Below are positions 1-64,000 of a stretch of DNA of 64,000 nt, piece by piece (the stretch's first letter is position 1; each line of letters starts with the position of its first letter). Source of the stretch: Taibaiella soli (GTDB lineage: Bacteria > Bacteroidota > Bacteroidia > Chitinophagales > Chitinophagaceae); NCBI RefSeq assembly GCF_003236175.1, contig NZ_QKTW01000006.1:9811-73810 (forward strand), in the 5' to 3' direction. Under the pieces are notes generated by a model, which saw nothing but the letters and a program-made list of their open reading frames with translations, searched no databases and was not told where the DNA came from. Made by a program: the position numbers and the translations under genes.

Positions 1-21
1 CCGTTGTACCGTCGCGAGAAC

Positions 22-98
22 CTTCGACTGCGCTCAGGGTGACAAGTAAAATCTGAAAACTCCTCGCGCTGAAACTCCCCCTTTAGGGGATGGGGGTA
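22..98. repeat. Dispersed intergenic repeat words
   Basis: No gene lies before the tRNA. Positions 22-45 carry the word CTTCGACTGCGCTCAGGG followed by tgacaa; close relatives occur at 14769-14792, 52003-52030 and 53051-53074. Positions 74-98 carry a C-run/G-run hairpin (ccccctttaggggatggggg) of a type common between Bacteroidota genes. Neither codes for protein. They look like members of dispersed non-coding repeat families. Confidence 0.5.
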
Positions 99-103
99 AA
101 AGA

Positions 104-137
104 AAAAAGCCTTCCAGATGTTATCTGAAAGGCTTTT
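104..137 (-). terminator. Rho-independent terminator after tRNA-Met
   Basis: An inverted repeat pairs AAAAAGCCTT (left) with AAGGCTTTTT (right), with additional pairing of CCAGAT and ATCTG around a small loop. Both sides end in A/T runs, so it can work in both directions. It lies about 10 bp past the 3' end of the minus-strand tRNA and is most simply that tRNA's terminator. Confidence 0.7.
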
Positions 138-147
138 TAGATCTCTG

Positions 148-221
148 TAGCGAGAACGGGAGTTGAACCCGTGACCTCAGGGTTATGAATCCTGCGCTCT
201 AACCATCTGAGCTACCTCGCC
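148..221 (-). tRNA. tRNA-Met (CAT anticodon)
   Basis: The minus strand folds into a full cloverleaf of 74 nt. The acceptor is GGCGAGG paired with TCTCGCT (two G-U pairs), followed by a D-arm with GCTCAGATGGTTAGAGC, an anticodon stem CAGGA/CCCTG (with one mismatch-like pair) and loop TTCATAA, and a T-arm ACGGG-TTCAACT-CCCGT. The anticodon is CAT. The 3' CCA is not encoded. The D- and T-arms fit an elongator tRNA-Met; a tRNA-Ile2 with a lysidine-modified CAT anticodon cannot be excluded from sequence alone, nor can the initiator be fully excluded. Confidence 0.93.
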
Positions 222-255
222 GTTTTTGGGATTGCAAAGATAAGTCAACTTTTTT

Positions 256-699
256 CTAAAAAGCAAGCCCTTTCAAATGTTTTTCTAAAATTTCCGGAAT
301 CGGCACGATTTTTCTGGTCTGATAATCAAAGGTTGCCATACCGGTCTTAGCATGCGCTATGTCAGTTTTGGCGCCGTTTCGCGTGGTAGAGATATGATAC
401 AAAAGATCGAAAGTGCGGTCGGTAAATTCCTCCGCAAAAATTTTTACATCAAGCGTATCACCATAGAAACCTTCGCCTTTGTAAGCAATCATTACATCGG
501 CCATAATAAGCCCGGCACCACCCACGTTCAATTCATCAAAACCCCATTGTGCCAAAAGCTGCATTCTTGCTTCGTGAATCACAGATAAGACTGCATCGTT
601 TCCGAGATGACCGCCATAGTTTATATCGCTAATACGCACAGGGATATTTATTATGTGTAATGGATTCTCATTAGGAAACTTTAATTTTACACGAGCCAT
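256..699 (-). CDS. Hotdog-fold acyl-CoA thioesterase family protein
   Basis: The 147-residue product resembles the 4-hydroxybenzoyl-CoA/YbgC-type thioesterases, which cleave acyl-CoA thioesters in the cytosol. The N-terminal segment has RISDINYGGHLGNDAV, the equivalent of the family's conserved D-x-(N/M)-x-H-x-N active-site region on the long helix, and is followed by typical hotdog strands (LDVKIFAEEF, FDLLYHI). I placed the start at ATG 699, because a longer reading would run into the divergent gene beginning at 721. Only 21 bp separate the two divergent starts, so their promoters must overlap each other or the genes. The substrate cannot be inferred. Confidence 0.85.
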   Translation of the reverse strand: MARVKLKFPNENPLHIINIPVRISDINYGGHLGNDAVLSVIHEARMQLLAQWGFDELNVGGAGLIMADVMIAYKGEGFYGDTLDVKIFAEEFTDRTFDLLYHISTTRNGAKTDIAHAKTGMATFDYQTRKIVPIPEILEKHLKGLAF

Positions 700-720
700 A
701 TTGTTACGAATCTTTATTTT

Positions 721-1332
721 ATGAAAATTATTTGCGTAGGACGAAATTATGCAGAACATGCAAAAGAACTAAATAATGAGGTTCCGAAAGAGCCTGTTCT
801 TTTCATGAAGCCTAAAAACGCGCTACTTGTAGCGGGGAAGCCCGTGTTTTACCCTGAATTTACCGACGACCTCCAGTTTGAATGCGAAGTGGTAGTGAAA
901 ATCTGCAAAAACGGTAAATACATTCATGAAAAAGCTGCTCCCAAATATTACAACGAAATTTCTGTAGGTCTCGATTTTACTGCCCGCGATTTGCAACAAA
1001 AAATGAAACAAAAAGGGTTGCCCTGGGAAATTGCCAAGGCTTTTGATAACTCTGCCGCCGTAGGTAATTTTTTACCGATCCTGCCTGATATGAATGTACA
1101 GGATCTGGATTTTGAACTCAGGCTAAATGATAAGACGGTTCAAAAAGCAAACACCAGGGAAATGATCTTTTCCATCAACAGAGTTATTTCTTACGCTTCT
1201 CATTTCTTTACACTCAATATCGGTGATCTCATCTTCACCGGCACTCCTGCAGGCGTTGGCCCGGTGATTGTGTACGATCATCTCGAAGGATTTTTGCAAG
1301 GCGAGAAATTGCTGGACGTGGACATTCAATAA
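721..1332 (+). CDS. Fumarylacetoacetate hydrolase (FAH) family protein
   Basis: The 203-residue protein belongs to the FAH/YcgM group, metal-dependent enzymes that hydrolyse or decarboxylate acylpyruvates and related beta-diketo acids. It begins directly with the catalytic domain (MKIICVGRNYAEHAKEL). The metal ligands are visible as the paired Glu in QFECEVVVK (about residues 59-61) and the Asp in VGLDFTARDLQ (about residue 87); KGLPWEIAKAFDNSA and FTGTPAGVG are further family signatures. The length is usual for the short single-domain members. It is divergent from the thioesterase gene. It could act as an acylpyruvase or oxaloacetate decarboxylase; the exact substrate is unknown. Confidence 0.88.
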   Translation: MKIICVGRNYAEHAKELNNEVPKEPVLFMKPKNALLVAGKPVFYPEFTDDLQFECEVVVKICKNGKYIHEKAAPKYYNEISVGLDFTARDLQQKMKQKGLPWEIAKAFDNSAAVGNFLPILPDMNVQDLDFELRLNDKTVQKANTREMIFSINRVISYASHFFTLNIGDLIFTGTPAGVGPVIVYDHLEGFLQGEKLLDVDIQ

Positions 1333-1440
1333 TCGCTGATTTGCTGAGCGCTGATGTCTGATTTTCGGATTTCTCGTTTGTGGGTAGTGAGTTGTCAATA
1401 GTCTGTCCCGAAGTCCGCGCCATTGACTTTTCACGTTTGA

Positions 1441-1470
1441 CGTTTCACCGTTCACCATTGACCATTCACC
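1441..1470. repeat. Intergenic word TTGACCATTCACC family
   Basis: The spacer holds near-tandem copies of a word resembling TTCACCATTGACCATTCACC. The same word recurs at 38109-38132, 51424-51442 and 53205-53245. The 214-bp spacer otherwise contains T-rich degenerate text (gctgatttg, gatttctcg) and a possible promoter -7 box TATCTTCG at 1518-1525 upstream of the next gene. Confidence 0.5.
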
Positions 1471-1546
1471 GAAAATCAGCCTTGAAAAAATCAGACATCG
1501 GCGATTTCGATTTTCCCTATCTTCGTTCGTCAATTTTACAATCTTA

Positions 1547-2065
1547 ATGAAGTCATTATTGTATTGCCTTGCGCTGAGTTGTTCATTCATAGCCGTTTCA
1601 CCAGAAGTACACGCACAGCAGAAAGCCAGCATTGGCTGTATTGATGGAGCGATCCGCCAGCAGGCACAGGAAATGAAAGATCATTATCTGAAACAAGGAT
1701 TTGAAGTATTCCGCGATGCCATGATCAGCATGTCTTCCCAGGAACCATATCCAGTAATTGTGCAACTGCAGAAGGGCATGTTTTATCAGGTCATCTTTGT
1801 GGGCAATGCATTAGACTCTAAACTCAAAATGGAACTGCTGGACGGTCACGACAATAAGCTGGATGAAAAAACAGCAGAGCGCAACCGCGAGCAACCAAAC
1901 TATATTTCCTACTCTTTTACACCAGAGCAGTCCGATACCTACATGTTTCTGCTGATGCAAAAACTTAAGAACAAAGACATGTGTGGCAGCTTTACGATTC
2001 TCCAACTGAAAAGTGATAAGAAGAATGCTACCGTAACACCTTATCAGGGTGAACCAGCAAAATAA
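1547..2065 (+). CDS. Conserved secreted protein of unknown function
   Basis: A 172-residue protein with a classical signal peptide (MKSLLYCLALSCSFIAVSPEVHA, cleavage probably after HA before QQK), so it is periplasmic or exported. The mature part has two cysteines (near residues 31 and 146) that could form a disulfide, and a beta-rich centre (YPVIVQLQKGMFYQVIFVGN) followed by YSFTPEQSDTYMFLL. This arrangement is reminiscent of small beta-sandwich sensor or carrier domains, but I do not recognise a named family. It is 6 bp upstream of ung and probably co-transcribed. A TATCTTCG box at 1518-1525 may be its promoter. Confidence 0.7.
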   Translation: MKSLLYCLALSCSFIAVSPEVHAQQKASIGCIDGAIRQQAQEMKDHYLKQGFEVFRDAMISMSSQEPYPVIVQLQKGMFYQVIFVGNALDSKLKMELLDGHDNKLDEKTAERNREQPNYISYSFTPEQSDTYMFLLMQKLKNKDMCGSFTILQLKSDKKNATVTPYQGEPAK

Positions 2066-2071
2066 ATAAGC

Positions 2072-2743
2072 ATGACGCTAAATATAGAACCAGGTTGGAA
2101 AGAAATACTGCGCAAAGAATTTGAGCAACCCTATTTCGCCAAGATTGTTTCTGTACTGCAGGCAGAAAAAGAACAGGGAAAAGTTGTATACCCTTCCGGC
2201 TCGCTCATTTTTAATGCATTCTGGAGTACGCCTCTGGACGCAGTGAAAGTAGTGATACTTGGTCAGGACCCTTACCACAATCCAGGCCAGGCACATGGTC
2301 TGAGCTTTTCTGTTCCGAAAGGCATTAAACCGCCACCGTCGCTCGTCAATATTTTTAAAGAATTGCATTCCGATCTCGGGTTGCCGATACCCAACCACGG
2401 CAACCTGGACCACTGGGCAAAAGAAGGCGTAATGCTGCTCAACGCCGCACTAACGGTAGAAGCAAACGCACCGATGTCGCACAGCAAAATCGGCTGGCAT
2501 CATTTCACTGACGATGTCATCCGTTTGATTTCCGACCGTAAAAAACACGTTGTATTTATACTCTGGGGAAAATTTGCCCAAGGCAAAACAGACCTCATCG
2601 ATACCTCCAAACACTTAATCATAAGCTCCGCGCACCCTTCCCCTCTTTCCGCCCGCCACGGCTTTTTCGGCAGCAAACCATTTAGCAGGGCAAACGAATG
2701 GCTAAAAGCACATGGAGAAACGCCGATAGACTGGAACCTTTAA
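2072..2743 (+). CDS. ung: Uracil-DNA glycosylase (family 1)
   Basis: Ung removes uracil from DNA as the first step of base excision repair. The 223-residue length is usual. The water-activating motif GQDPYHNPGQAHGLSFSV (about residues 64-81) holds the catalytic Asp, and the DNA minor-groove loop HPSPLSARHGFFG (about 188-200) holds the catalytic His. The uracil-binding segment GVMLLNAALTVE and FILWG are also present. The ATG lies 6 bp after the preceding secreted-protein gene, which suggests co-transcription. Nothing in the sequence suggests loss of function. Confidence 0.97.
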   Translation: MTLNIEPGWKEILRKEFEQPYFAKIVSVLQAEKEQGKVVYPSGSLIFNAFWSTPLDAVKVVILGQDPYHNPGQAHGLSFSVPKGIKPPPSLVNIFKELHSDLGLPIPNHGNLDHWAKEGVMLLNAALTVEANAPMSHSKIGWHHFTDDVIRLISDRKKHVVFILWGKFAQGKTDLIDTSKHLIISSAHPSPLSARHGFFGSKPFSRANEWLKAHGETPIDWNL

Positions 2744-2834
2744 TTTGGCAAATGTGATTTAATCTGATAAATATGATGACTCTGTATAGAGAAAACATAT
2801 TTGTCAAATTGCCGGCATTCAGGCATCTGTCGGG

Positions 2835-2869
2835 CACATTTACCACATTAAACCACATTCCCACATTGG
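2835..2869. repeat. Intergenic word with cacatt/aatgtg units
   Basis: The stretch contains cacatttaccacattaa and cacattcccacattgg, the reverse-complement form of the words aatgtgattaatgtgg found at 54727-54760, 55768-55812 and 56190-56222. It is a degenerate, near-tandem low-complexity repeat confined to spacers. Confidence 0.45.
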
Positions 2870-2908
2870 AAAAATGTTATCTTCGCAGCCAATTTATTCC
2901 ATTTTCCA

Positions 2909-3487
2909 GTGGCTCCTGAAAAGTTCATTATCATTACCGCACCTTCCGGCTCGGGAAAAACGACGCTGGTGAGACGTCTGCTTGCGGCTTATCCAAAACT
3001 TGCTTTTTCAATTTCCGCCTGTACCCGCAATCCGCGCCCGGGCGAACAACATGGCAAGGATTATTATTTCTATGCTGAAAATGATTTTAAAAACCTGATC
3101 GACGAAGACGCATTCGTAGAATGGGAAATGGTATATACGGGCAAATATTATGGCACGTTGAAATCTGAAGTGCAGCGCATCTGGCAAAACGACCAGTTCC
3201 CGCTGGTTGATATCGATGTGCAGGGCGCATTAGCTATTCAGCGCAAATATCCGGATTCGTCGTTATCGTTGTTTATCGAAGCTCCATCATTGGAAGTTTT
3301 GCGTCAGCGACTGATTGCCCGTGGCACGGAAACCGCTCAGACGCTCGAAGAACGCATCGAAAAAGCAAAAGACGAACTTACGTACGCGCCGCAGTTCGAC
3401 CGCATTATTATTAATGACGACCTCGAAGAAGCAACCCGGGAACTAGTAAAAGTGGTGGAAGACTTCCTTGGCGTACCGGCGCTCTAA
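2909..3487 (+). CDS. gmk: Guanylate kinase
   Basis: Gmk phosphorylates GMP to GDP with ATP in purine nucleotide synthesis. The P-loop APSGSGKTT lies at about residues 10-18, and the GMP-binding region (SISACTRNPRPGEQHGKDYYF, with EWEMVYTGKYYGT and DVQGAL) follows in the usual order. The 192-residue length is normal. The start is a GTG at 2909, since no in-frame ATG precedes the P-loop. A TATCTTCG box at 2878-2885, 23 bp upstream, may be the -7 element. It follows ung after a repeat-containing spacer of 165 bp. Confidence 0.96.
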   Translation: MAPEKFIIITAPSGSGKTTLVRRLLAAYPKLAFSISACTRNPRPGEQHGKDYYFYAENDFKNLIDEDAFVEWEMVYTGKYYGTLKSEVQRIWQNDQFPLVDIDVQGALAIQRKYPDSSLSLFIEAPSLEVLRQRLIARGTETAQTLEERIEKAKDELTYAPQFDRIIINDDLEEATRELVKVVEDFLGVPAL

Positions 3488-3578
3488 AACGTAATATACC
3501 GCGGTATCAGTAGACATATCCAAAGAGGTTATTTACTCATAACGAACAACTTTCCAACTATCAACTAATAAAAATATA

Positions 3579-3621
3579 CCAGCCAAAGGCTCTGATCGAG
3601 GGTCTTTGGCTGGATTTTTTT
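3579..3621 (+). terminator. Rho-independent terminator after gmk
   Basis: A 10-bp perfect stem (CCAGCCAAAG at 3579-3588 with CTTTGGCTGG at 3604-3613), a 15-nt loop and a run of seven T. It lies 90 bp past the gmk stop. Confidence 0.9.
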
Positions 3622-3665
3622 AGCCCTGGACGTAACGATAATTCCGTCAGAACAAAAAAACTAGG

Positions 3666-3691
3666 TTGAAAACACAAAAAAACTATCTTTG
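3666..3691 (+). promoter_or_regulatory. Candidate Bacteroidota promoter, near-leaderless
   Basis: TATCTTTG at 3684-3691 fits the Bacteroidota -7 consensus TAnnTTTG, and a TTG lies at 3666-3668. The 15-bp spacer is shorter than the usual 17-23. The ATG at 3698 is only 7 bp beyond the -7 box, so the mRNA would be leaderless or nearly so. Confidence 0.5.
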
Positions 3692-3697
3692 GTTGAT

Positions 3698-4984
3698 ATG
3701 GGCTCGCACCTTGTACTATATATTATAATCTGTATTCTCCTGATTGGCTTTTTTGCAGGCATTGAAATTGCCTTTGTTTCGGCCAACAAACTCAATATTG
3801 AACTCAAGAAAAAACAAGGAACATTCTCCGGCCGTATTCTTTCCCGGTTTATGGAGAATCCTGCAGAATTTATTGGCACCAGTCTCATCGGCGTCAATAT
3901 TTTGCTGGTTATCTATGGCTCGCTGATGACACGGTTTACCGAGCATTCGCTGGAAATACTGCTTGGTCCGATCCGCGACCTCAGCCCAAATCTTTTTGAA
4001 TATGCCAAACTGCTGTTTGATACATTAATCGCAACAGTCATCATCCTATTTTTTGCCGAATTTTTGCCAAAAGCAATCTTTAGGAGTAAAGCAGAAACCG
4101 TGCTTTCGTTCTTCAGTCTGCCGATCTTGTGCATGTACTATCTGCTGTATCCGCTGGCGAAAGTTTTTGTATCGATCTCTGAGTTTATCCTGAAATATCT
4201 GTTTAATGTACGCATCAAAGAGAATCACGCGGTCTTCAACCGGGTAGATTTGGAACACTTCGTGAAACAAAGCCTGCATGGCCACGAAAGTGAAAGCAAT
4301 GAACTCAATACCGAACTTTTTGAGAATGCGCTGTACCTCGTAAATGTGAAAATCCGGAAATGTATGGTACCGCGTAATGAAGTGGAAGCTGTAGAAGTAA
4401 ACACAGCAGTACGTGATGTCCGTCAAAAATTTATTGATACAAAATTATCGAAGATCATTGTTTACGAAGGTTCGATCGACAATATCGTAGGCTATCTGCA
4501 CCATCTCGATCTGAACCGTCGCCCGGAAACGATCAAACAAGTGCTGCATACGATCACAGCCGTTCCTGAAGCCATGAGCGCAGTAGATCTGATGAACCGT
4601 TTTACTAAGGAACGTAAAAGCATCGCCTGGGTAATTGATGAATTTGGTGGTACCGCCGGTATTGTAACAATGGAGGATGTACTGGAGGAAATATTTGGTG
4701 ATATTAATGACGAATACGACGTTCAGGAACACGTAGAGAAGCAGATTTCCGAAAATGAATTTATCTTCTCCGGGCGTCTGGAACTGGACTATCTCAATGA
4801 GAAATATCATTTCAATTTCCCGCTCGATGAATCAGAAACACTTTCTGGTTATATCATTTCCAACCACGAAACAATTCCGAAAATCAAAGACCGCATCATC
4901 ATCGATCACTACGAATTTGATGTTTTGCTGGTGACAGATACTAGAATTGAAACCGTGAAAATGAAGGTGCTGAAGCATGGGTAG
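3698..4984 (+). CDS. CNNM/CBS-domain transporter-associated protein (HlyC/CorC family)
   Basis: A 428-residue membrane protein. The N-terminal CNNM (DUF21) domain (about residues 1-190) has four hydrophobic segments, starting with HLVLYIIICILLIGFFAGIEIAFVSANK. It is followed by a CBS pair (about 205-335; CMVPRNEVEAVEVN, ERKSIAWVIDEFGGTAGIVTMEDVLEEIFGDI) and a C-terminal CorC_HlyC/transporter-associated domain (FSGRLELDYLNEKYHF). Family members act in magnesium efflux or ion homeostasis; the hemolysin name is historical. I chose ATG 3698; an upstream in-frame TTG at 3689 overlaps the -7 box and is unlikely. It is monocistronic between a terminator and a repeat-containing spacer. Confidence 0.9.
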   Translation: MGSHLVLYIIICILLIGFFAGIEIAFVSANKLNIELKKKQGTFSGRILSRFMENPAEFIGTSLIGVNILLVIYGSLMTRFTEHSLEILLGPIRDLSPNLFEYAKLLFDTLIATVIILFFAEFLPKAIFRSKAETVLSFFSLPILCMYYLLYPLAKVFVSISEFILKYLFNVRIKENHAVFNRVDLEHFVKQSLHGHESESNELNTELFENALYLVNVKIRKCMVPRNEVEAVEVNTAVRDVRQKFIDTKLSKIIVYEGSIDNIVGYLHHLDLNRRPETIKQVLHTITAVPEAMSAVDLMNRFTKERKSIAWVIDEFGGTAGIVTMEDVLEEIFGDINDEYDVQEHVEKQISENEFIFSGRLELDYLNEKYHFNFPLDESETLSGYIISNHETIPKIKDRIIIDHYEFDVLLVTDTRIETVKMKVLKHG

Positions 4985-5048
4985 TCAATCGTAAATGCCG
5001 GTGAAAAGTCAAACGTCAAACTGTAGATACCACGGGTAATTAACCAAA

Positions 5049-5141
5049 TGTCATGTCGACGCAAGGAGACATCCCACAATAAAATGAATATTTACTCCCG
5101 CCGGAAGTTCTCCTCCTTCGGAGGAACTGGAGGAGGCCTTA
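5049..5141. repeat. Dispersed repeat words upstream of nbaC
   Basis: TGTCATGTCGACGCAAGGAG at about 5050 is nearly repeated at 53016-53036. At 5105-5128 an AGTTCTCCTCC/GGAGGAACT hairpin occurs, followed by a further GGAGG. These are non-coding words shared with other spacers of the window. Confidence 0.5.
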
Positions 5142-5169
5142 ATTTGATAAAAGAAAAACAAAACATACT

Positions 5170-5697
5170 ATGCCAGTAACGCGTCCTTTTAACATACATC
5201 AATGGATTGAAGAAAATCGCAGCTTGCTGAAACCGCCTGTTGGCAACGCAACGCTTTATAAAAACACCGGCGACTTCATTGTAATGGTAGTTGGTGGACC
5301 AAACAGCCGTAAGGATTTCCACTACAATGAAAGCGAAGAACTGTTCTATCAGTTGGAAGGTGATATCGTCGTGCGTATCCAGGAAGACGGCAAAATTGTA
5401 GATATTCCGATCAAACAAGGTGAAATTTTTCTGCTGCCGGGCAAAACGCCCCACTCTCCGCAACGCGGCGAAAACACAGTAGGTCTGGTTATTGAAAAAG
5501 TACGTCAGGGTGATGAAATCGACGGTTTCCTGTGGTTTTGCGAAAACTGCGACGAGAAACTGTACGAAGAATACATGAAGCTGACCGATATCGTTACACA
5601 GTTACCACCAGTAATGCAACGTTTTTACGACGACGTAGACAAGCGTACCTGCAAGCATTGCGGCACTGTAATGGAACCACCTGCTCCTAAGAAATAA
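5170..5697 (+). CDS. nbaC: 3-hydroxyanthranilate 3,4-dioxygenase
   Basis: This non-haem Fe(II) cupin enzyme opens the ring of 3-hydroxyanthranilate, a step of tryptophan catabolism by the kynurenine route that leads to quinolinate. The product is 175 residues, the usual length for the bacterial single-cupin form. The iron ligands are seen in DFHYNESEELFYQLEG (His and Glu, about residues 44-60) and in KTPHSPQR (His, about 95). The second, rubredoxin-like metal site of bacterial enzymes is present as CENC (about 125-128) and CKHC (about 162-165). No other kynurenine-pathway gene is adjacent. It is followed by a small membrane protein and hldD on the same strand. Confidence 0.95.
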   Translation: MPVTRPFNIHQWIEENRSLLKPPVGNATLYKNTGDFIVMVVGGPNSRKDFHYNESEELFYQLEGDIVVRIQEDGKIVDIPIKQGEIFLLPGKTPHSPQRGENTVGLVIEKVRQGDEIDGFLWFCENCDEKLYEEYMKLTDIVTQLPPVMQRFYDDVDKRTCKHCGTVMEPPAPKK

Positions 5698-5761
5698 ACG
5701 GGTCAACCAATTTTTATTTTCTCTTTTAATCTTAAGACTTAGTAAAATGGCCGCAAACAAT

Positions 5762-5769
5762 TACTTTTG
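5762..5769 (+). promoter_or_regulatory. Candidate -7 box upstream of small membrane protein
   Basis: TACTTTTG fits TAnnTTTG and lies 29 bp before the ATG at 5798. No clear -33 TTTG is seen at the right distance, so the call rests on the -7 box alone. The box supports the 5798 start over a longer reading from 5747, which would include the promoter. Confidence 0.4.
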
Positions 5770-5797
5770 CGCAGGTCATTTAAATCAAAATCTATAC

Positions 5798-6106
5798 ATG
5801 GCACACGAAACGCATCACGAATCATCGCACGGTACAGAAATCAAGTCAAAAACAGCAATGAGCGCCTCTTTCTGGTTTGTACTCATTCTTGCAGGACTCT
5901 TCATCGCTGCTGTAAACTTTGTGAACGTAGAAAGTAACACAAAAGAAGAAGGCGAAGGTGTAAAAACGGAAGAAGTTCACGGCGCAACCAGTGAAACTCC
6001 AGCTGCAGAACACGCTACAGAAGAACACGCAGCCCCTGCAGAAGGCGCGGCAACTACTGAAGCGGCACATCAGACTGCTGATACTGCACACGCTGCTTCT
6101 CACTAA
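5798..6106 (+). CDS. Small His/Glu/Ala-rich single-pass membrane protein
   Basis: A 102-residue protein with three parts: a histidine-rich N-terminus (MAHETHHESSHGTE), one membrane segment (SASFWFVLILAGLFIAAVNF, about residues 25-44) and a C-terminal tail rich in Glu, Ala and His. The tail composition suggests a disordered segment able to bind cations. I do not recognise a family. Its low-complexity tail and single helix recall small subunits attached to respiratory oxidases, but nothing nearby supports that. The start at 5798 follows a -7 box. It is 21 bp upstream of hldD. Confidence 0.65.
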   Translation: MAHETHHESSHGTEIKSKTAMSASFWFVLILAGLFIAAVNFVNVESNTKEEGEGVKTEEVHGATSETPAAEHATEEHAAPAEGAATTEAAHQTADTAHAASH

Positions 6107-6127
6107 TATTGGCAAACCAGCTTTTAC

Positions 6128-7114
6128 ATGTCCATGCAAAAAAATGAAAATATTGTCATTACCGGAGCTGCCGGCTTTATAGGCAGTTACCTCGTCGGAT
6201 ATCTTAATTCGCTGGGTTATGAAAACCTGATACTTGTTGACGACTTTTCAGCCGAAAAGAAAGTACACAACTACACCGGAAAAAAATATCTGCATAAAGT
6301 ACACCGCGAGCAGTTCTTCGAATGGTGTGAGCATCATCCCGGCAGTGTGCAGTATGTTTTCCATTTAGGCGCACGTACTGACACTACTGAAATGGATTAC
6401 AACGTCCACAAAAAATGGAACGTTGATTACTCCAAACAAATCTGGGAACTCTGCACAGCGAATAATATTCCGCTGGTGTATGCATCGTCTGCTGCCACTT
6501 ACGGCAACGGCGAGCATGGCTATAAAGATGACAATGATATTGTAAGTCAGCTGCACCCGCTCAATCCATATGGCAAGTCCAAAAACGACTTTGACATCTG
6601 GGTCATGGAGCAAAAACACATGCCTCCTTTCTGGGCCGGCGTGAAGTTTTTCAACGTGTACGGGCCAAACGAATATCATAAAGGCCGCATGGCTTCTGTT
6701 ATTTTTCACGCCTACCACCAGATCAAAAAGAATGGTTCGGTAAAGCTTTTCCGCTCACATAATCCAAACTACAAGGACGGTGAGCAAATGCGTGATTTTG
6801 TGTACGTAAAAGACGTGGCAAGCATGTGTATCTGGCTGATGCAAAATCAACCAAAAAGCGGACTTTACAACGTAGGAAGCGGCAAAGCACGCAGTTTCAA
6901 GGATTTAGCAACTGCGATCTTTACAACATTGAATCTGGAACCAAATATCGAGTTCATCGATACACCGGAGGATATTCGCGACAAATACCAGTATTTTACA
7001 GAAGCCGATATGAGTAAAATCATGAAAGCAGGTTATAATCAGCCATTTACAAGCCTTGAAGAAGGCGTTCGTGATTATGTAACCAATTATCTTGAACACG
7101 AGGCTTACTTCTAA
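6128..7114 (+). CDS. hldD: ADP-L-glycero-D-manno-heptose 6-epimerase
   Basis: HldD makes ADP-L-glycero-D-manno-heptose for the lipopolysaccharide inner core. It is an extended SDR: the NAD(P)-binding glycine motif ITGAAGFIG is at about residues 11-19, the catalytic Ser is in VYASSAATYG, and the Tyr/Lys pair is in NPYGKSK (about 146-152). FFNVYGPNEYHKGRMASV and the C-terminal EDIRDKYQYFTEAD region are typical of the RfaD family. The 328-residue length is usual. The other heptose genes (gmhA, hldE) are not in the window. A strong terminator follows. Confidence 0.94.
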   Translation: MSMQKNENIVITGAAGFIGSYLVGYLNSLGYENLILVDDFSAEKKVHNYTGKKYLHKVHREQFFEWCEHHPGSVQYVFHLGARTDTTEMDYNVHKKWNVDYSKQIWELCTANNIPLVYASSAATYGNGEHGYKDDNDIVSQLHPLNPYGKSKNDFDIWVMEQKHMPPFWAGVKFFNVYGPNEYHKGRMASVIFHAYHQIKKNGSVKLFRSHNPNYKDGEQMRDFVYVKDVASMCIWLMQNQPKSGLYNVGSGKARSFKDLATAIFTTLNLEPNIEFIDTPEDIRDKYQYFTEADMSKIMKAGYNQPFTSLEEGVRDYVTNYLEHEAYF

Positions 7115-7134
7115 TCAGAAATACTTTTTTAAAT

Positions 7135-7172
7135 GAAACGCCGTTCTTTCGAGGACGGCGTTTCTTATTTTC
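7135..7172 (+). terminator. Rho-independent terminator after hldD
   Basis: GAAACGCCGTTC pairs with GGACGGCGTTTC (one mismatch) around a short loop, followed by TTATTTT. It lies 20 bp past the hldD stop. Confidence 0.88.
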
Positions 7173-7269
7173 ATGAGTTCTGACTGCATTAAATGCCCTC
7201 CATGACCCGTGGAAAATACCTGTACTAGGTATCAAATATAAATGTATTTTTATGATATAATTTTTTAAT

Positions 7270-7380
7270 ATGATGGTTGCAAAAATAAAAGAAGCGCCGT
7301 CGGTATTGCCAACTTCAGAACAGGAAGAAATAATATTAGAAATTCTGATAGAAATTAAGGCACAGATACTCCTATCTTGA
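7270..7380 (+). CDS. Possible 36-residue peptide (doubtful)
   Basis: ATGATGGTTGC opens a 36-codon frame ending in TGA at 7378. The peptide begins MMVAKIKEAPSVLPTSEQEE and ends in an Ile/Leu-rich amphipathic stretch (IILEILIEIKAQILLS). It overlaps the 3' end of the minus-strand reductase gene by 9 bp and sits in an AT-rich spacer. I see no clear promoter or terminator for it and no family, so it may be chance. Confidence 0.2.
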   Translation: MMVAKIKEAPSVLPTSEQEEIILEILIEIKAQILLS

Positions 7381-8457
7381 AACAAGCTGGCCATCCGCAT
7401 CAAAACTTAGTACCACATCGCCCTTTTGAGGGTGCCCTACACAAGTCAAAACCTTACCGCTGGCGATCTCATCGTCGGTAAGGACTTCGTTGTACGACAT
7501 CCAGACATTTCCCGAAAGGCATTGAGCGACACAGGTACCGCATTGCCCGGTCTCGCAACTGAAAGGCAGGATGGCAACCTGCGCTTTCCGCGAAGCCTGC
7601 AAAATAGAATCCGGATAATTGACCTCAAAAGAATATTGTTTTCCACGCACCTGCACCCGCACCTGATGTGAGCCGGTATCTTGCGGCATTAGTCTGAGCT
7701 TTGGCTTGCTGACATCAAAATCCTCTTTCTTAATTTTTGCAGCAGGAATATTCAATTCCTCCAAAGACATTATTACCATTCGCCGGTAGGCAAAAGGTCC
7801 GCAGATATAAAACAATTGTTTGTCTAATTCCCCGTCAGAATGTTCCTGGTACAATGCTGGCAGCAGCCATTTATTCAAATGTGCCCGCTCCAGATCCTTT
7901 GCAGTACTGAATATATATTCGATTTTGAAGCGCTCCGGAAAGGAAGCTTTCAGTTGTTCCAGTTCTCCGTAAAAAACAGTTTCGGCAATGCTGCGATTGC
8001 TATACACTAATACGATCTGCAAATGTATATGATCACAAAGTGCAGTTTTGATAATTGAAATAACGGGTGTAATACCCACACCGGCCGCAAAGAAAAATAA
8101 CTGACGATGTGCTTCTATGTTTTCCGGTAACGTAAAAAAACCAGAGGCACCAATGGTTTGCAGCACATCATTTCGTTTCACACGGTCGAAAAACCAACGT
8201 GAAAAACTACCGTTCGGCACACGCTTTACGGTAACTGTGAGTGCTTCATTATGCCCTGATGCGGAAGAAATGGAATAAGAACGCCGGTCTTCCCTGCCAT
8301 GTTCACTAAATAAAAAAGTAAGAAACTGGCCAGACTTATACGGCAGTGGTTTACCATCCTCAGGAATCAGCTGAAATGTTTTTACATCATCAGTTTCCTG
8401 CTTAACAGCCGTTACAATAAGTCTTCTAAGGAAAGGATTTTCCAGCGTCTGCGCCAT
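7372..8457 (-). CDS. PaaE-like ferredoxin-NAD(P)H reductase
   Basis: A 361-residue iron-sulfur flavoprotein reductase. The FAD-binding domain contains RRSYSISSASG (about residues 58-68), the NAD(P) domain contains FFAAGVGITPVISI (about 125-138) and YICGPFAYR, and the C-terminal plant-type 2Fe-2S domain contains CETGQCGTCVAQC plus a distal Cys in LTCVGHP. The arrangement is that of PaaE, the reductase of phenylacetyl-CoA epoxidase, and of similar class IA oxygenase reductases. The oxygenase genes paaABCD are absent. A gene of unknown function lies 23 bp upstream in the same direction, so its partner may be an unrelated oxygenase encoded elsewhere. Confidence 0.9.
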   Translation of the reverse strand: MAQTLENPFLRRLIVTAVKQETDDVKTFQLIPEDGKPLPYKSGQFLTFLFSEHGREDRRSYSISSASGHNEALTVTVKRVPNGSFSRWFFDRVKRNDVLQTIGASGFFTLPENIEAHRQLFFFAAGVGITPVISIIKTALCDHIHLQIVLVYSNRSIAETVFYGELEQLKASFPERFKIEYIFSTAKDLERAHLNKWLLPALYQEHSDGELDKQLFYICGPFAYRRMVIMSLEELNIPAAKIKKEDFDVSKPKLRLMPQDTGSHQVRVQVRGKQYSFEVNYPDSILQASRKAQVAILPFSCETGQCGTCVAQCLSGNVWMSYNEVLTDDEIASGKVLTCVGHPQKGDVVLSFDADGQLVSR

Positions 8458-8480
8458 GCATTAAATATACAAAGGCAGCT

Positions 8481-9011
8481 TTATTTCACCATAGAAAAAT
8501 CCAGCATGGCTTTCCCCCATTCCTTCCAGCAAATATTGCCCAATGCAGCGCTGTCTATGCTGTCAGAATATTTGTCTCCGTGAAAAATGGCAAGGAGCTC
8601 TCGCCCATCCCGCGCTATACGGAACAGACTCGGCGAATGCATATAAGAGGAATCATCTTGTTCAGTGATTGGAGCAGATACCCATGCTTCCACCGAAAAG
8701 CTTTCCATATTCTGGTCTGGGAAATCGTCATAAATCACTGCAGTTACTTTCAGCCAGCAAACAATGCCTTTATTGGTTACTTTCAGAAAATCGCCCTTAC
8801 GCACCGATCGTTCTACCGGATGATTATGATGATCTATAAGCTGGAATCCGATGGATTCGTTTGGAAAATAAGAGGCCCATTGGCTGACATGCAGCAGGCG
8901 TTCCTTCGCCGTCACAAACAAGTCTTCTGCGTCTTCTTCATCTTCTGCCATAAAACTGCTTGTAACTACTTCAGGCTGGTGGATCAGTATTTTGTGTTCG
9001 TAAGGCTCCAT
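8481..9011 (-). CDS. Conserved protein of unknown function
   Basis: A 176-residue acidic soluble protein without signal peptide or membrane segment. It has an acidic N-terminal patch (AEDEEDAEDLF, about residues 22-32), three His in LIDHHNHPVER and a Trp-rich C-terminus (NICWKEWGKAMLDFSMVK). It is the first gene of an apparent two-gene operon with the PaaE-like reductase (23 bp gap). I recognise no family and propose no function. Confidence 0.6.
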   Translation of the reverse strand: MEPYEHKILIHQPEVVTSSFMAEDEEDAEDLFVTAKERLLHVSQWASYFPNESIGFQLIDHHNHPVERSVRKGDFLKVTNKGIVCWLKVTAVIYDDFPDQNMESFSVEAWVSAPITEQDDSSYMHSPSLFRIARDGRELLAIFHGDKYSDSIDSAALGNICWKEWGKAMLDFSMVK

Positions 9012-9232
9012 AGCAGATTCGTGTTATTCCTAAGATAATATAAATTTCTGATGACTAGTACCAGATTTTTCGATTTGACCTGTGAATGACCGATGCGAGG
9101 TGAATGATGGAGGTCCGTGGTGATTAATCAATGGTGAAACACGCATTACCTCCGGTGCTGAGACGTCAGGGACCGTGAGCGCATCTCCATTTACGAAAAG
9201 AGACTTCGAAGCGACATACCGGAGATCGCCAG
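9012..9232. other. Spacer with scattered intergenic words
   Basis: The spacer contains degenerate words such as gaatgaccgatgcgaggtga and ggtgattaatcaatggtgaa, related to the gtgaatggtcaatgg family seen elsewhere. No coding or RNA feature is supported. Confidence 0.4.
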
Positions 9233-9262
9233 AAAAAAAATATCCCGTGAGAACACGGGATA
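9233..9262 (-). terminator. Rho-independent terminator after SnoaL-like gene
   Basis: On the minus strand TATCCCGTG pairs perfectly with CACGGGATA around TTCT, followed by eight T. It lies 14 bp past the stop of the gene at 9276-9656. Confidence 0.92.
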
Positions 9263-9275
9263 CTAACTCAAATTA

Positions 9276-9656
9276 TTATTCAGGCTGACTAAAGTACGTT
9301 GCTACTCTGGTGATTTTTCCATCATCAATCGTGAAGATGTTCCAGGCCAGCTGCTCCCAATTGGCGCCGTCACGTGTACGGCCTTTAGAGAGATACTGCA
9401 CATAAACCAGATTTCCACTTTCCTGGATAAAGATGATTTTATCTTTAATACCAGGATATTTTCTTTCGACCGCCGCATAACGAGTAGCGAGGTCTGCTTG
9501 TTTTCTTTCTACAAATTGATCCCCTATTTTGGAATCGAGGAGATACACTTTATCGTCGTGCAATTCCGCAATTTCCTGCCATTTACGTTGATTAAACAAA
9601 TCGTATAAATGCTTTACCGTATCAATGTTTGAATATGTATCCAGGCTGTTCACCAT
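9276..9656 (-). CDS. SnoaL-like / NTF2-fold protein
   Basis: A 126-residue protein of the NTF2-like superfamily, cone-shaped domains used as small enzymes or binding proteins. Visible features are the N-terminal helix (VKHLYDLFNQRKWQEIAELHDDKVYLLDS), the central YVQYLSKGRTRDGANWEQLAWNIFTIDDGKI strands and the terminal RVATYFSQPE, which matches the SnoaL_2/DUF4440 pattern. I chose ATG 9656 because the N-terminal extension of a longer frame lacks family resemblance. It stands alone between a terminator and a divergent gene. The ligand is unknown. Confidence 0.75.
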   Translation of the reverse strand: MVNSLDTYSNIDTVKHLYDLFNQRKWQEIAELHDDKVYLLDSKIGDQFVERKQADLATRYAAVERKYPGIKDKIIFIQESGNLVYVQYLSKGRTRDGANWEQLAWNIFTIDDGKITRVATYFSQPE

Positions 9657-9866
9657 AACATACGTTTCTAAAAAGACGCGAAAACGAATAGTTACCCCTA
9701 TTCCAGTCTCTATATTTTGATGAATTTCCGGGCAAATATTTTCCCATTGCAAAATAACAACTGATATTCAACAAATTGCAAGGGTCTCATTTTTAGACTT
9801 TTTTTGAAAAAACGTCCAAAAATCATCAGCTTTTCTTGAGACATTTGCGTTCCAAAAGAAAAAATC

Positions 9867-10166
9867 ATGAACCATACCGTTAATCTGGCGATACAAATGT
9901 TGCCCTTGCGCCTTCCAAAAGAAGAAACCTACCGCATCGTGGATGTCGCCATCGCTGAAATAAACAAATCCGGACTGAAATACGTTGTTTGCCCGTTTGA
10001 AACCGTGGTAGAAGGCCCTTATAACGAGGTAATGCAATTGCTGGAAAATATTCAGAACGCGTGTACTGAAGCCGGCGCAGATGAGTTCATCATCAACATG
10101 AAATTACACCGCGCTGCAGCAGAAGACATGAAGATCGATGACAAAATAGGCAAGTACAAAGAATAG
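9867..10166 (+). CDS. MTH1187/YkoF-family thiamine-binding protein
   Basis: A 99-residue protein of the DUF77/MTH1187 family, small ferredoxin-like domains that bind thiamine or its pyrimidine part. Family traits are the N-terminal strand NLAIQMLPL, VDVAIAEINKSGLKYVVCPFETVVEGPYNEVMQLL (about residues 26-59) and the helix containing ACTEAGADEFIINMKL. It precedes pyrF by 33 bp, with a separate -7-like box between them. A role in thiamine binding is family knowledge; no thi genes are nearby. Confidence 0.85.
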   Translation: MNHTVNLAIQMLPLRLPKEETYRIVDVAIAEINKSGLKYVVCPFETVVEGPYNEVMQLLENIQNACTEAGADEFIINMKLHRAAAEDMKIDDKIGKYKE

Positions 10167-10170
10167 CTAT

Positions 10171-10178
10171 TAACTTCG
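10171..10178 (+). promoter_or_regulatory. Candidate -7 box for pyrF
   Basis: TAACTTCG lies 21 bp before the pyrF ATG at 10200. It differs by one base from TAnnTTTG; the same TAnnTTCG form precedes the genes at 1547 and 2909. No -33 box is evident. Confidence 0.3.
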
Positions 10179-10199
10179 CGAGTCGAAAAATTGTCTGCA

Positions 10200-11000
10200 A
10201 TGAATAGAGCTGAACTAGTCAAAATTATCCGTGAAAAAAAATCTGTGCTTTGCGTAGGTCTGGACACTGATCTCAACAAAATCCCGAAACACCTTCTGGA
10301 AGAGGAAGATCCGGCATTCGCTTTCAATAAAGCAATTATTGATGCCACCAGGGATGTAGCGGTTGCTTATAAAATCAATACTGCATTTTATGAAGCGCAA
10401 GGACTGAAAGGCTGGATCAGCATGGAGAAAACGCTCAACTATATTCCGAAAAACATTTTCACCATTGCAGACGCAAAACGCGGCGATATCGGCAACACAT
10501 CCGAACAATATGCCCGTACGTTTTTCTACACCTATCCATATGACAGCGTTACAGTAGCACCTTACATGGGTGCCGACAGCGTGCAGCCGTTCCTTCAGTT
10601 TGAAGACAAATGGGCAATTGTACTCGGTCTCACTTCGAATGCAGGCAGTGCGGATTTTCAGTTGCAGGATTGCAGCAATGAGAAACTATATGAAAAAGTA
10701 CTGCGCACGGTGGCAAGCTGGGGTACGCCTGAAAATATCATGTTTGTAATCGGCGCTACGCGCAAAGAACAATTGCAACATGTACGTTCCCTGCTTCCGG
10801 AACACTTTTTTCTGATACCAGGTGTAGGCGCACAAGGCGGCGATGTAGCAACCGTGTGTGACAATGCGCTGAACAAGGATGGCGGCGTGCTGATTAATGT
10901 ATCTCGTGGAATTATCTACGCAGGCTCTGGAACTGACTTTGCAGAAAAAGCGGCAGTTGCGGCAAAAGAATACCAACAACAAATGGCAGCATATTTGTAG
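10200..11000 (+). CDS. pyrF: Orotidine 5'-phosphate decarboxylase (type 2)
   Basis: PyrF converts OMP to UMP, the last step of de novo pyrimidine synthesis. The 266-residue length and motifs fit the longer type 2 family: LCVGLDTDLNKIPKHL near the N-terminus, AYKINTAFYEAQG, the catalytic DAKRGDIGNTSEQYA (about residues 88-102), VAPYMGADSV and LIPGVGAQGGD. ATG 10200 is preferred to the in-frame TTG at 10191. A terminator follows at 11009. No other pyr gene is close. Confidence 0.95.
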   Translation: MNRAELVKIIREKKSVLCVGLDTDLNKIPKHLLEEEDPAFAFNKAIIDATRDVAVAYKINTAFYEAQGLKGWISMEKTLNYIPKNIFTIADAKRGDIGNTSEQYARTFFYTYPYDSVTVAPYMGADSVQPFLQFEDKWAIVLGLTSNAGSADFQLQDCSNEKLYEKVLRTVASWGTPENIMFVIGATRKEQLQHVRSLLPEHFFLIPGVGAQGGDVATVCDNALNKDGGVLINVSRGIIYAGSGTDFAEKAAVAAKEYQQQMAAYL

Positions 11001-11008
11001 GGATATTA

Positions 11009-11040
11009 TACCGGGGGCAGATCACTCCCGGTAAATTTTT
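11009..11040 (+). terminator. Rho-independent terminator after pyrF
   Basis: TACCGGG pairs with CCCGGTA across an 11-nt loop and is followed by AATTTTT. It ends 7 bp before the next ATG, so it may also act as an attenuator for that gene. Confidence 0.7.
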
Positions 11041-11046
11041 CCCTTC

Positions 11047-12327
11047 ATGAATGAATCCTTATTCCAATCCATCTGGCAGTTTAGCCTGTACCGGCCGCAA
11101 CAATTATTTACCACCGATGGCGAAGCGGTCACCATCATCAACCCGGGAAAAAGAAACACCAACGCCGGTCCTGATTTTTTTGAAGCGAAAGTCCGCATCG
11201 GCAATGTAATATTAGTCGGCAATATCGAATTACACATTCATCCCGGCGAATGGACGCGACACAGCCACCATAAAAATCCCGCTTACCAGAATATTATCCT
11301 GCATGTCGTCTATTACAACAGCACAATTGCAGCTATTCCGGAAAATGTGCCAATGCTCGTAATGGAGCCGCACATCCCATCTTATATCATCAAACAATAC
11401 ACCGAGCTGGTACAAACAAATCTCACGCTACCCTGCGCTAATGCGCTGCAAAATGTCAATGAGCTGGTACGGGAAGCATGGATCAACCGCTTGTTGGCAG
11501 AACGGTGGGAACAAAAGCTACTGGAATGGAAACAATTACTGACAAAATCTGCCGGCGATTGGCGGACACTACTTTATTGGCGGATTGCAGCTAATTTCGG
11601 ATTTAAAATAAATGCCGATCCCTTTCTGATGCTGGCGCAATACACCCCAATCAATGTACTTGCAAAACACCGCGAAAATCTGATGCAGACCGAAGCTATT
11701 CTATTCGGACAGGCTGGCTTTCTGGAAAGTGAAACATCAGATGATTATTTTGAAATGCTCAGAAAAGAATACTGCTACCTGCGGCAGAAATATCAATTGC
11801 AGGCAATGCCCAATCATCTTTGGAAATTTTTACGCTTGCGCCCGGCGAATTTTCCGACAGTCCGCATCGCTCAGTTTGCGGCGTTAATCCATCGTTCCGT
11901 TCATCTGTTCTCCCAAATTGTGGCCGCAACAGACATTCCCTTGTTGCACGAATTATTTTCAGTGCAGGCGAGTGAATATTGGGATCATCATTACCGCTTT
12001 GGTGAGCATCATGAAAAGAAAAAGATTAAACATTTAGGAACAAGCTCTGTTGAGAATCTCATTATCAATACCATTGCACCAATTCAGTTTTTGTACGCCA
12101 GCGAGCAGGGGCAGGAAGAATTGAAAGAAAATGCGCTGCAACTATTGGAAAGCATAACACCGGAGAAAAATCACCTGACCGAACTCTGGCAGCAACATGG
12201 CTGGCAAATAAAAAACGCCATGCATTCGCAGGCGCTTCTTCAATTATATAACGGGTACTGCTCTTCTAAACGATGTCTTGAATGCAGCATCGGACTTAAT
12301 ATTATTCGTTCAAGGCCAGATAAATAA
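11047..12327 (+). CDS. DUF2851 family protein
   Basis: A 426-residue soluble protein matching the DUF2851 family of Bacteroidota. The N-terminal part has the signature GKRNTNAGPDFFEAKVRIG (about residues 34-52) and ELHIHPGEWTRHSHHKNPAYQNIILHVVY (about 61-89). The C-terminus ends in a Cys cluster, YCSSKRCLECSIG. No function is established for the family. The conserved Asp, His and Glu around GNIELHIH have led to comparison with nucleases, which I treat as speculation. Its last 18 bp overlap the convergent OsmC gene. Confidence 0.88.
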   Translation: MNESLFQSIWQFSLYRPQQLFTTDGEAVTIINPGKRNTNAGPDFFEAKVRIGNVILVGNIELHIHPGEWTRHSHHKNPAYQNIILHVVYYNSTIAAIPENVPMLVMEPHIPSYIIKQYTELVQTNLTLPCANALQNVNELVREAWINRLLAERWEQKLLEWKQLLTKSAGDWRTLLYWRIAANFGFKINADPFLMLAQYTPINVLAKHRENLMQTEAILFGQAGFLESETSDDYFEMLRKEYCYLRQKYQLQAMPNHLWKFLRLRPANFPTVRIAQFAALIHRSVHLFSQIVAATDIPLLHELFSVQASEYWDHHYRFGEHHEKKKIKHLGTSSVENLIINTIAPIQFLYASEQGQEELKENALQLLESITPEKNHLTELWQQHGWQIKNAMHSQALLQLYNGYCSSKRCLECSIGLNIIRSRPDK

Positions 12328-12717
12328 AATTGTTTTCTGACAGTCAGGATGCAGACTCTCCAGCACCGGACAGGTCATCGCTGTTTTTTGAAGCATAGAG
12401 CGCTGTTTTTCATCGTATTTCTGCTCTTTCGGGAAAGTGATATTGATTTTGATTTCGCCGATACGGCGCGGATTAGCTACCATTACTTTCTCAACATCAA
12501 AACGGGTACCATCAATACTGAATTCGTGTGTACGTGCCAAAATACCCATTACAGTAGCCATACAAGAAGCTAAAGCGGTCGCAACCAGGTCTGTAGGAGA
12601 AAAACGCTCGCCTTTTCCGTGATTATCCACTGGCGCATCCGTTTCAATTACAGTTCCCGACTGTAAATGAGTGGCAATAGTGCGTAATTCACCTTGATAT
12701 ATAACTTGAGAAGTCAC
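12310..12717 (-). CDS. OsmC family protein
   Basis: OsmC/Ohr proteins are thiol peroxidases acting on organic hydroperoxides. The 135-residue product has the central helix PTDLVATALASCMATVMG with the first reactive Cys (about residue 53) and the second Cys in TAMTCPVLESL (about 115-120). The start is a GTG at 12717. Its 3' end overlaps the DUF2851 gene in convergent orientation without an intervening terminator. It is one of two OsmC-like genes in the window; the other is at 53247-53663. Confidence 0.88.
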   Translation of the reverse strand: MTSQVIYQGELRTIATHLQSGTVIETDAPVDNHGKGERFSPTDLVATALASCMATVMGILARTHEFSIDGTRFDVEKVMVANPRRIGEIKINITFPKEQKYDEKQRSMLQKTAMTCPVLESLHPDCQKTILFIWP

Positions 12718-12915
12718 TGAGTTTCTTTTTGTAAAGGTATGATCTTACCTGTAGTTTTAAGTCGCGAGATATGTTTTTGAATAGTTAATGATTATATTTT
12801 AAAAAAAATATTATTCAAACTAGATTTGCTAATGATTTTGTAATAAAGTCATCCTAGAGTAAATATATAATGGAACTGATTTAATATTGCTGATTGGTAT
12901 TATTATTGTAACTTA
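12718..12915. other. AT-rich spacer, no feature recognised
   Basis: A 198-bp, strongly AT-rich spacer between divergent starts. It must hold the promoters for the OsmC gene and the outer-membrane-like gene, but no clean TTTG / TAnnTTTG pair is visible. Confidence 0.35.
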
Positions 12916-13794
12916 ATGGAAATTCATGTCGGTATGGCTGGCTTAACTTATAGGACAGGGATTGGGCTGGTTTTGATGATGTTGGCATCTGTCGCTTCAA
13001 ACGCGCAAACTACGAGTACTACTGTAATTAAAAGCGATAGTACTGCAAAAAAGCCTGTGCCAAAAGTTATCGTAAAAAAGCCAAAACCGATCCATACAGA
13101 GATGAGCCTGGGCGCCAAAATGAACACCAACGGCTGGGGCGCATACATTAATAAAGGCTGGGTAAGAAGCAATGACACCAAACACAGCGACCAGTTTTAC
13201 AACCTCCGTTATGTAGAATTGGAATTCAACGAAGTAAAAAATCCCAAAGAAACCAAGACGACCAACCAATATTTAGGTTCGTATTCTAATGAGAGTGCGA
13301 AACCTTATATCTATGGCAAAATCAATAATTTTTATCAGTTCAACCTTGGTTACGGGTTCCGCAGAATGATCGCCGGAAAGCCGGAACCAGGCTCTGTTTC
13401 TATTCACTGGTTCTATCTGGGCGGCCTTTCCCTGGGCTTGCTGAAACCTTATTATGTAAATGCCAATGTGCCTCAGGACAATGGCGGAACGGGTACGCTA
13501 GTGCGTAAAACCATTAAGTACGAGGACGATAAACAATCTTTCCTGGACGACCGTTTGATCATAAGCTCGGCAGGTTTTACTCAGGGCATCGGTGAAACCA
13601 AGATTGTTCCGGGCCTGCATCTCAAGACTGGCCTGCATTTCGACTTTGCTGCCAACAAAAAAACAGTGCTGGCAATTGAGACTGGCGTAAGCGCTGATCT
13701 CTATTCTTCGAAGATCGAAATTATGGCGAATCAGAAGGCATATCCATATAGCGCTAATATCTTTGCCGCCTTTCAATTTGGCAAACGTTGGTGA
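12916..13794 (+). CDS. Secreted beta-rich protein, probably outer membrane
   Basis: A 292-residue protein with a signal peptide ending around ASNAQ (residues 27-31), a Lys/Pro-rich linker (KKPVPKVIVKKPKPIH) and a series of beta strands with alternating aromatic residues. It ends in NIFAAFQFGKRW, a terminal aromatic strand as in outer membrane barrels. MSLGAKMNTNGWGAYINKGWV near residue 60 starts the barrel-like part. I recognise no named family. It lies 34 bp upstream of lipA. The first ATG gives a slightly long signal peptide; the second Met (residue 7) is an alternative start. Confidence 0.65.
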   Translation: MEIHVGMAGLTYRTGIGLVLMMLASVASNAQTTSTTVIKSDSTAKKPVPKVIVKKPKPIHTEMSLGAKMNTNGWGAYINKGWVRSNDTKHSDQFYNLRYVELEFNEVKNPKETKTTNQYLGSYSNESAKPYIYGKINNFYQFNLGYGFRRMIAGKPEPGSVSIHWFYLGGLSLGLLKPYYVNANVPQDNGGTGTLVRKTIKYEDDKQSFLDDRLIISSAGFTQGIGETKIVPGLHLKTGLHFDFAANKKTVLAIETGVSADLYSSKIEIMANQKAYPYSANIFAAFQFGKRW

Positions 13795-13828
13795 TCGTCG
13801 TAAATAGACGTAATTTGCACCGAGATTT

Positions 13829-14755
13829 ATGCAAGAGTTACCTGTAATTAACGCAACTGTAAATAATACGGAAACACGCGTGAAAAAGCCGGACTGGCTG
13901 CGTGTAAAGCTGCCTATTGGCGAAAACTACAAACATGTACGATCGCTGGTAGATACGCACAAGCTTCATACCATCTGCGAAAGCGGCAACTGTCCGAATA
14001 TGGGCGAATGCTGGGGCGAAGGCACCGCAACGTTCATGATCCTCGGTAATATCTGTACCCGCTCCTGCGGTTTCTGCGCGGTTGCAACCGGCCGCCCGGA
14101 TCCTGTGGATTGGGACGAGCCGCAGCGTGTTGCAGAAGCAATTCACCTGATGAAGGTGAAGCATGCCGTACTGACTTCTGTAGATCGTGATGAGCTGAAA
14201 GATGGTGGTTCTATCATTTGGGCCAATACCATCAAAGCTGTTCGCGCACTCAATCCTGATACAACTTTAGAAACGCTGATCCCTGACTTTAAAGGCCAGT
14301 GGGAAAATCTGGAACGCATCATTGAAGTGGCACCGGAAGTTGTTTCGCACAATCTGGAAACGGTAGAACGCATGACGCGCAAAGTACGTATCCAGGCAAA
14401 ATACCATCGCAGTCTGGAAGTGATCCGTCGCTTGAAAGATGGCGGTATGCGCACGAAAAGCGGTATCATGCTGGGCCTGGGTGAAACGAAAGAAGAAGTG
14501 CTGCAATCCATGCAAGATCTCGCAGATAATGGTCTGGATGTACTGACACTCGGCCAATACCTGCAGCCAACGCAGAAACACTTACCAGTAGTACGTTTCG
14601 TGCATCCTGATGAGTTTGCTTTCTATCGTGAAGAAGGTTATAAAATGGGCCTCGACTACGTTGAAAGTGGTCCGCTGGTTCGTTCTTCTTACCACAGCGA
14701 ACGCCACGTAATTCCTGGTTACGGAAGATCTAAGTGGGAACAGGAAAAAGCTTAA
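13829..14755 (+). CDS. lipA: Lipoyl synthase
   Basis: LipA is a radical SAM enzyme that inserts two sulfurs into octanoyl groups of lipoyl domains, as needed by pyruvate dehydrogenase, whose E1 alpha and E3 genes are also in the window. Both clusters are seen: the auxiliary motif [12 protein letters not shown] (about residues 50-61) and the radical SAM motif CTRSCGFC (about 76-83). [14 protein letters not shown] and the C-terminal [12 protein letters not shown], which supplies the auxiliary-cluster Ser ligand, are also present. The 308-residue length is usual. A terminator follows at 14817. Confidence 0.97.
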
Positions 14756-14768
14756 AGCTGCCCGTATT

Positions 14769-14792
14769 GTCATACTGAGCATAGACGAAGTA
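14769..14792. repeat. Copy of the CTTCG..CTCAG dispersed word
   Basis: gtcatactgagcatagacga followed by agta is a reverse-orientation, diverged member of the word family also seen at 22-45, 52003-52030 and 53051-53074. Confidence 0.4.
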
Positions 14793-14816
14793 TAAGACAA
14801 GCGACTTAAAATATTA

Positions 14817-14852
14817 AATCCTCCTCACGGTATTGTGCGGAGGATTTTTTTG
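14817..14852 (+). terminator. Rho-independent terminator after lipA
   Basis: AATCCTCCTCAC pairs with GTGCGGAGGATT around a short loop (one mismatch), followed by seven T. Confidence 0.87.
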
Positions 14853-14944
14853 TTCGTGTTTTCCGCGAATTTTTATGTGAGTGCTCTTCTGCAGATCATT
14901 CGATCAGTTCCTATTCTTTGACACCATTTGATTTTTCAAGAAAC

Positions 14945-14970
14945 AAAAAAGCACCCAAGACTAGGTGCTT
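14945..14970 (-). terminator. Minus-strand terminator without an assigned gene
   Basis: On the minus strand AAGCACC pairs with GGTGCTT around an 8-nt loop and is followed by six T. No established minus-strand gene lies upstream; the only candidates are the short frame or structured RNA at 14971-15191. Confidence 0.6.
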
Positions 14971-15191
14971 CCATTATGTGTAATAACCCGGGATGAAAAC
15001 ATCCCTCAAACCAAAAAATATCCAAACACTGTGCTTTTCGCACGATGATCGTTGCTTTTAAAAACTCTGCCAGAGACCCCTATCAGCCCCCCGACGGATT
15101 CAGAGTTACGTCCGGCAGAGTGTATCTTAAGTAAATCTTTCAAGCCATTATGATGGAATTTTAGCGTTATGATGCTTGTTCTTTCTTTCAA
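14971..15191 (-). ncRNA. Candidate structured transcript, minus strand
   Basis: Immediately upstream of the orphan terminator the minus strand can form a long-range stem ACTCTGCC/GGCAGAGT (about 15064-15121) enclosing a G-rich segment, and a second dyad around CGATGATCG near 15044. The combination of stem, G-rich loop and terminator suggests a stable RNA of roughly 250 nt. It does not show the hallmarks of RNase P RNA, tmRNA or SRP RNA. The evidence is structural only. Confidence 0.3.
15006..15191 (-). CDS. Possible 61-residue protein (alternative to ncRNA)
   Basis: An ATG at 15191 opens a 61-codon frame beginning MKERTSIITLKFHHNGLKDL and ending FGYFLV, basic, with a Gly/Val-rich middle. It ends 36 bp before the minus-strand terminator, which favours a real transcript. 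No family is recognised, and the underlying RNA structure could explain the conservation of the region without translation. Confidence 0.25.
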   Translation of the reverse strand: MKERTSIITLKFHHNGLKDLLKIHSAGRNSESVGGLIGVSGRVFKSNDHRAKSTVFGYFLV

Positions 15192-15535
15192 AACGACTAA
15201 CGAGCCGTTAATAATACGTTATCAACAATTGTGCCACTTATTTCATTATCTATTCATTTTCATAGCATTAGCAAATCACAAAATGATCATTGATCGCCGC
15301 CATAGCGTTTTTCCACAGAAAATATTTTTTTGAAAAAACCTGGTGAGATCACGGTATCTCAAGTGCCCCCCGAGGATTTCGGTGCGTGCAATAGTTTCCC
15401 GGATCGAAAATCAAACGTCTACCGTAGACAAAAGCTGCGTTATAAAATGGCCTTTTCAACAAAGAAATCTGAGCTTTTCAGCAAAATGCCCGGCGCAGCT
15501 TTGATGGATCTTTGTATCTGAAATAAGGATTCAAC
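15192..15535. other. Spacer upstream of AraC gene
   Basis: The spacer is AT-rich near 15210-15330 and contains TTATCAACA (about 15219) and TTTTCCACA (about 15310), which resemble DnaA boxes, together with gatcattgatc. Two box-like words do not make an origin. Nothing else is supported. Confidence 0.3.
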
Positions 15536-16366
15536 ATGAACTGTGACGTAAAGATTTCAGACACCGAATTAATCGCACCGATTACGGCACCTAAGCTGAT
15601 ACTAAACAATTACACGGGCGGAAAAATAGAAGGTGAAGCGTTTGTGGCCGACCACATTTTCAGCTATATCATTTCGGGCGCACACGATATCTGGCTGGGG
15701 AACAAAATGTATTCTTTTAAAGCGGGCGACTTCCGTTTCTTCAAAAAGAATCAGCTGTCGCGATACGTCAAAAGCCCATCTAGCGACGGTTTCCGTTCTG
15801 TTGCCGTTCACATCGATCAATACACTTTGATGGAAATGAGCAATAACTATTCTCTGAAGGCAACCAAACGCAGCACTATCGACGGGCCGCTACTGCTCCG
15901 CCCGGATACCTTACTGCAAGGCTTTACGGATTCATTAATGCCTTACCTCAACACGGGACAAACGGATCCCCGGATCGTATCGCTCAAAACGAAAGAGCTT
16001 GTATTGTTGCTACTCCATAATCATCCGGCATTAAAGGAAGTACTATTTGACTTTAGCGAACCGGGAAAAATTGACCTGAAAGCCTTTATGAACAGCCATT
16101 ACAGATACAATGTAAGCCTCGACAAGTTTGCTTTCCTCACTGGCCGTAGCCTCTCTGCATTCAAACGGGATTTTACCCACCATTATAATATGAGCCCCGG
16201 ACGTTGGCTGGTGCAGCGAAGACTGGAGGACGCACGTTTTCTGATCGAAGAAAAAGCGCAGAGACCTTCCGAAATATATCTGGATCTGGGGTTCGAAGAT
16301 CTTTCTCATTTCTCCTATGCTTATAAAAAAGCATTTGGTTATGCGCCCGCAAAAAAACAGAATTAA
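15536..16366 (+). CDS. AraC family transcriptional regulator
   Basis: A 276-residue regulator with an N-terminal cupin-like sensing domain (about residues 20-110; SYIISGAHDIWLG, YSFKAGDFRFFKKN) and a C-terminal AraC double helix-turn-helix (about 180-272). The first HTH contains DKFAFLTGRSLSAFKRDFTHH and the second PSEIYLDLGFEDLSHFSYAYKKAFG, the family signature. It lies 30 bp upstream of an SDR gene in the same direction and probably controls it. The inducer is unknown. Confidence 0.92.
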   Translation: MNCDVKISDTELIAPITAPKLILNNYTGGKIEGEAFVADHIFSYIISGAHDIWLGNKMYSFKAGDFRFFKKNQLSRYVKSPSSDGFRSVAVHIDQYTLMEMSNNYSLKATKRSTIDGPLLLRPDTLLQGFTDSLMPYLNTGQTDPRIVSLKTKELVLLLLHNHPALKEVLFDFSEPGKIDLKAFMNSHYRYNVSLDKFAFLTGRSLSAFKRDFTHHYNMSPGRWLVQRRLEDARFLIEEKAQRPSEIYLDLGFEDLSHFSYAYKKAFGYAPAKKQN

Positions 16367-16396
16367 AAACCATCAATAACTATTCAAACACAAAAA

Positions 16397-17194
16397 ATGG
16401 ATTTGAAATTAAAAGGAAAAACAGCGCTGGTAACAGGTTCCAGCTCAGGACTAGGTGAAGCAATCGTAAAAATGCTGGCAGCGGAAGGTGCCGCAGTAAT
16501 CGTACACGGACGTAATCAGGAAAGAGCCGAACGAGTAGCGAATGAAATCAACGCATCCGGTGGCAACGCGCGAACTGCAATTGGTGATCTTACAACCGAT
16601 GAAGGCGCAGATGCGGTTGCTGCGGCAGCATTGCAAGGCGGTGCTATAGATATTCTAGTGAATAATGCGGGTGCTACTTCACATAAATCCTGGGGAGAAG
16701 CCAGTGCCGATGACTGGTTGGATATTTACAACAATAACGTTGTCTCTTATGTACGGATGATCCGCCGTATCGTGCCGCAAATGAAATTGCTCGGTTGGGG
16801 AAGACTGGTCCACATTGGCGGCGGACTCGGCATTCAACCAATCAAAGAACAGCCGCATTACAACGCTACCCTCGCCGCCCGACATAATATGTCTGCGTCT
16901 CTGGCGCGCCAACTTAAAGAAACAGGCATTACATCGAATGTTGTTTCTCCGGGCGCCATTATTAACCCGATGGTAGAAGAGTGGCTGGTCAACGCAGCTC
17001 CGAAATTTGGCTGGGGAACGGATTTAGAGGAAATAAAATACAAAGCGGTACAGGATCTTATTCCAAATGATACCGGAAGATTCGGCAAGCCCGAAGAAAT
17101 TGCGGGTGCCGTGTCTTATCTCTGCAGCAACTATGCCGACTATATCAGCGGTGCAGTAATCAGAGTGGATGGCGGAACGATCAGATGCTTGTAA
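16397..17194 (+). CDS. SDR-family protein with altered active site
   Basis: A 265-residue classical-length short-chain dehydrogenase/reductase. The cofactor motif TGSSSGLG is at residues 13-20 and NNAG at 89-92. The usual catalytic Ser position reads HIGGGLG (139-145) and the YxxxK motif reads YNATL (155-159), so the Tyr is present but Ser and Lys are replaced by Gly and Leu. The C-terminal GAVIRVDGG is normal. Either the protein has lost dehydrogenase activity, or it belongs to an SDR branch with a different mechanism. It is co-directional with the AraC regulator 30 bp upstream. Confidence 0.88.
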   Translation: MDLKLKGKTALVTGSSSGLGEAIVKMLAAEGAAVIVHGRNQERAERVANEINASGGNARTAIGDLTTDEGADAVAAAALQGGAIDILVNNAGATSHKSWGEASADDWLDIYNNNVVSYVRMIRRIVPQMKLLGWGRLVHIGGGLGIQPIKEQPHYNATLAARHNMSASLARQLKETGITSNVVSPGAIINPMVEEWLVNAAPKFGWGTDLEEIKYKAVQDLIPNDTGRFGKPEEIAGAVSYLCSNYADYISGAVIRVDGGTIRCL

Positions 17195-17235
17195 CCGGCT
17201 TCTAAAGAAGCTAATGCGGAAGAAAAGCACGCTAG

Positions 17236-17392
17236 CACCTCGCCATGCAACACGTGATAACGATATTTCGTACTCCACACTATGTGGACATGCAACTGAT
17301 GTACACTGTGACTTCCTTTCCTAACTTCTGACATATTGCTAATTTAAGCCAGATTTGTAGAAGCTAAAGCCTTGCCCTAAAGGGCATAGCTT
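17236..17392 (-). mobile_element. Remnant of an IS200/IS605-type element (5' tnpA and left-end hairpin)
   Basis: From ATG 17334 on the minus strand the frame reads SHSVHQLHVHIVWSTKYRYH then VLHGEV, the N-terminal strand and HUH entry region of Y1 transposases (TnpA of IS200/IS605). Resemblance stops after about 33 residues, and neither the HUH motif nor the catalytic Tyr is present, so it is a pseudogene. Upstream on the same strand, 17361-17392 forms the hairpin AAGCTATGCCC/GGGCA..TAGCTT typical of the left end of such elements. It sits on the downstream border of the RADAR locus. Confidence 0.7.
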
Positions 17393-17436
17393 GAACTAGC
17401 GCGTTGGGACAGTCAAAGCCAATCTAAGACTCTGTG

Positions 17437-17481
17437 TAAGTCTAGTAGAAAGCCTCCATGTAGGCTCTTCTGCTAGACTTA
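17437..17481. repeat. Long perfect-armed hairpin downstream of rdrB
   Basis: TAAGTCTAG...CTAGACTTA forms the outer arms, TAGAA/TTCTG the middle and AGCCT/AGGCT the inner stem, with one bulged C: about 19 pairs in 45 nt. It lies 47 bp past the rdrB stop. No T run follows on either strand, so it is not a standard terminator. It could be an island or IS end, or a factor-dependent 3' stabiliser. Confidence 0.75.
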
Positions 17482-17527
17482 CGATTCGGAATTGCTGTTT
17501 AATTCGATTACAAATATTCACAAAGAG

Positions 17528-19873
17528 CTATCTTCTTTGAAACCTATATAAAACACTATTTTGCTGTAAGCGTCCAATAAATGTCATCGCCTTGTCCCGT
17601 CCCACTTTTTTAATCAAGTCGCAATAAACATTTGCATACTCGTTATAGATATTAGTTGCAAATATCCCAGTGTCATCTGTTCCGACAACAATAGGTGGTA
17701 TACACCAACCGTCCTCTTCCCATTTAAACCAATTCCAGAGATGATAGGTTTCAAAATTTCTATGGTGTCCAATCCTAACATTGCTTGTTGGCAATGTCTC
17801 TATTATAATCTCATTCTTATGCATAAAATGAAGCAAAATCAATTGAAGTTTTTCAATATGATTTTCATTTATTACTTCTTGAGAGTTAATTAAAATTGGT
17901 TCATTATATTTTCCTCTGAAAAAAGCGGAATGGTAAAGTTGTAATATTTCCACCGTTTCTACTCTAATATTTGCGTTTGCGATTTGATCCCATTCGCCAT
18001 CGTCGTACACATCCAACAAGCGAGCCCGAGCCTTGTCATTCCTATTGAATAAAATCATAGGACAATATTTTCGACAGAGCCAAGCTTCTTCAATATCCTG
18101 CACATCCCTTTGCAGACCAAATATTTCTTTAAAATATTTCAATATATAACTTTCCAAAGCCGGTACAACATTTGCCAATTCTTCAACATTCATTTTTTTA
18201 ATTAAATGTCTAACAAAAACCAAAGTATCCATCCACTCACCTCTACGAATCAACATTTGCTCGCCAATTATCGACAGCCATCTTTTTACCGACAACCCGC
18301 TTGCCGTACAATGCCCAATACGATCTCCCTTACTGAGCTCTGTAAAGACAATTGCCTCATAAACAGATCGTAACCCCGATAAAATATGAAAGAAATCTTC
18401 TCCTGCATGGTAAGTAAAATGCAGAACACCGGTCCTGCGCATATATCTAAATACCGGTCCAAATACTTCAGGCGGCGTATCAAATTCACTTGATGCGGCA
18501 TCAATTCCTACAATACTTTGTGAGTAATGACCTCCGTGGTCTATAAAGGATCTAAGTTCAAGAGCTCTTTGCCATAAATCAATTCTTAAGGATTTGTATC
18601 GGATAAGTTTCGAAGAATTATTGTCAGGCCCCTTAATAAAATGCCCAACTAAACTAAACCCAGGACCTACTGCTAAATTTGCATTCAGCTTTTGCCAACC
18701 ACGTTCAATTGCCTGCATCATAGATATATTTTTCCCTCTATCTTTTTGCGGAGAGAACCTACCTTCCAAAAATGCTAAATTGTTCATTTCATTTCCTTGC
18801 ATTTGAAAAAAACGCTTGGCATATGTTTTTTCGCTAAACTCCCTTAACCCATTCAAAGTATGTTTTTGAAATTGTTCGAAACCATGTTGATGGGTTTGCT
18901 GAACCAGCAAACGATTACACAATCCACATATCAACAGATAGAAATGAAAAAGAGATGCAACAATCGAACCTGGTTGCGCTTGCATATGCCGGAATACCAA
19001 AATATACATCAGCATTTCAACTCTCATCGCATTATCGTCATCAGAATATAGAAGTCTACAAAAAGGGCTTTTATTAAAACCTACGTCATTAGTAGTATCT
19101 ACTATTTTGTATAATAATAGCTCGGGATTTTGTTTACCTGATTCCGCGCGTTGTTTAAAAATAAATTCAAATAGTTTTTGCCTAATTCGCCTTGCTATAT
19201 GTAATAGGTTTAAATATTTTAGAGGTTTGAGCAAATGAGATTCCTGCTCTAATTGCTCTTTAACTTTTGGTTTCGAAAACCCTTTGGACAACTCCTTATA
19301 GACAACCTCCGGATAACTTAAATGATCTTGCCAAACGTGATCCGTCTCTGTAGTTCCGTTAAGATGAACATGTAAATCATGAAATCCGCCGTGTAATGCC
19401 GAAAAGCCCTGGAGATGTGGAATAAACGGCCGCGGCAACGCCGTATATCTACAGTTAGGCACAATGTAATGGCTATAATATTCATTAATGGTTTCCGCTC
19501 TTAAATCACGTAAAGTTTTTTGTCCATGCAAAAAAGCGGCTTGTAATATTAAGGGTGGGATATATGTTAATAATTCCTGCCATTCATTTTGATTATTTTG
19601 CTGAACATACACAATATCTGCCCGTATCTCCAGATATTCCTTGGCAATATCATATATACCCAGACATAGAAGATCCTCTATAGTCTTCTTGTCATTAAAT
19701 ACATTTTCCTGCAGCAGCCTATAGTAGTGGTCCGGTATATCTCGCGCGGCTTCTCTCGTTTTAAGAAATAATCGTCGTTTAACGTCTGTGAACGACACCT
19801 TAGAGCCTTCGACATATTCGCTTAATGAAAGGTCGTCGTTGAGCAAATGACGGAGCATAACTGAAACTACCAT
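17528..19873 (-). CDS. rdrB: RdrB-like adenosine deaminase of a RADAR defence system
   Basis: A 781-residue protein carrying a divergent adenosine/AMP-deaminase domain. The zinc and catalytic motifs occur in order: HVHLNG (residues 168-173), YHAGED (488-493), IGHC (519-522), LPTSNVRIG (694-702) and GTDDTG (731-736). A normal adenosine deaminase is about 340 residues; the long N-terminal part and the ~200-residue inserts match RdrB of RADAR, which works with RdrA to deaminate adenosine in RNA or nucleotides during phage infection. The ATG at 19873 overlaps the rdrA stop by 7 nt (translational coupling); Met6 is an alternative start. The gene is visibly AT-richer than its flanks, which suggests transfer. 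Confidence 0.88.
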   Translation of the reverse strand: MVVSVMLRHLLNDDLSLSEYVEGSKVSFTDVKRRLFLKTREAARDIPDHYYRLLQENVFNDKKTIEDLLCLGIYDIAKEYLEIRADIVYVQQNNQNEWQELLTYIPPLILQAAFLHGQKTLRDLRAETINEYYSHYIVPNCRYTALPRPFIPHLQGFSALHGGFHDLHVHLNGTTETDHVWQDHLSYPEVVYKELSKGFSKPKVKEQLEQESHLLKPLKYLNLLHIARRIRQKLFEFIFKQRAESGKQNPELLLYKIVDTTNDVGFNKSPFCRLLYSDDDNAMRVEMLMYILVFRHMQAQPGSIVASLFHFYLLICGLCNRLLVQQTHQHGFEQFQKHTLNGLREFSEKTYAKRFFQMQGNEMNNLAFLEGRFSPQKDRGKNISMMQAIERGWQKLNANLAVGPGFSLVGHFIKGPDNNSSKLIRYKSLRIDLWQRALELRSFIDHGGHYSQSIVGIDAASSEFDTPPEVFGPVFRYMRRTGVLHFTYHAGEDFFHILSGLRSVYEAIVFTELSKGDRIGHCTASGLSVKRWLSIIGEQMLIRRGEWMDTLVFVRHLIKKMNVEELANVVPALESYILKYFKEIFGLQRDVQDIEEAWLCRKYCPMILFNRNDKARARLLDVYDDGEWDQIANANIRVETVEILQLYHSAFFRGKYNEPILINSQEVINENHIEKLQLILLHFMHKNEIIIETLPTSNVRIGHHRNFETYHLWNWFKWEEDGWCIPPIVVGTDDTGIFATNIYNEYANVYCDLIKKVGRDKAMTFIGRLQQNSVLYRFQRR

Positions 19874-22623
19874 TCCAAAGAATTACCATTTATGTATTTT
19901 CTGAAATTCCAAGCCTTGCTAGATTTACTACCGACATTAAAAAATCGGGGAAACATCTTGTAAATCTGGTCATTGTTTTTTGAATCCATCATCAAATCAT
20001 ATGGAATGTTATTATTTCGACAGTAGTTATAAAGATCCTCGTTCGAAACAATTGCGTCTAGGCTATATAATTCGTTATTCATTGTTTCACTCTGACCATT
20101 ATAAACGGTATCTATATTTGAAAGCAATTTATAAACCGACAATTGCCGATTCTCGTTATATATTTCTGGATATATAAACGTCTGAAACGATCCATTTTTC
20201 GTAATTTCTCCGTTTAGATAGCAAAGTAATAGCGGACACGAAATCATCCATTTCGAAAATGGCAATTCTGAAGCCTTAGAACTGAGTTTTATTAGATTAT
20301 TTAAAAATATTTTATCAGTATCAATTGCATTATCGATGTTAATATTAGCGGCATCTTTCAGATTTTCTTTTGCTTCTTCCACTAGTATCGCATTCATAAA
20401 TGTTATAACCATTCGATGCATTGCATCTCCGGCATTTTGAGGGCGGCTTTTTTTATTCCCAAAAGCATAAAACATCCTTGTCGAAATTTTACCCAATAAA
20501 TGTGGAGAAATTGCATCTACATCAAACAGTTTAATCCAGCACTCCGCATACGATTTCAATTCTGTAGCATTTTCTGTTTGGTCTTCTTTGTCAAAAACTA
20601 TGTCATTTATATCATCATTGTCAGTAAGAGATCGTTCAAAATTTGGCGCACTGTATTCCCGTATCTGTGACAATTCTAAAAAACCATTATCCAGATCATC
20701 CTCGGTTGCTCTTCTGATCAACTCCGCAATAGCTCCTAAAAGTGTATAAATAGAATAGACGACCATAGAACTTTGTCGATGAGCGGGAGATGCTATACTG
20801 GCCGGAAGTTTAATAAGAATACTCTGAGTAATATCAGCCTGTTTAAAGACGGAATCTATCCTGTTCGAATCCCCTCTTTTCCCTAAAGAAGCAAGCCCCT
20901 TCAATTGAACTGAACCTTCAGGCTGATTAGCTCCTTTACTAGTAGTCCCTTTTACTCCCACCATGTACGAGAGCATTAATGCCGCACTATCACGCAGTAC
21001 CCGATCTTGCAACAAAGCTGCGTGCTTACATATCCCTTCTACGGAAGGGATCGCCGCATTAAGATTATTATTTAAACTTTGTTTACCATCAAGATATCCA
21101 ACTGTACTAAGAAGATTCCTCAAATAACCAATCTTGATGAAATAATCGAAAATCAAAAAGGGGCTGTTCTTAATACTTTCACTTAAAATAAAATTCAGAG
21201 CCACGAGGCATGCGTTCAAAACTTCGTCGGTTGTGGTCGGCTGTAGTTGATATGTTTCACCGAATTTCTTTTCCTGGATTAATAAATTTAAGATCGTCGG
21301 TGATAAAAATTGCTCTCGTCCCTCAAACGTACTTATCTGTATTTTTTTATCAAATAGCTCACTGAGAAATACATCAGAAATATCGTTTCGTAATAAACTA
21401 TAATCCGAATTCATAAAAATTGACAGAAAACGTATCTGAGACCGCAGAGGCAAATTCAAAAAGTAGGATCGATACGCTTCGGCTTGATAAGAATTTTTTA
21501 TCCCAAACTTTACAAAAACACACTCATAAGTATCCCTAATATTCCGTAAAATGACTTCACCATTAGAAAGCATTTGAATCATAATATTATACCCATCTGC
21601 TTTGGGAGATGGCTTTGGTAGGATAGGTGAATCTCCACGAGAAATTTCTGCAGGTGGTTCGCGGTCATCTCGACGCCCTTTATACAGAAGCTTTTCCCCC
21701 AGAGTCGTTAAATGAATTCGACGTTCAGGTTTTAGAACTTTCTTTAGATACTGTCCTTCCAATTCGGTTACAATGTTATTGTATTCATCACGTCTTCCAC
21801 CGAAATCAGCTTCATTTTTCAGAAGAGCCTTACCAAAGTTTTTCCACTGTTGTTTTCGAACGGATAATGAAAAGAGTTTAAAATCGCCACTTATTATTGT
21901 AAAGACATGAGGCGATGTAAGATATTTTCTTATAGTTTCTAGTACTGGCCATCCTTTTGTGAAGCTTACATCAATATCATCCAGTATTAACAAAAATGCT
22001 TTTTTCTTAAGGATCTCTAAGGCGTATGTAATAAGGTCGTTGAAATTTTCTTCCAATTTACGCGCAGATGTTACCGCACGAATACCACGTTGCATAATGT
22101 ATTCAGGGTCCTGCCATTCCGCATTAGTAAGTTCTGTACCGATGCCGTCTAACGAGGGCAAACCATGGGCTAAAGACTCGACCTTTTGGATCCATACATT
22201 TTTCCTGTGAAATTCAGCACTTCTTGGATCACAATTATTTGTATCAAGCTGGCTATCTACAACATCTTTAATCAAAGAAATTATGTTAAGAAAAACGTGT
22301 CCTTTTTCTTCAATCAGAGTAGGGTCAATGATATCCAAAATCTGTATTTCAGGTTTTTGCTTCAAACAATATTCTTTTATTGTTAGAAGAAAGCTTGTTT
22401 TCCCAGTACCTCTCCCCCCCAATACACTAACTGCATCATGGGTTCTAAGAAACTTTTTCGTTCCTCCACTATTGTTAACATCATTTATAAGTCTAACTCT
22501 GGCGTCTATCCATTCATCGACCCGATTAAATTCCCTACGATGTACGAGTTCATTTTCATGTTGATTTTCCGGCGAGAAGTGCTTTGCATCAGTACTGTTT
22601 AACAGGTTGATTTTAATATCCAT
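19867..22623 (-). CDS. rdrA: RdrA-like P-loop ATPase of a RADAR defence system
   Basis: A protein of 918 residues from ATG 22623; an upstream in-frame ATG at 22665 would add 14 residues. The Walker A motif GGRGTGKT is at 69-76, a Walker B LLILDDIDVS at 211-220 and a sensor-1-like FTIISGDF near 240, giving an AAA+/STAND-like N-terminal ATPase. The long remaining part is alpha-helical with no known domain. Size, gene order (ATPase upstream of a giant adenosine deaminase) and 7-nt overlap match RdrA of RADAR, in which RdrA rings load substrate on an RdrB shell. No accessory membrane gene (SLATT- or Csx27-like) is adjacent. The sequence is clearly AT-rich (one sampled line is 30% GC). Confidence 0.87.
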   Translation of the reverse strand: MDIKINLLNSTDAKHFSPENQHENELVHRREFNRVDEWIDARVRLINDVNNSGGTKKFLRTHDAVSVLGGRGTGKTSFLLTIKEYCLKQKPEIQILDIIDPTLIEEKGHVFLNIISLIKDVVDSQLDTNNCDPRSAEFHRKNVWIQKVESLAHGLPSLDGIGTELTNAEWQDPEYIMQRGIRAVTSARKLEENFNDLITYALEILKKKAFLLILDDIDVSFTKGWPVLETIRKYLTSPHVFTIISGDFKLFSLSVRKQQWKNFGKALLKNEADFGGRRDEYNNIVTELEGQYLKKVLKPERRIHLTTLGEKLLYKGRRDDREPPAEISRGDSPILPKPSPKADGYNIMIQMLSNGEVILRNIRDTYECVFVKFGIKNSYQAEAYRSYFLNLPLRSQIRFLSIFMNSDYSLLRNDISDVFLSELFDKKIQISTFEGREQFLSPTILNLLIQEKKFGETYQLQPTTTDEVLNACLVALNFILSESIKNSPFLIFDYFIKIGYLRNLLSTVGYLDGKQSLNNNLNAAIPSVEGICKHAALLQDRVLRDSAALMLSYMVGVKGTTSKGANQPEGSVQLKGLASLGKRGDSNRIDSVFKQADITQSILIKLPASIASPAHRQSSMVVYSIYTLLGAIAELIRRATEDDLDNGFLELSQIREYSAPNFERSLTDNDDINDIVFDKEDQTENATELKSYAECWIKLFDVDAISPHLLGKISTRMFYAFGNKKSRPQNAGDAMHRMVITFMNAILVEEAKENLKDAANINIDNAIDTDKIFLNNLIKLSSKASELPFSKWMISCPLLLCYLNGEITKNGSFQTFIYPEIYNENRQLSVYKLLSNIDTVYNGQSETMNNELYSLDAIVSNEDLYNYCRNNNIPYDLMMDSKNNDQIYKMFPRFFNVGSKSSKAWNFRKYINGNSLEW

Positions 22624-22972
22624 GTTGCGCTTATTCACGTGCAATATATAAATATTTTCAAGCAATTTATTCCGTTATGTTTTCATTATCACTCGTTTAC
22701 CCTTTACAAATTCCCCAAAACCTAACAATAGCGCTTCTAACAGAAACTTTCGGAATATAAACGCTGAACCTCAAAGCATCAATCCCTGGATTCCGAACGT
22801 AAGATCAACAACCTGAACCCAACTCGCCATTTTTGGGGATCCATACCCGTAGAAATACCTGTTTTTTGCCTAAATCCTTGCAATCAGATTTTTAGCGACT
22901 TACATTTATGTGACAATTGTAATACTGAAAGAGCACTAAACAAGGAATTACAATTATTAAACTATCCACATC
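22624..22972. other. Divergent spacer upstream of rdrA
   Basis: This 349-bp spacer separates rdrA from the divergent lipoprotein gene. It includes AT-rich segments (acatttatgtgacaattgta near 22905) that could hold promoters, but no strong TTTG / TAnnTTTG pair and no regulator gene. Island and core sequence probably meet here; I cannot place the border. Confidence 0.4.
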
Positions 22973-24397
22973 ATGAAAAAATCATTCAACCTGCCGGTCG
23001 TGCTGACCGCGGCGGCCGCTATGGCATTAGCGACCTACAGTTGCAACAACGCAGGCAACAGCAATCAGCAAAAAGAAGATTCCACGAAAACCGAGGCGAT
23101 GGAAATGCCCCTCAATGGAGCGTTTCAAAACCACCGCGATTCGGTACCATCGAAACAGCAGTATGATGCACCGCTTTTTGTGTTAAGTCATGATTACCCG
23201 ACTACAGAAACGCCGGTCAATAATCCATCCTGGCAACAGGCGCTGAATGGCCAGCCGATCTCTGATAAGAATACCATGGCTTATATGGATTCATTAAAAT
23301 CGTACGTTGCGCCAAACCTCCTGCCGTTCTTTACCGACAATAAAAACTGGAATGCGGCACAGCACGGCTGGTATCATGAGCCATGGATGGGCAGTCAACG
23401 TGAAGCTATTCTCGGTGCTTATCTCGGTAATGGTAACCCGGCCAATATGTTTAAAACGCTGAAAGAAGACGAAGCCGGATATGCGGTGGTGTTATATGAT
23501 CCGACAGCGGCTTATACGGTGGGACAAATCTGGGGTAAAACAGGACAGAAAGTAAATCTTGCCAATGATGCCTCTCAGTTTAAAGAAGGCTCGGTAATCG
23601 TAAAACTCGCTTTCTCTAACGTTAACTTCCCGCAATGGCCAGTATTGAAAGACGCACTGACTTTTGATGTGTACGATACTATTCCAACGAAAGAAAATCC
23701 GAAGAAAGGTTATCAGATGCGTAAAGTCAGTTTCTTCCAGATGGATATTATTGTGAAAGACAGCAAAACGTCGCCAAAAACAGGCTGGGTCTACTCTACG
23801 TTTGTTTATGATAAAGATGCGAAAGGTAATTTCTGGGATAAAATGGTACCGCTCGGCGCAATGTGGGGCGATGATCCAAACGTGATCAGCCCGATCAAAC
23901 CACCGTATCCGAAATTATCTGAAACAGTGATCAATCCAAAAGCACCTTTCTACAGTAAAGAAACACTTGGCTGGGGCGGTCGTTTGAGTGGTCCGAATGA
24001 CGGCGCAGTAGCACAGCAGGCTGTGAATATCGATTCACCGAATGTTGTTTATAACAATCTGCCGTTGTCTTCTTGTATGAGCTGTCACAGCCCTTCACAG
24101 GATACATTTAAATCATTCCTGCTGCCGGCGCCGTTCCCTAAGAACTCAGATACAGCATTCTTCGTGTATACTCCGGGCAGTAAAAACTGGAATCTCTGGT
24201 TCAGAGACCTTGCACCAAATGAAGCATTCGATGCAGGACAAACATCAATGGACTATGATATGGTAATGGCATTCAAATCTATTCCTGCTTACCTGGCTGC
24301 ACAACCGAAACCTACGACTCAAAACAAAATGCTCCGTGCCAATATCGAAGCTACGCAGCGTTTCAGAAGACATACTACAAGTCAGTTCTGGCACTAG
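22973..24397 (+). CDS. Lipoprotein with a single haem c motif
   Basis: A 474-residue exported protein. The N-terminus has a hydrophobic signal (VVLTAAAAMALATYSC) with a lipobox-like end and Cys at residue 24, so it is probably anchored to a membrane. A single CxxCH motif, CMSCH, occurs in LPLSSCMSCHSPS (about residues 364-376), the expected haem c attachment site. Most of the chain has no named domain that I recognise; WYHEPWMGSQREAILGAY near 135 is distinctive. The protein may be a monohaem electron carrier or an enzyme using haem c. A strong terminator follows. Confidence 0.75.
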   Translation: MKKSFNLPVVLTAAAAMALATYSCNNAGNSNQQKEDSTKTEAMEMPLNGAFQNHRDSVPSKQQYDAPLFVLSHDYPTTETPVNNPSWQQALNGQPISDKNTMAYMDSLKSYVAPNLLPFFTDNKNWNAAQHGWYHEPWMGSQREAILGAYLGNGNPANMFKTLKEDEAGYAVVLYDPTAAYTVGQIWGKTGQKVNLANDASQFKEGSVIVKLAFSNVNFPQWPVLKDALTFDVYDTIPTKENPKKGYQMRKVSFFQMDIIVKDSKTSPKTGWVYSTFVYDKDAKGNFWDKMVPLGAMWGDDPNVISPIKPPYPKLSETVINPKAPFYSKETLGWGGRLSGPNDGAVAQQAVNIDSPNVVYNNLPLSSCMSCHSPSQDTFKSFLLPAPFPKNSDTAFFVYTPGSKNWNLWFRDLAPNEAFDAGQTSMDYDMVMAFKSIPAYLAAQPKPTTQNKMLRANIEATQRFRRHTTSQFWH

Positions 24398-24457
24398 TTT
24401 TCGAATCTCGAAATCTGAAATCAGAGGCCGATATTTAAACAACATACCTAAATTATC

Positions 24458-24494
24458 ATCGGCGTTGATACCTCGTATCAGCGCCGATTTTTTA
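24458..24494 (+). terminator. Rho-independent terminator
   Basis: ATCGGCGTTGATAC pairs with GTATCAGCGCCGAT (one mismatch) around CTC, followed by TTTTT. It terminates the haem-motif lipoprotein gene. Confidence 0.93.
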
Positions 24495-24637
24495 TACAAA
24501 CATCAGACGTCCCGCGATCAGGACATCAGCGATATAGTGTCGCAAACAACCCTGTTATTGTCGTGTGCTGCGCCCCGGTCTGACTTTAGCTTTCGGTACA
24601 TTTAGGTTGCATTTTCACTTAAAAAAATCACATCGTT

Positions 24638-25138
24638 ATGAGCACTCAAGAATTGGCAACTGCTGTAAAAAATACTGGTAGTCGCTTTATTGATAGTCTG
24701 TCCGCATTCAGCGAAGCCGATATGAACAAAACACCGTATGAAGGCAGCTGGACAGGCGGGCAGGTTGCAGAGCATATCGTAAAAGCCAATGGCGTAGAAT
24801 TGTTGTTTGTTCCGGGAACACCCTCAGACCGTGACCCGGCGCAGCATGTACAGGCAATCAGAGACATCTTTCTCAATTTCGATGCAAAGTATAAGGCACC
24901 GGAACGCCTTACGCCGCAAGACGGCTTTCATGCAAAAGAACCGTTGCTCAACACATTACACCATCAATGGTCGAAACTGGAAAACGCCGTACAAACACAG
25001 GACTTATCTGAAATGTGTGGCTCATTTGAATTTCCGGGCATCGGCAAGCTCACTAAACTGGAAGTGGTAAATCTGATTGAGTCGCACACACAAAGACATT
25101 TGCGCCAGCTAAACAAAATTCATGAAGCAATTGGGTAA
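24638..25138 (+). CDS. DinB family protein
   Basis: A 166-residue four-helix-bundle protein of the DinB/YfiT superfamily, many of which are metal-dependent thiol transferases or stress proteins. The three expected His ligands are visible: GGQVAEHIVKA (about residue 47) and ESHTQRHLRQLNKI near the C-terminus (His at about 150 and 154). The length is typical. It is flanked by terminators on both sides and so is monocistronic. The substrate is unknown. Confidence 0.85.
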   Translation: MSTQELATAVKNTGSRFIDSLSAFSEADMNKTPYEGSWTGGQVAEHIVKANGVELLFVPGTPSDRDPAQHVQAIRDIFLNFDAKYKAPERLTPQDGFHAKEPLLNTLHHQWSKLENAVQTQDLSEMCGSFEFPGIGKLTKLEVVNLIESHTQRHLRQLNKIHEAIG

Positions 25139-25186
25139 AAAAGTTGCAAGTGCTCCATTGCAAGTTTTATGTTTAAGTTTTAGCTA

Positions 25187-25222
25187 AAAAGAGTTCCTGC
25201 GCAATGCAGGAACTCTTTTGTT
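25187..25222 (+). terminator. Rho-independent terminator after DinB gene
   Basis: AAAAGAGTTCCTGC pairs perfectly with GCAGGAACTCTTTT around a 5-nt loop, followed by GTTT. The symmetric A/T arms allow function in both directions. Confidence 0.92.
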
Positions 25223-25573
25223 TGGGGCATCAACCTAAGGCGTTTTGAATTTTCAATTTTGAATCTTGGATCTTGGCCTCAGGATTACCAGAGATCGCAG
25301 ATCTTGCCGGTGAGTGAAAAGCAGAAGCGGATTATCCTGCCAAATGTTTTGCATACAGTAATAAGGCACATCGTTTTTGTCATTACGATACAAAACAACA
25401 AAGGGCTAGTGACACCCCTATGTCAGCAAGTAATTTTTATTGCTGATTTTTCTGATTTGTGAGTAGTGAGTCGGCAGTTGTGAGTCCCCTTCTCGTGTGT
25501 CACCCCGAGCGAGTTGAAACGCCGCAAAGAAGCTTTGATTTTTAAATTTTGACTTTTGAATTAATTTAACGGC
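25223..25573. repeat. Repeat-word spacer upstream of LysR gene
   Basis: A 351-bp spacer without a gene. It contains three intergenic word types: gttttgaattttcaattttg (25243), accccgagcgagttgaaac (25502) and tttaaattttgacttttgaa (25541). The last lies 14 bp before the LysR start and may contribute promoter-like TTTG boxes. Confidence 0.5.
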
Positions 25574-26470
25574 ATGATCTTCGATTTCCGTTTGCAAGTT
25601 TTTCATACAGTGGCCCGGAGGCTGAGTTTTACCAAGGCTGCGGAAGAATTATTTATTACACAACCGGGGGTGACCAAACACATCCGCGGACTGGAAGAGC
25701 ATTTCAAAACAAAATTGTTTGAGCGGAAAGGCAATAGCATCCAGCTAACAGAAGGTGGAAAAACGCTGCTTCGTTATACCAATTCACTGGAACAAACTTA
25801 CGCAAGTCTGGAACAGGAAATGTATGCATTGAGCGGCATTGCCAAAGGCACACTGACTATTGGCGCAAGCACTACTCTGTCACAGTATGTACTTCCCCCT
25901 TTATTTGCTGATTTCAGGAATAGAAACAACGAAGTAACACTGCAATTGATCAGCGGCAACACAGAATATATAGAGCAGGGATTGCTTTCCGGCATTATGG
26001 ATCTGGGCTTTATTGAAGGGCAAACCCGTAATAAACAGATCAAGTACATTCCTTTCCGGAAGGATGAATTATTGCTGGTAGGCCGGACAGAACATCCGCT
26101 GGGTAAAAAGAAAACGCTCAAGATTGCAGACCTGCAATCCGCACGGCTTATCATGCGGGAGCACGGCTCCGGTACATTAGAAGTTATTCTCAACGCTTTG
26201 AAAAAGACGGGAATAAAATGGCAGGATCTTTCTGTTGAAATGCAGCTAGATGCTACCGAAGCCATCAAATCATACCTGCTTCATTCTGATTGTCTGGCTT
26301 TTATTTCGCGCAATGCGATACAGCACGAGTTAGCGCAAAATGAGTTCCGGGTATTTACCATTCCGGGCTTAAAAATTGAACGTCCGTTTTCGTTGATACA
26401 CCTGCAGGGAAAGCCTTCAAGGCTGGCAGAATCGTTTATTAAATTCATACAGCATCATAACCTAAAGTAA
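25574..26470 (+). CDS. LysR family transcriptional regulator
   Basis: A 298-residue LysR-type regulator. The winged helix-turn-helix occupies the N-terminus (FHTVARRLSFTKAAEELFITQ, about residues 10-30, followed by PGVTKHIRGLEEHFKTKLFER) and the periplasmic-binding-like effector domain spans about 90-295 (GTLTIGASTTLSQYVLPPL). It lies 71 bp upstream of a YeiH-type transporter. In Enterobacteria the LysR regulator YeiE is encoded beside yeiH, so a regulator-target relation is plausible here; the genes are in tandem rather than divergent. Confidence 0.92.
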   Translation: MIFDFRLQVFHTVARRLSFTKAAEELFITQPGVTKHIRGLEEHFKTKLFERKGNSIQLTEGGKTLLRYTNSLEQTYASLEQEMYALSGIAKGTLTIGASTTLSQYVLPPLFADFRNRNNEVTLQLISGNTEYIEQGLLSGIMDLGFIEGQTRNKQIKYIPFRKDELLLVGRTEHPLGKKKTLKIADLQSARLIMREHGSGTLEVILNALKKTGIKWQDLSVEMQLDATEAIKSYLLHSDCLAFISRNAIQHELAQNEFRVFTIPGLKIERPFSLIHLQGKPSRLAESFIKFIQHHNLK

Positions 26471-26541
26471 TCCTACATCACTATTTGTCATTTGCTTTAG
26501 TTATAACTAAGTCGGAAATTTGCATAAGTAAAATAATTAAT

Positions 26542-27513
26542 ATGCAAGTCTCCACCCACAATACTGAAACACCCGGGTTATTAAAAATTGGCAACAACAC
26601 GCGGAAGATTATTTTCATCATTGCCGCTGTATTGTGCCTCACGCCTTGGGTTTCTGCACCAATCGCCTTACTTGCCGGGATAATATTTGCGAATACCATC
26701 GGTCACCCTTTTGCACAGCTCAACAGCAAAGCAACCAAAATACTATTGCAGGTTTCCGTAGTCGGGCTCGGCTTTGGAATGAATGTGCACAGCGCGATAC
26801 AGGCAGGTAAAGAAGGTATATTGTTTACCATCTGTTCTATCTTCGGAACACTTACACTTGGATTTCTACTGGGTAAACTCCTCAAAATAGACCGTAAAAC
26901 TTCACAGCTTATTTCTTCCGGAACCGCCATCTGCGGCGGCAGTGCCATTGCTGCGATCGCGCCGGTGATTAATGCCGACGAAAAACAAATGTCTGTTGCG
27001 CTTGGTACCGTATTTATTCTAAACTCAATTGCACTGTTTTTATTTCCTGCCATCGGTCACGGGCTGCATCTTTCCGAACAGCAATTCGGACTCTGGGCTG
27101 CGATCGCTATTCATGATACAAGCTCTGTTGTAGGCGCCGCCAGCAAATACGGTCCGCACGCGCTGGAAGTAGCTACTACAGTAAAACTCGCCCGTGCACT
27201 CTGGATTATTCCGCTCTCACTGGGTACCGCATTAGTTTTTAAAAGTGGTTCGGGGAAAATTAAAATTCCATGGTTCATCGGCTATTTTATCCTGGCAATG
27301 ATCTGCAACACCTACTTCGCACCAACAGCAATTATCTCCCCATATATCGTCGCTATTGCTAAAGCCGGATTGACACTTACATTGTTCCTGATCGGCTGCG
27401 GATTGTCTGTGCAAAAACTGAAAAGTGTCGGCGTTCGTCCGCTGATACAAGGTGTATTGCTTTGGATATTTATTTCGGTACTGGCACTGAGTGCGGTTAT
27501 GCTTGTGGGGTAA
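26542..27513 (+). CDS. YeiH family putative sulfate exporter
   Basis: A 323-residue inner membrane protein of the UPF0324/YeiH (PSE) family, with about ten hydrophobic segments. Family signatures include VGLGFGMNVHSAIQAG (about residues 74-89), the conserved SSGTAICGGSAIAAIAPVI (about 133-151) and AIHDTSSVVGAASKYG (about 194-209). The family is annotated as a putative sulfate exporter, with limited direct evidence. I chose ATG 26542; a longer frame would start with TTG at 26485. The LysR gene upstream is its likely regulator. Confidence 0.9.
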   Translation: MQVSTHNTETPGLLKIGNNTRKIIFIIAAVLCLTPWVSAPIALLAGIIFANTIGHPFAQLNSKATKILLQVSVVGLGFGMNVHSAIQAGKEGILFTICSIFGTLTLGFLLGKLLKIDRKTSQLISSGTAICGGSAIAAIAPVINADEKQMSVALGTVFILNSIALFLFPAIGHGLHLSEQQFGLWAAIAIHDTSSVVGAASKYGPHALEVATTVKLARALWIIPLSLGTALVFKSGSGKIKIPWFIGYFILAMICNTYFAPTAIISPYIVAIAKAGLTLTLFLIGCGLSVQKLKSVGVRPLIQGVLLWIFISVLALSAVMLVG

Positions 27514-27868
27514 TTGGTTAAAACGTCAAAAAGTTAAAAGGTTAAAAAGCTGGCTAAATATATTCCTGAGGAAGGAATTCATGGTACTCAATCTGCCAAC
27601 GATTTAATGATATACCCGTCTATTTTTTTAACCATTTAACCAAGCAGATGGCCTCATCCTCCGCAATGATGTGCATAATAACTCCATCGTTGCCTCGCGT
27701 GATCACCGCAAGCGAATTTTTGAATTTTGACTTAAATAATGGCATCATTTTCCTGCGTTTAAAATAATCGCATTTTGGCGCTTTGACAATGAACCATTTG
27801 GTAAATTTGATTGGCTCAAATTCAAGACCATTTGAATTTTACCCTTTTAACTTTTGACTTTATAAACT
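27514..27868. repeat. Repeat-word spacer
   Basis: A 355-bp spacer without a gene, holding words such as gtcaaaaagttaaaaggtta (27526), ttaaccatttaaccaagc (27629), gaatttttgaattttgactt (27716) and acccttttaacttttgactt (27841). The last includes TAACTTTTG, close to a TAnnTTTG box, 19 bp before the SDR start. Confidence 0.5.
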
Positions 27869-28642
27869 ATGGGAAGAATATTCATTACCGGATCAGCAGA
27901 CGGACTGGGACAATTGGCAGCAAAACGATTGGTAGCAGCAGGACATGAAGTGGTATTACATGCACGGAATAATCAACGAGGCATTGAAGCGCTGGACAAT
28001 GTAAAGGGAACAACAACTGTAGTAACAGGTGATCTTTCCAGCATTAAAGAAACAATTAGTGTCGCCACACAAGTCAACGAACTGGGCACGTTTGATGCGA
28101 TTATCCACAATGCGGCCATCGGTTATCAGGAACAAAGAAAAATCACAACAGTTGACGGACTCCCACATTTACTTACCATCAATACACTGGCACCATACAT
28201 TCTCACTTGCCTGATCAATAAACCGCAGCGGTTAATTTACCTCAGCTCCGGACTTCATATGCAAGGCGATGACAGCCTTCGGGACCTGGAATGGAATAAC
28301 CGCCCCTGGAACGGATTTCAGGCTTATTCTGATTCTAAATTGCATGATCTGATTCTAGCAATGGCGATTGCCAATAAATGGCCTTCTGTTTATTCCAATG
28401 CACTGGAACCAGGTTGGGTACCAACGAAAATGGGTGGACCTGATGCGCCAGACGATATCAACAAAGGTTCTGAAACTCAGTCTTGGCTTGCCGTTAGCGA
28501 TGACCCTGCCGCGAAGGTATCCGGAAAATTCTTTTATCACCTCCGGCAAAAAAGTTATCATCCTGCTGCCGCCGATCCCGAAGTGCAGGAGCAATTGCTT
28601 GCGGAATGCTATCGGTTAACGGGTGTAGCCTTGCCGCTGTAA
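27869..28642 (+). CDS. SDR family NAD(P)-dependent oxidoreductase
   Basis: A 257-residue short-chain dehydrogenase/reductase. The cofactor motif TGSADGLG is at residues 7-14, HNAA (the NNAG equivalent) is near 88, the catalytic Ser is in LIYLSSGLHMQ and the YxxxK pair is YSDSK (about 153-157), so the active site is intact. The C-terminal region (LEPGWVPTKMGGPDAPDD) is typical of retinol-dehydrogenase-like SDRs with broad substrates. The substrate cannot be inferred from the neighbours. Confidence 0.88.
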   Translation: MGRIFITGSADGLGQLAAKRLVAAGHEVVLHARNNQRGIEALDNVKGTTTVVTGDLSSIKETISVATQVNELGTFDAIIHNAAIGYQEQRKITTVDGLPHLLTINTLAPYILTCLINKPQRLIYLSSGLHMQGDDSLRDLEWNNRPWNGFQAYSDSKLHDLILAMAIANKWPSVYSNALEPGWVPTKMGGPDAPDDINKGSETQSWLAVSDDPAAKVSGKFFYHLRQKSYHPAAADPEVQEQLLAECYRLTGVALPL

Positions 28643-28659
28643 AGCCTCCGCTCACATAC

Positions 28660-28750
28660 AACCTTTCGACTTCGCCCGGGGTGACAAACGCGAACAAGTT
28701 TTTGAGCCTTCACAATGAAAAGTTTTGACTTGTTAATTTTGACTTTTTAA
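28660..28750. repeat. Intergenic repeat words
   Basis: The spacer contains tttcgacttcgcccggggtg (28662) and agttttgacttgttaatttt then gactttttaatt (28717-28748). The second set includes TAATTTTG, a TAnnTTTG match, directly before the next start. Confidence 0.45.
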
Positions 28751-28755
28751 TTACC

Positions 28756-29253
28756 ATGAACTACCTGACCACCATCACCGATTTCGTACGAAGCGTCGGC
28801 ATCGAAGTTATTTTTGAAACCATCGCAGAAGAAACATTTCTGCCGGGCATCCTTATCAGCAACGGTCAATTAATTATCGACACTACACAACTACTATACC
28901 CCGGCGATGTCCTGCACGAAGCTGGGCACATTGCTGCAATGCCAGCAGCAGAGCGTCATTCATTACGTGGAAATGTTGGTATGGTTAAAGACGCATCAGA
29001 AGCAATGGGAGAAGAAATGATGGCAATCGCGTGGAGCTATGCGGCTTGCGTGGCAACTGGTATTCCGCCGGAGATAGTTTTTCACGAGCACGGTTATAAA
29101 GGCGCTTCGCAATGGTATATCGCTGAATACACATCGGGTAATCATCTTTCATTACCGTTAATGCAATGGGCTGGTTTTTGTTACGACCCGAAAAACGCCG
29201 TTACAAACAATACGCTTCCCTACCCGTCTATGATTCGCTGGCTGCGGGAATAA
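28756..29253 (+). CDS. Uncharacterised protein with HExxH motif
   Basis: A 165-residue soluble protein with no signal peptide. GDVLHEAGHIAAM contains HEAGH at residues 54-58, the zincin metal motif, and a possible third ligand lies downstream in GEEMMAIAWSYAA (Glu86 or Glu87). The spacing, roughly 28 residues after the second His, is compatible with a gluzincin-type site. I do not recognise the family. It may be a small metallopeptidase or a protein that retains only the fold. It ends 4 bp from the convergent HxlR gene. Confidence 0.65.
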   Translation: MNYLTTITDFVRSVGIEVIFETIAEETFLPGILISNGQLIIDTTQLLYPGDVLHEAGHIAAMPAAERHSLRGNVGMVKDASEAMGEEMMAIAWSYAACVATGIPPEIVFHEHGYKGASQWYIAEYTSGNHLSLPLMQWAGFCYDPKNAVTNNTLPYPSMIRWLRE

Positions 29254-29256
29254 TGG

Positions 29257-29622
29257 CTATTTACCAGCCTTTATTTTTTTACGATGCGCCTTTCCCCATT
29301 TAATCATTTGCAGAATAATGTCTCCGAATGAATGGCAATACTCGGTGGATTCATATTCTACCAATACCGGCGATGAATCATAAACAGTCCGTTTTATCAG
29401 CCCATTCATTTCCATATCCTTTAATTCCCGGGAAAGCATACGCGTAGTAATCCCAGGAATGCTGCGCTCAATTTCACGGAAACGTTTGTTCCCATTGCAG
29501 ATAGAATTAATGATCGGCAGTTTCCATTTACCGCCAATCACATAGATCGTGTCCTGCAGCGCCTGCACCTCCTCTGTCTGACTTCTGGGATGTGATAGTA
29601 TTTCCTTTACTTCTTCTTTCAT
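29257..29622 (-). CDS. HxlR family transcriptional regulator
   Basis: A 121-residue winged-helix regulator of the HxlR/YodB family, which often senses electrophiles or redox stress. The family core reads YVIGGKWKLPIINSICNGNKRFREIERSIPGIT then TRMLSRELKDMEMNGLIKR (about residues 27-78). A single Cys at about residue 42 (SICNG) could act as a thiol switch, as in YodB-type sensors. It is divergent from an SDR gene, and both have TAnnTTTG boxes in the 75-bp spacer, so it probably controls the SDR and itself. Confidence 0.92.
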   Translation of the reverse strand: MKEEVKEILSHPRSQTEEVQALQDTIYVIGGKWKLPIINSICNGNKRFREIERSIPGITTRMLSRELKDMEMNGLIKRTVYDSSPVLVEYESTEYCHSFGDIILQMIKWGKAHRKKIKAGK

Positions 29623-29646
29623 TGGTATACTCCGTGATACTGGTTA

Positions 29647-29686
29647 CAAAGTTATACCATTCCGTCCATAGCTTTGTGTTCACAAA
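29647..29686. promoter_or_regulatory. Divergent promoters with operator-like dyad
   Basis: TAACTTTG (minus strand, 29654-29647) serves hxlR and TAGCTTTG (plus strand, 29669-29676) serves the SDR; both match TAnnTTTG. A palindrome TTTGTGTTCACAAA (29673-29686, 6-bp arms) overlaps the plus -7 box, and GGTATAC...GTTATACC-like halves flank the minus box (29624-29659). These positions suit an HxlR dimer repressing both genes. Binding is inference. Confidence 0.55.
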
Positions 29687-29697
29687 CAAAAAATCTC

Positions 29698-30516
29698 ATG
29701 AACAAGACAATTTTCATTACCGGCACCAGCTCAGGACTTGGTAAAGCATCGGCTAAATATTTTGCAGAAAATGGCTGGAACGTGGCGGCCACGATGCGGA
29801 GTCCGGAAAAAGAAACAGAATTAACGCAGTATCAAAATGTTAAAATCTACAAACTGGACGTAACTAATATCAGCCAGGTTAAAACTGCGGTTGCTGACGC
29901 CATTAAAGATTTCGGCAAAATTGATGTGGTATTGAACAATGCAGGAATGGGCGTTTACGGAGCACTGGAACTGGCAAAAGAAGAAGATATTGACTGGCAG
30001 TTTGCCGTAAATGCGCGCGGCCCTATCAATGTAATCCGCGCTTTTCTTCCGCACTTCCGATCTAACAATGGCGGCATGTTTATCAACGTGAGTTCGTTTA
30101 TGGGTATTACCACGGCGGTTCCTTTAGGCTCATTGTACAATATGTCGAAGTTTGCATTAGAAGGACTTACCGAAGGGTTGTACTACGAGTTGAAACCGTT
30201 CAATATTGATCTTCGGCTCATTGAACAAGGTGGCAGCAGCGGAAATAATTTTGTGAACAATATGGTGTTCCATACCGATTCTGACATCAAAGCTTACGAC
30301 CCGCAATCGAATGCACTGAAGCAAATGTTTGAGAACGTGCATACGCAACTCAAAGAAGACACGATGGATATCGTATGTGTAATTGCTGATCTCGCCGAAC
30401 GTCGTAGTAATAAATTCAGAACCGTAATTGGTGAATCCGGAAATCATCTGATGTCTTTGCGCCAGTCCTTACCAATTGAAGAATACCTGGAAACAGTAAG
30501 TGGAATGTTTGTCTAG
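29698..30516 (+). CDS. SDR family oxidoreductase
   Basis: A 272-residue classical SDR with TGTSSGLG near residues 8-15, NNAG near 80, the catalytic Ser in FINVSSFMG and YNMSK (about 152-156), so the catalytic triad is intact. The pattern YNMSKFALEGLTEGLYYELKP is common in the retinol-dehydrogenase-like group. ATG 29698 is supported by the -7 box at 29669-29676. It is divergent from hxlR, an arrangement often seen for reductases that detoxify quinones or aldehydes. Confidence 0.9.
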   Translation: MNKTIFITGTSSGLGKASAKYFAENGWNVAATMRSPEKETELTQYQNVKIYKLDVTNISQVKTAVADAIKDFGKIDVVLNNAGMGVYGALELAKEEDIDWQFAVNARGPINVIRAFLPHFRSNNGGMFINVSSFMGITTAVPLGSLYNMSKFALEGLTEGLYYELKPFNIDLRLIEQGGSSGNNFVNNMVFHTDSDIKAYDPQSNALKQMFENVHTQLKEDTMDIVCVIADLAERRSNKFRTVIGESGNHLMSLRQSLPIEEYLETVSGMFV

Positions 30517-30535
30517 CACTCTTGTTGGAATCTGA

Positions 30536-30580
30536 TTAAAAAATCTCGTAGTGACATCTTGCCGCTGCGAGATTTTTTAA
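30536..30580. terminator. Bidirectional Rho-independent terminator
   Basis: TTAAAAAATCTCG pairs perfectly with CGAGATTTTTTAA around a 19-nt loop that may pair further. It follows the SDR gene by 20 bp. Confidence 0.85.
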
Positions 30581-30687
30581 TAGGCGGTATTTAATGAGAC
30601 ATCCCAATAGCAATGACAACGTCCTTTTGATTTCGACTTTTGATTTTTGACTTCCAAGCTTATATTTATAGACGCTCATTTGCACCA

Positions 30688-32985
30688 ATGATGAAACTCA
30701 AACTAACGCTCGCTTTTCTGTTATCCGGTCATTTATTGATGGCTCAAACCAGCGAAAAACTGATTCCTTATGTTCATCCTATTATTGGTACGCAACGTAT
30801 GGGGCATACATTTCCGGGTGCTACAGCTCCTTTTGGCATGGTACAACTCAGCCCGGAAACGGATACCATCAGCTATGAACTGAATGGCAAATACAACCCC
30901 GACGTTTACAAATACTGTGCTGGCTATCAATACGATGATCAAACGATTGTTGGTTTTAGTCACACACATTTCAGCGGCACAGGCCATTCCGATCTGGGCG
31001 ATTTTCTGATCATGCCAACGGTCGGCCCGCTGAAACTCAATCCAGGCACAGCACAGCAAGCGCATAGCGGTTATCGTTCTGCATTTTCACATACCAATGA
31101 AATCAGCGAAGCCAATTATTATAAGGTAAAACTTGACGACTACAATATCATTGCCGAACTGACGACCAGCACCCGCGTTGGCTTTCATCAATATAGTTTT
31201 CCTAAAACAGACAGTGCGCATATCATTCTGGATATGGAATCGGGCATTTATAATTATCCCGACAAAAACGTGTGGACCTATATACATGTCATCAATGACA
31301 CATTGATCACCGGTTATCGTCAGACGAATGGATGGGCACGTAACCGCACTTTATATTTTGCTATATCTTTTTCCAAACCCTTTACCAGTCACGGTTTCCG
31401 GAATGACTCAAAAAAAGAAGTATACCGTGGTTTCTGGGGAAAACTCAATCAATCAAAAGATTTTCCCGAAATCAGCGGGCAGCAGATTAAAGCCTGGTTT
31501 AATTTCAACACTTCAGAAGGGGAAAAGATAAAAGTAAAAATGGCGCTCTCCCCCGTGAGCATGGACGGTGCGATACAAAACATGCAAGCTGAAATTCCGG
31601 GCTGGAATTTTGAACAAGTAAAAGCCGATGGCCAGCAGCAATGGGAAACAGCGCTTCATAAAATTGAGATTAGTTCCAAAAGCGAAGCAGAAAAAGAAAA
31701 TTTCTACACGGCGATGTATCATGCGCTGATCAATCCAACTGTTTATACTGATGTAGACGGGCGCTACAAAGGGCTGGATCAGAATATTCATAAGGCAGAT
31801 GGCTTTACCAACTACACTACATTTTCCCTGTGGGATACTTATCGTGCGCTACATCCGTTGTTCAATATTATTGAGCCAAAACGCAATGCCGATATGGTTC
31901 GATCAATGTTGGCACATTATGAACAAAGTCCGGAACACATGCTGCCCGTCTGGTCCAATTCAGCCAATGAAAACTGGTGTATGTCGGGGTATCACGCCGT
32001 AGCAGTTATTGCCGATGCTATTGCAAAAGAGCACCTGAATGGTTATGATCCGCAAAAAGCATTAGAAGCTTGTGTAGTCACTGCCCGTCATCGCAATTAC
32101 GAAGGCATCGGTGATTATATGGACAAAGGTTATGTACCGGATGAAAAAAGCGGCGTCTCCGTTTCCAATACATTAGAGTATGCTTACGACGACTGGAGCA
32201 TTGCGCAAGCGGCGCAAAAACTGGGACGCGATGATATTTACAAAGAATTTTCTAAACGCGCTTTAAATTACGCCAATGTTTATGATCCGGCTTCTGGTTT
32301 TATGCGTCCACGACTGAACGATGGTTCTTTCCGGAAAAACTTTGATCCGCTGAGCACCAATAATCAAGGTTTCATTGAGGGAAATGCGTGGAATTATACA
32401 CTGTTCGTACCACATGATCCTGCAGCATTGATGAATCTGATGGGTGGCGAAAGCCGTTTTGTCCGCTATCTGGATTCTCTTTTTACCATGGAACTGCCGG
32501 ATAAATATTTCGCAGAAACCGAAGACATAACCCGTGACGGTATCATCGGCAACTATGTACACGGTAATGAACCTTCGCACCATGTCGCCTACTTATATAA
32601 TTGGACGCATCAGCCGTGGAAAACGCAAGCACGTGTGAGAATGATTCTGAAGAAAATGTACCATCCCACACCGGATGGTCTTGGCGGTAATGACGACTGC
32701 GGACAAATGAGCGCCTGGTATATTTTCAGCACGCTTGGCTTTTACCCGGTGGCGCCCGGCAATAATATTTATCAGATTGGCAGTCCGGCAATCGATGGCG
32801 CTACCCTGCATCTGGAAAATGGTCAGACGTTTAAAATCACTGTAAAAAATCAGAGCGACAAGAATGTCTATGTGCAACGATTAACTTTGAACGGCAAGGA
32901 TTTACCGGGGTATCAGCTTTCGTATGATCAGATCAAAAATGGTGGTGAGCTGGTATTTTATATGGGCGGTAAACCTAAAAAATAA
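30688..32985 (+). CDS. GH92 family alpha-mannosidase (exported)
   Basis: A 765-residue calcium-dependent exo-alpha-mannosidase of glycoside hydrolase family 92, which trims mannose from N-glycans or yeast mannans. A signal peptide ends at LLMAQ (about residue 19). The N-terminal lectin-like domain starts YVHPIIGTQRMGHTFPGATA then PFGMVQLSPE. The (alpha/alpha)6 catalytic part has YTTFSLWDTYRALHP and SNSANENWCMSGYHA (about 430-445), and the signature GNDDCGQMSAWYIFSTLGFY then PVAPG lies near 685-710. No SusC/SusD pair or other glycan genes adjoin it, so it is not in a classic polysaccharide utilisation locus. Confidence 0.95.
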   Translation: MMKLKLTLAFLLSGHLLMAQTSEKLIPYVHPIIGTQRMGHTFPGATAPFGMVQLSPETDTISYELNGKYNPDVYKYCAGYQYDDQTIVGFSHTHFSGTGHSDLGDFLIMPTVGPLKLNPGTAQQAHSGYRSAFSHTNEISEANYYKVKLDDYNIIAELTTSTRVGFHQYSFPKTDSAHIILDMESGIYNYPDKNVWTYIHVINDTLITGYRQTNGWARNRTLYFAISFSKPFTSHGFRNDSKKEVYRGFWGKLNQSKDFPEISGQQIKAWFNFNTSEGEKIKVKMALSPVSMDGAIQNMQAEIPGWNFEQVKADGQQQWETALHKIEISSKSEAEKENFYTAMYHALINPTVYTDVDGRYKGLDQNIHKADGFTNYTTFSLWDTYRALHPLFNIIEPKRNADMVRSMLAHYEQSPEHMLPVWSNSANENWCMSGYHAVAVIADAIAKEHLNGYDPQKALEACVVTARHRNYEGIGDYMDKGYVPDEKSGVSVSNTLEYAYDDWSIAQAAQKLGRDDIYKEFSKRALNYANVYDPASGFMRPRLNDGSFRKNFDPLSTNNQGFIEGNAWNYTLFVPHDPAALMNLMGGESRFVRYLDSLFTMELPDKYFAETEDITRDGIIGNYVHGNEPSHHVAYLYNWTHQPWKTQARVRMILKKMYHPTPDGLGGNDDCGQMSAWYIFSTLGFYPVAPGNNIYQIGSPAIDGATLHLENGQTFKITVKNQSDKNVYVQRLTLNGKDLPGYQLSYDQIKNGGELVFYMGGKPKK

Positions 32986-33005
32986 AGAAACTGCCGGTAT
33001 AATCA

Positions 33006-33590
33006 TTAAGACCTTGCGCCATCTGCCTGACTCAGATAAGCAATTATCTCCTGCAGACTATTGAATGCTATAGCATTGAGGTGAATGCCGTAAACATTGT
33101 TAATCAGTTTTACTAACTCTTTTCTATAACCTTTGAAACTGCGTGTGTAAAAGATAGGCGCTTCCGGCAGTTTCAGATACACCGGCCGGATAGATGTATA
33201 GGCGCCAACCGAACAGTGATCGAACGAAAAATTATTATCGTAGAGCGAAAGCTTGCCTTCATAAAGCATACGGCTGAGCTGACGTGCAGTGGCCGTGGCA
33301 CGTACCAGCACTAATGAGTCGCCCGACTGATAGAGTACTAATCGTTTCAACTGATGATCGCCGGGTTTTATTTCTATCTTCCCGCCAGCATTATCGTTTA
33401 TCAGCAACCTTGTAGCAAAGGCTGTATATTCCAGCTGAGCTATTCCATTTATAGTAGCGTCGTCATATACGACGCGGCAGGACAGTGGCGTTTTCAACAG
33501 CTCATTCCAGGGAACAGAGTGATCATCGAGATCGTTCTGGGCAAGGGACATAATTGGTAGAAAAAGCAGTAGTAGAAAGAGTTTTTTCAT
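33006..33590 (-). CDS. Small exported protein of unknown function
   Basis: A 194-residue protein with a strong signal peptide (MKKLFLLLLFLPIMSLAQ). The mature part has predicted strands (QLKRLVLYQSGDSLVLVRAT) and one Cys in each half (near 37 and 126). I do not recognise a family. It is convergent with the GH92 gene, whose stop is 20 bp away, and there is no clear terminator between them. A minus-strand terminator at 33691-33717 lies between this gene and its upstream spacer. Confidence 0.65.
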   Translation of the reverse strand: MKKLFLLLLFLPIMSLAQNDLDDHSVPWNELLKTPLSCRVVYDDATINGIAQLEYTAFATRLLINDNAGGKIEIKPGDHQLKRLVLYQSGDSLVLVRATATARQLSRMLYEGKLSLYDNNFSFDHCSVGAYTSIRPVYLKLPEAPIFYTRSFKGYRKELVKLINNVYGIHLNAIAFNSLQEIIAYLSQADGARS

Positions 33591-33690
33591 GGAGATGGAT
33601 CCTGGTTAATTATGGACGTCACCAGAATAGAAAGGTTAAAAAGCAGTGGGTTAATTTTTTATATGGTTTGGTATGGGTTATCGTACAAAT

Positions 33691-33717
33691 AAAAATCCCG
33701 CCAGGAATGGCCGGGAT
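33691..33717 (-). terminator. Terminator-like hairpin upstream of the 33006-33590 gene
   Basis: On the minus strand ATCCCGGCC pairs with GGCGGGAT (one bulge), followed by TTTTTA. It lies 101 bp before the start of the minus-strand gene. It may be a leader attenuator for that gene or end a small transcript from the 33718-34110 region. Confidence 0.5.
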
Positions 33718-34115
33718 CTAATTCATCCTTTTTACTAAAAAATTACCAACAAAAAACCTCTGAGTGATAGGGCTTTCGTCCTTAGGGGTATTCTTTAAAA
33801 TAACCCAAAAAGGCTGAAGGCGAAACGATCGTTTAGTGAATACAACTGATTCCTATGCGAAATACAGCTTTCGTACAGGCAACGGATACTATCGGCACAT
33901 CAAATAGAAAATTGAATTAATAAGAAAATACCACAGCCTGCGTTCCCTGTATCAGGGGGTAGTTTCACAACGGCAAATGACCATTTCGTTAAATGACCAT
34001 CAGCACAAAGAGCTGCCGTCGTTATCATTGCAGTATCCTGTCCCCCCTCATACGGCTAAGTACTTTGAGGGTATAACACCTGAAATCCCTTCCCTGTAAA
34101 CAAAATATACCACCG
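33718..34115. other. Gene-poor spacer with direct repeat and dyads
   Basis: No protein-coding frame is convincing here. AAATGACCAT is repeated exactly at 33975-33984 and 33991-34000 (16-bp period), and GGGTATT/AATAACCC forms a dyad near 33787-33807. A regulatory region or a small RNA gene ending at the terminator at 34116-34159 would explain its structure. Confidence 0.4.
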
Positions 34116-34159
34116 ATGCCGGATCACGCTTTTATGTTGTGATCCGGCATTTTTTTTTT
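34116..34159 (+). terminator. Strong terminator with no gene upstream
   Basis: ATGCCGGATCAC pairs perfectly (12 bp) with GTGATCCGGCAT around an 11-nt loop and is followed by nine T. The nearest plus-strand gene upstream ends more than 1.1 kb away, beyond a convergent gene, so this probably ends a non-coding transcript. Confidence 0.93.
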
Positions 34160-34202
34160 AAACGAAAAGTGCGGTGCCCGATGTCCGGCACTTACTACTT
34201 GA

Positions 34203-34232
34203 GTTTTAAGACATTTTTTTTAAGTTTAAGAC
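34203..34232 (+). promoter_or_regulatory. Direct repeat upstream of LytS/LytTR genes
   Basis: TTTAAGAC occurs at 34205-34212 and again at 34225-34232, 20 bp apart, separated by a T run. LytTR regulators bind two direct repeats about two helical turns apart, so this could be the autoregulatory site of the regulator encoded downstream. The words do not match the textbook LytTR consensus closely. Confidence 0.35.
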
Positions 34233-34265
34233 TATTTTAAAAGAGCCGGAGCACGGTTCCGCGCT

Positions 34266-37200
34266 ATGAAACCAAACATTACTGCGACTCATTTTTACCG
34301 ACGACTGGTTGGCTTGCTGCTGTTTTTGCTATGCTCATTCATAGTGAGGTCGCAAGACTATAATCAGTTTAATGTCAATATCCACCACGGGCTTCCATCC
34401 AATACGGTTTATGATTTCACGATCGATAAACTGAACTATATGTGGTTTTGTACCGATCGCGGATTGGTGCGCTATAATGGTTACGATTGTAAAGTTTACA
34501 CGCTCACAGATGGCTTACCGGGCAACGATATATGGGGCTTACAGCAGGATGGCAAAGGCAGGCTTTGGGTGCTCACGATTTCCAACAAGCTGGGTTATAT
34601 CCTCAATTCCCATTATCACGAGGTTTATACAAAAAACATTCATACCGCCCTGTACCCGAACAATTTTATGGTGTCTAATTCAGACATCAAATTCTTTTAC
34701 CTGGCGCAAAAAAATTTCACGACCAATAGTCTGTACGTTGAAAAGAATGACACGCTTTTTGAAACAGACATAAGAATGCGCCGACCAATATTCGTAGACA
34801 GCAATACCATAATAGATGCAGATGGCCAATACCTGAAACGCTACAAACTCACCAACGATTATAAGCTATTGTTTCAGGATTCGCTGCCAAACCTGTTTTA
34901 TAAAGACACATTTGTAACGAAAGCAAGTTTTGTGATCGGCAATTACCTGTACCGATATAAAATGTATGGTGAAGATCTGGATGCAGAAGACCTGAGAACC
35001 GGCGAACTGATATCGCTGCACTATCTATTCAATGAAAAAATCTTTCTGATCTGCCAGATCAAGAAAAACGTATACGCCAATATCGGGAATCATGTCTACC
35101 GCATCGATTCCCTGGCGCATTTATCAGCCGCGGACAATATCAACAACTTCATGAAAAACGGCGATATCCCTGTCAACCTGATATCCTACATGACGGAAGA
35201 TCATTTTTGGGGCACTTGTCTGGGCACGCGCACCAACGGGTTCTATTTCGGTTATGAAACGCCGCACCTGCTTCGAAAATATCACCAGATAGCATTGGCC
35301 GATTACGAATACATTGGCAACGGACACGACGGCGGTTCTTATTGGTGGAATTATACCAGACAAACCATACAAAGACTAGATACCGCAGGCAATACAACCT
35401 TCGCCAAATACGATGCAATCGCTGCGCTTGTTTCTATTATTCCGTATGATTCATCGCGATCACTACTGCTGGACAAAGGCACGTTATACTGGTTTTATAA
35501 TATGCAACGTGCACCGGAACTGATCCGATATAAAGAAATCTACAGCGAGCTACAGCATAAAAAACTTGAAATACCACTGCCTTATACCCGCGCTATCTAC
35601 TACCTCGACAGCAGTCATTTTTACATGTCGGGAGCGGGCGTTTATGATGCGCGGCTCAACAATCAGGACAGCGCCTCACTGCGACTGATCAATGAAGACC
35701 GCTTTTACAACCTCGAATATGATTCTGTGCGGCAGGCTATCTGGTTTTACAACAATTACAAGGTTTATCTCCATTATATCGACCGAACGAAAAAGAACCC
35801 TTCTATAGGCGAAAATTTGTTCCGGAGCCTTGGTTTTACGAATGTAGAAAAAATCATCTCCGACGGACAAACCGGCAATATATTTCTGAAGGACAATAAT
35901 CATCTTTATTATATCAACCTGCGAAACGGTACTATCACGGCGTTATTCAACAATTATAATCTGGAGAATTCATTTCCTGTATTGCATAACCGGACGCTGA
36001 TCATTGGCGGAAAATTCGGCGTGCTGTTCAGTAAAATCACCGGCCCGGGAAAATTTGAAGCACCTGTACTCTACCCAAATTTCAAGAGCAGCCTGTACCA
36101 AAACATAGAAGGTTTCTGCATCGCCTCCGGCAAAGTGATACTAAAAACCGATAATGGCACGTATATGCAGCCCATTCCAAGTGACACCGAACTGCTGTAC
36201 AGTGCGCACAGAACACCACATTATAAAATGATCGTGTCTTATCATGACACATTGTATGATTTACAACATCACAATAAAATTTCGATTCTGCCGGGCGTCA
36301 ATAAAATCGGGTTCGACATTATCAATCCACGTGGCAACGGCGCTGTGAGTTACCGCTACATTATAAATGGCTCGGACTCTTCCTGGCAAGACTTGAATGG
36401 CACTGACCTAGTATTGCCCGAATTAGAGGCAGAAAAAACATACACTTTATCGATTCAGGCACAGGATGCTGTTTGGCGCAGTGATCCTATTACGCTTACA
36501 TTATACATCGTGCCGCTCTGGTGGCAAAGCTTACGCTGGCGAATCATTTTCTGGATTTTCGGAACTACTGCCACATTGACTTTGCTGGTCGTTACCATTT
36601 TACTAACGCGTTATCAGACCATCAAAGCAGGAAGAAAGAAACAACACTTATTGTTGCTGGAACTGCGTTCCATCTACGCGCAGATCAATCCCCATTTTAT
36701 TTTCAACACGCTGAATACGGCATTGTACTTTATCAAGAAAAACAAAATGCAGGAAGCGTCTGCGCACGTAAGCAAATTTTCAACGCTGCTGCGTTCCTAT
36801 CTGGAATCGTCACGGCACCGTTATATTTCGCTACGTGAAGAAATCACCAACATCCGCACCTACATTGAATTGCAGCAAACTCGTTTTGAACCTGCATTTA
36901 CCTATGAGATTATTGTCAATGACGAAGCGACGCTCAACGGGCTTTTTATTCCTACATTGCTTTTGCAGCCGATCATTGAAAATGCAATCAATCATGGGCT
37001 TGTTCCCAAAGGCCATGATGGCCATTTGATTATTTCCTTTTATTATGAAACTTCTGAACAGGCCATTGTCTGCATGATTGAAGACAACGGTATCGGACGT
37101 GAAAAGTCCAGACAGCTCTACCGCGAAGAACAAACCAACAAAGAATCATACGGCAGCAAAATGATCGAAGAACTCATTGACATCTTCAACCGTTATGAGC

Positions 37201-37319
37201 CAATTAAGCTATCCATTGAATACTATGACAAACAACCGCCGGAAACCGGCACCCGTGTCACTATCAAAATAAAAAATCCATATGATGAACAACAATTACA
37301 ACTGCGTCATTATCGATGA
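34266..37319 (+). CDS. LytS-type sensor histidine kinase with reg_prop propeller
   Basis: A 1017-residue membrane sensor kinase. Its parts are a signal/anchor (RRLVGLLLFLLCSFIVRSQ), a large periplasmic beta-propeller with reg_prop repeats (LPSNTVYDFTIDKLNYMWFC then TDRGLVRYNG, and LPGNDIWGLQQDGKGRLWV), a Y_Y_Y-like domain (about residues 690-745), one membrane helix (IIFWIFGTTATLTLLVVTILL, about 760-780) and a cytoplasmic His_kinase domain. The phospho-acceptor is in YAQINPHFIFNTLNTALYFI (about 810-830) and the ATP pocket includes LLQPIIENAINHG and EDNGIGR. It overlaps the LytTR regulator gene by 38 bp, so the two form one operon and one signalling pair. Confidence 0.93.
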   Translation: MKPNITATHFYRRLVGLLLFLLCSFIVRSQDYNQFNVNIHHGLPSNTVYDFTIDKLNYMWFCTDRGLVRYNGYDCKVYTLTDGLPGNDIWGLQQDGKGRLWVLTISNKLGYILNSHYHEVYTKNIHTALYPNNFMVSNSDIKFFYLAQKNFTTNSLYVEKNDTLFETDIRMRRPIFVDSNTIIDADGQYLKRYKLTNDYKLLFQDSLPNLFYKDTFVTKASFVIGNYLYRYKMYGEDLDAEDLRTGELISLHYLFNEKIFLICQIKKNVYANIGNHVYRIDSLAHLSAADNINNFMKNGDIPVNLISYMTEDHFWGTCLGTRTNGFYFGYETPHLLRKYHQIALADYEYIGNGHDGGSYWWNYTRQTIQRLDTAGNTTFAKYDAIAALVSIIPYDSSRSLLLDKGTLYWFYNMQRAPELIRYKEIYSELQHKKLEIPLPYTRAIYYLDSSHFYMSGAGVYDARLNNQDSASLRLINEDRFYNLEYDSVRQAIWFYNNYKVYLHYIDRTKKNPSIGENLFRSLGFTNVEKIISDGQTGNIFLKDNNHLYYINLRNGTITALFNNYNLENSFPVLHNRTLIIGGKFGVLFSKITGPGKFEAPVLYPNFKSSLYQNIEGFCIASGKVILKTDNGTYMQPIPSDTELLYSAHRTPHYKMIVSYHDTLYDLQHHNKISILPGVNKIGFDIINPRGNGAVSYRYIINGSDSSWQDLNGTDLVLPELEAEKTYTLSIQAQDAVWRSDPITLTLYIVPLWWQSLRWRIIFWIFGTTATLTLLVVTILLTRYQTIKAGRKKQHLLLLELRSIYAQINPHFIFNTLNTALYFIKKNKMQEASAHVSKFSTLLRSYLESSRHRYISLREEITNIRTYIELQQTRFEPAFTYEIIVNDEATLNGLFIPTLLLQPIIENAINHGLVPKGHDGHLIISFYYETSEQAIVCMIEDNGIGREKSRQLYREEQTNKESYGSKMIEELIDIFNRYEPIKLSIEYYDKQPPETGTRVTIKIKNPYDEQQLQLRHYR

Positions 37320-38022
37320 TGAGCCAAAAGCCATTGAGCTTTTGGTGGACAGCCTCAATGTGGTGAGAAATGACCTGACTGTTATCAATACTTTCACTTC
37401 CTGGGCAGAAGCCCTGGCAGCTATTCGTACCCTTTCCTGCGATATCCTGTTTCTTGACATTTCCATTCAGGGAAGAAACGGAATGGACTTGCTGTTGTCG
37501 GCACCGGATCTGCAATGCGAGATTATTTTCGTGACTGCTTATTCTGATTATGCAGTAAATGCATTTAAATTTTCTGCGACCGGTTATATTTTGAAACCGA
37601 TCAATGATGTGGAACTGGCCAATACCGTAGATCGTGCCATTAAACGAATTGAGGAAAAACGGAGAGCACAAAAAAATAATTCGCAGCTAGACCATCGTAT
37701 CGGTATTCCGGGAAATAAATCAATCAGCTATGTTGCTGCAGAAGATATCATATACCTGGAGGCGCAAAACACTTATACCAAAGTGGTGACCAAGGATCAG
37801 GAAATTATCAGCGCGTATAACATTGGTAAGTTTAAAGAACTATTGCCGTCAGATATCTTTTATCAGGCGCACCGTTCATACATCATCAATCTTAATCGTG
37901 TGATCCGTTACGAACATGCAGGCACCGCAGTGATGGACAACCAGCATAAAATACCCGTTTCCGCAGCTGCCCGTGCCAATCTGCTTTCTATGTTTTCACA
38001 TATTAAACCGCCGAAACAATAG
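37282..38022 (+). CDS. LytTR-family response regulator
   Basis: A 246-residue response regulator. The receiver domain begins VIIDDEP (acidic pocket, about residues 9-15), the phospho-acceptor Asp is in CDILFLDISIQGRNG (about residue 57), and FVTAYSDYAVNAF and GYILKPI supply the conserved Thr/Ser and Lys. The C-terminal LytTR DNA-binding domain includes AAEDIIYLEAQNTYTKVVT and FYQAHRSYIINLNRVIRYE. The ATG at 37282 lies within the kinase gene (38-bp overlap, different frame), which indicates translational coupling. Its targets are unknown; self-regulation through 34203-34232 is possible. Confidence 0.95.
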   Translation: MMNNNYNCVIIDDEPKAIELLVDSLNVVRNDLTVINTFTSWAEALAAIRTLSCDILFLDISIQGRNGMDLLLSAPDLQCEIIFVTAYSDYAVNAFKFSATGYILKPINDVELANTVDRAIKRIEEKRRAQKNNSQLDHRIGIPGNKSISYVAAEDIIYLEAQNTYTKVVTKDQEIISAYNIGKFKELLPSDIFYQAHRSYIINLNRVIRYEHAGTAVMDNQHKIPVSAAARANLLSMFSHIKPPKQ

Positions 38023-38060
38023 CCAATCTTGTGAGTAGTGAGTGGCGAAATAACATTGGT

Positions 38061-38097
38061 CAAATGGTCGGACGACTCAAAGACGTCTGACCATTTG
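38061..38097. repeat. Long hairpin after LytTR gene
   Basis: CAAATGGTC-G-GACG pairs with CGTC-T-GACCATTTG around a 9-nt loop. There is no T run, so it is at best a factor-dependent terminator. It is followed by the attcaccattgaccattcac word (38109-38132). Confidence 0.6.
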
Positions 38098-38148
38098 CAA
38101 ATAACATGAAATTCACCATTGACCATTCACCTTTGCGTTAATTAGGCA

Positions 38149-38526
38149 TTAAAATAAATTGTGAAGAATATGCTTCTCCACCGCACTCATTTCATTGCAA
38201 CAAAAATACAGGAATTCGTCCCCTCTAAGTTTCATCTTCAAGTGATACCAATCGTCTTCTGTAGCGTACATCCAAATTTGGACCGCGCCATCATTCGAAA
38301 CCATGGATAATTGAACCCAGGGCTCACTGCTCGTATAATCCCAGATTCGGTTTAAATCCGAGGTCCAGCCCAGGTCTCGAAAAAAAAGCTGAAAGCGCTC
38401 AAATTGTTCTTCGGTATCCATAGTCCACGCATTCTTCGAAGAAAAAGACCCTTGAAAAACAGTTTCATTCTCGTGTCCCAATTGACTACAATATCGACAT
38501 GGCATTAGGCTATACATTTTCACCAA
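38149..38526 (-). CDS. Hypothetical protein
   Basis: A 125-residue soluble protein with CRYC near the N-terminus (about residues 10-13) and CC near residue 108, and rich in Trp. No family is recognised. The start is uncertain; Met4 or Met8 would also serve. It has no co-directional neighbour closer than the large membrane protein, which starts far upstream at 42844 and ends 196 bp away. It may be a small stand-alone gene. Confidence 0.5.
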   Translation of the reverse strand: MVKMYSLMPCRYCSQLGHENETVFQGSFSSKNAWTMDTEEQFERFQLFFRDLGWTSDLNRIWDYTSSEPWVQLSMVSNDGAVQIWMYATEDDWYHLKMKLRGDEFLYFCCNEMSAVEKHILHNLF

Positions 38527-38665
38527 AATAATTACAACAAAACATACCGCCTAATATCCCGTTCAAAAAAATCAAACGGCAACATTACTATTAAACTAAG
38601 ACTTTTGCCTCTTAGTGCACTTACGAGAAAATTTTCTTGCAGACTGCGTGGCATGCTTCTACGCG

Positions 38666-38716
38666 AGCAGCTTTAAGCTTTAAGCGTTAAGCGTTAGGCC
38701 TTAAGCCCTGAGCTTT
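38666..38716. repeat. ctttaagc / gttaagc word repeat
   Basis: The stretch gctttaagctttaagcgtta then agcgttaggccttaagccct is a near-tandem, degenerate repeat of 8-9 bp. A related string, ctttcagctttaagccttca, lies at 52122-52141. Confidence 0.5.
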
Positions 38717-38722
38717 TAAAAG

Positions 38723-41700
38723 TCAGCTATTCGCCTTTGAGTTCTTATCAAAAAACGAAAAGATCTTCAACACAGCCGGCACGCCTGCACCAATCACCGT
38801 TACATACGTAATCAGTGTTGCATACACTTCTTGTTGCGACACCAACAGGAATGCCAGAATCGCCACAGTCACCAGCATCAGCGGTGTACGTAAACTTGCC
38901 CAGCTGCCGTTATCACGAATTTGTGTTTTAATCTTCATTGCTTCCGAATTACCAATAGCCGTAAGAATAAAATTGCGGAAACCTTTATTGAACAAACGCA
39001 GTGAACCATCCACATGCACGATAATTCCCTTACTCACCAGCAAACTCAGATTATAATCATCAAAAGAATTTACCAGTCCATCTTCCGCTAAATCGTACAA
39101 CAGGAATTTCTCCTCTTTGGTCAACGATTGCCAGATGTACATGTAGAAATAATGCGAGGTCACCTGCAGTTTAAACGCCAGCGAATCCACATCATAGCCC
39201 GATGTGCCGTCTTGTCCGCCGGGAAAAGAATCAGCAGTTTGTATCGCAATCGCCTGCATCTCCTGTAAAAAATGCGTGTACTGCGTTTCGCGTTCCATCA
39301 GCTCATACCCTTCTTTTTGCGCCGTGGTTTTATAAACACGCAGCGGCATAATCAGAATACGGTAATGGCCCAGCAATACATGCCAGCGTTGCAGATCATG
39401 CCCCGGCTTGCCGGTAGATTCATCAGATGTTTGCGAATTCACGGAATCCAGGAAACTTACCGGGTGCACCGTAGACACAACAATAACCTTCGCTTTATAC
39501 TGATACATCAAAGACTCCAGCAGGTTCAGTTTTATATTGTTGGTCTGCGCAGAATTGATATTGTATTCAAAATGATTAATGATAATCAGCTTGTTTTTAT
39601 TGTCCATTATCTTCGCCACATGCTCCTTCCACTCTTTCCATTCCTGCGAAGTACCGTCCCCTTCTTCTATATCGGGAATCAGCAGCATGTCCGCAATAAA
39701 CATATTCGACTCCTCCGGTTTACCTTCTACCCATTTGATCACCGTACTGTCCTTCCACCGCATTTTTCCGAGCTTAATTACTTCCAGTACTTTTTTCAAT
39801 TTACCTGCACCCGGCGCGCCAATTATAAACAGTAAATTATTCAGTGTATTATCTTCCAGCATCCGCTCGTCAATACTACTCCAGGCCGAAGTATCCGGCA
39901 GATTCAACGCAAACAGCTTGCGTATGACTCGATAAATAATATAGTAAAAAACAACCATCGTCAACCCAAGCAGCATCCAGAACAAAAAACCTTTTCCATA
40001 CCACAGCGGAATCTGATAAGTCAGATCGAGCGATCTCAGTTTAATGTATTGACCAGGAGTACGTGTTTTGATATAAGAAACTGTATTGTCATTTCCATTG
40101 CAAATGGTCAGCAGATTATTGAACAGAATAGAACGGTCATCAGAAGCAGGCTGATTAAAGGCATCTTCGCCCACTGCCAGTTCACTTTTATAAAAGCGGA
40201 ACAACCGCAGCATTGCTATCGCAGCCAGGTCTTCCTGCTGATAATCTTTTGAAAGCGTTCTTATTTGCTGATCTGAAAGTGTACAAAGCGTGCAGGTGTC
40301 AATCCAGCAACTATCACTGTAAATGCCGGTAAATTTTTGAAGGTTCAGACTATCGTTTGAAAATGCTGCATGTTCCGGATACGTAAATTTTTGCATCAGC
40401 TGCTGTGCAAAATCATAATGTTTATACCGTACCGAAAGGTTTTGCTCGTAATTGTAACCAAACGTATAGAAGAATGCAACCGGCACACCGCTGGAGAGAA
40501 TGAGCCGCGTGAGCAGCATTGCCGCAAAGCTTTGTGTGTAGCCCGCAGATTGTTTGGCAATACCCAGCGGACCTTTTGCTGATAATCTTTTCTGCCATCC
40601 GTCTTCTATCCAGTAAAAAATAAAAAAGCCGATCAGCGATAAGCCTTCGAACAAAAGAAAACAATTTCCCGGCAGGCCATTTCTTGAAATAATCGCTCCA
40701 ATATTAATCAACAATATAAACGCAGCCAGCGACAGCACGGTCATCAACTTGTATTTATAATTATTGTGCTTGTTCTCTTCACGATATCTTTTAGCGTAAA
40801 GCAACGTAAGAAAAAGCGTACTGAACGTAACTGCAAACAAGAGTATAAACACATACTCCATAAAGCTCGTGCGCATAAAAAAACAACACAACAACGCAAT
40901 CATAAAAAGATGAAAAAGCGCTGCCACCAGGTATTGCACGTGGAAAGAAATACGCGGCCCCACCCAGCTGGTATCGAAAAATTGCTTCTTGAAAAATGAT
41001 CTTTTCGCTGCAACAAGGAAAATAACCAGCAACTGCAAAGTGAAGAACAGGAAGAAACAAACAAACATCCCAAACGTAAAACTGTACACTTCTATATCAC
41101 GGGTATCCTTAAAATTCTTGTCCGCCATAATGACGATGTACATGGGATAAGCGCCCAGTTGTTGTACACGCACGATGTATTGCCGGCCTAAATATTTGGT
41201 TAGAAATTCATCATTGGTCCGGGCTTCTATGTTGCTACGCAAACGGTTTCCTTCCGAGAATTCGGTAAACAGGTTTTCATTAAGGTTATGTGTCTTATCG
41301 GAATGATACAGCACTTTGCCCGATTGATCGGTTACTGCAAAAAGGTAGCCTGCCGGCAAAATCACACTATCCAGACTGCGCACGGCAAATGACATGGCAG
41401 CAATTGTTTTCGCCGAGTCTGTAGTCATGCCGGACAATAAAGACATCACGCTGGTAAATGTTCCCGTCGTCCAGGAAGTCACCTGATCCAGATAGAACAT
41501 CGAATCTGCATGACCATTGAGATGAAAACCGGTGCTGTCCGAAATCTCGCGATAGTAGCCTCTTTTCTGATAATCCCCATGCGGCGCATTTCGATCTTCT
41601 ACTGTCCAGTTATAGGTTTCAAAGCCATTTTTATTCAGCCAGAACACTTGTACGGGACGAACACCTTTCATCAATGTATCCAGTTTCCCGAATGGAAAAT

Positions 41701-42844
41701 CCCTATCCATCACACTATTGCTATTCAGCATTCCAGACGCTACGGTTGCTTTCCGAAGATTCACTAAATCACCTTTGCCTTTCTGCACCGTCATCAAACT
41801 ATCTATTGCATACAGTCGGTTGTAGGTGTATGATACTTCGCGGTTAAATGAATTTTCAATCCGGTTGGCCAGCACTTCTTTTGAATCTGGAATGCACACA
41901 GGACGCACCGGCACGTTGTATTTAAAGAAAGCAAGAAATACGAGCGACATCAGCAGAATGGAAACAACAATCGTCCAAACGCCGTCCAGGAGCGTCACCC
42001 GATCCGGACCGCCCATATTAAACAACTTGATCCAGGGGAATGAAATGGTGATACCCAGTGCCACGGTCAGCAAAAACAAGACAATATTAAAAGGCAACTG
42101 GCTGCGTTCTTGTTGATATCGACTGTTAGACATTAACCCGCCGATCACCCATTGATTATTGGCATCAAAATATACCGGCTGCAAAAAAAGTTTATAAGAA
42201 ACGCCACCAATCGTTACATTTTTTACACCGGAACCACCAATGCCGTTTTTCAGATTTAGAATAGAATCTTTTTCAAATTTCGCGAGCCCGGAAGGAAATG
42301 TTTCATACACGACGCGCTTGTTGCCAAATACTACATACTCGTCAAAAACATTTTCAGGCAACAACATTTTTATAAACTGATCAAACCGGAACCGCATGCT
42401 GATCACTTTATGTCCGGTGGCCACCGTACTGTCTTTCCTGATAAAGAACAAACTGAATTGCTGATTATCATCATCAACTTTAATGGTGTAATTACTGTCA
42501 GCGCGCTGGCGGAACGGGTTCAGACTGTCTCGTATCTGGCGTTGATCATGTAGTGCGAGCTTAAAATTATCGTCGGGATAATTGTCAATATATTTTTGAA
42601 GCTCCTCGCGATTTACATCTTTGCTATAATACGCCGTCAGCAAATTATTGATCAGCGCTACGCTATTATCTATTTTTTCATGAATGTTCTTGTCTACATT
42701 CTGCAGCACCCGAAAATTCTGCTTCTGAATATGACTTTCATTGGCCGGCAGGTAAAAAAAGAAATAACCCATGCCGACAGCAAGCACTACCAGCAATGTA
42801 GTAAAGGCAACCGCCTGCCTGCGATTTATGGAAAAGAATTTCAT
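38723..42844 (-). CDS. Very large multi-pass membrane protein with degenerate P-loop domain
   Basis: A 1373-residue protein with a first membrane helix (about residues 13-31), an extracytoplasmic sensor-like region (about 33-250), two helices (about 253-310), a second extracytoplasmic region (about 312-585; FAVTDQSGKVLYHSD recalls dCache domains), several further helices, another extracytoplasmic segment and helix near 960-985, and a cytoplasmic NTPase-like domain. That domain has IIGAPGAGKL (1008-1016), where the usual Ser/Thr after Lys is Leu, a strand LIIINHFE in the Walker B position, VIVVSTVHP as a sensor-1-like strand and a winged-helix-like segment near 1245-1290. Two helices end the chain. 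I know no characterised homologue. It may couple an external signal to a cytoplasmic ATPase-like module. Confidence 0.75.
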   Translation of the reverse strand: MKFFSINRRQAVAFTTLLVVLAVGMGYFFFYLPANESHIQKQNFRVLQNVDKNIHEKIDNSVALINNLLTAYYSKDVNREELQKYIDNYPDDNFKLALHDQRQIRDSLNPFRQRADSNYTIKVDDDNQQFSLFFIRKDSTVATGHKVISMRFRFDQFIKMLLPENVFDEYVVFGNKRVVYETFPSGLAKFEKDSILNLKNGIGGSGVKNVTIGGVSYKLFLQPVYFDANNQWVIGGLMSNSRYQQERSQLPFNIVLFLLTVALGITISFPWIKLFNMGGPDRVTLLDGVWTIVVSILLMSLVFLAFFKYNVPVRPVCIPDSKEVLANRIENSFNREVSYTYNRLYAIDSLMTVQKGKGDLVNLRKATVASGMLNSNSVMDRDFPFGKLDTLMKGVRPVQVFWLNKNGFETYNWTVEDRNAPHGDYQKRGYYREISDSTGFHLNGHADSMFYLDQVTSWTTGTFTSVMSLLSGMTTDSAKTIAAMSFAVRSLDSVILPAGYLFAVTDQSGKVLYHSDKTHNLNENLFTEFSEGNRLRSNIEARTNDEFLTKYLGRQYIVRVQQLGAYPMYIVIMADKNFKDTRDIEVYSFTFGMFVCFFLFFTLQLLVIFLVAAKRSFFKKQFFDTSWVGPRISFHVQYLVAALFHLFMIALLCCFFMRTSFMEYVFILLFAVTFSTLFLTLLYAKRYREENKHNNYKYKLMTVLSLAAFILLINIGAIISRNGLPGNCFLLFEGLSLIGFFIFYWIEDGWQKRLSAKGPLGIAKQSAGYTQSFAAMLLTRLILSSGVPVAFFYTFGYNYEQNLSVRYKHYDFAQQLMQKFTYPEHAAFSNDSLNLQKFTGIYSDSCWIDTCTLCTLSDQQIRTLSKDYQQEDLAAIAMLRLFRFYKSELAVGEDAFNQPASDDRSILFNNLLTICNGNDNTVSYIKTRTPGQYIKLRSLDLTYQIPLWYGKGFLFWMLLGLTMVVFYYIIYRVIRKLFALNLPDTSAWSSIDERMLEDNTLNNLLFIIGAPGAGKLKKVLEVIKLGKMRWKDSTVIKWVEGKPEESNMFIADMLLIPDIEEGDGTSQEWKEWKEHVAKIMDNKNKLIIINHFEYNINSAQTNNIKLNLLESLMYQYKAKVIVVSTVHPVSFLDSVNSQTSDESTGKPGHDLQRWHVLLGHYRILIMPLRVYKTTAQKEGYELMERETQYTHFLQEMQAIAIQTADSFPGGQDGTSGYDVDSLAFKLQVTSHYFYMYIWQSLTKEEKFLLYDLAEDGLVNSFDDYNLSLLVSKGIIVHVDGSLRLFNKGFRNFILTAIGNSEAMKIKTQIRDNGSWASLRTPLMLVTVAILAFLLVSQQEVYATLITYVTVIGAGVPAVLKIFSFFDKNSKANS

Positions 42845-42950
42845 GGGTCTAAGACGCTCTGTATATTAAATATAAATAATATTTAATAAATAAAGAAACA
42901 TAGCACTCATACAGACCTTGCATATACTGCGCAAGTACCCAATCCCACAG

Positions 42951-43218
42951 ATGGTGAACGGAGCAGCACAGATCAGTTATAGATTGGCCAGGAAGGGGTA
43001 TAAAGCAGCATAGTAAGCTTTTAGATTGCCACGTCATTCTTCCTCGCAACAGCGAAATGCCTTCGTCGTCCTGAACGAAGTGTAGGGATTAGCCGTGGTT
43101 TCCTTAAGCCTTGAACTTTGGGTTACTTTTGCTTCAAGGCAAAAGTGACAGAAAACACTTCTTTAAATTTGATTGAGCGGAAAATTTTTAATCTCGTTTT
43201 TGAAGTTCAATTGGTATA
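42951..43218 (-). repeat. Copy A of a ~267-bp inverted dispersed repeat
   Basis: The reverse complement of this stretch aligns along its length with 59273-59538 at roughly nine bases in ten by eye. Shared blocks include CTAATCCCTACACTTCGTTC and GACGACGAAGGCATTTCGCT. It contains an internal dyad, gttacttttgcttcaaggcaaaagtgac in two halves at 43123-43150. No coding potential is visible. Confidence 0.88.
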
Positions 43219-43356
43219 AAATTCTTTTGTCACCAGCGCCTATGACTCCGGTTCAGCCTGAGTTGCGTCGCACACCGCATCCACGGTGCTACTATTAAGC
43301 ATTTCTCCGGTTATATGCTGACGTTGCACGAACGTCTCTACGCAACATTGGCGCAC
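43219..43356. other. Spacer between repeat copy A and recA terminator
   Basis: A 138-bp segment rich in CG-containing words (gttgcgtcgcacaccgcatc near 43262; gacgttgcacgaacgtctct near 43320). The latter includes a short dyad GACGTT/AACGTC. No gene or known element is recognised. Confidence 0.3.
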
Positions 43357-43386
43357 AAAAAAAGACGTTCCCACAAGAGAACGTCT
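43357..43386 (-). terminator. Rho-independent terminator after recA
   Basis: On the minus strand AGACGTTC pairs with GAACGTCT around an 8-nt loop, followed by seven T. It lies about 100 bp past the recA stop, beyond the tandem repeat. Confidence 0.85.
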
Positions 43387-43424
43387 CTAATAAAATATTT
43401 CCGAACATGATCAATCAACATAAG

Positions 43425-43484
43425 AACTGTCAATTGTCAACTGTCCATTGTCAACTGTCCATTGTCAACTGTCCATTGTCAATT
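43425..43484. repeat. 14-bp tandem repeat CAACTGTCCATTGT
   Basis: About four units of CAACTGTCCATTGT (the first diverged as CTGTCAATTGT) run head to tail and stop 3 bp before the recA stop codon. The unit is a member of the intergenic word families of this genome. There are no spacers, so it is not a CRISPR array. Confidence 0.9.
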
Positions 43485-43487
43485 AAG

Positions 43488-44486
43488 CTAGTCTTTCTGT
43501 TGTAAAGCTTCGCGGATTCTTCCTTCGATTTCTTCCATCACTTCCGGATTATCGAACAGGAATTGTTTCACCGCATCACGGCCCTGGCCAATTTTACCAT
43601 CCCCGTAACTGAACCATGAACCACTTTTCTGGAGGATCCCCAGTTCCACGCCCATATCAATAACTTCACCTACTTTGCTGATACCTTCACCGAAGATGAT
43701 ATCAAACTCTACCTGGCGGAAAGGCGGTGCCACTTTGTTTTTCACCACTTTCACACGAGTACGGTTACCGCTCGCAACATCACCATCTTTAATCTGGCTG
43801 ATACGACGGATATCGAGACGAACAGAAGCGTAGAATTTAAGCGCGTTACCACCGGTAGTTGTTTCAGGGTTACCAAACATCACACCGATCTTCTCACGAA
43901 GCTGGTTGATGAAGATACAGCAACAACCCGTACGTGCGATGGTCGCAGTGAGTTTACGCAGTGCCTGGCTCATCAAACGAGCTTGCAGACCCATTTTGCT
44001 GTCACCCATTTCACCTTCCAGTTCACCTTTCGGAACCAGTGCGGCTACAGAGTCAATTACCACTACATCTACCGCACCAGAAGAGATCAGACGATCTGCA
44101 ATTTCCAATGCTTGTTCACCATAATCAGGCTGAGAAATAATCAGATTATCTACGTCTACACCCAGTTTACGTGCATAGCCAGAATCAAAAGCATGTTCCG
44201 CATCAATGATCGCACAAATGCCGCCTTTTTTCTGAGCTTCTGCAATTGTATGAATAGCGATGGTTGTTTTACCAGAAGATTCAGGACCGTAGATTTCAAT
44301 AATACGGCCGCGCGGAAAACCGCCAACGCCGAGTGCAACGTCCAGACCGAGCGAGCCCGTACTGATGACGTCCATTGTGTCTTGCTGCTTATCGCCCAAC
44401 ATCATTACCGATCCCTTACCGTAGTCCTTTTCTATCTTGTCGAGCGCGAGCTTTAATACTTTCAGTTTGTCTTCTACTGCTGCCAT
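43488..44486 (-). CDS. recA: Recombinase RecA
   Basis: RecA forms ATP-dependent filaments on single-stranded DNA for recombination and SOS induction. The 332-residue length is usual. The Walker [10 protein letters not shown] is at about residues 68-76, Walker [11 protein letters not shown] near 142, the L1 and L2 DNA-binding loops are around [20 protein letters not shown] and [16 protein letters not shown], and the N-terminal helix begins [20 protein letters not shown]. The start at 44486 fits the family. A -7 box TATATTTG lies 40 bp upstream. No LexA-like gene is nearby, so SOS control cannot be judged. Confidence 0.98.
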
Positions 44487-44525
44487 GATTAATACTTATT
44501 ATAAAATATCTAAGAAAAATTTTAC

Positions 44526-44533
44526 CAAATATA
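44526..44533 (-). promoter_or_regulatory. -7 box of recA promoter
   Basis: TATATTTG on the minus strand matches TAnnTTTG exactly and lies 40 bp before the recA ATG. No good -33 TTTG is seen at 17-23 bp. Confidence 0.5.
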
Positions 44534-44682
44534 CTGGAAAAAACAGCTTAGCGGTGTTAGTGAAAAATTCTTTTTCCACCTTTGTGCATTACGCCTGAAA
44601 GCGTTGACTGATAAGGTTTTGCTGTAATTTTCATGCAAGATAAAATCAATGCTTGCACTGTATCTGCACGCATTCTCAGATA

Positions 44683-45378
44683 TTAATCTTTCATTGAAGC
44701 ATCAACCAGTTTCGCCCTATGATTGGCAACTTTGACCAGCCTCCTGAAATTGTATTTATCCTCTCCCAGATAGCAATATACTTTCGCTCCGGAAGGCAGT
44801 GTTGCGGCTGAAAATAAAGGACATTTCAACAGACAGTTATATAGTTTTTGCTCTATTTTCTTTTTTAATGCCGGCGGAATTTCAAAATCACCTGTGCTTT
44901 GAGGCGAAGCTATCGAAACCTTTACCTGCATTGGCGCCATTTGCGATGCATTAGACTCCATCTGCACATCATCACTCAGCTTATACAATGGGGTATAATC
45001 GAAATAAATAAGTTTACCTTTTTTATCAATAGTAAGGTTGGCCGTATGAATACTATAAAGACCATCGGGCAAAGAAGAGAAATCTGAGGCCATCTGCTTA
45101 AAAAGATAGGCCGTCATATCCTGATAGCCTTTCATTACCGGCCGTGATGTCGATTCAAAAAAAGTAGATTTATATACTTTTTCTCCATTTACCTGCGCAG
45201 GTATTGCATTAGCATACATTTTATTCCCGGCAACCATTACCGGGTCTTTGTCGGAAAAGGTTATTGTATTGCCGTTAAAATTCAGAACAGAATGCGCGGG
45301 ATTTTTTCCATAAGTAACCTGCGCCGTGCATTGATTAGAAACAAAAAGAAAGGAAATGCCCAGAAGGAGTTTTTTCAT
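44683..45378 (-). CDS. Exported protein of unknown function
   Basis: A 231-residue protein with a signal peptide (MKKLLLGISFLFVSNQCTAQ, cleavage near residue 20). The mature chain alternates beta-rich segments (HSVLNFNGNTITFSDKD, GLYSIHTANLTIDKKGKLIY) with LKCPLFSAATLPSGAKVYCY, which has two Cys near 188 and 202. I do not recognise a family. It is alone, upstream of recA on the same strand with a 196-bp gap. Confidence 0.65.
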   Translation of the reverse strand: MKKLLLGISFLFVSNQCTAQVTYGKNPAHSVLNFNGNTITFSDKDPVMVAGNKMYANAIPAQVNGEKVYKSTFFESTSRPVMKGYQDMTAYLFKQMASDFSSLPDGLYSIHTANLTIDKKGKLIYFDYTPLYKLSDDVQMESNASQMAPMQVKVSIASPQSTGDFEIPPALKKKIEQKLYNCLLKCPLFSAATLPSGAKVYCYLGEDKYNFRRLVKVANHRAKLVDASMKD

Positions 45379-45510
45379 GGGTTGTAGCGGTTAAAGGTGA
45401 AAAATTACTATTCAGATATTAAAGATAGGGGAAGCCCTTTTTACGCAGATCGGCCTAATTCACAAAAGACTGTTATAAACATAATGATTCTACGCAAAAT
45501 ATAGGCGTGC

Positions 45511-45840
45511 TTACGCTCCGGTAGCCGCTTTCGCAATTTGGTCCAATGCATCCAAAAATTGCGCCAGATTACTTTTCCAAAGCCGCTCATTGTCGAAAAA
45601 ATAAAGTGTTTGATCGCTGTGCCCTTCTACATAGCAACCATAACATTCTTCAATAGGCAAAGTCGTCAAATCATCGCCCATTCCGTCGAAAACGAGCTCC
45701 AACGTTATGCCTGGATAATTCGCATGTCCGATCTTCCAGATAGCCGAAATATAAAAATCATTATCGCCTGGCAATTCTTCAACGGCCCATTTCCGTATGA
45801 TCAGCTGCTCGCCTAGTTCTTCCAGATGTTTCAATGCCAT
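45511..45840 (-). CDS. Hypothetical protein
   Basis: A 109-residue soluble acidic protein (MALKHLEELGEQLIIRKWAV at the N-terminus) with a central EECYGCYVEGHSDQTLYFF and a helical C-terminus (LAQFLDALDQIAKAATG). No family is recognised. It starts 6 bp after the stop of the STAS-like gene upstream (45847-46239), so the two probably form an operon and may act together. Confidence 0.55.
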   Translation of the reverse strand: MALKHLEELGEQLIIRKWAVEELPGDNDFYISAIWKIGHANYPGITLELVFDGMGDDLTTLPIEECYGCYVEGHSDQTLYFFDNERLWKSNLAQFLDALDQIAKAATGA

Positions 45841-45846
45841 AGATAC

Positions 45847-46239
45847 CTAAAGATATTGACGCAGCCATTTCCTGGCATCTGCTTCATTGGCAAATGTTTT
45901 CATCGGAATACTCGGCGGATTCAGCTTGAAAAGAAAATTCATGATTACCGTTCCCAGGCCCGATTTAGAGATCATGGCCATCGCTGTGTAGACGCCAGGC
46001 AGGCCTTCGGCCACCAACTTACGCGTTTCTTTATCGGGCACCGGCGATTTGCAGATATAAACCATCAACGGGACTTTCTTACCTCCGGAGAATTGGCGGA
46101 TCGCTTCGAAGTTAGCATTACAGTTTGCCACTGTACGTTTAGGAGGTTTGGAGATTGAAATCAAAATACCTGATTCATCAAACCAGTAAGTACCTAAATC
46201 AGTTTCCGTAGTAACGGCGTTGGCCGGTGGTTTTACCAT
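45847..46239 (-). CDS. STAS/SpoIIAA-like protein
   Basis: A 130-residue protein resembling the SpoIIAA-like/STAS-fold group: TYWFDESGILISISKPPKRT, VPLMVYICKSPVPDKETRKL and the C-terminal IPMKTFANEADARKWLRQYL, the last matching the usual end of these domains. Such domains serve as binding or regulatory modules in the cytosol. ATG 46239 was chosen; the longer frame starts with TTG at 46281. The gene is followed closely (6 bp) by the hypothetical gene at 45511-45840. Confidence 0.65.
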   Translation of the reverse strand: MVKPPANAVTTETDLGTYWFDESGILISISKPPKRTVANCNANFEAIRQFSGGKKVPLMVYICKSPVPDKETRKLVAEGLPGVYTAMAMISKSGLGTVIMNFLFKLNPPSIPMKTFANEADARKWLRQYL

Positions 46240-46328
46240 ACAGTTCTCAATGATACGTTCGAAATTAATTAAAAAAATCAAGGCCCTTAGACTGGCAGCA
46301 CAGTAGCAGTTCGCTCAATCGAGCTACC

Positions 46329-46369
46329 GTCGGAGGCCTGGAGTCATCGGGCTCCGACTGCCTTTTTTT
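46329..46369 (+). terminator. Plus-strand terminator-like hairpin without gene
   Basis: GTCGGAG pairs with CTCCGAC across a 16-nt loop and is followed by TGCCTTTTTTT. No plus-strand gene precedes it. It may belong to a repeat unit together with the palindrome at 46371-46400. Confidence 0.4.
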
Positions 46370-46370
46370 G

Positions 46371-46400
46371 CTTACTTTTTTGGGCAAGCAAAAAAGTAAG
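46371..46400. repeat. Palindrome CTTACTTTTTT / AAAAAAGTAAG
   Basis: Two perfect 11-bp arms flank gggcaagc. The layout resembles the internal dyad of the 267-bp repeat (gttacttttg...caaaagtgac at 43123-43150) and may be a shortened relative of it. Confidence 0.75.
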
Positions 46401-46554
46401 GATTCGAAAGTTGATTAAAGTACTACAAATAAATCAAGCGACGATGCTCGTTTAACGAACAACATCCACACAACTTGAGGTTGTTTGATTATCATTTCCT
46501 TGCAGTAGTGTAGCTGCATAACTTCTCGAAAACCCGAATATTATGCGATAACAA
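46401..46554. other. Spacer before rpsG terminator
   Basis: AT-rich, contains no frame of note and no RNA feature that I recognise. Confidence 0.3.
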
Positions 46555-46588
46555 CAAAAGCCTTCCCGATATATCGGGAAGGCTTTTG
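46555..46588 (-). terminator. Strong terminator after rpsG
   Basis: CAAAAGCCTTCCCGATA pairs perfectly with TATCGGGAAGGCTTTTG, a continuous 17-bp dyad with T-rich ends on both strands. It lies 20 bp past the rpsG stop and ends the rpsL-rpsG transcript. Confidence 0.93.
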
Positions 46589-46608
46589 AAATATTGTGAA
46601 GCAGATAC

Positions 46609-47076
46609 TTACACTTTGAAGTGTGAGAATGCTTTGTTGGCTTCTGCCATACGGTGAGTATCTTCTTTCTTTTTGAAAGCACCACCTTCACCCTTAGCTG
46701 CTGCTACGATTTCGTTAGCCAGCTTGTCAGCAATTGTTTTACCGTTGCGCTCGCGGCTGTAACGGATCAACCATTTCATGCTGAGGGAGATTTTACGATC
46801 CGGACGAACTTCAGTCGGGATCTGGAATGTAGCACCACCGATACGACGGCTACGAACTTCAACCGCAGGAGTTACGTTAGAAAGTGCGCGTTTCCACACT
46901 TCATAACCTTCCTCGCTAGTGATTTGGCTCACTTTATCGATTGCATCGTAAAATGCGCTCAGAACCACTGTTTTATTACCACCCCACATCAGGCAGTTCA
47001 CAAAACGGGTAACATTTTTATCGTTAAATTTCGGATCTGGTGCTAATGGAAGTTTCTTAGCTTGTGCCTTTCTCAT
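46609..47076 (-). CDS. rpsG: 30S ribosomal protein S7
   Basis: S7 nucleates assembly of the 30S head by binding 16S rRNA. The 155-residue length and motifs are typical: MRKAQAKKLPLAPDPKFNDK at the N-terminus, VTRFVNCLMWGGNKT, ALSNVTPAVEVRSRRIGGATFQIPTEVRPDR (about residues 64-95) and the C-terminal EDTHRMAEANKAFSHFKV. It lies 34 bp after rpsL. A terminator follows directly, so fusA, which usually comes next in the str operon, is not here. Confidence 0.98.
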   Translation of the reverse strand: MRKAQAKKLPLAPDPKFNDKNVTRFVNCLMWGGNKTVVLSAFYDAIDKVSQITSEEGYEVWKRALSNVTPAVEVRSRRIGGATFQIPTEVRPDRKISLSMKWLIRYSRERNGKTIADKLANEIVAAAKGEGGAFKKKEDTHRMAEANKAFSHFKV

Positions 47077-47110
47077 TTTAAATGATTGGCTTTAATTACT
47101 TAATTAAAAA

Positions 47111-47494
47111 TTATTTTTTCTTAGCTTTTTCTTTCTTAGTACCGTATTTAGAGCGGCTCTGTTTGCGGTCTTTTACACCCGCAGTATCCAGTGCACCGCG
47201 CACAATGTGGTAACGTACACCCGGAAGATCCTTAACACGACCACCGCGGATCAGTACGATACTGTGCTCCTGCAGGTTGTGACCTTCACCCGGAATATAA
47301 GCGATAACTTCTACCTTGTTTGTGAGACGCACTTTGGCTACCTTACGAAGGGCAGAGTTTGGTTTTTTTGGTGTTGTTGTGTACACACGTGTACATACAC
47401 CACGACGTTGCGGACAAGCATCCAAAGCACGAGACTTTGACTTGGCGCGGACTTGCTGACGACCTTTACGAACTAATTGTTGTATTGTAGGCAT
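47111..47494 (-). CDS. rpsL: 30S ribosomal protein S12
   Basis: S12 takes part in decoding accuracy at the ribosomal A site and is the streptomycin-resistance locus. The 127-residue protein has the canonical segments [32 protein letters not shown] (which includes the Lys of the streptomycin region) and [19 protein letters not shown], with the conserved Asp that is often methylthiolated. No resistance substitution is obvious in [10 protein letters not shown]. It leads the rpsL-rpsG operon from the consensus promoter at 47529-47559. Confidence 0.98.
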
Positions 47495-47528
47495 TGCTTA
47501 CCGTTAATGTAAATTAAAATTTGGACTG

Positions 47529-47559
47529 CAAAGGTAACCCACTTTTACAATCTACCAAA
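47529..47559 (-). promoter_or_regulatory. Consensus Bacteroidota promoter of rpsL-rpsG
   Basis: On the minus strand TTTG (47559-47556) is followed after 20 bases (19 of them past the G-doublet) by TACCTTTG (47536-47529), a full match to TTTG / TAnnTTTG. It lies 35 bp upstream of the rpsL ATG. Confidence 0.8.
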
Positions 47560-47576
47560 ATTTTCATGCTATTTTT

Positions 47577-47880
47577 TCAAAAAAAGTACGTCATAACTCA
47601 AAGAAAATGAAACCCGTGCAATAAAGTTAATATTTTACATAATATGTATTCTATTGATCGCTTTTCGCTATTCTATTGAATTAGAAACTTTTAATAAACG
47701 GGGGAAATCGCCGATTTCTGATGCCGGCATGAAGTCAAAACTCACAAATAAAAAGTCAAAAACCTGTTTTATTTAGGTTTCCCGCAAAGACGCAAAGGCG
47801 CAAAGTTCCCCTCGACATACCGGAAGTTCTCTTCCTTTTGAAGGTTCCTCGCAAAGACGCTCCTTCAAGGATGAGAATGC
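47577..47880. repeat. Spacer with tandem GCAAAGaC words
   Basis: The 300-bp spacer carries cgcaaagacgcaaaggcgca then aag (47784-47806), a near-tandem 8-9 bp word, and partial copies (ctcgcaaagacgctcc, 47847-47862), plus an accggaagttctcttcc word (47819) like that at 5098. No gene is supported. Confidence 0.5.
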
Positions 47881-48249
47881 TTAGTACATACTCTCCTTCT
47901 GCACATCCCCCACGCTTTTGTGGTATTTCGCTTTCATAAAACTGTCCACAACCGAATTATAGCCCATTATTCCGTCATTTACCGGACAGCCCAGTGAAAT
48001 CACACTGATTTTGTAGCTAGACTGCATCGCTGCAACAAACTGAGGTTTTGGTGCGGCAATTCCGAAGGAATAATATTTTACCTGATTGTTTTTGATGTCT
48101 TTGCGTGCAGCAGCAGCGGTCGGAGGAACCGATTGTGCCTGTTCTGTTTTTTTTACTGTCGTTTTTTGAGCCGCTTTTTTTGTTTTACAAGAGGCAGAAA
48201 TAGCAAACAGACTCGTAGCGAGGATAAAAATGCTTATGTAGGATTTCAT
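47881..48249 (-). CDS. Small lipoprotein of unknown function
   Basis: A 122-residue protein. A lipoprotein signal peptide is likely: SYISIFILATSLFAISASC ends in a lipobox with Cys at about residue 21. It is followed by a Lys/Ala-rich linker and a folded part, YKISVISLGCPVNDGIMGYN then SVVDSFMKAKYHKSVGDVQ. I chose ATG 48249 rather than 48267 because it gives a compact signal peptide. No family is recognised. It lies 54 bp downstream of recF in the same direction. Confidence 0.6.
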   Translation of the reverse strand: MKSYISIFILATSLFAISASCKTKKAAQKTTVKKTEQAQSVPPTAAAARKDIKNNQVKYYSFGIAAPKPQFVAAMQSSYKISVISLGCPVNDGIMGYNSVVDSFMKAKYHKSVGDVQKESMY

Positions 48250-48303
48250 ATTCAATTGTTGATACATCAGACAGGATGCAAGTTTTAATTTAATTCCATA
48301 AAA

Positions 48304-49380
48304 TCATAGCTGGACAAAATGAATCGCAGCTTCGGCACCGAAAGCGGCCCTCACCCTTTCCGGATGTGTATCTGTCAGCAGAACCTGCCCGAAACCCTCG
48401 CCGCGGATAATCCGGAGTAAAGCCTCAATACGGTTCTGATCCAGTTTTTCAAAAATATCGTCCAGCAAAAGAATTGGTAAATGTCCGAGGACTTTACTCA
48501 GGTAAGCGTATTGTGCCAGTTTCAAGGCAAAAAGATAGCTTTTTTTCTGTCCTTGTGAGCCGAATTGACGGATCAACGCATTTTCAAGCACATAAGCCCA
48601 ATCATCTTTATGAATACCACGCGTAGTGCGCTGCAGGCGAAGATCATTTTGCAGGCTTTCTTTCAACCATTGCAACATTGGTTTCTGTAAAAGATCTGAT
48701 TCATAAATCATTTTGATCTCTTCCCTGCCGCCGCAAAGCTGGTGATAATACGCATCGAGCAAAGGCAGGAATTCAACCAAAAATAATTTCCTTTTCTGGT
48801 GAATGTATTCGCCGTGCATGGCCAATTGATCATTGTAAAAATCTAAAGCGATACTGTCCGTCGATGGATTCTGGAATTGTTGTTTCAGCCAGGCATTGCG
48901 CTGCTGCAACACGCGCTGGTATTGCATCAGACTCTCCAGATACACTTTATCCGTTTGCCCGAGAATGCTGTCCACCCATTTCCGGCGTTCCTCTCCCCCA
49001 TTGTTGATCAACTCCAGATCATCCGGAGCAATCATCACAGCTGCATATTTTCCAATGTATTCCGCAACACGGTCGTATTCCACGCCGTCACATATCAATT
49101 CTTTTTTCCCTTGTTTCCATTTACAACTCACTGTTTCGGTTTTTCCGTCCTTTTCAAAAACACCCTCCACCCGGAAACCGTCCAAACCAGTTTGCACCAC
49201 ATTTTGCTGATAAGCGGTAAAATAACTTTTGGTATAGCATAAATAATACACAGCATCAAGCAGATTCGTTTTTCCACTACCATTTGGACCTGTAATACAA
49301 GTCACTGGCTGTGAAAACTCGAAATTCCCGGTGCTATAATTCCGGTACTGGATTACAGATATTTTACGAATGGTTGTCAA
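48304..49380 (-). CDS. recF: DNA replication/repair protein RecF
   Basis: RecF is an SMC-like ATPase that loads RecA at single-strand gaps through RecOR. Walker A GPNGSGKTN is at about residues 30-38, the signature region is QGQKKSYLFALKLAQYAYL (about 280-298) and Walker B is LPILLLDDIFEKLD (about 304-317). The start is uncertain: a TTG at 49380 gives TTIRKISVIQYRNYS, the usual RecF beginning, and a 358-residue protein. A longer frame from TTG 49422 would include the promoter box at 49420-49427, so I reject it. It is divergent from pdhA. Confidence 0.94.
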   Translation of the reverse strand: MTTIRKISVIQYRNYSTGNFEFSQPVTCITGPNGSGKTNLLDAVYYLCYTKSYFTAYQQNVVQTGLDGFRVEGVFEKDGKTETVSCKWKQGKKELICDGVEYDRVAEYIGKYAAVMIAPDDLELINNGGEERRKWVDSILGQTDKVYLESLMQYQRVLQQRNAWLKQQFQNPSTDSIALDFYNDQLAMHGEYIHQKRKLFLVEFLPLLDAYYHQLCGGREEIKMIYESDLLQKPMLQWLKESLQNDLRLQRTTRGIHKDDWAYVLENALIRQFGSQGQKKSYLFALKLAQYAYLSKVLGHLPILLLDDIFEKLDQNRIEALLRIIRGEGFGQVLLTDTHPERVRAAFGAEAAIHFVQL

Positions 49381-49419
49381 GCAGATACTGGGGGAACAAA
49401 ACTTTTTATAAATTCGCTG

Positions 49420-49427
49420 CAAATTTA
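49420..49427 (-). promoter_or_regulatory. -7 box of recF promoter
   Basis: TAAATTTG on the minus strand matches TAnnTTTG and lies 40 bp before the recF TTG at 49380. It is only 8 bp from the pdhA start on the other strand. No -33 TTTG is visible at the usual distance. Confidence 0.5.
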
Positions 49428-49435
49428 GAAAAACC

Positions 49436-50428
49436 GTGCAGACTCCATTCGGAAAAGAAACATATCTATACTGGTACGAACTGATGCTCTTATTGCGTCG
49501 CTTTGAAGAAAAAGCAGGACAGCTTTACGGCATGCAGAAAATCCGTGGCTTTTGTCACCTTTATATCGGCCAGGAAGCCGTGGCAGCAGGTCTGATGACT
49601 GCTATCAACGACAACGACAATATCATTACTGCTTACCGTGATCACGGTCTGGCTATCGCAAAAGGCATTCCTGCAAAGGAATGTATGGCCGAACTGTATG
49701 GTAAAGCAACCGGTTGTACCAAAGGAAAAGGTGGTAGTATGCACTTTTTCTCTAAGGAAAAACGCTTCTTCGGCGGACATGGTATCGTAGGTGGCCAGAT
49801 TGGTCTGGGTGCCGGTATTGCGTTTGCGGAACAATACCAGGATACCAGCAACGTAACGTTCTGTTTCTTCGGTGATGGCGCTGCTCGTCAGGGTATGCTC
49901 CATGAAACGTTCAACATGGCGGTATTGTGGCAGTTGCCGGTAGTTTTCATCTGCGAAAACAACCACTATGCGATGGGTACATCAGTAGAACGTACATCTA
50001 AAGTACTGGATATCTACCGTCTTGCAGACGCGTATGACATGCCAGGTGACTCTGTAGACGGTATGAGCTGCGAAGAAGTACACAAAGCGATTGACCGCGC
50101 TGCGCGTCGTGCCCGTGAAAAAGGCGGACCAACTTTCCTCGAAATCAAAACTTACCGCTACAAAGGCCACTCTATGAGTGATCCTGCGAAATACCGCACA
50201 AAAGAAGAAGTAGAAGAATATAAAGAACAAGATCCGATCAACCATGTACTGAAAACGATCACTGACAATCAATGGGCTACAGAAGCTGAAATTGAAGCGA
50301 TCAACGAAAAAATACGTCAGGAAGTAGAAGAAAGTGTAAAATTCGCAGAAGAAAGCCCTTGGCCAGATGTGAGCGAAGTTTATAAAGACATATACGTAGA
50401 TCAAAATTATCCTTATATTGTCGACTAA
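49436..50428 (+). CDS. pdhA: Pyruvate dehydrogenase E1 component, alpha subunit
   Basis: PdhA is the thiamine-diphosphate subunit of the E1 heterotetramer, which decarboxylates pyruvate and passes acetyl units to lipoylated E2. The 330-residue length is usual. The ThDP motif GDGAARQGMLHETFNMAVLW then ENN (about residues 143-172) is complete, and the phosphorylation-loop-like YRYKGHSMSDPAKYR is present (about 236-250). The start is GTG 49436; the family normally begins a few residues before YWYELMLLLRRFEEKAG. pdhB and pdhC are not adjacent, but lpdA lies at the window end and lipA at 13829. Confidence 0.95.
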   Translation: MQTPFGKETYLYWYELMLLLRRFEEKAGQLYGMQKIRGFCHLYIGQEAVAAGLMTAINDNDNIITAYRDHGLAIAKGIPAKECMAELYGKATGCTKGKGGSMHFFSKEKRFFGGHGIVGGQIGLGAGIAFAEQYQDTSNVTFCFFGDGAARQGMLHETFNMAVLWQLPVVFICENNHYAMGTSVERTSKVLDIYRLADAYDMPGDSVDGMSCEEVHKAIDRAARRAREKGGPTFLEIKTYRYKGHSMSDPAKYRTKEEVEEYKEQDPINHVLKTITDNQWATEAEIEAINEKIRQEVEESVKFAEESPWPDVSEVYKDIYVDQNYPYIVD

Positions 50429-50516
50429 TTTTTTTGTGGCCTGTAGTTGAGCGGTGGCTAAAAAAGCCCGTTTCTCTGCAAAACATAAATCCAAAATCAT
50501 AAATAAGTAAAGTAAA

Positions 50517-51212
50517 ATGGCGAACACTGCTCGTACAAAACCAGGTGCAGAACCAGCAATCGTTGATGAAGGAAGCAAAGCCTTAGACAACCTTCAGCTC
50601 AAATACGAAATGAACAAAAAACGCATCAACACGGCGATTGCAGTTGTGGTGATTGCGGTAGTAGGTTTCTTTGCTTACAATAAGCTCTACAAGGAACCAC
50701 AAGAAGAAAAAGCAGCAAACGCAATGTCTTTTGCGCAACGCTATTTTGAAGCTGACTCTGTAAATAAAGCACTCAATGGCGACGGTCAACACGGCGGTTT
50801 CCTGAAAGTGACAAAAAAATACAGCGGTACAAAGTCTGGTAACCTGGCGCACTACTATGCTGGTGTATGTTATCTGAAAATGGGTGATGCGAAAAACGCC
50901 ATCAAAGAACTGGAAGACTTCAACGGTAAAAACACGATTGTAGCTTACATGGCTTGGGGCGCACTGGGTGATGCTTACATGGAAACAGGCAATACTAAAA
51001 AAGGTATTGAATCTTATCAGAAAGCAACCGGCGACAAAGACGATTTCGCTGTAACACCACTTTATCTGCAACGCCTCGGCATTGCTTATGAAATGAGCAA
51101 CCAGCCGGAAGAAGCTAAAAAAGCTTATATCCGCGTTCGTGATGAATTCCCTCAAAGCATGCAGGCTCGCGATATGGACAAAAACCTTGCTCGTCTGGGT
51201 GTGCTGAACTAA
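50517..51212 (+). CDS. Membrane-anchored TPR protein (YfgM-like)
   Basis: A 231-residue protein with a short cytoplasmic N-terminus, one membrane helix (INTAIAVVVIAVVGFFAYN, about residues 37-55) and extracytoplasmic tetratricopeptide repeats, seen in NLAHYYAGVCYLKMGDAKNA, MAWGALGDAYMETGNTKKGI and YLQRLGIAYEMSNQPEEAKK. The layout fits YfgM/DUF6377-type scaffold proteins of the envelope. It follows pdhA by 88 bp. Partners are unknown. Confidence 0.8.
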   Translation: MANTARTKPGAEPAIVDEGSKALDNLQLKYEMNKKRINTAIAVVVIAVVGFFAYNKLYKEPQEEKAANAMSFAQRYFEADSVNKALNGDGQHGGFLKVTKKYSGTKSGNLAHYYAGVCYLKMGDAKNAIKELEDFNGKNTIVAYMAWGALGDAYMETGNTKKGIESYQKATGDKDDFAVTPLYLQRLGIAYEMSNQPEEAKKAYIRVRDEFPQSMQARDMDKNLARLGVLN

Positions 51213-51228
51213 TATTATTTGCACGCAA

Positions 51229-51263
51229 TAAAAAAACCATCGCAGAAACGCGATGGTTTTTTT
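51229..51263 (+). terminator. Rho-independent terminator after TPR gene
   Basis: AAACCATCGC pairs perfectly with GCGATGGTTT around AGAAAC, with an A run before and a T run after. Confidence 0.93.
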
Positions 51264-51427
51264 ATTGCTGATTGAAGATTTTTGATTTGCGATTGGCCCA
51301 TTATTTCGCAGGATATCCGCTGCCATCGACATGACCGCACTATATTATTATTTACGCAACACGAGCAACTATCAACTGAAGTTTTTGTTTTTGAATTTTG
51401 ACATTTGACTTTTGACAAAATGGGCCA

Positions 51428-51457
51428 TTGACCATTCACCATTAAAATCTATTTTTG
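51428..51457 (+). promoter_or_regulatory. Consensus promoter of ribH, built into a repeat word
   Basis: TTG at 51428-51430 and TATTTTTG at 51450-51457 are 19 bp apart, a full match to the Bacteroidota promoter. The -33 TTG is part of the dispersed word ccattgaccattcacc. The ATG at 51467 is only 10 bp past the -7 box, so the mRNA should be nearly leaderless. Confidence 0.65.
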
Positions 51458-51466
51458 ACGCTTGTT

Positions 51467-51970
51467 ATGGCACAATCACAACATAGTACATCACTGCTGG
51501 ATATTTCAGCTTTAAAAGAACTCGGAAACGCTCGCGTAGCCGTTGTTTATACAGAATGGAACGATAAAATTGTAGCGGCACAAATGAACGGCTGCAAAAA
51601 AATCACAGACGAGACCGGCGCTGAAATCGTAGCGGAGATTGCCGTTCCCGGTAGTTTTGAAATTCCATTTGCCTGCAAGCAACTGTGGGAACACTATGCC
51701 GGTAAAGAAAATGCACCCGAGGCAATTATCGCTTTTGGCGCAGTGATCCGCGGTGGTACTCCACATTTTGAATATGTTTGTAAAGCAGTAACGGAAGGTA
51801 TTACGCAACTCAACCTGACATTGCCCGTTCCCGTGATCTTTGGTGTGCTTACTTTGGATACCGAAGAACAAGCCTGGGAACGCCTCGGCGGTCCACATGG
51901 GCACAAAGGTGAAGAGGCTGCTATTACAGCGCTGAAAATGATTGCGAATACTCGTAAACTTAAAGCTTAA
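51467..51970 (+). CDS. ribH: 6,7-dimethyl-8-ribityllumazine synthase
   Basis: RibH condenses 5-amino-6-ribitylamino-uracil with 3,4-dihydroxybutanone phosphate to lumazine, the penultimate step of riboflavin synthesis. The 167-residue length is usual. Motifs include VYTEWNDKIVAAQ near the N-terminus, VPGSFEIP (about residues 61-68), FGAVIRGGTPHFEYVCKAVT (about 88-107) and PVIFGVLTLDTEEQAWERLG. The His in the HKGEEAA segment near 142 is in the expected place. I chose ATG 51467, which follows a consensus promoter. Other rib genes are not close. Confidence 0.97.
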   Translation: MAQSQHSTSLLDISALKELGNARVAVVYTEWNDKIVAAQMNGCKKITDETGAEIVAEIAVPGSFEIPFACKQLWEHYAGKENAPEAIIAFGAVIRGGTPHFEYVCKAVTEGITQLNLTLPVPVIFGVLTLDTEEQAWERLGGPHGHKGEEAAITALKMIANTRKLKA

Positions 51971-52002
51971 CGCCAAAAGATTAAAGCAGCAAACGCTTTG
52001 AG

Positions 52003-52148
52003 TATGCTTCGACTCCGCTCAGCATAACAACCGATTTGAGATATGGCAATTGTCACCATGAGCTACTCAGCATGACAAAAGAGCTTAACACTCAGACTGA
52101 TAAACACGAGCAAGCTTTGCACTTTCAGCTTTAAGCCTTCAGCCATTT
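52003..52148. repeat. Dispersed word cluster after ribH
   Basis: The spacer has tgcttcgactccgctcagca then taac (52004-52027), a related tactcagcatgacaaa (52062), and ctttcagctttaagccttca (52122). All are members of the window's intergenic word families. Confidence 0.5.
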
Positions 52149-52170
52149 TAAAATTACAAAAGAGAAAAAC

Positions 52171-52893
52171 ATGCATAACGTACAGCTTTTTATACCGTGT
52201 TTTGTTGATCAGCTTTATCCTGAAACAGGCATGAATATGGTTCGTGTTTTGGAGAAACTGGGCTGTAATGTGCACTACAATCCGAAGCAAACCTGTTGCG
52301 GCCAGCCTGCATTCAACGCCGGGTACTGGGATGATGCCAAAGCGGTTGCTACTAAATTCCTCAATGATTTCGATAAAGACTTTTATATCGTAGGACCAAG
52401 TGGTTCCTGCACGGGATATGTACGTAATTACTTCGAAAAAATGTTTGCCAATTCTGCCGAACATAACCTTAGTAATAAAGTACGCGGCTATATGTACGAG
52501 TTCACAGAATTTCTGACTGACGTACTAAAAGTAGAAGATGTGGGCGCGGTGTTTCCAGGAAAAGCCACCTACCACGATGCCTGCGGTGCGCTGCGCGAAT
52601 GCGGCATTAAAGCGGGTCCGAGAAAATTACTGGATAACGTAAAAGGACTGGAAGTGGTGGAAATGAAAGAATGTGAAACCTGCTGCGGCTTTGGAGGTAC
52701 GTTCGCTGTGAAGTATGAACCAATATCTATTGGCATGGCGCAAACTAAAGTACAAAGTGCATTAGACGCCGGTGCTGAATACATGATTTCTACGGATGTT
52801 TCTTGCCTGATGCATATCCAGGGCTACATCGAGAAGAATAATATTCCGATGAAGACGGTGCATATTGCAGACATTCTTGCCAGTGGTGAATAG
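52171..52893 (+). CDS. LutA/YkgE-type (Fe-S)-binding protein
   Basis: A 240-residue protein with two CCG domains, as in LutA of lactate oxidation and GlpC/HdrD-like subunits. The first has FIPCFVDQLYP...KQTCCGQPAFNAG (about residues 8-50) and the second HDACGALRECG...CETCCGFGGTFAVK (about 133-180). In the Lut system LutA works with LutB and LutC to oxidise L-lactate; neither is adjacent, so the gene may be part of a split system. It begins 23 bp after a repeat word cluster. Confidence 0.88.
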   Translation: MHNVQLFIPCFVDQLYPETGMNMVRVLEKLGCNVHYNPKQTCCGQPAFNAGYWDDAKAVATKFLNDFDKDFYIVGPSGSCTGYVRNYFEKMFANSAEHNLSNKVRGYMYEFTEFLTDVLKVEDVGAVFPGKATYHDACGALRECGIKAGPRKLLDNVKGLEVVEMKECETCCGFGGTFAVKYEPISIGMAQTKVQSALDAGAEYMISTDVSCLMHIQGYIEKNNIPMKTVHIADILASGE

Positions 52894-53015
52894 TGAATGG
52901 ACGATGGTGAATGCTTGTCAAACGTGAAAAGTCAAACGTCAATAGCGTAATGATTTTCCCACATGTCCTTGCGACAAAGAAAGCAAACCATGCTAAAAAA
53001 TGTACTAGCGTTTGT

Positions 53016-53074
53016 CATGTCGACGAAGGAGACACCCCGCGAAATAAAGGCTTCGACTCCGCTCAGCCTGACAA
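53016..53074. repeat. Dispersed repeat words
   Basis: tgtcatgtcgacgaaggaga (53017) matches the word at 5050, and cttcgactccgctcagcctg (53051) matches that at 52006. Confidence 0.55.
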
Positions 53075-53086
53075 ATAAAGATTATA

Positions 53087-53127
53087 AAAAGAAACAGCCG
53101 ATCAGAATCTGATCGGCTGTTTCTTTT
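53087..53127. terminator. Bidirectional terminator between lutA-like and osmC-like genes
   Basis: AAAAGAAACAGCCGATCAG pairs perfectly with CTGATCGGCTGTTTCTTTT around AAT: a 19-bp stem with A/T ends on both sides. Confidence 0.95.
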
Positions 53128-53204
53128 GCGTTTAAATATCCTTGTTGGCTTAGTCCTGCATTTCACGAAGCCTTGTGACAAACGCAAGTAAAACGGTCAC
53201 AAAA

Positions 53205-53245
53205 TTGACCATTCACGTTTGACCATTCACCATTGACCATTCACC
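53205..53245. repeat. TTGACCATTCACC word repeat
   Basis: Three near-tandem units, ttgaccattcacgt, ttgaccattcaccattgacc and attcacca, end next to the osmC-like stop codon. This is the longest copy of this word family in the window. Confidence 0.7.
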
Positions 53246-53246
53246 A

Positions 53247-53663
53247 CTAAACCAGTTCCGCCTTCATCGTGATGCTGCCGATAGCGCCGTAAGCTTTTGA
53301 CACCGGGCAATTTTCTTTAGCATCAGCAGCAGCGGTCTGCAATTGTTCGTCAGTGAGACCCGGAACTTTCGCTTTTACAGTCAGTGCACTTTCAGTGATC
53401 ACACCATTATCCAAAGAAATTTCACAGTTAGTGGTGATTTCATCAGGCGTAAAACCTGCAGCGTTGAGTACGAAAGTCAGTTTCATAGTGAAACAACCTG
53501 CGTGTGCAGCCGCCATCAGTTCTTCCGGATTCGTACCCACACCGTTTTCAAAACGGCTGCTGTAAGAATATTGTGTTTTATTGAGCACAGTGCTTTGAGT
53601 GGTCAGGTTACCAGAACCTTCTTTACCAGAACCGTTCCAAACGGCAGTAGCGTTGCGTTTCAT
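53247..53663 (-). CDS. osmC: OsmC family peroxiredoxin
   Basis: A 138-residue OsmC-type hydroperoxide reductase. The N-terminus MKRNATAVWNGSGKEGSGNL and the segment FENGVGTNPEELMAAAHAGC (first reactive Cys, about residue 57) are closer to true OsmC than to Ohr; the second Cys is in AKENCPVSKAYGA (about residue 118). Such enzymes protect against organic peroxides with a thiol donor. It lies downstream of the TIGR01777 gene on the same strand (91-bp gap) and is followed by a repeat word cluster. Confidence 0.92.
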   Translation of the reverse strand: MKRNATAVWNGSGKEGSGNLTTQSTVLNKTQYSYSSRFENGVGTNPEELMAAAHAGCFTMKLTFVLNAAGFTPDEITTNCEISLDNGVITESALTVKAKVPGLTDEQLQTAAADAKENCPVSKAYGAIGSITMKAELV

Positions 53664-53754
53664 AAATGATCTTTTTGTTTTCAGATTTACGGTAAATTAA
53701 TAAAAAGAATGCCATGATGAAACGTCTGCCCGAAATTTCACGGAAATATCATCA

Positions 53755-54726
53755 TCAGAATAAATGATACCTGCGACGTGGCACCTGCCGCACTATGTCC
53801 TTCAACGCCATTCCCAGTTCAGGGAATTCAAAAACAAAACCAGCTTCCGTTAACCTTGTGGGAAGCACCCAACGGCTTTTCAGGATCAGTTCAGCTTCCG
53901 TGCCGATGAGCCGGGTACCGATCTGCAGCATCCATTCAAATGCCGGTAGTCCAAAGAGATGACCGCAGGTGCTTCGCAAGGTTTTCATGAACACATGATT
54001 TGTTACAGGGTTAGGGGCTGAAACGTTGTAAGTACCTTCCATGGCTTCATTTTCGCAGATATATTCCACCGCGCGACAAACGTCCGCTATGTGCACCCAG
54101 CTATACATTTGCCGGCCACTGCCCTGCCTTCCGCCAAGACCAAATTTTGCAAGATTAAAATAAGGAATCATGACGCCTCCGTTTCCCAAAGTGATAGCGG
54201 TTCGTAGGGCAATTTTGCGGGTTTGCGGTGTATGCTGATCATAAAAAGTTTGTTCCCATTGTTTACAGACCTGCACAGAAAAATCATTTTCAATTTCACC
54301 GGTATATTCATCCTGCGGGCGATCTTCTGCGTGGCGATAAATAGTAGCAGACGCGGCATTAATCCATAGTTTGGGGGGATTTTCCACACTGTTTACTGCA
54401 CGGCCCAATACCTTTGTTGCATCCAGACGACTTCTGAAAATTTCCGCTTTGTTGGCTTCATTGTATCGGCAATTCACAGATTTGCCGGTGAGATTAATCA
54501 ATACATCGGCGCCGTTCAGGTATTTTGCCCATTCACCCATATTTATTCCATCCCATTTTACCGTACGAATTTTGTCTCCAACTACTTTTGTGCCATAGGC
54601 ATTATTTTCCCCAGGCAACTGTCTGGACAGAATGATGATTTCATTGTCTGCTACCCATCTTTGAGCCATGGCTTGCCCGATAAAACCTGAACCTCCAGCT
54701 ATTATAATTTTCTTTGCGGTAAACAT
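53755..54726 (-). CDS. TIGR01777 family NAD(P)-dependent epimerase-like protein
   Basis: A 323-residue atypical SDR (SDR39U1/YfcH group). The N-terminal motif IIIAGGSGFIGQAMAQ (about residues 7-22) binds NAD(P); LINLTGKSVNCRYNEANKAE, the central INAASATIYRHAEDRPQDE and FSVQVCKQWEQTF are family hallmarks, as is the C-terminal VLPTRLTEAGFVFEFP. The function of the family is unsettled. It ends a run of co-directional genes that begins with the GbsR-type regulator at 57275, though the spacers are 60-180 bp. Confidence 0.92.
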   Translation of the reverse strand: MFTAKKIIIAGGSGFIGQAMAQRWVADNEIIILSRQLPGENNAYGTKVVGDKIRTVKWDGINMGEWAKYLNGADVLINLTGKSVNCRYNEANKAEIFRSRLDATKVLGRAVNSVENPPKLWINAASATIYRHAEDRPQDEYTGEIENDFSVQVCKQWEQTFYDQHTPQTRKIALRTAITLGNGGVMIPYFNLAKFGLGGRQGSGRQMYSWVHIADVCRAVEYICENEAMEGTYNVSAPNPVTNHVFMKTLRSTCGHLFGLPAFEWMLQIGTRLIGTEAELILKSRWVLPTRLTEAGFVFEFPELGMALKDIVRQVPRRRYHLF

Positions 54727-54789
54727 TGGATAATGTGATTAATGTGGGAAATGTGGTGAATGCCAAATGCTGTTAATCAGAATGCTTTC
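54727..54789. repeat. aatgtgattaatgtgg word repeat
   Basis: ttggataatgtgattaatgt then gggaaatgtggtgaatgcc is the clearest copy of this degenerate word. Others lie at 55768-55812 and 56190-56222, all in the spacers of the membrane-protein gene run. Confidence 0.6.
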
Positions 54790-55194
54790 TCAACGAAATT
54801 CCTCGCGTTTGATGAGACGTTTGATGTTCGTAATTTCACGAATAGTGATCACGAAATACCAGAGCTCTACATAGAATGCCAGAAAGAACAACACCGGCAC
54901 TACAACGAAAAGTGTCATCCAGAAAATAATCATGAAGAAAAACACGGCGATGGCGCAGGGAATAATGATATACAGAAACCAGCGGCCAATGCTTTTCCGT
55001 TCATCAGACAAATAACGCTTATTTACGATCAGGCCATTTACGATGTAGCTAACGATCTGCACTTTTAAAACAACAAGCAGCGCAAGCGTCATCAAGCCAG
55101 GCGTACCATGAATCAAAGCCAATATTGCCGGAACAATCACCGCTAGTACCTGCGCCCAAAAATCAATTCGTTTAAAAGGAAGCAACCATTTCAT
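54790..55194 (-). CDS. Small membrane protein (paralogue 3)
   Basis: A 134-residue protein with about four hydrophobic segments (FWAQVLAVIVPAILALIHG, LMTLALLVVLKVQIVSYIVN, WFLYIIIPCAIAVFFFMIIF, VVPVLFFLAFYVELWYFVIT). The end YFVITIREITNIKRLI resembles YLAITIGELREI and YLAISISELKEI of the genes at 55821 and 56227, so the three look like diverged paralogues. It has 9 bp to the Coq4-like gene upstream, so the two are probably co-translated. Function unknown. Confidence 0.65.
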   Translation of the reverse strand: MKWLLPFKRIDFWAQVLAVIVPAILALIHGTPGLMTLALLVVLKVQIVSYIVNGLIVNKRYLSDERKSIGRWFLYIIIPCAIAVFFFMIIFWMTLFVVVPVLFFLAFYVELWYFVITIREITNIKRLIKREEFR

Positions 55195-55203
55195 AATGGA
55201 AGA

Positions 55204-55746
55204 TTAGTGTTCAAAATTGCGAAGCTTGGTCAGCAGGGCTTTATCCTGAACTTGTTCATGAAAAATATATCGTTTGATATCGTTGAAATCTTCGTGCAGT
55301 AATTCTTTAAAATCCCAATGCGCAACGCTATTGGCAGTTTTACCACGTTTATACTGCTTACTGAAATATTTCCAGTAATCTGGCATGGTAGCGATGCAAA
55401 AGGCTGCTGTTCCTAAGGTGAACGGAGAAATTTTTTTATTCCCAAGCAGGAAAAATTGCATCGCTGCTTCGTCATGAAGTTTGGTAGAGAAACCTAATAA
55501 GATATGAAAGGCATCATGTCGCTCAATACGGTCAATCGGCTCCAGGCTTTCTGCTTCGAGAAAATTACCCAGCTCATGTCCAAGCGTTCCAGGTGCATAG
55601 GTTTGCAGATCAGCGCGGGTGAATCCCCAGGGTGCGCGTTTTTCGTAGAAACGGGCATGAACAGGCACTACGCGGCCCAACAGCCACAACAACATGCGTT
55701 CGCGAAGGGAATGTTGTTCTTTGTATTCTATAATTACGTCTTTCAT
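55204..55746 (-). CDS. Coq4-like protein
   Basis: A 180-residue protein with the Coq4 signature HDAFHILLGFSTKLHDE (about residues 78-94), an exact HDxxH-x11-E zinc motif. It is followed by AAMQFFLLGNKKISPFTLGT, and TYAPGTLGHELGNFL precedes it. In mitochondria and some bacteria Coq4 belongs to ubiquinone biosynthesis. Bacteroidota generally make menaquinone, so a different role is likely. It lies between small membrane-protein genes (9 bp to the next), which suggests a membrane-associated complex. Confidence 0.82.
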   Translation of the reverse strand: MKDVIIEYKEQHSLRERMLLWLLGRVVPVHARFYEKRAPWGFTRADLQTYAPGTLGHELGNFLEAESLEPIDRIERHDAFHILLGFSTKLHDEAAMQFFLLGNKKISPFTLGTAAFCIATMPDYWKYFSKQYKRGKTANSVAHWDFKELLHEDFNDIKRYIFHEQVQDKALLTKLRNFEH

Positions 55747-55767
55747 TTTAATGAATAATTTGAGAAT

Positions 55768-55812
55768 GTGATAATGAGTAATGTGAGTACTGTGTCGGAA
55801 TGTGATTAATGT
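55768..55812. repeat. aatgtgattaatgtg word repeat
   Basis: gagaatgtgataatgagtaa then tgtgagtactgtgtcggaatg and tgattaatgtgaaa is a longer degenerate copy of the word at 54727. Confidence 0.55.
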
Positions 55813-55820
55813 GAAAACTT

Positions 55821-56186
55821 TCAGCTATCAACTGAACCGATCTCTCTTAATTCACCGATAGTGATTGCCAGATATAGAATAACTAAAATGGGTGCGCAAA
55901 AAAGTGCGACGAGTATGCTAACAAATGCCAAAACAAATGTTACCCACATGACTGCGGCGAATACGGTACTGCCGAATAATAAAACGATCCAGAATTTCCG
56001 TAAGGTTTTCCTCTTCCAATCTGCTTTGATAAAAAAGTGAATAATGCTGCTGATCAACTGCCACAAAAGCGCAATAAAGCAAGCGTTCAAAAAAACTTCT
56101 GCGAAAACGCCTTTGGTTTTGAAACAAACGATCAAAATCGCCGGTATCAGAATGTCTGCGGTCTTCAAGATCAATGCTGGTTTCAT
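55821..56186 (-). CDS. Small membrane protein (paralogue 2)
   Basis: A 121-residue protein with about four membrane helices. LLWQLISSIIHFFIKADWKR then KTLRKFWIV aligns with the gene at 56227 (LLWQLVSSILHLFIRPNWKM then KAGRRFWIV), and both end in ILYLAI-x-I-x-ELREI/ELKEI, so the pair is a tandem duplication. The ATG is 41 bp after the end of that gene. No known family is recognised. Confidence 0.7.
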   Translation of the reverse strand: MKPALILKTADILIPAILIVCFKTKGVFAEVFLNACFIALLWQLISSIIHFFIKADWKRKTLRKFWIVLLFGSTVFAAVMWVTFVLAFVSILVALFCAPILVILYLAITIGELREIGSVDS

Positions 56187-56189
56187 TAT

Positions 56190-56222
56190 TGAATGTGATT
56201 AATATGTTTAAGTGTAGCCAAT
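56190..56222. repeat. aatgtgattaatatg word repeat
   Basis: gaatgtgattaatatgttta then agtgtagccaatgtg is a short copy of the word at 54727. Confidence 0.5.
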
Positions 56223-56226
56223 GTGC

Positions 56227-56613
56227 TTACTTGATCGTGTGTTTAATATCGTCAACTGAGTGAACGTGGTCAATGTGTTGCAGGTTCCAGATCTCTTTTA
56301 ATTCACTAATGCTGATTGCGAGGTATATGATGATGAGTATCGGAGCAAGAATAAATGCCAGCACTATGTAACCGAGCCCCATAAGAAATAACACAGCGAA
56401 TGCGACAATCCAAAATCTCCGTCCTGCCTTCATCTTCCAATTCGGTCTGATGAACAAATGAAGAATACTGCTCACCAACTGCCACAAAAGCATTATCCCA
56501 AATAATACAAAAAGACCGTCCGCACCATAACCAACGATATTCAGCATCCCTATCAAACCCGCTTGTATCAGTACGTCTACAACTTTTAAAACCATTGCTA
56601 TTTTCTTTGTCAT
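56227..56613 (-). CDS. Small membrane protein (paralogue 1)
   Basis: A 128-residue protein with about four hydrophobic segments and a His-containing cytoplasmic tail (LQHIDHVHSVDDIKHTIK). It shares the segments LLWQLVSSILHLFI and IIIYLAISISELKEI with its downstream neighbour at 55821. It is the first of the membrane-protein genes after the GbsR-type regulator, separated from it by 152 bp. Function unknown. Confidence 0.7.
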   Translation of the reverse strand: MTKKIAMVLKVVDVLIQAGLIGMLNIVGYGADGLFVLFGIMLLWQLVSSILHLFIRPNWKMKAGRRFWIVAFAVLFLMGLGYIVLAFILAPILIIIYLAISISELKEIWNLQHIDHVHSVDDIKHTIK

Positions 56614-56765
56614 TATTCCTGTGAATTAATAGGACCCTTTACAACTTTCCATTTATTCGTTTCCTCAAATCAACAACAATTGAACATTTTGTATTTTCAA
56701 AAAATAATGAAAGAGCATTTGCCAATAAAAACCGGATTGCTCCGGTTGTATGTTCGAGTTGTTTT

Positions 56766-57275
56766 TTACTTAAAAAGCGACAGCAGCGTGCCGGTAAACC
56801 AGTTTTCATTTGCAGTCAATAATCCATTCAATGCTTTATCTCCCTTCTTTGCAAACCGCTCAATGTTTTTCATGGTTTCGGTAAATGCTTTGATATCTGC
56901 CTGATTTTTTCCGTCACCTTCTATTTCCTGTAAAGAAGTTACTGTTTCCAGCAAAGGATCGAACTCACGTTTTTTGCGTTGTGCAATAATCCGCATAGCC
57001 ACCATCCAGATATCTTTTTCTGCTACGAAAAATTCTTTGCGCTCACCAGGTTTTAATATTTTCTGGACCAATTGCCAGCTGATCAGCTCCCGGATATTCA
57101 TATTAGCATTACCACGACTGATCTGCAATTGTTCCATTACGTCATCCGCGCTCAGCGCATCGGGCGCAACCAGTAATAACGCATGGATTTGAGCCATGGT
57201 ACGGTTAATCCCCCACTGTGATCCGAGTATTCCCCAGCTTTGTATAAACTCCTGTTTGGCTTGATCCAGTTTCAT
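56766..57275 (-). CDS. GbsR/MarR-type transcriptional regulator
   Basis: A 169-residue winged-helix regulator of the GbsR branch. The N-terminal FIQSWGILGSQWGINRTMAQIHALLL is the GbsR signature; the HTH core is LSADDVMEQLQISRGNANMNIRELISWQLVQKI (about residues 42-74), where SRGNANMNIREL is the recognition helix. The C-terminal part is helical (ETVTSLQEIEGDG...). ATG 57275 was chosen over the TTG-type extension. GbsR-type regulators often control membrane or osmolyte functions; the membrane genes downstream are the obvious candidates. Confidence 0.88.
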   Translation of the reverse strand: MKLDQAKQEFIQSWGILGSQWGINRTMAQIHALLLVAPDALSADDVMEQLQISRGNANMNIRELISWQLVQKILKPGERKEFFVAEKDIWMVAMRIIAQRKKREFDPLLETVTSLQEIEGDGKNQADIKAFTETMKNIERFAKKGDKALNGLLTANENWFTGTLLSLFK

Positions 57276-57414
57276 GATGTAAAGGTGCAAACATTTCCTG
57301 TACTTTCAAAATTTTCTGAAAATAAAATCGATAGAAAAATTAATATTCAGATTACATAGCAAACAATGTGACAATAAACCGTAAAAAAACGCTGTAATAA
57401 CCGAAGGCTTTAGC

Positions 57415-57422
57415 TAAATTTG
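57415..57422 (+). promoter_or_regulatory. -7 box of prs promoter
   Basis: TAAATTTG matches TAnnTTTG and lies 23 bp before the prs ATG. No clear -33 TTTG is visible at 17-23 bp. Confidence 0.5.
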
Positions 57423-57445
57423 CACTTCATTTCGCAAAAAGCAGT

Positions 57446-58393
57446 ATGCAGCCTTCTGTTAAAATCTTTTCCGGTACGGGTTCTAACTACCTGGCCGAAA
57501 ATATTGCCAAAGCTTTTGGCAAGAAAATCGGGAAATGTTCCATCCAGAAATTCAGCGATGGTGAATTTCAGCCCGTTTTCAACGAATCAATCCGCGGGGA
57601 TTATGTTTTTCTTGTTCAGTCAACATTTGCACCCTCAGACAACCTGATGGAATTGCTGATGATGATTGACGCGGCTCGCCGTGCTTCTGCAGGTTACATC
57701 ACTGCCGTAATTCCTTACTATGGTTTTGCTCGTCAGGACCGTAAGGACAAACCACGTGTTTCCATTGCTTCTAAACTGGTGGCTAACCTGCTGACTACAG
57801 CTGGCGCTAACCGTGTAATGACAATGGATCTGCATGCGCCACAGATTCAGGGATTCTTTGACATTCCGGTGGATCACCTGGATAGCTCAGCGATTTTCAT
57901 CCCTTATATCGAACAATTAAAAATAGAAAACCTTATCTTTGCGTCCCCTGACGTGGGCAGCACAAACCGTGTACGTGAAGTGGCCAAGTATTTTGAGGCT
58001 GATATGGTTATTTGCGACAAACAACGCAAACGTGCCAATGAAGTAGCCGCAATGACTGTAATTGGCGATGTATCAGGAAGAAACGTAGTATTGATCGATG
58101 ACATTTGTGATACTGCAGGTACTTTAAGTAAGTCTGCTGCTATCCTGAAAGATAAAGGTGCATTGTCGGTACGCGCATTCTGTACACACCCGGTGCTGAG
58201 CGGTAAAGCTTACGAAAACATCGAAAATTCCGTATTGGAAGAACTGGTGGTTTGTGATACCATTCCGTTGAAACAACAGAGCAGCAAGATTAAAGTATTG
58301 CCTACAGCCGAACTCTTTGCAGTAGCCATTCGCAACACTTTCGAAAACAAATCAATCAGCTCTTTGTTTTTGCACAGTCAGCGTAAAAACTAG
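57446..58393 (+). CDS. prs: Ribose-phosphate pyrophosphokinase
   Basis: Prs makes PRPP from ribose 5-phosphate and ATP for purine, pyrimidine, histidine, tryptophan and NAD synthesis. The 315-residue length is usual. FSDGEFQPVFNESIRG is near residues 36-51, the flexible-loop region YYGFARQDRKDKPRVSIASK is near 91-110, DLHAPQIQGFFDIPVDHL near 128-145 and the PRPP-binding motif VVLIDDICDTAGTL near 213-226. A 199-bp spacer with several small hairpins leads to rplY on the same strand. Confidence 0.97.
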   Translation: MQPSVKIFSGTGSNYLAENIAKAFGKKIGKCSIQKFSDGEFQPVFNESIRGDYVFLVQSTFAPSDNLMELLMMIDAARRASAGYITAVIPYYGFARQDRKDKPRVSIASKLVANLLTTAGANRVMTMDLHAPQIQGFFDIPVDHLDSSAIFIPYIEQLKIENLIFASPDVGSTNRVREVAKYFEADMVICDKQRKRANEVAAMTVIGDVSGRNVVLIDDICDTAGTLSKSAAILKDKGALSVRAFCTHPVLSGKAYENIENSVLEELVVCDTIPLKQQSSKIKVLPTAELFAVAIRNTFENKSISSLFLHSQRKN

Positions 58394-58404
58394 TTAATCA
58401 GCAT

Positions 58405-58585
58405 GTTAATTCGGTAAGACCGAATGATGTAGCCGGCAGGATTATCAAGTTGCCAATTTGAATTAAAGACTTGTTTATACAAAAAAATCCGTCCGGCATT
58501 AAGCCGAACTTCATTAAAAATCACCTTTTCAACGTCCGGATGTTTGACGGATATGCGATCGGCGCTGAAGAGAAAAAAAAGATAC
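58405..58585 (+). promoter_or_regulatory. Candidate structured leader of rplY
   Basis: The spacer has ATTCGG-taaga-CCGAAT (58411-58427), CCGGC...GCCGG-like halves (58432-58505), and TCCGTC (58490) facing GACGGA (58547). The dyads could fold into a leader, as in autoregulated ribosomal-protein mRNAs. The promoter is not evident. Evidence is structural only. Confidence 0.3.
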
Positions 58586-58592
58586 ACACAAA

Positions 58593-59177
58593 ATGAAAAG
58601 TGTAAAAATCGAAGGTAAAAGCAGAAGCGGTCTGGGTAAAAAAGAAACTCGCGCACTCCGTTCTGAAGGTAATGTTCCAGCTGTAATCTACGGTGGTACT
58701 GATACAGTTCACTTCAGTGCTCCTGCAATTGTTTTCCGTAGCCTGGTGTTCACTCCTGATTTCCAGATTGCTGAAATCACGGTAGAAGGTAAAACTTACC
58801 GCACTATCCTGAAAGACAAACAATTTGACGTAATCACTGACGAACTGAGCCACATCGATTTCCTGGAACTGGTAGAAGACAAACAAGTTGTTGCTACCCT
58901 GCCTTTGAAATACGAAGGTCAGCCAGAAGGTGTTAAAGCTGGTGGTCGTCTCGAAATCAAAGTAAAATCTTTGAAAGTTCGTACTTATCCTAAACACCTG
59001 AGCGAAAATATCGTTGTGAACATCTCTGATCTCCAACTGAACGCTAACATTCGTGTTGAAGACGTAGTTGCTCCTAACATGGAAATCATGAACTCTCCAC
59101 GTATTCCGATCGCTTCAGTTGTAATGACACGTGCGCTGAAACAAGCAGAAAACGAAGACGCAAAAGGTAAAAAATAA
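58593..59177 (+). CDS. rplY: 50S ribosomal protein L25 (CTC family)
   Basis: L25 binds 5S rRNA. The 194-residue product is the long CTC form, with an N-terminal L25 domain (MKSVKIEGKSRSGLGKKETR then ALRSEGNVPAVIYGG, ...IDFLELVEDK, about residues 1-92) and a C-terminal TL5/CTC beta domain (VATLPLKYEGQPEGVKAGGR, about 95-180), then a Lys-rich tail. In many genomes it follows prs and precedes pth; here prs precedes it but pth does not follow. The terminator is at 59199. Confidence 0.96.
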   Translation: MKSVKIEGKSRSGLGKKETRALRSEGNVPAVIYGGTDTVHFSAPAIVFRSLVFTPDFQIAEITVEGKTYRTILKDKQFDVITDELSHIDFLELVEDKQVVATLPLKYEGQPEGVKAGGRLEIKVKSLKVRTYPKHLSENIVVNISDLQLNANIRVEDVVAPNMEIMNSPRIPIASVVMTRALKQAENEDAKGKK

Positions 59178-59198
59178 TTTACCGCTTAAGCATATTGT

Positions 59199-59232
59199 AG
59201 AAAAGCTGGCCAATGGCCAGCTTTTCTGTTTT
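59199..59232 (+). terminator. Rho-independent terminator after rplY
   Basis: AGAAAAGCTGGCCA pairs perfectly with TGGCCAGCTTTTCT with a minimal AT loop, followed by GTTTTG. Confidence 0.9.
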
Positions 59233-59272
59233 GTATCTATTCTGACTGGGACACAAACTCCTCGCCCCGATT

Positions 59273-59538
59273 AATACCAATTGAACTTCAAAAACGGGAT
59301 TAAAAATTTTCCACTAAATCAATTTTAAAGAAGTGTTTTCTGTCACTTTTGCCTTGAAGCTAAAGTAACCAAAAGTTCAAGGTTAAGGAAACTACGGCTA
59401 ATCCCTACACTTCGTTCAGGACGACGAAGGCATTTCGCTGTTGCGAGGAAGAATGACGTGGCAATCTAAAAGCTTACTATACTGCTTTATACCCCTTCCT
59501 GGCTAATCTATAATTGGTCTGTATGCTCCGTTCACCAT
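59273..59538 (+). repeat. Copy B of the ~267-bp inverted dispersed repeat
   Basis: Aligns with the reverse complement of 42951-43218 over its whole length. Blocks such as TTACTATACTGCTTTATACC differ from copy A at single positions. It is non-coding and lies in the 920-bp spacer between rplY and the secreted lectin gene. Confidence 0.88.
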
Positions 59539-60099
59539 CATAATTGCGGACGCTATATGCATTTCATTTTTTAACGCCTGCGTTTCCTTAGGCCGGTGTG
59601 TTCCGTAAATCCATCTTTACACAATTAACCCTGCCATTTTTTGGTGGTCAATTGGAATAAGCCGCGTTGCGACGCTCCGTTCGTCACGCTCGCTATTGCG
59701 CTTTCCCCCTATCAGACTATCTGAAATGCTCGTTTTCCAGACAACGATCCTGCTTCACTGAGATTTTCCGGCGTTTTATACTTAGACTTTTGAATTTCGG
59801 CTTTTGAATTCACTCCGGTTAACAGCGCGGTTAACATATTTCATTTCTTTACATCAATCCTTATTCACTACCCGCTCTTTTTGTCAGCAACCCCTTGCTG
59901 CGCGCGGCTTTCACGCAGCTTAACCCAACCGATATTTATAAGTAAAATCTATATCGATTAACGACCAGTTTAAAAACGTCTGGTTAAGTACACCTTCACA
60001 ATACATTCATTAGCAATCAATTAACCATCACCGCCGGTTTCCCGTCCCATCTTTGTGTCACAAAACGAAAGAAACAAACCAATCAAAAACCAACCAAAA
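59539..60099. other. Long spacer upstream of the lectin gene
   Basis: No gene is supported. The segment includes gcgttgcgacgctccgttcg (about 59664) and a ttttgaatttcggcttttga word (59787). Just before the gene, CATCTTTG at about 60048-60055 is one base from TAnnTTTG and could be its -7 box. Confidence 0.35.
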
Positions 60100-61986
60100 A
60101 TGACACAAGTATTTACAAAATTGATCGCTGCTGCTGCTCTTGTTACTGCTGCCTTTGCTGCAAATGCCCAAACAGCTTCTGCTCCGATCACCGGTAATGC
60201 CTCCACCCTTCAGGTAACTCCTTCTTCAACGACAGCATATAAAGTGGATTCTACCATTCTTCTCGATGCATCTACCAACTATACAGGTGCAACGGTAAGC
60301 ATCAACGGTTTCCAATCAGGCGATGTACTCGCTTATACTTCTATCAGCGGATCAGGTATCACGGGTTCTTACAACAGCACAACTGGCGTACTTACTTTCA
60401 CGGGTTCTTCATCTGCTCTTAACTATCAAAATATCCTGCGCAGCGTAACACTGACATCGGGCACTACTTCAGGTTCCAAATCTGTAGCATTCTCAATCGG
60501 TTCTGCACTTACTTACAGCGGTAACGGTCACTACTACCAGTTCATCTCTGGCGGCAACTCATGGGGCACTGCAAAATATCGCGCCGACACTATGCGTTTG
60601 TACGGTCTGCACGGTTACCTGGCCACCATTACTTCTCAGGGCGAAAATGATTTCATCACTAATAAACTCCAGGCTGATGGCTGGATAGGTTCTTCTGATG
60701 ATTACAAACACATCAACATGGCTACGGGCGCTACAACTTATGCCAACCAGACTGCATCTGAAGGTCACTGGTATTGGGTAACAGGTCCCGAAAAAGGAAC
60801 GAACTTTTCTAACACCAACTACGGTAACAGCAACAACTTTTACAACTACGATAATAAAGCTCCTATTGCAGCAAACGGCATGTTTATAAACTGGAACAGC
60901 AGCGAACCAAATAACTACAAAGCGGGTGTGTGGAACGGTGAAAATTCTGGTGAAATTTACTCTTCCGGCGCAACTGGCAAATGGAATGACCTTGATTCTA
61001 CTAATTCCTTAGGCTTTGTGGTTGAATATGGTGGTATGGCTGGCGATCCTTCAATCGCACTGACTTTCACCCGCTCTATTCAATATGTAGCGGTAGCAGT
61101 AAACGGTTCTAAACCAAACTCACGTTATGTAACTGCCGGCACTGCCCGTCAAACAATGGATACAACGATTACGGTAACTGGCGTTGGTTCTATCGGCACA
61201 GCTTCTGTAAAAATCAACAACCTGGTAGCTGGCGATACATTGTCAACCGGTACTTTACCAAATGGTGTAACAGCGGCTTACAATGCTGCAACCGGCGCAC
61301 TGACTTTCACAGGTACTGCAACTGCAACACAATGGCAAACGATTTTCCGCAATATCACTTACTCCCGTTCTAACGCTTCTACGACTACACGTTCCATTAC
61401 ATTCGCACTTGGCACTACTGGTTCTTATACGTTGAACGAGTTCTTCACAGCAAATCCGCTGGCACTGACATGGGTTTCTTTTGATGGCCGCGCGGTAAAT
61501 GAAAATGCAGAACTGACCTGGGCTACAGCTGATGAAAAGAACACTGCTACTTTCGATATCGAACATTCAACTGATGGTGCATCTTTTGAAAGAGTAGCTA
61601 CAATCGCTGCAAAAGGAACTGGTAACAATACTTATGATTTCACAGATATTAATACTGCAAACGGTGCTAACTACTACCGCCTGAAACAAGTAGACAACGA
61701 TGGTTCTTTCCAATACTCTAAAGTAGTAAAAGTGAACATCGGCAAAGAAACAGCTGCTGCGACAGTGAACTTCTACCCTAACCCTGCAAAAGACGTACTG
61801 AACATCGCAACAACTGGTGACGTAATGGTAGCAATCTTCAACATGAACGGTGTAAACGTAGCAACACAAGAAGTAAACGGTAACGGTCAGATCACCGTAT
61901 CTAATCTGCCGGAAGGTATGTACATCTGCCGCGTTGCAAATGCAAATGGTGTGCTTCAAAACAGCAAAATTCAAATCATCAAATAA
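60100..61986 (+). CDS. Type IX-secreted C-type lectin-domain protein
   Basis: A 628-residue exported protein. Order: signal peptide (IAAAALVTAAFAANAQ, cleavage near residue 24); a beta module (about 30-145); a C-type lectin-like domain (about 147-320; GHYYQFISGGNSWGTAKY, HGYLATITSQGENDFI, GSSDDYKH, WNSSEPNN, GKWNDLDSTNSLGFVVEYG); a second copy of the beta module (about 335-455; both share a GDxL...YN..TGxLTFTG pattern); a fibronectin-like linker domain; and a C-terminal type A sorting domain starting VNFYPNPAKDVLNI (about 560-628). It is therefore a substrate of the type IX secretion system, displayed or released at the cell surface, with probable carbohydrate or protein binding. Confidence 0.9.
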   Translation: MTQVFTKLIAAAALVTAAFAANAQTASAPITGNASTLQVTPSSTTAYKVDSTILLDASTNYTGATVSINGFQSGDVLAYTSISGSGITGSYNSTTGVLTFTGSSSALNYQNILRSVTLTSGTTSGSKSVAFSIGSALTYSGNGHYYQFISGGNSWGTAKYRADTMRLYGLHGYLATITSQGENDFITNKLQADGWIGSSDDYKHINMATGATTYANQTASEGHWYWVTGPEKGTNFSNTNYGNSNNFYNYDNKAPIAANGMFINWNSSEPNNYKAGVWNGENSGEIYSSGATGKWNDLDSTNSLGFVVEYGGMAGDPSIALTFTRSIQYVAVAVNGSKPNSRYVTAGTARQTMDTTITVTGVGSIGTASVKINNLVAGDTLSTGTLPNGVTAAYNAATGALTFTGTATATQWQTIFRNITYSRSNASTTTRSITFALGTTGSYTLNEFFTANPLALTWVSFDGRAVNENAELTWATADEKNTATFDIEHSTDGASFERVATIAAKGTGNNTYDFTDINTANGANYYRLKQVDNDGSFQYSKVVKVNIGKETAAATVNFYPNPAKDVLNIATTGDVMVAIFNMNGVNVATQEVNGNGQITVSNLPEGMYICRVANANGVLQNSKIQIIK

Positions 61987-62030
61987 GGCTCTTTTTCAAA
62001 AAACATTTTGTTTTGGTTGTGGTTCTATTA

Positions 62031-62060
62031 CAAAAGGCTTCCGGGGGGAAGCCTTTTTTG
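62031..62060 (+). terminator. Rho-independent terminator after lectin gene
   Basis: AAAAGGCTTCC pairs perfectly with GGAAGCCTTTT around GGGG, followed by TTG. It lies about 45 bp past the stop. Confidence 0.9.
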
Positions 62061-62234
62061 ATTGAGCTATTTAATATTTGACATTGGCGATTGACCAAAA
62101 CATCTGATGTTTCAGCGTCTCGCGTCATTTTTGTCAGCCGTAGCAGAATTGAAGGTCGCTCGCGGAAATTCATCAAGTAATTTGCCCGATTCCGTTCAGG
62201 AAAGTTTGAGATTTTGACTTTTTTGATTTTTAAA
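62061..62234. repeat. Intergenic T-rich words
   Basis: tttaatatttgacattggcg (62069) and gagattttgactttttttga-like text (62208-62235) belong to the ttttgactttt word family. No gene. Confidence 0.4.
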
Positions 62235-63515
62235 TTATTTCTCCATAATCAACGTAGCGCCTTGCCCACCTGCCGCACATACAGAAATAAAACCTCGTCC
62301 GGAACCACGCTGGTGTAAGAGTTTGGCCATGTTGGCGATAATGCGTCCGCCGGTCGCTGCGAAAGGATGACCCGCCGCAAGACTGCTGCCGTAAATATTT
62401 AGTTTTGTTTTGTCAATGGCACCAAGTGCTTCGTTATAGCCAAACTGCTTCATCAGTTCTGGTGTTTCCCAAATCTTCAACAACGCTAAAACCTGTGCCG
62501 CAAAAGCTTCATGGATTTCATAAAGATCAAAATCCTGTAATTTAAGATTCGCTTTACGCAGCATTCGCTCCGCTGCAAATACCGGCGACAATAACAGATT
62601 TTGTTTGTTCTGCACATATTCTATCGCAGCTACTTCTGCGAATGTGATGTACGCAAGCACCGGCAATCCATGTGCATTCGCCCATTCTTCACTGGCAAGC
62701 AGTACACAGGATGCGCCATCGGTCAATGGCGTTGAATTACCCGCGGTGAGTGTACCGTTTACCTTATCAAAAGCCGGTTTTAGCTTTGCTAATTTCTCCA
62801 GACTAGTATCGCGTCGCATGACGTTATCTTGTTTCAGTCCGAGATATGGCGTGAGCATATCATCAAAGAATCCCGCATCATAGCCTTTCGCTAATTTCTG
62901 ATGACTGCTGAGTGCAAATTCATCTTGTGCCTCACGGGAAATACCATAATATTTTGCAGTAATTTCCGTGTGTCCGCCCATAGACAAACCCGTACGCGGT
63001 TCCATGTTTACGGGCGCTACAGGCTTCAAATCATTGAAACGGATTTTTGCAAACTGACGAAAACGTTCACCGAAAGTTTTAGCACGACGCGCGGCCAATA
63101 AAATACGACGCAGTTTTTCACCTAAAATCAAAGGCACATCACTGGCGGAATCAACGCCACCTGCGATACCAGATTCAATTTGTCCCAATGCTATTTTATT
63201 AGCAATATAAATAGCGGCTTCAATGCCTGTGTTACAAGCCTGTTGCAGATCACAGGCCGGCGTATTCTGATCAAGCGCGGTACCCATCACACATTCCCGC
63301 ATCAGATTAAGGTTCCAGCTGTGTTTAATCACCGCTCCGCCTGCTACTTCGCCCATTAGCTGTCCTTGTAAACGATACCGATCAATAAGACCATTTAGCG
63401 CGGCAGTCATCATATCCTGATTACTTGCAGTAACGTAATTGGTATTATTTTTTGCAAAAGGAATTCTGTTATATCCCACTATTGCCACTTTCCGGGATGT
63501 TCCATTACTAAGCAT
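62235..63515 (-). CDS. fadI: Acetyl-CoA C-acyltransferase (thiolase, FadI-like)
   Basis: A 426-residue thiolase of the FadI/trifunctional beta-subunit type, which cleaves 3-ketoacyl-CoA in beta-oxidation. The nucleophilic Cys is in DLQQACNTGIEAA (about residue 93), the His in GHPFAATGGRI (about 378) and the second Cys in SVCAAGGQGATL (about 413). ATG 63515 suits the family start (RKVAIVGYNRIPFAK). The partner FadJ is not in the window; lpdA lies upstream in the same direction, separated by a terminator. Confidence 0.93.
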   Translation of the reverse strand: MLSNGTSRKVAIVGYNRIPFAKNNTNYVTASNQDMMTAALNGLIDRYRLQGQLMGEVAGGAVIKHSWNLNLMRECVMGTALDQNTPACDLQQACNTGIEAAIYIANKIALGQIESGIAGGVDSASDVPLILGEKLRRILLAARRAKTFGERFRQFAKIRFNDLKPVAPVNMEPRTGLSMGGHTEITAKYYGISREAQDEFALSSHQKLAKGYDAGFFDDMLTPYLGLKQDNVMRRDTSLEKLAKLKPAFDKVNGTLTAGNSTPLTDGASCVLLASEEWANAHGLPVLAYITFAEVAAIEYVQNKQNLLLSPVFAAERMLRKANLKLQDFDLYEIHEAFAAQVLALLKIWETPELMKQFGYNEALGAIDKTKLNIYGSSLAAGHPFAATGGRIIANMAKLLHQRGSGRGFISVCAAGGQGATLIMEK

Positions 63516-63550
63516 GATGTTTTGTTTTTGGGTGAACGCATTTGCTATAA

Positions 63551-63595
63551 AAACAAAAAGATCTGCTTCTCTATTAAATATTTTGAAGCAGATCT
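63551..63595 (-). terminator. Rho-independent terminator after lpdA
   Basis: On the minus strand AGATCTGCTTC pairs perfectly with GAAGCAGATCT across a 15-nt AT-rich loop, followed by TTTTTG. It lies 28 bp past the lpdA stop. Confidence 0.88.
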
Positions 63596-63622
63596 CTTAT
63601 CAGTTGTGAATGTTTTTTCGTT

Positions 63623-64000
63623 TTACGTATTGATGGCACCTCTTCCAGAGGCTGCCAGGAATGCATCTTTCAGCGTTTCGGAGAATGTAGGATGCGCGTA
63701 TGGTATCTTGCCCATATCCAGATCAGTGATTTCAAACTCCATTGCTATCACTGCCTGTGCAATCAAATCTGCAGCTCGCGCACCGATGATGTGTACGCCA
63801 AGAATTTCTCCATATTTATCGTCGGAAAGTACTTTTACAAAACCATCGAGGTCATCGGAAGCACGGGCCCTGCCACTGGCAAGGAATGGGAATTTACCTT
63901 TGCGATAGCCAATTCCTTTTTCTTTTAATTGCTCTTCAGAGAAACCAACGCTAGCTACTTCCGGCCAGGTATACACGACGCCCGGAATACGATCATAATT
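63623..64000 (-). CDS. lpdA: Dihydrolipoyl dehydrogenase, C-terminal part (truncated by window edge)
   Basis: Only the last 125 residues lie in the window; the gene continues beyond 64000. The visible chain begins NYDRIPGVVYTWPEVASVGF, the usual entry to the interface domain. It includes ILGVHIIGARAADLIAQAVI and ends with MGKIPYAHPTFSETLKDAF, which holds the catalytic His-Pro and Glu of the E3 active site. E3 reoxidises dihydrolipoamide on pyruvate and 2-oxoglutarate dehydrogenases, which links it to pdhA and lipA in this window. Confidence 0.95.
   Translation of the reverse strand, partial: NYDRIPGVVYTWPEVASVGFSEEQLKEKGIGYRKGKFPFLASGRARASDDLDGFVKVLSDDKYGEILGVHIIGARAADLIAQAVIAMEFEITDLDMGKIPYAHPTFSETLKDAFLAASGRGAINT

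Follow-up and report, generated by a model that had tools for sequence, protein, structure and literature searches.

The rdrA-rdrB gene pair of Taibaiella soli, located in the 64,000-nucleotide stretch of DNA analysed here (the window), is very probably a RADAR system reduced to its two core genes and belonging to the same lineage as Escherichia coli RADAR (EcRADAR), and by analogy with the E. coli system it would convert (d)ATP to (d)ITP on infection. The RADAR identity of the pair was supported in every sequence and fold test that we ran. The evidence obtained here comprises the gene pair itself, its homology, its catalytic residues, the predicted monomer folds, the lineage and the base composition.

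The gene pair and its identity by sequence profile

A sequence-only reading of this DNA had proposed a variant RADAR locus on the grounds of overlapping frames of 918 and 781 residues; both were confirmed, and the strand, which that reading did not give, is minus (Table 1). The motifs that it had listed were likewise all present and in the order claimed, namely GGRGTGKT and LLILDDIDVS in RdrA and, in RdrB, HVHLNG (H168, H170), YHAGED (H489, E492), IGHC (H521), LPTSN (from residue 694) and GTDDTG (D733, D734). Both open reading frames are intact, and frame 1 of the plus strand of the region contains many stops. An in-frame TTG at 22665, 14 codons 5' of the rdrA ATG, would give an alternative RdrA of 932 aa. 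The two genes are presumably carried on one transcript, and the same 7-bp spacing of rdrA and rdrB was found in six related loci (L017, L031, L047, L027, L029 and L034).

Table 1. Positions of the gene pair and of other features of the window
Feature	Position	Strand	Remarks
rdrA	22623-19867	minus	918-aa AAA+ ATPase, ATG at 22623
Walker A GGRGTGKT of RdrA	22396-22419	minus	residues 69-76, K75; position derived from residue numbers
rdrA stop / rdrB start overlap	19867-19873	minus	7 bp
rdrB	19873-17528	minus	781-aa oversized adenosine deaminase
AraC-type regulator	15536-16366	plus	beyond rdrB
Gene convergent with rdrB	16397-17194	plus	
Inverted repeat	17436-17482		15-nt arms (93% complementary) separated by 17 nt; lies between rdrB and the convergent gene
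Intergenic region, rdrA / lipoprotein-like gene	22624-22972		349 bp; presumed promoter region, from gene layout
Lipoprotein-like gene	22973-24397	plus	474 aa; divergent from rdrA; weak cytochrome P460 match; no PADLOC match
ORF near recA	38723-42844	minus	1373 aa
AAA protein gene	48304-49422	minus	372 aa

The profile search that the sequence-only reading had proposed as a check matched both proteins to RdrA and RdrB models. RdrB matched the NCBIfam RdrB model at E 1.4e-46 (159.5 bits) and RdrA the corresponding RdrA model at E 2.1e-43 (148.9 bits); the PADLOC models gave E 5.3e-21 for RdrB and E 1.6e-38 for RdrA, and phmmer searches against the PDB found EcRdrB at E 1.8e-66 and EcRdrA at E 6.9e-27. 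Large overlapping frames with NCBIfam matches of this strength indicate that the pair did not arise by chance. Both proteins score under the curated NCBIfam cut-offs of 800 bits (RdrB) and 600 bits (RdrA). These scores do not argue against membership, because EcRADAR, the lineage with proven defence, scores lower still: RdrB and RdrA of E. coli MSI001 (L064), which match the PDB 8fnw and 8hr7 chains over their full length (1855 and 2126 bits), served as a control and reached 118.6 and 128.8 bits, respectively, with these NCBIfam models. Among the proteins chosen for scoring, only those of Aliivibrio and Salmonella passed the cut-offs (2 of 10 RdrB and 2 of 10 RdrA proteins), and all six EcRADAR-lineage pairs scored, that of E. 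coli included, fell far under them together with the window pair.

RdrA was also examined with profiles built from RdrA alignments. These matched the RdrA of S. suis at E 1.6e-24 with E. coli rows and E 5.2e-24 without them, and a single-sequence search with the window RdrA gave no match to this protein. In the PDB, the only proteins that the profile without E. coli rows matched up to E 0.01 were the RdrA of E. coli (E 1.1e-71) and that of S. suis; the E. coli match of the other profile is by construction, since E. coli RdrA rows are inside it.

Catalytic residues, predicted folds and assembly contacts

PMC9994260 identifies H152, H154, H498 and H530 as the zinc ligands of EcRdrB and E501 as its catalytic glutamate. 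In our alignment, H152/H154/H498/E501/H530 correspond to H168/H170/H489/E492/H521 of the window protein and are identical in 45 of 45 rows, in which D733 and D734 are invariant too. The same paper names the Walker A, Walker B, sensor 1 and sensor 2 residues of EcRdrA; K82, D221/D222, D253 and R377 align with K75, D215/D216, D247 and R394 of the window RdrA. The Walker A lysine, the two Walker B aspartates and the sensor 2 arginine are invariant in all 41 rows of the RdrA alignment, and the sensor 1 aspartate is found in 25 of them.

The AlphaFold2 model of the RdrB monomer (pLDDT 92.6, pTM 0.93), computed from a 26-row alignment free of E. coli rows, superposed on solved EcRdrB with Z 40.7 and 2.8 A over 711 of 781 residues. 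Plain deaminases covered about 287-371 of the 781 residues with Z at most 26.5, 371 being the maximum among the non-RdrB matches listed; the best-scoring of them, from Pseudomonas, reached Z 26.5 over 305 residues, 406 fewer than EcRdrB. ADA2-like folds aligned over up to 371 residues (Z at most 25) and chains of the CRISPR-associated deaminase Cad1 over 308-325 residues (Z 21.7-26.4), nearly all of the latter alignments starting at residue 148-149 and one at 90. Given the 711-residue match to EcRdrB and these shorter deaminase and Cad1 matches, the parts specific to RdrB are present in the model. The RdrA monomer model, likewise from an alignment without E. coli rows, was predicted with pLDDT 78.6 and pTM 0.72 and has several low-confidence stretches. 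Its residues 29-848 matched EcRdrA with Z 30.4 over 705 residues, and S. suis RdrA was matched with Z 22.5 over 518 residues; the next-best folds were ORC/Cdc6 and BrxC AAA+ proteins at Z 11.4 or less. The predicted model has the AAA+ part plus helical C-terminal lobe expected of RdrA, which is weakly conserved outside its ATPase part.

These data bear on a first alternative, that the locus encodes a housekeeping or purine-salvage adenosine/AMP deaminase lying beside an unrelated P-loop ATPase. RdrB does pass the Pfam A_deaminase model (40.1 bits, cut-off 27) and is the sole A_deaminase match found in the genome. However, adenosine deaminase models gave 37.7 bits at most, against 159.5 bits for the RdrB model, the best of them being TIGR01430, whose cut-off of 216.55 bits lies far above this score, so that RdrB is no full-length equivalog match. 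The fold coverage also contradicts this reading, at 287-371 of 781 residues for plain deaminase folds against 711 for EcRdrB, and the neighbouring ATPase matches RdrA by both profile and fold and recurs in 41 of 49 loci. We therefore regard a housekeeping enzyme as extremely improbable. The sequence-only reading had named two outcomes that would speak against RADAR. What was found is that RdrB aligns with RdrB in preference to housekeeping deaminases (159.5 versus 37.7 bits; 711 versus 305 residues) and that RdrA aligns with RdrA (148.9 bits; Z 30.4 versus 11.4 for the next AAA+ fold) and not with an unrelated STAND family.

Another enzyme with the same core is Cad1, and a Cad1-like CRISPR effector would turn ATP into ITP when signalled by cyclic oligoadenylate. 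Cad1 is not known to have an RdrA partner. The PADLOC CARF_ADA model did match RdrB at E 3.2e-8, and Cad1 chains align to its deaminase core with the Z-scores given above, but the PADLOC RdrB models scored 72.5 bits against 30.9 for CARF_ADA, and the N-terminal part of RdrB is left unmatched, as the Cad1 alignments nearly all start at residue 148-149. The Pfam scan showed no CARF domain in RdrB, and an RdrA partner is present. As described in PMC11645235, Cad1 of type III CRISPR systems is an ATP-to-ITP deaminase sharing its core fold with RdrB, in which a CARF sensor is fused to the deaminase and which forms a hexamer. From the profiles and the fold coverage, the Cad1 and the housekeeping readings were both judged unlikely, the former having hardly any probability left, and a RADAR pair remains the preferred reading.

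The residues through which EcRADAR assembles are less well kept. According to PMC9994260, changing K150, E151 or R162 in the crown of EcRdrA weakens or abolishes defence, and the three-fold-interface glutamates E595-E597 of EcRdrB are also needed. The crown residues align with K141, N142 and H153 of the window RdrA, one of three being kept, and in the window RdrB the places of the glutamates are taken by a gap, L and Q; both groups of columns vary throughout the sets (41 RdrA and 45 RdrB rows). Since the E. coli contact residues are changed, the contacts, if kept, would rely on other residues in the window pair, and on the predicted models an RdrA-RdrB assembly is plausible. The largely replaced docking and shell residues, together with the lack of an accessory gene in the window, would fit a Bacteroidota branch of the EcRADAR lineage that differs in its trigger or in the surfaces used for assembly, which we consider improbable.

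Neighbourhood, relatives and distribution

Downstream of rdrB, the convergent gene, which we take to encode a short-chain dehydrogenase, is followed by the AraC-type regulator gene, and the inverted repeat between rdrB and the convergent gene is a possible terminator. Terminator-like sites around the pair were at the level of shuffled sequence, and sigma-70 promoter-like sites in 17000-23200 numbered 29 against 19.0 (sd 5.1) in shuffles, a difference that does not decide the matter. The genes rdrC and rdrD are accessory genes of RADAR. Next to the pair there is no same-strand ORF of at least 80 aa that is free of overlap with another gene, which leaves the pair without an attached accessory gene. 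PADLOC recognised no defence island among 10 other ORFs of the window, of which only the lipoprotein-like gene is an immediate neighbour.

Three further observations concern the remainder of the window. The 1373-aa ORF near recA shows weak matches to nSTAND3 (E 0.0016, sub-cut-off) and AbiEi (E 0.0023) and may be another ATPase with a role in defence or regulation. The 372-aa AAA protein matched PADLOC mads_3 (mad3) at E 7.9e-26 and may be no more than a RecF-like housekeeping ATPase. One window protein has a Por_Secre_tail domain, a domain typical of Bacteroidota, in line with a host from this phylum.

The pair has a GC content of 36-39% and its surroundings mostly one of 42-47%, and GC3 is 0.313 and 0.324 for the two genes versus 0.407-0.54 in 19 nearby ORFs. 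This foreign base composition suggests horizontal acquisition of the pair. No empty site was found, since a search of 58 other genomes gave no match to the lipoprotein-like gene. One genome (G017) preserves the order of the AraC-type regulator and the convergent gene; in its 34-kb stretch, these two were the only ones among 21 window proteins to align (E 1e-6), apart from a weak cross-match of another dehydrogenase-like ORF, too few for the insertion point to be placed. None of 16 families of direct repeats (at least 14 nt, 16800-23400) had copies flanking the pair. It could be argued that this is a decayed or repurposed RADAR copy without defensive activity, as no recognised defence gene adjoins the pair and the EcRADAR interface residues are changed. 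Such decay is nevertheless very unlikely: both frames are intact, the catalytic residues are kept, and the foreign composition is consistent with a cassette spread by horizontal transfer.

Among known systems, EcRADAR (PDB 8FNT, 8FNV, 8FNW and 8HR7; L064) shares with the window pair the rdrA-rdrB order, similar protein sizes (RdrA 947 aa in E. coli and 918 here; RdrB 799 and 781), the catalytic residues, a near full-length fold and the clade. The two are only 26% (RdrB) and 21% (RdrA) identical, and are set apart by the three-fold-interface glutamates and by two of the three crown residues; L064 and L065, both from E. coli, also lie near type I restriction genes, whereas no such gene was recognised next to the window pair. 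The NCBIfam type of RADAR, as on plasmid pVSAL840 of Aliivibrio salmonicida (L060, annotated rdrA/rdrB), has the same two-gene architecture and catalytic residues, but its RdrB is 848 aa long, 22.6% identical to that of the window and on a separate branch. A long type of RdrB in Bacteroidota and Lachnospiraceae (L036-L041, L043, L053-L057) is a homologous deaminase of 840-917 aa that falls in a separate clade and shares about 20-22% identity with the window protein; in 8 of these 12 loci, an ATPase ORF of 790 aa or more lies next to it. In L054, L056 and L057, the ATPase partner of this long type appears as two ORFs, through a frameshift, an assembly error or a real split.

The nearest relatives, from Dysgonomonas sp. 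25 and BGC7, a Tannerella MAG and genome G363 (L027, L031, L017 and L047), share the 7-bp overlap and are 48-50% identical to the window in RdrB and 40-43% in RdrA. In L017, L027 and L031, an HsdR-like and a YgjP-like gene precede RADAR (families tested in L017, the others assigned by similar starts), and neither adjoins the window pair; with its differing downstream genes, this looks like a modular defence site. Several relatives lie beside restriction or other defence genes, namely type I restriction genes (L064, L065 and L017), Dcm/Vsr (L058), KwaA (L028), a PDC-S18 candidate (L017) and a MukB/JetC-like gene (L051). The KwaA-like gene (E 1.3e-56) overlaps the rdrB end in a Bacteroidales MAG (L028:10276-10908), and in a genome of the same family as the window (L051:1207-6424) a row of three genes follows, the first overlapping the rdrB end and the last being MukB/JetC-like (Pfam MukB E 1.1e-6). 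A short gene after rdrB in L021 has a weak SLATT match (E 0.0014), with a likely counterpart in L020 that has no PADLOC match, and Aureibacter carries an annotated SLATT gene at this place.

The T. soli genome (5.38 Mb in 32 contigs) holds one rdrA and one rdrB. RdrB matches were found in 11 of 395 genomes of an even phylum sample and in 4 of 394 genomes of a family sample, its own genome counted in each; one of the 11, a 381-aa frame in G337 matched at E 4.3e-4, probably encodes a plain deaminase. A peptide-pattern scan of genome contigs, which finds close relatives, gave 29 loci, and EcRADAR-type rdrB was found by blastn with the Pantoea gene in 4 of 5426 complete E. coli genomes. Seven plasmid records hold relatives at 24-29% identity; no viral-contig stretch matched the peptide patterns, and phage records searched by tblastn at E 1e-3 held none.

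In 41 of 49 loci, the window counted, the gene directly before rdrB is an ORF of 790 aa or more that aligns as RdrA. The other eight are L030, L035 and L052, with none by this rule; L032, cut off by a contig end; and L036, L054, L056 and L057, with shorter ORFs. In L052, a 794-aa ORF lies one small ORF away from rdrB, and L030 and L005/L012 are probably one contig. The RdrB alignment and tree include 45 of the 49 homologues, those shorter than 740 aa (L030, L032, L034 and L035) being left out. In a quick tree, the window fell into a clade of 25 rows that also holds E. coli, Pantoea and Rhizobium (SH-aLRT 100), and within it into a 19-row subclade (SH-aLRT 100) mainly of Bacteroidota and same-class or same-family genomes, with one member of Spirochaetota and two of Bacillota; the deeper branching order is uncertain because of long branches and odd composition flagged for the tree.

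Proposed activity and significance

The oligomeric state, substrate, activation by infection and defensive role of the window pair are carried over from E. coli RADAR. On this model, RdrA, an AAA+ ATPase that forms a heptamer in E. coli, would respond to a signal of phage infection and dock on RdrB, which forms a dodecameric deaminase shell in E. coli. RdrB would then convert ATP and dATP to ITP and dITP, which would block phage replication and probably harm the infected cell. In PMC9994260, RdrA and RdrB are reported to form a joint complex, and large amounts of (d)ITP accumulate in infected cells; PMC11645235 describes the activation mechanism of RADAR as unexplained.

The sequence-only reading had left the product as adenosine deaminated in RNA or in nucleotides. 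In a rival reading, the pair is a genuine RADAR whose activity is A-to-I editing of RNA in place of mononucleotide deamination. RNA editing was the original proposal for Citrobacter RADAR, as told in PMC9994260, and PDB titles describe RdrA rings in an 'RNA-loading state'. In the same paper, however, purified RdrB deaminates ATP and dATP and leaves hairpin RNA unchanged under conditions that convert ATP, so that mononucleotide deamination is the better-supported product. The large build-up of (d)ITP and a core fold that is that of mononucleotide deaminases also argue against RNA editing, which has only a slight chance of being the activity here.

The claim that this is a RADAR variant was thus borne out by profiles, folds and catalytic residues. 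A search of the open-licence literature returned nothing relevant on RdrB in Bacteroidota and nothing on RADAR with RdrC. RADAR is rare, having been found in 270 of about 38,000 genomes according to PMC9994260, and the spread given there over 75 genera and 7 phyla corrects the statement of the sequence-only reading that it is described mostly from Enterobacteria; a further member adds little novelty, because the system has already been published from this range of phyla. Pantoea and Rhizobium copies of RADAR are annotated as hypothetical, and this labelling, together with the scores of EcRADAR-lineage pairs far under the cut-offs, indicates that the current NCBI cut-offs for RdrA and RdrB miss the EcRADAR lineage and that automatic annotation overlooks it. 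As an intact and simple pair with an RdrB that shares about 26% identity with EcRdrB, the T. soli locus offers a useful comparison for conserved surfaces and activators of RADAR.
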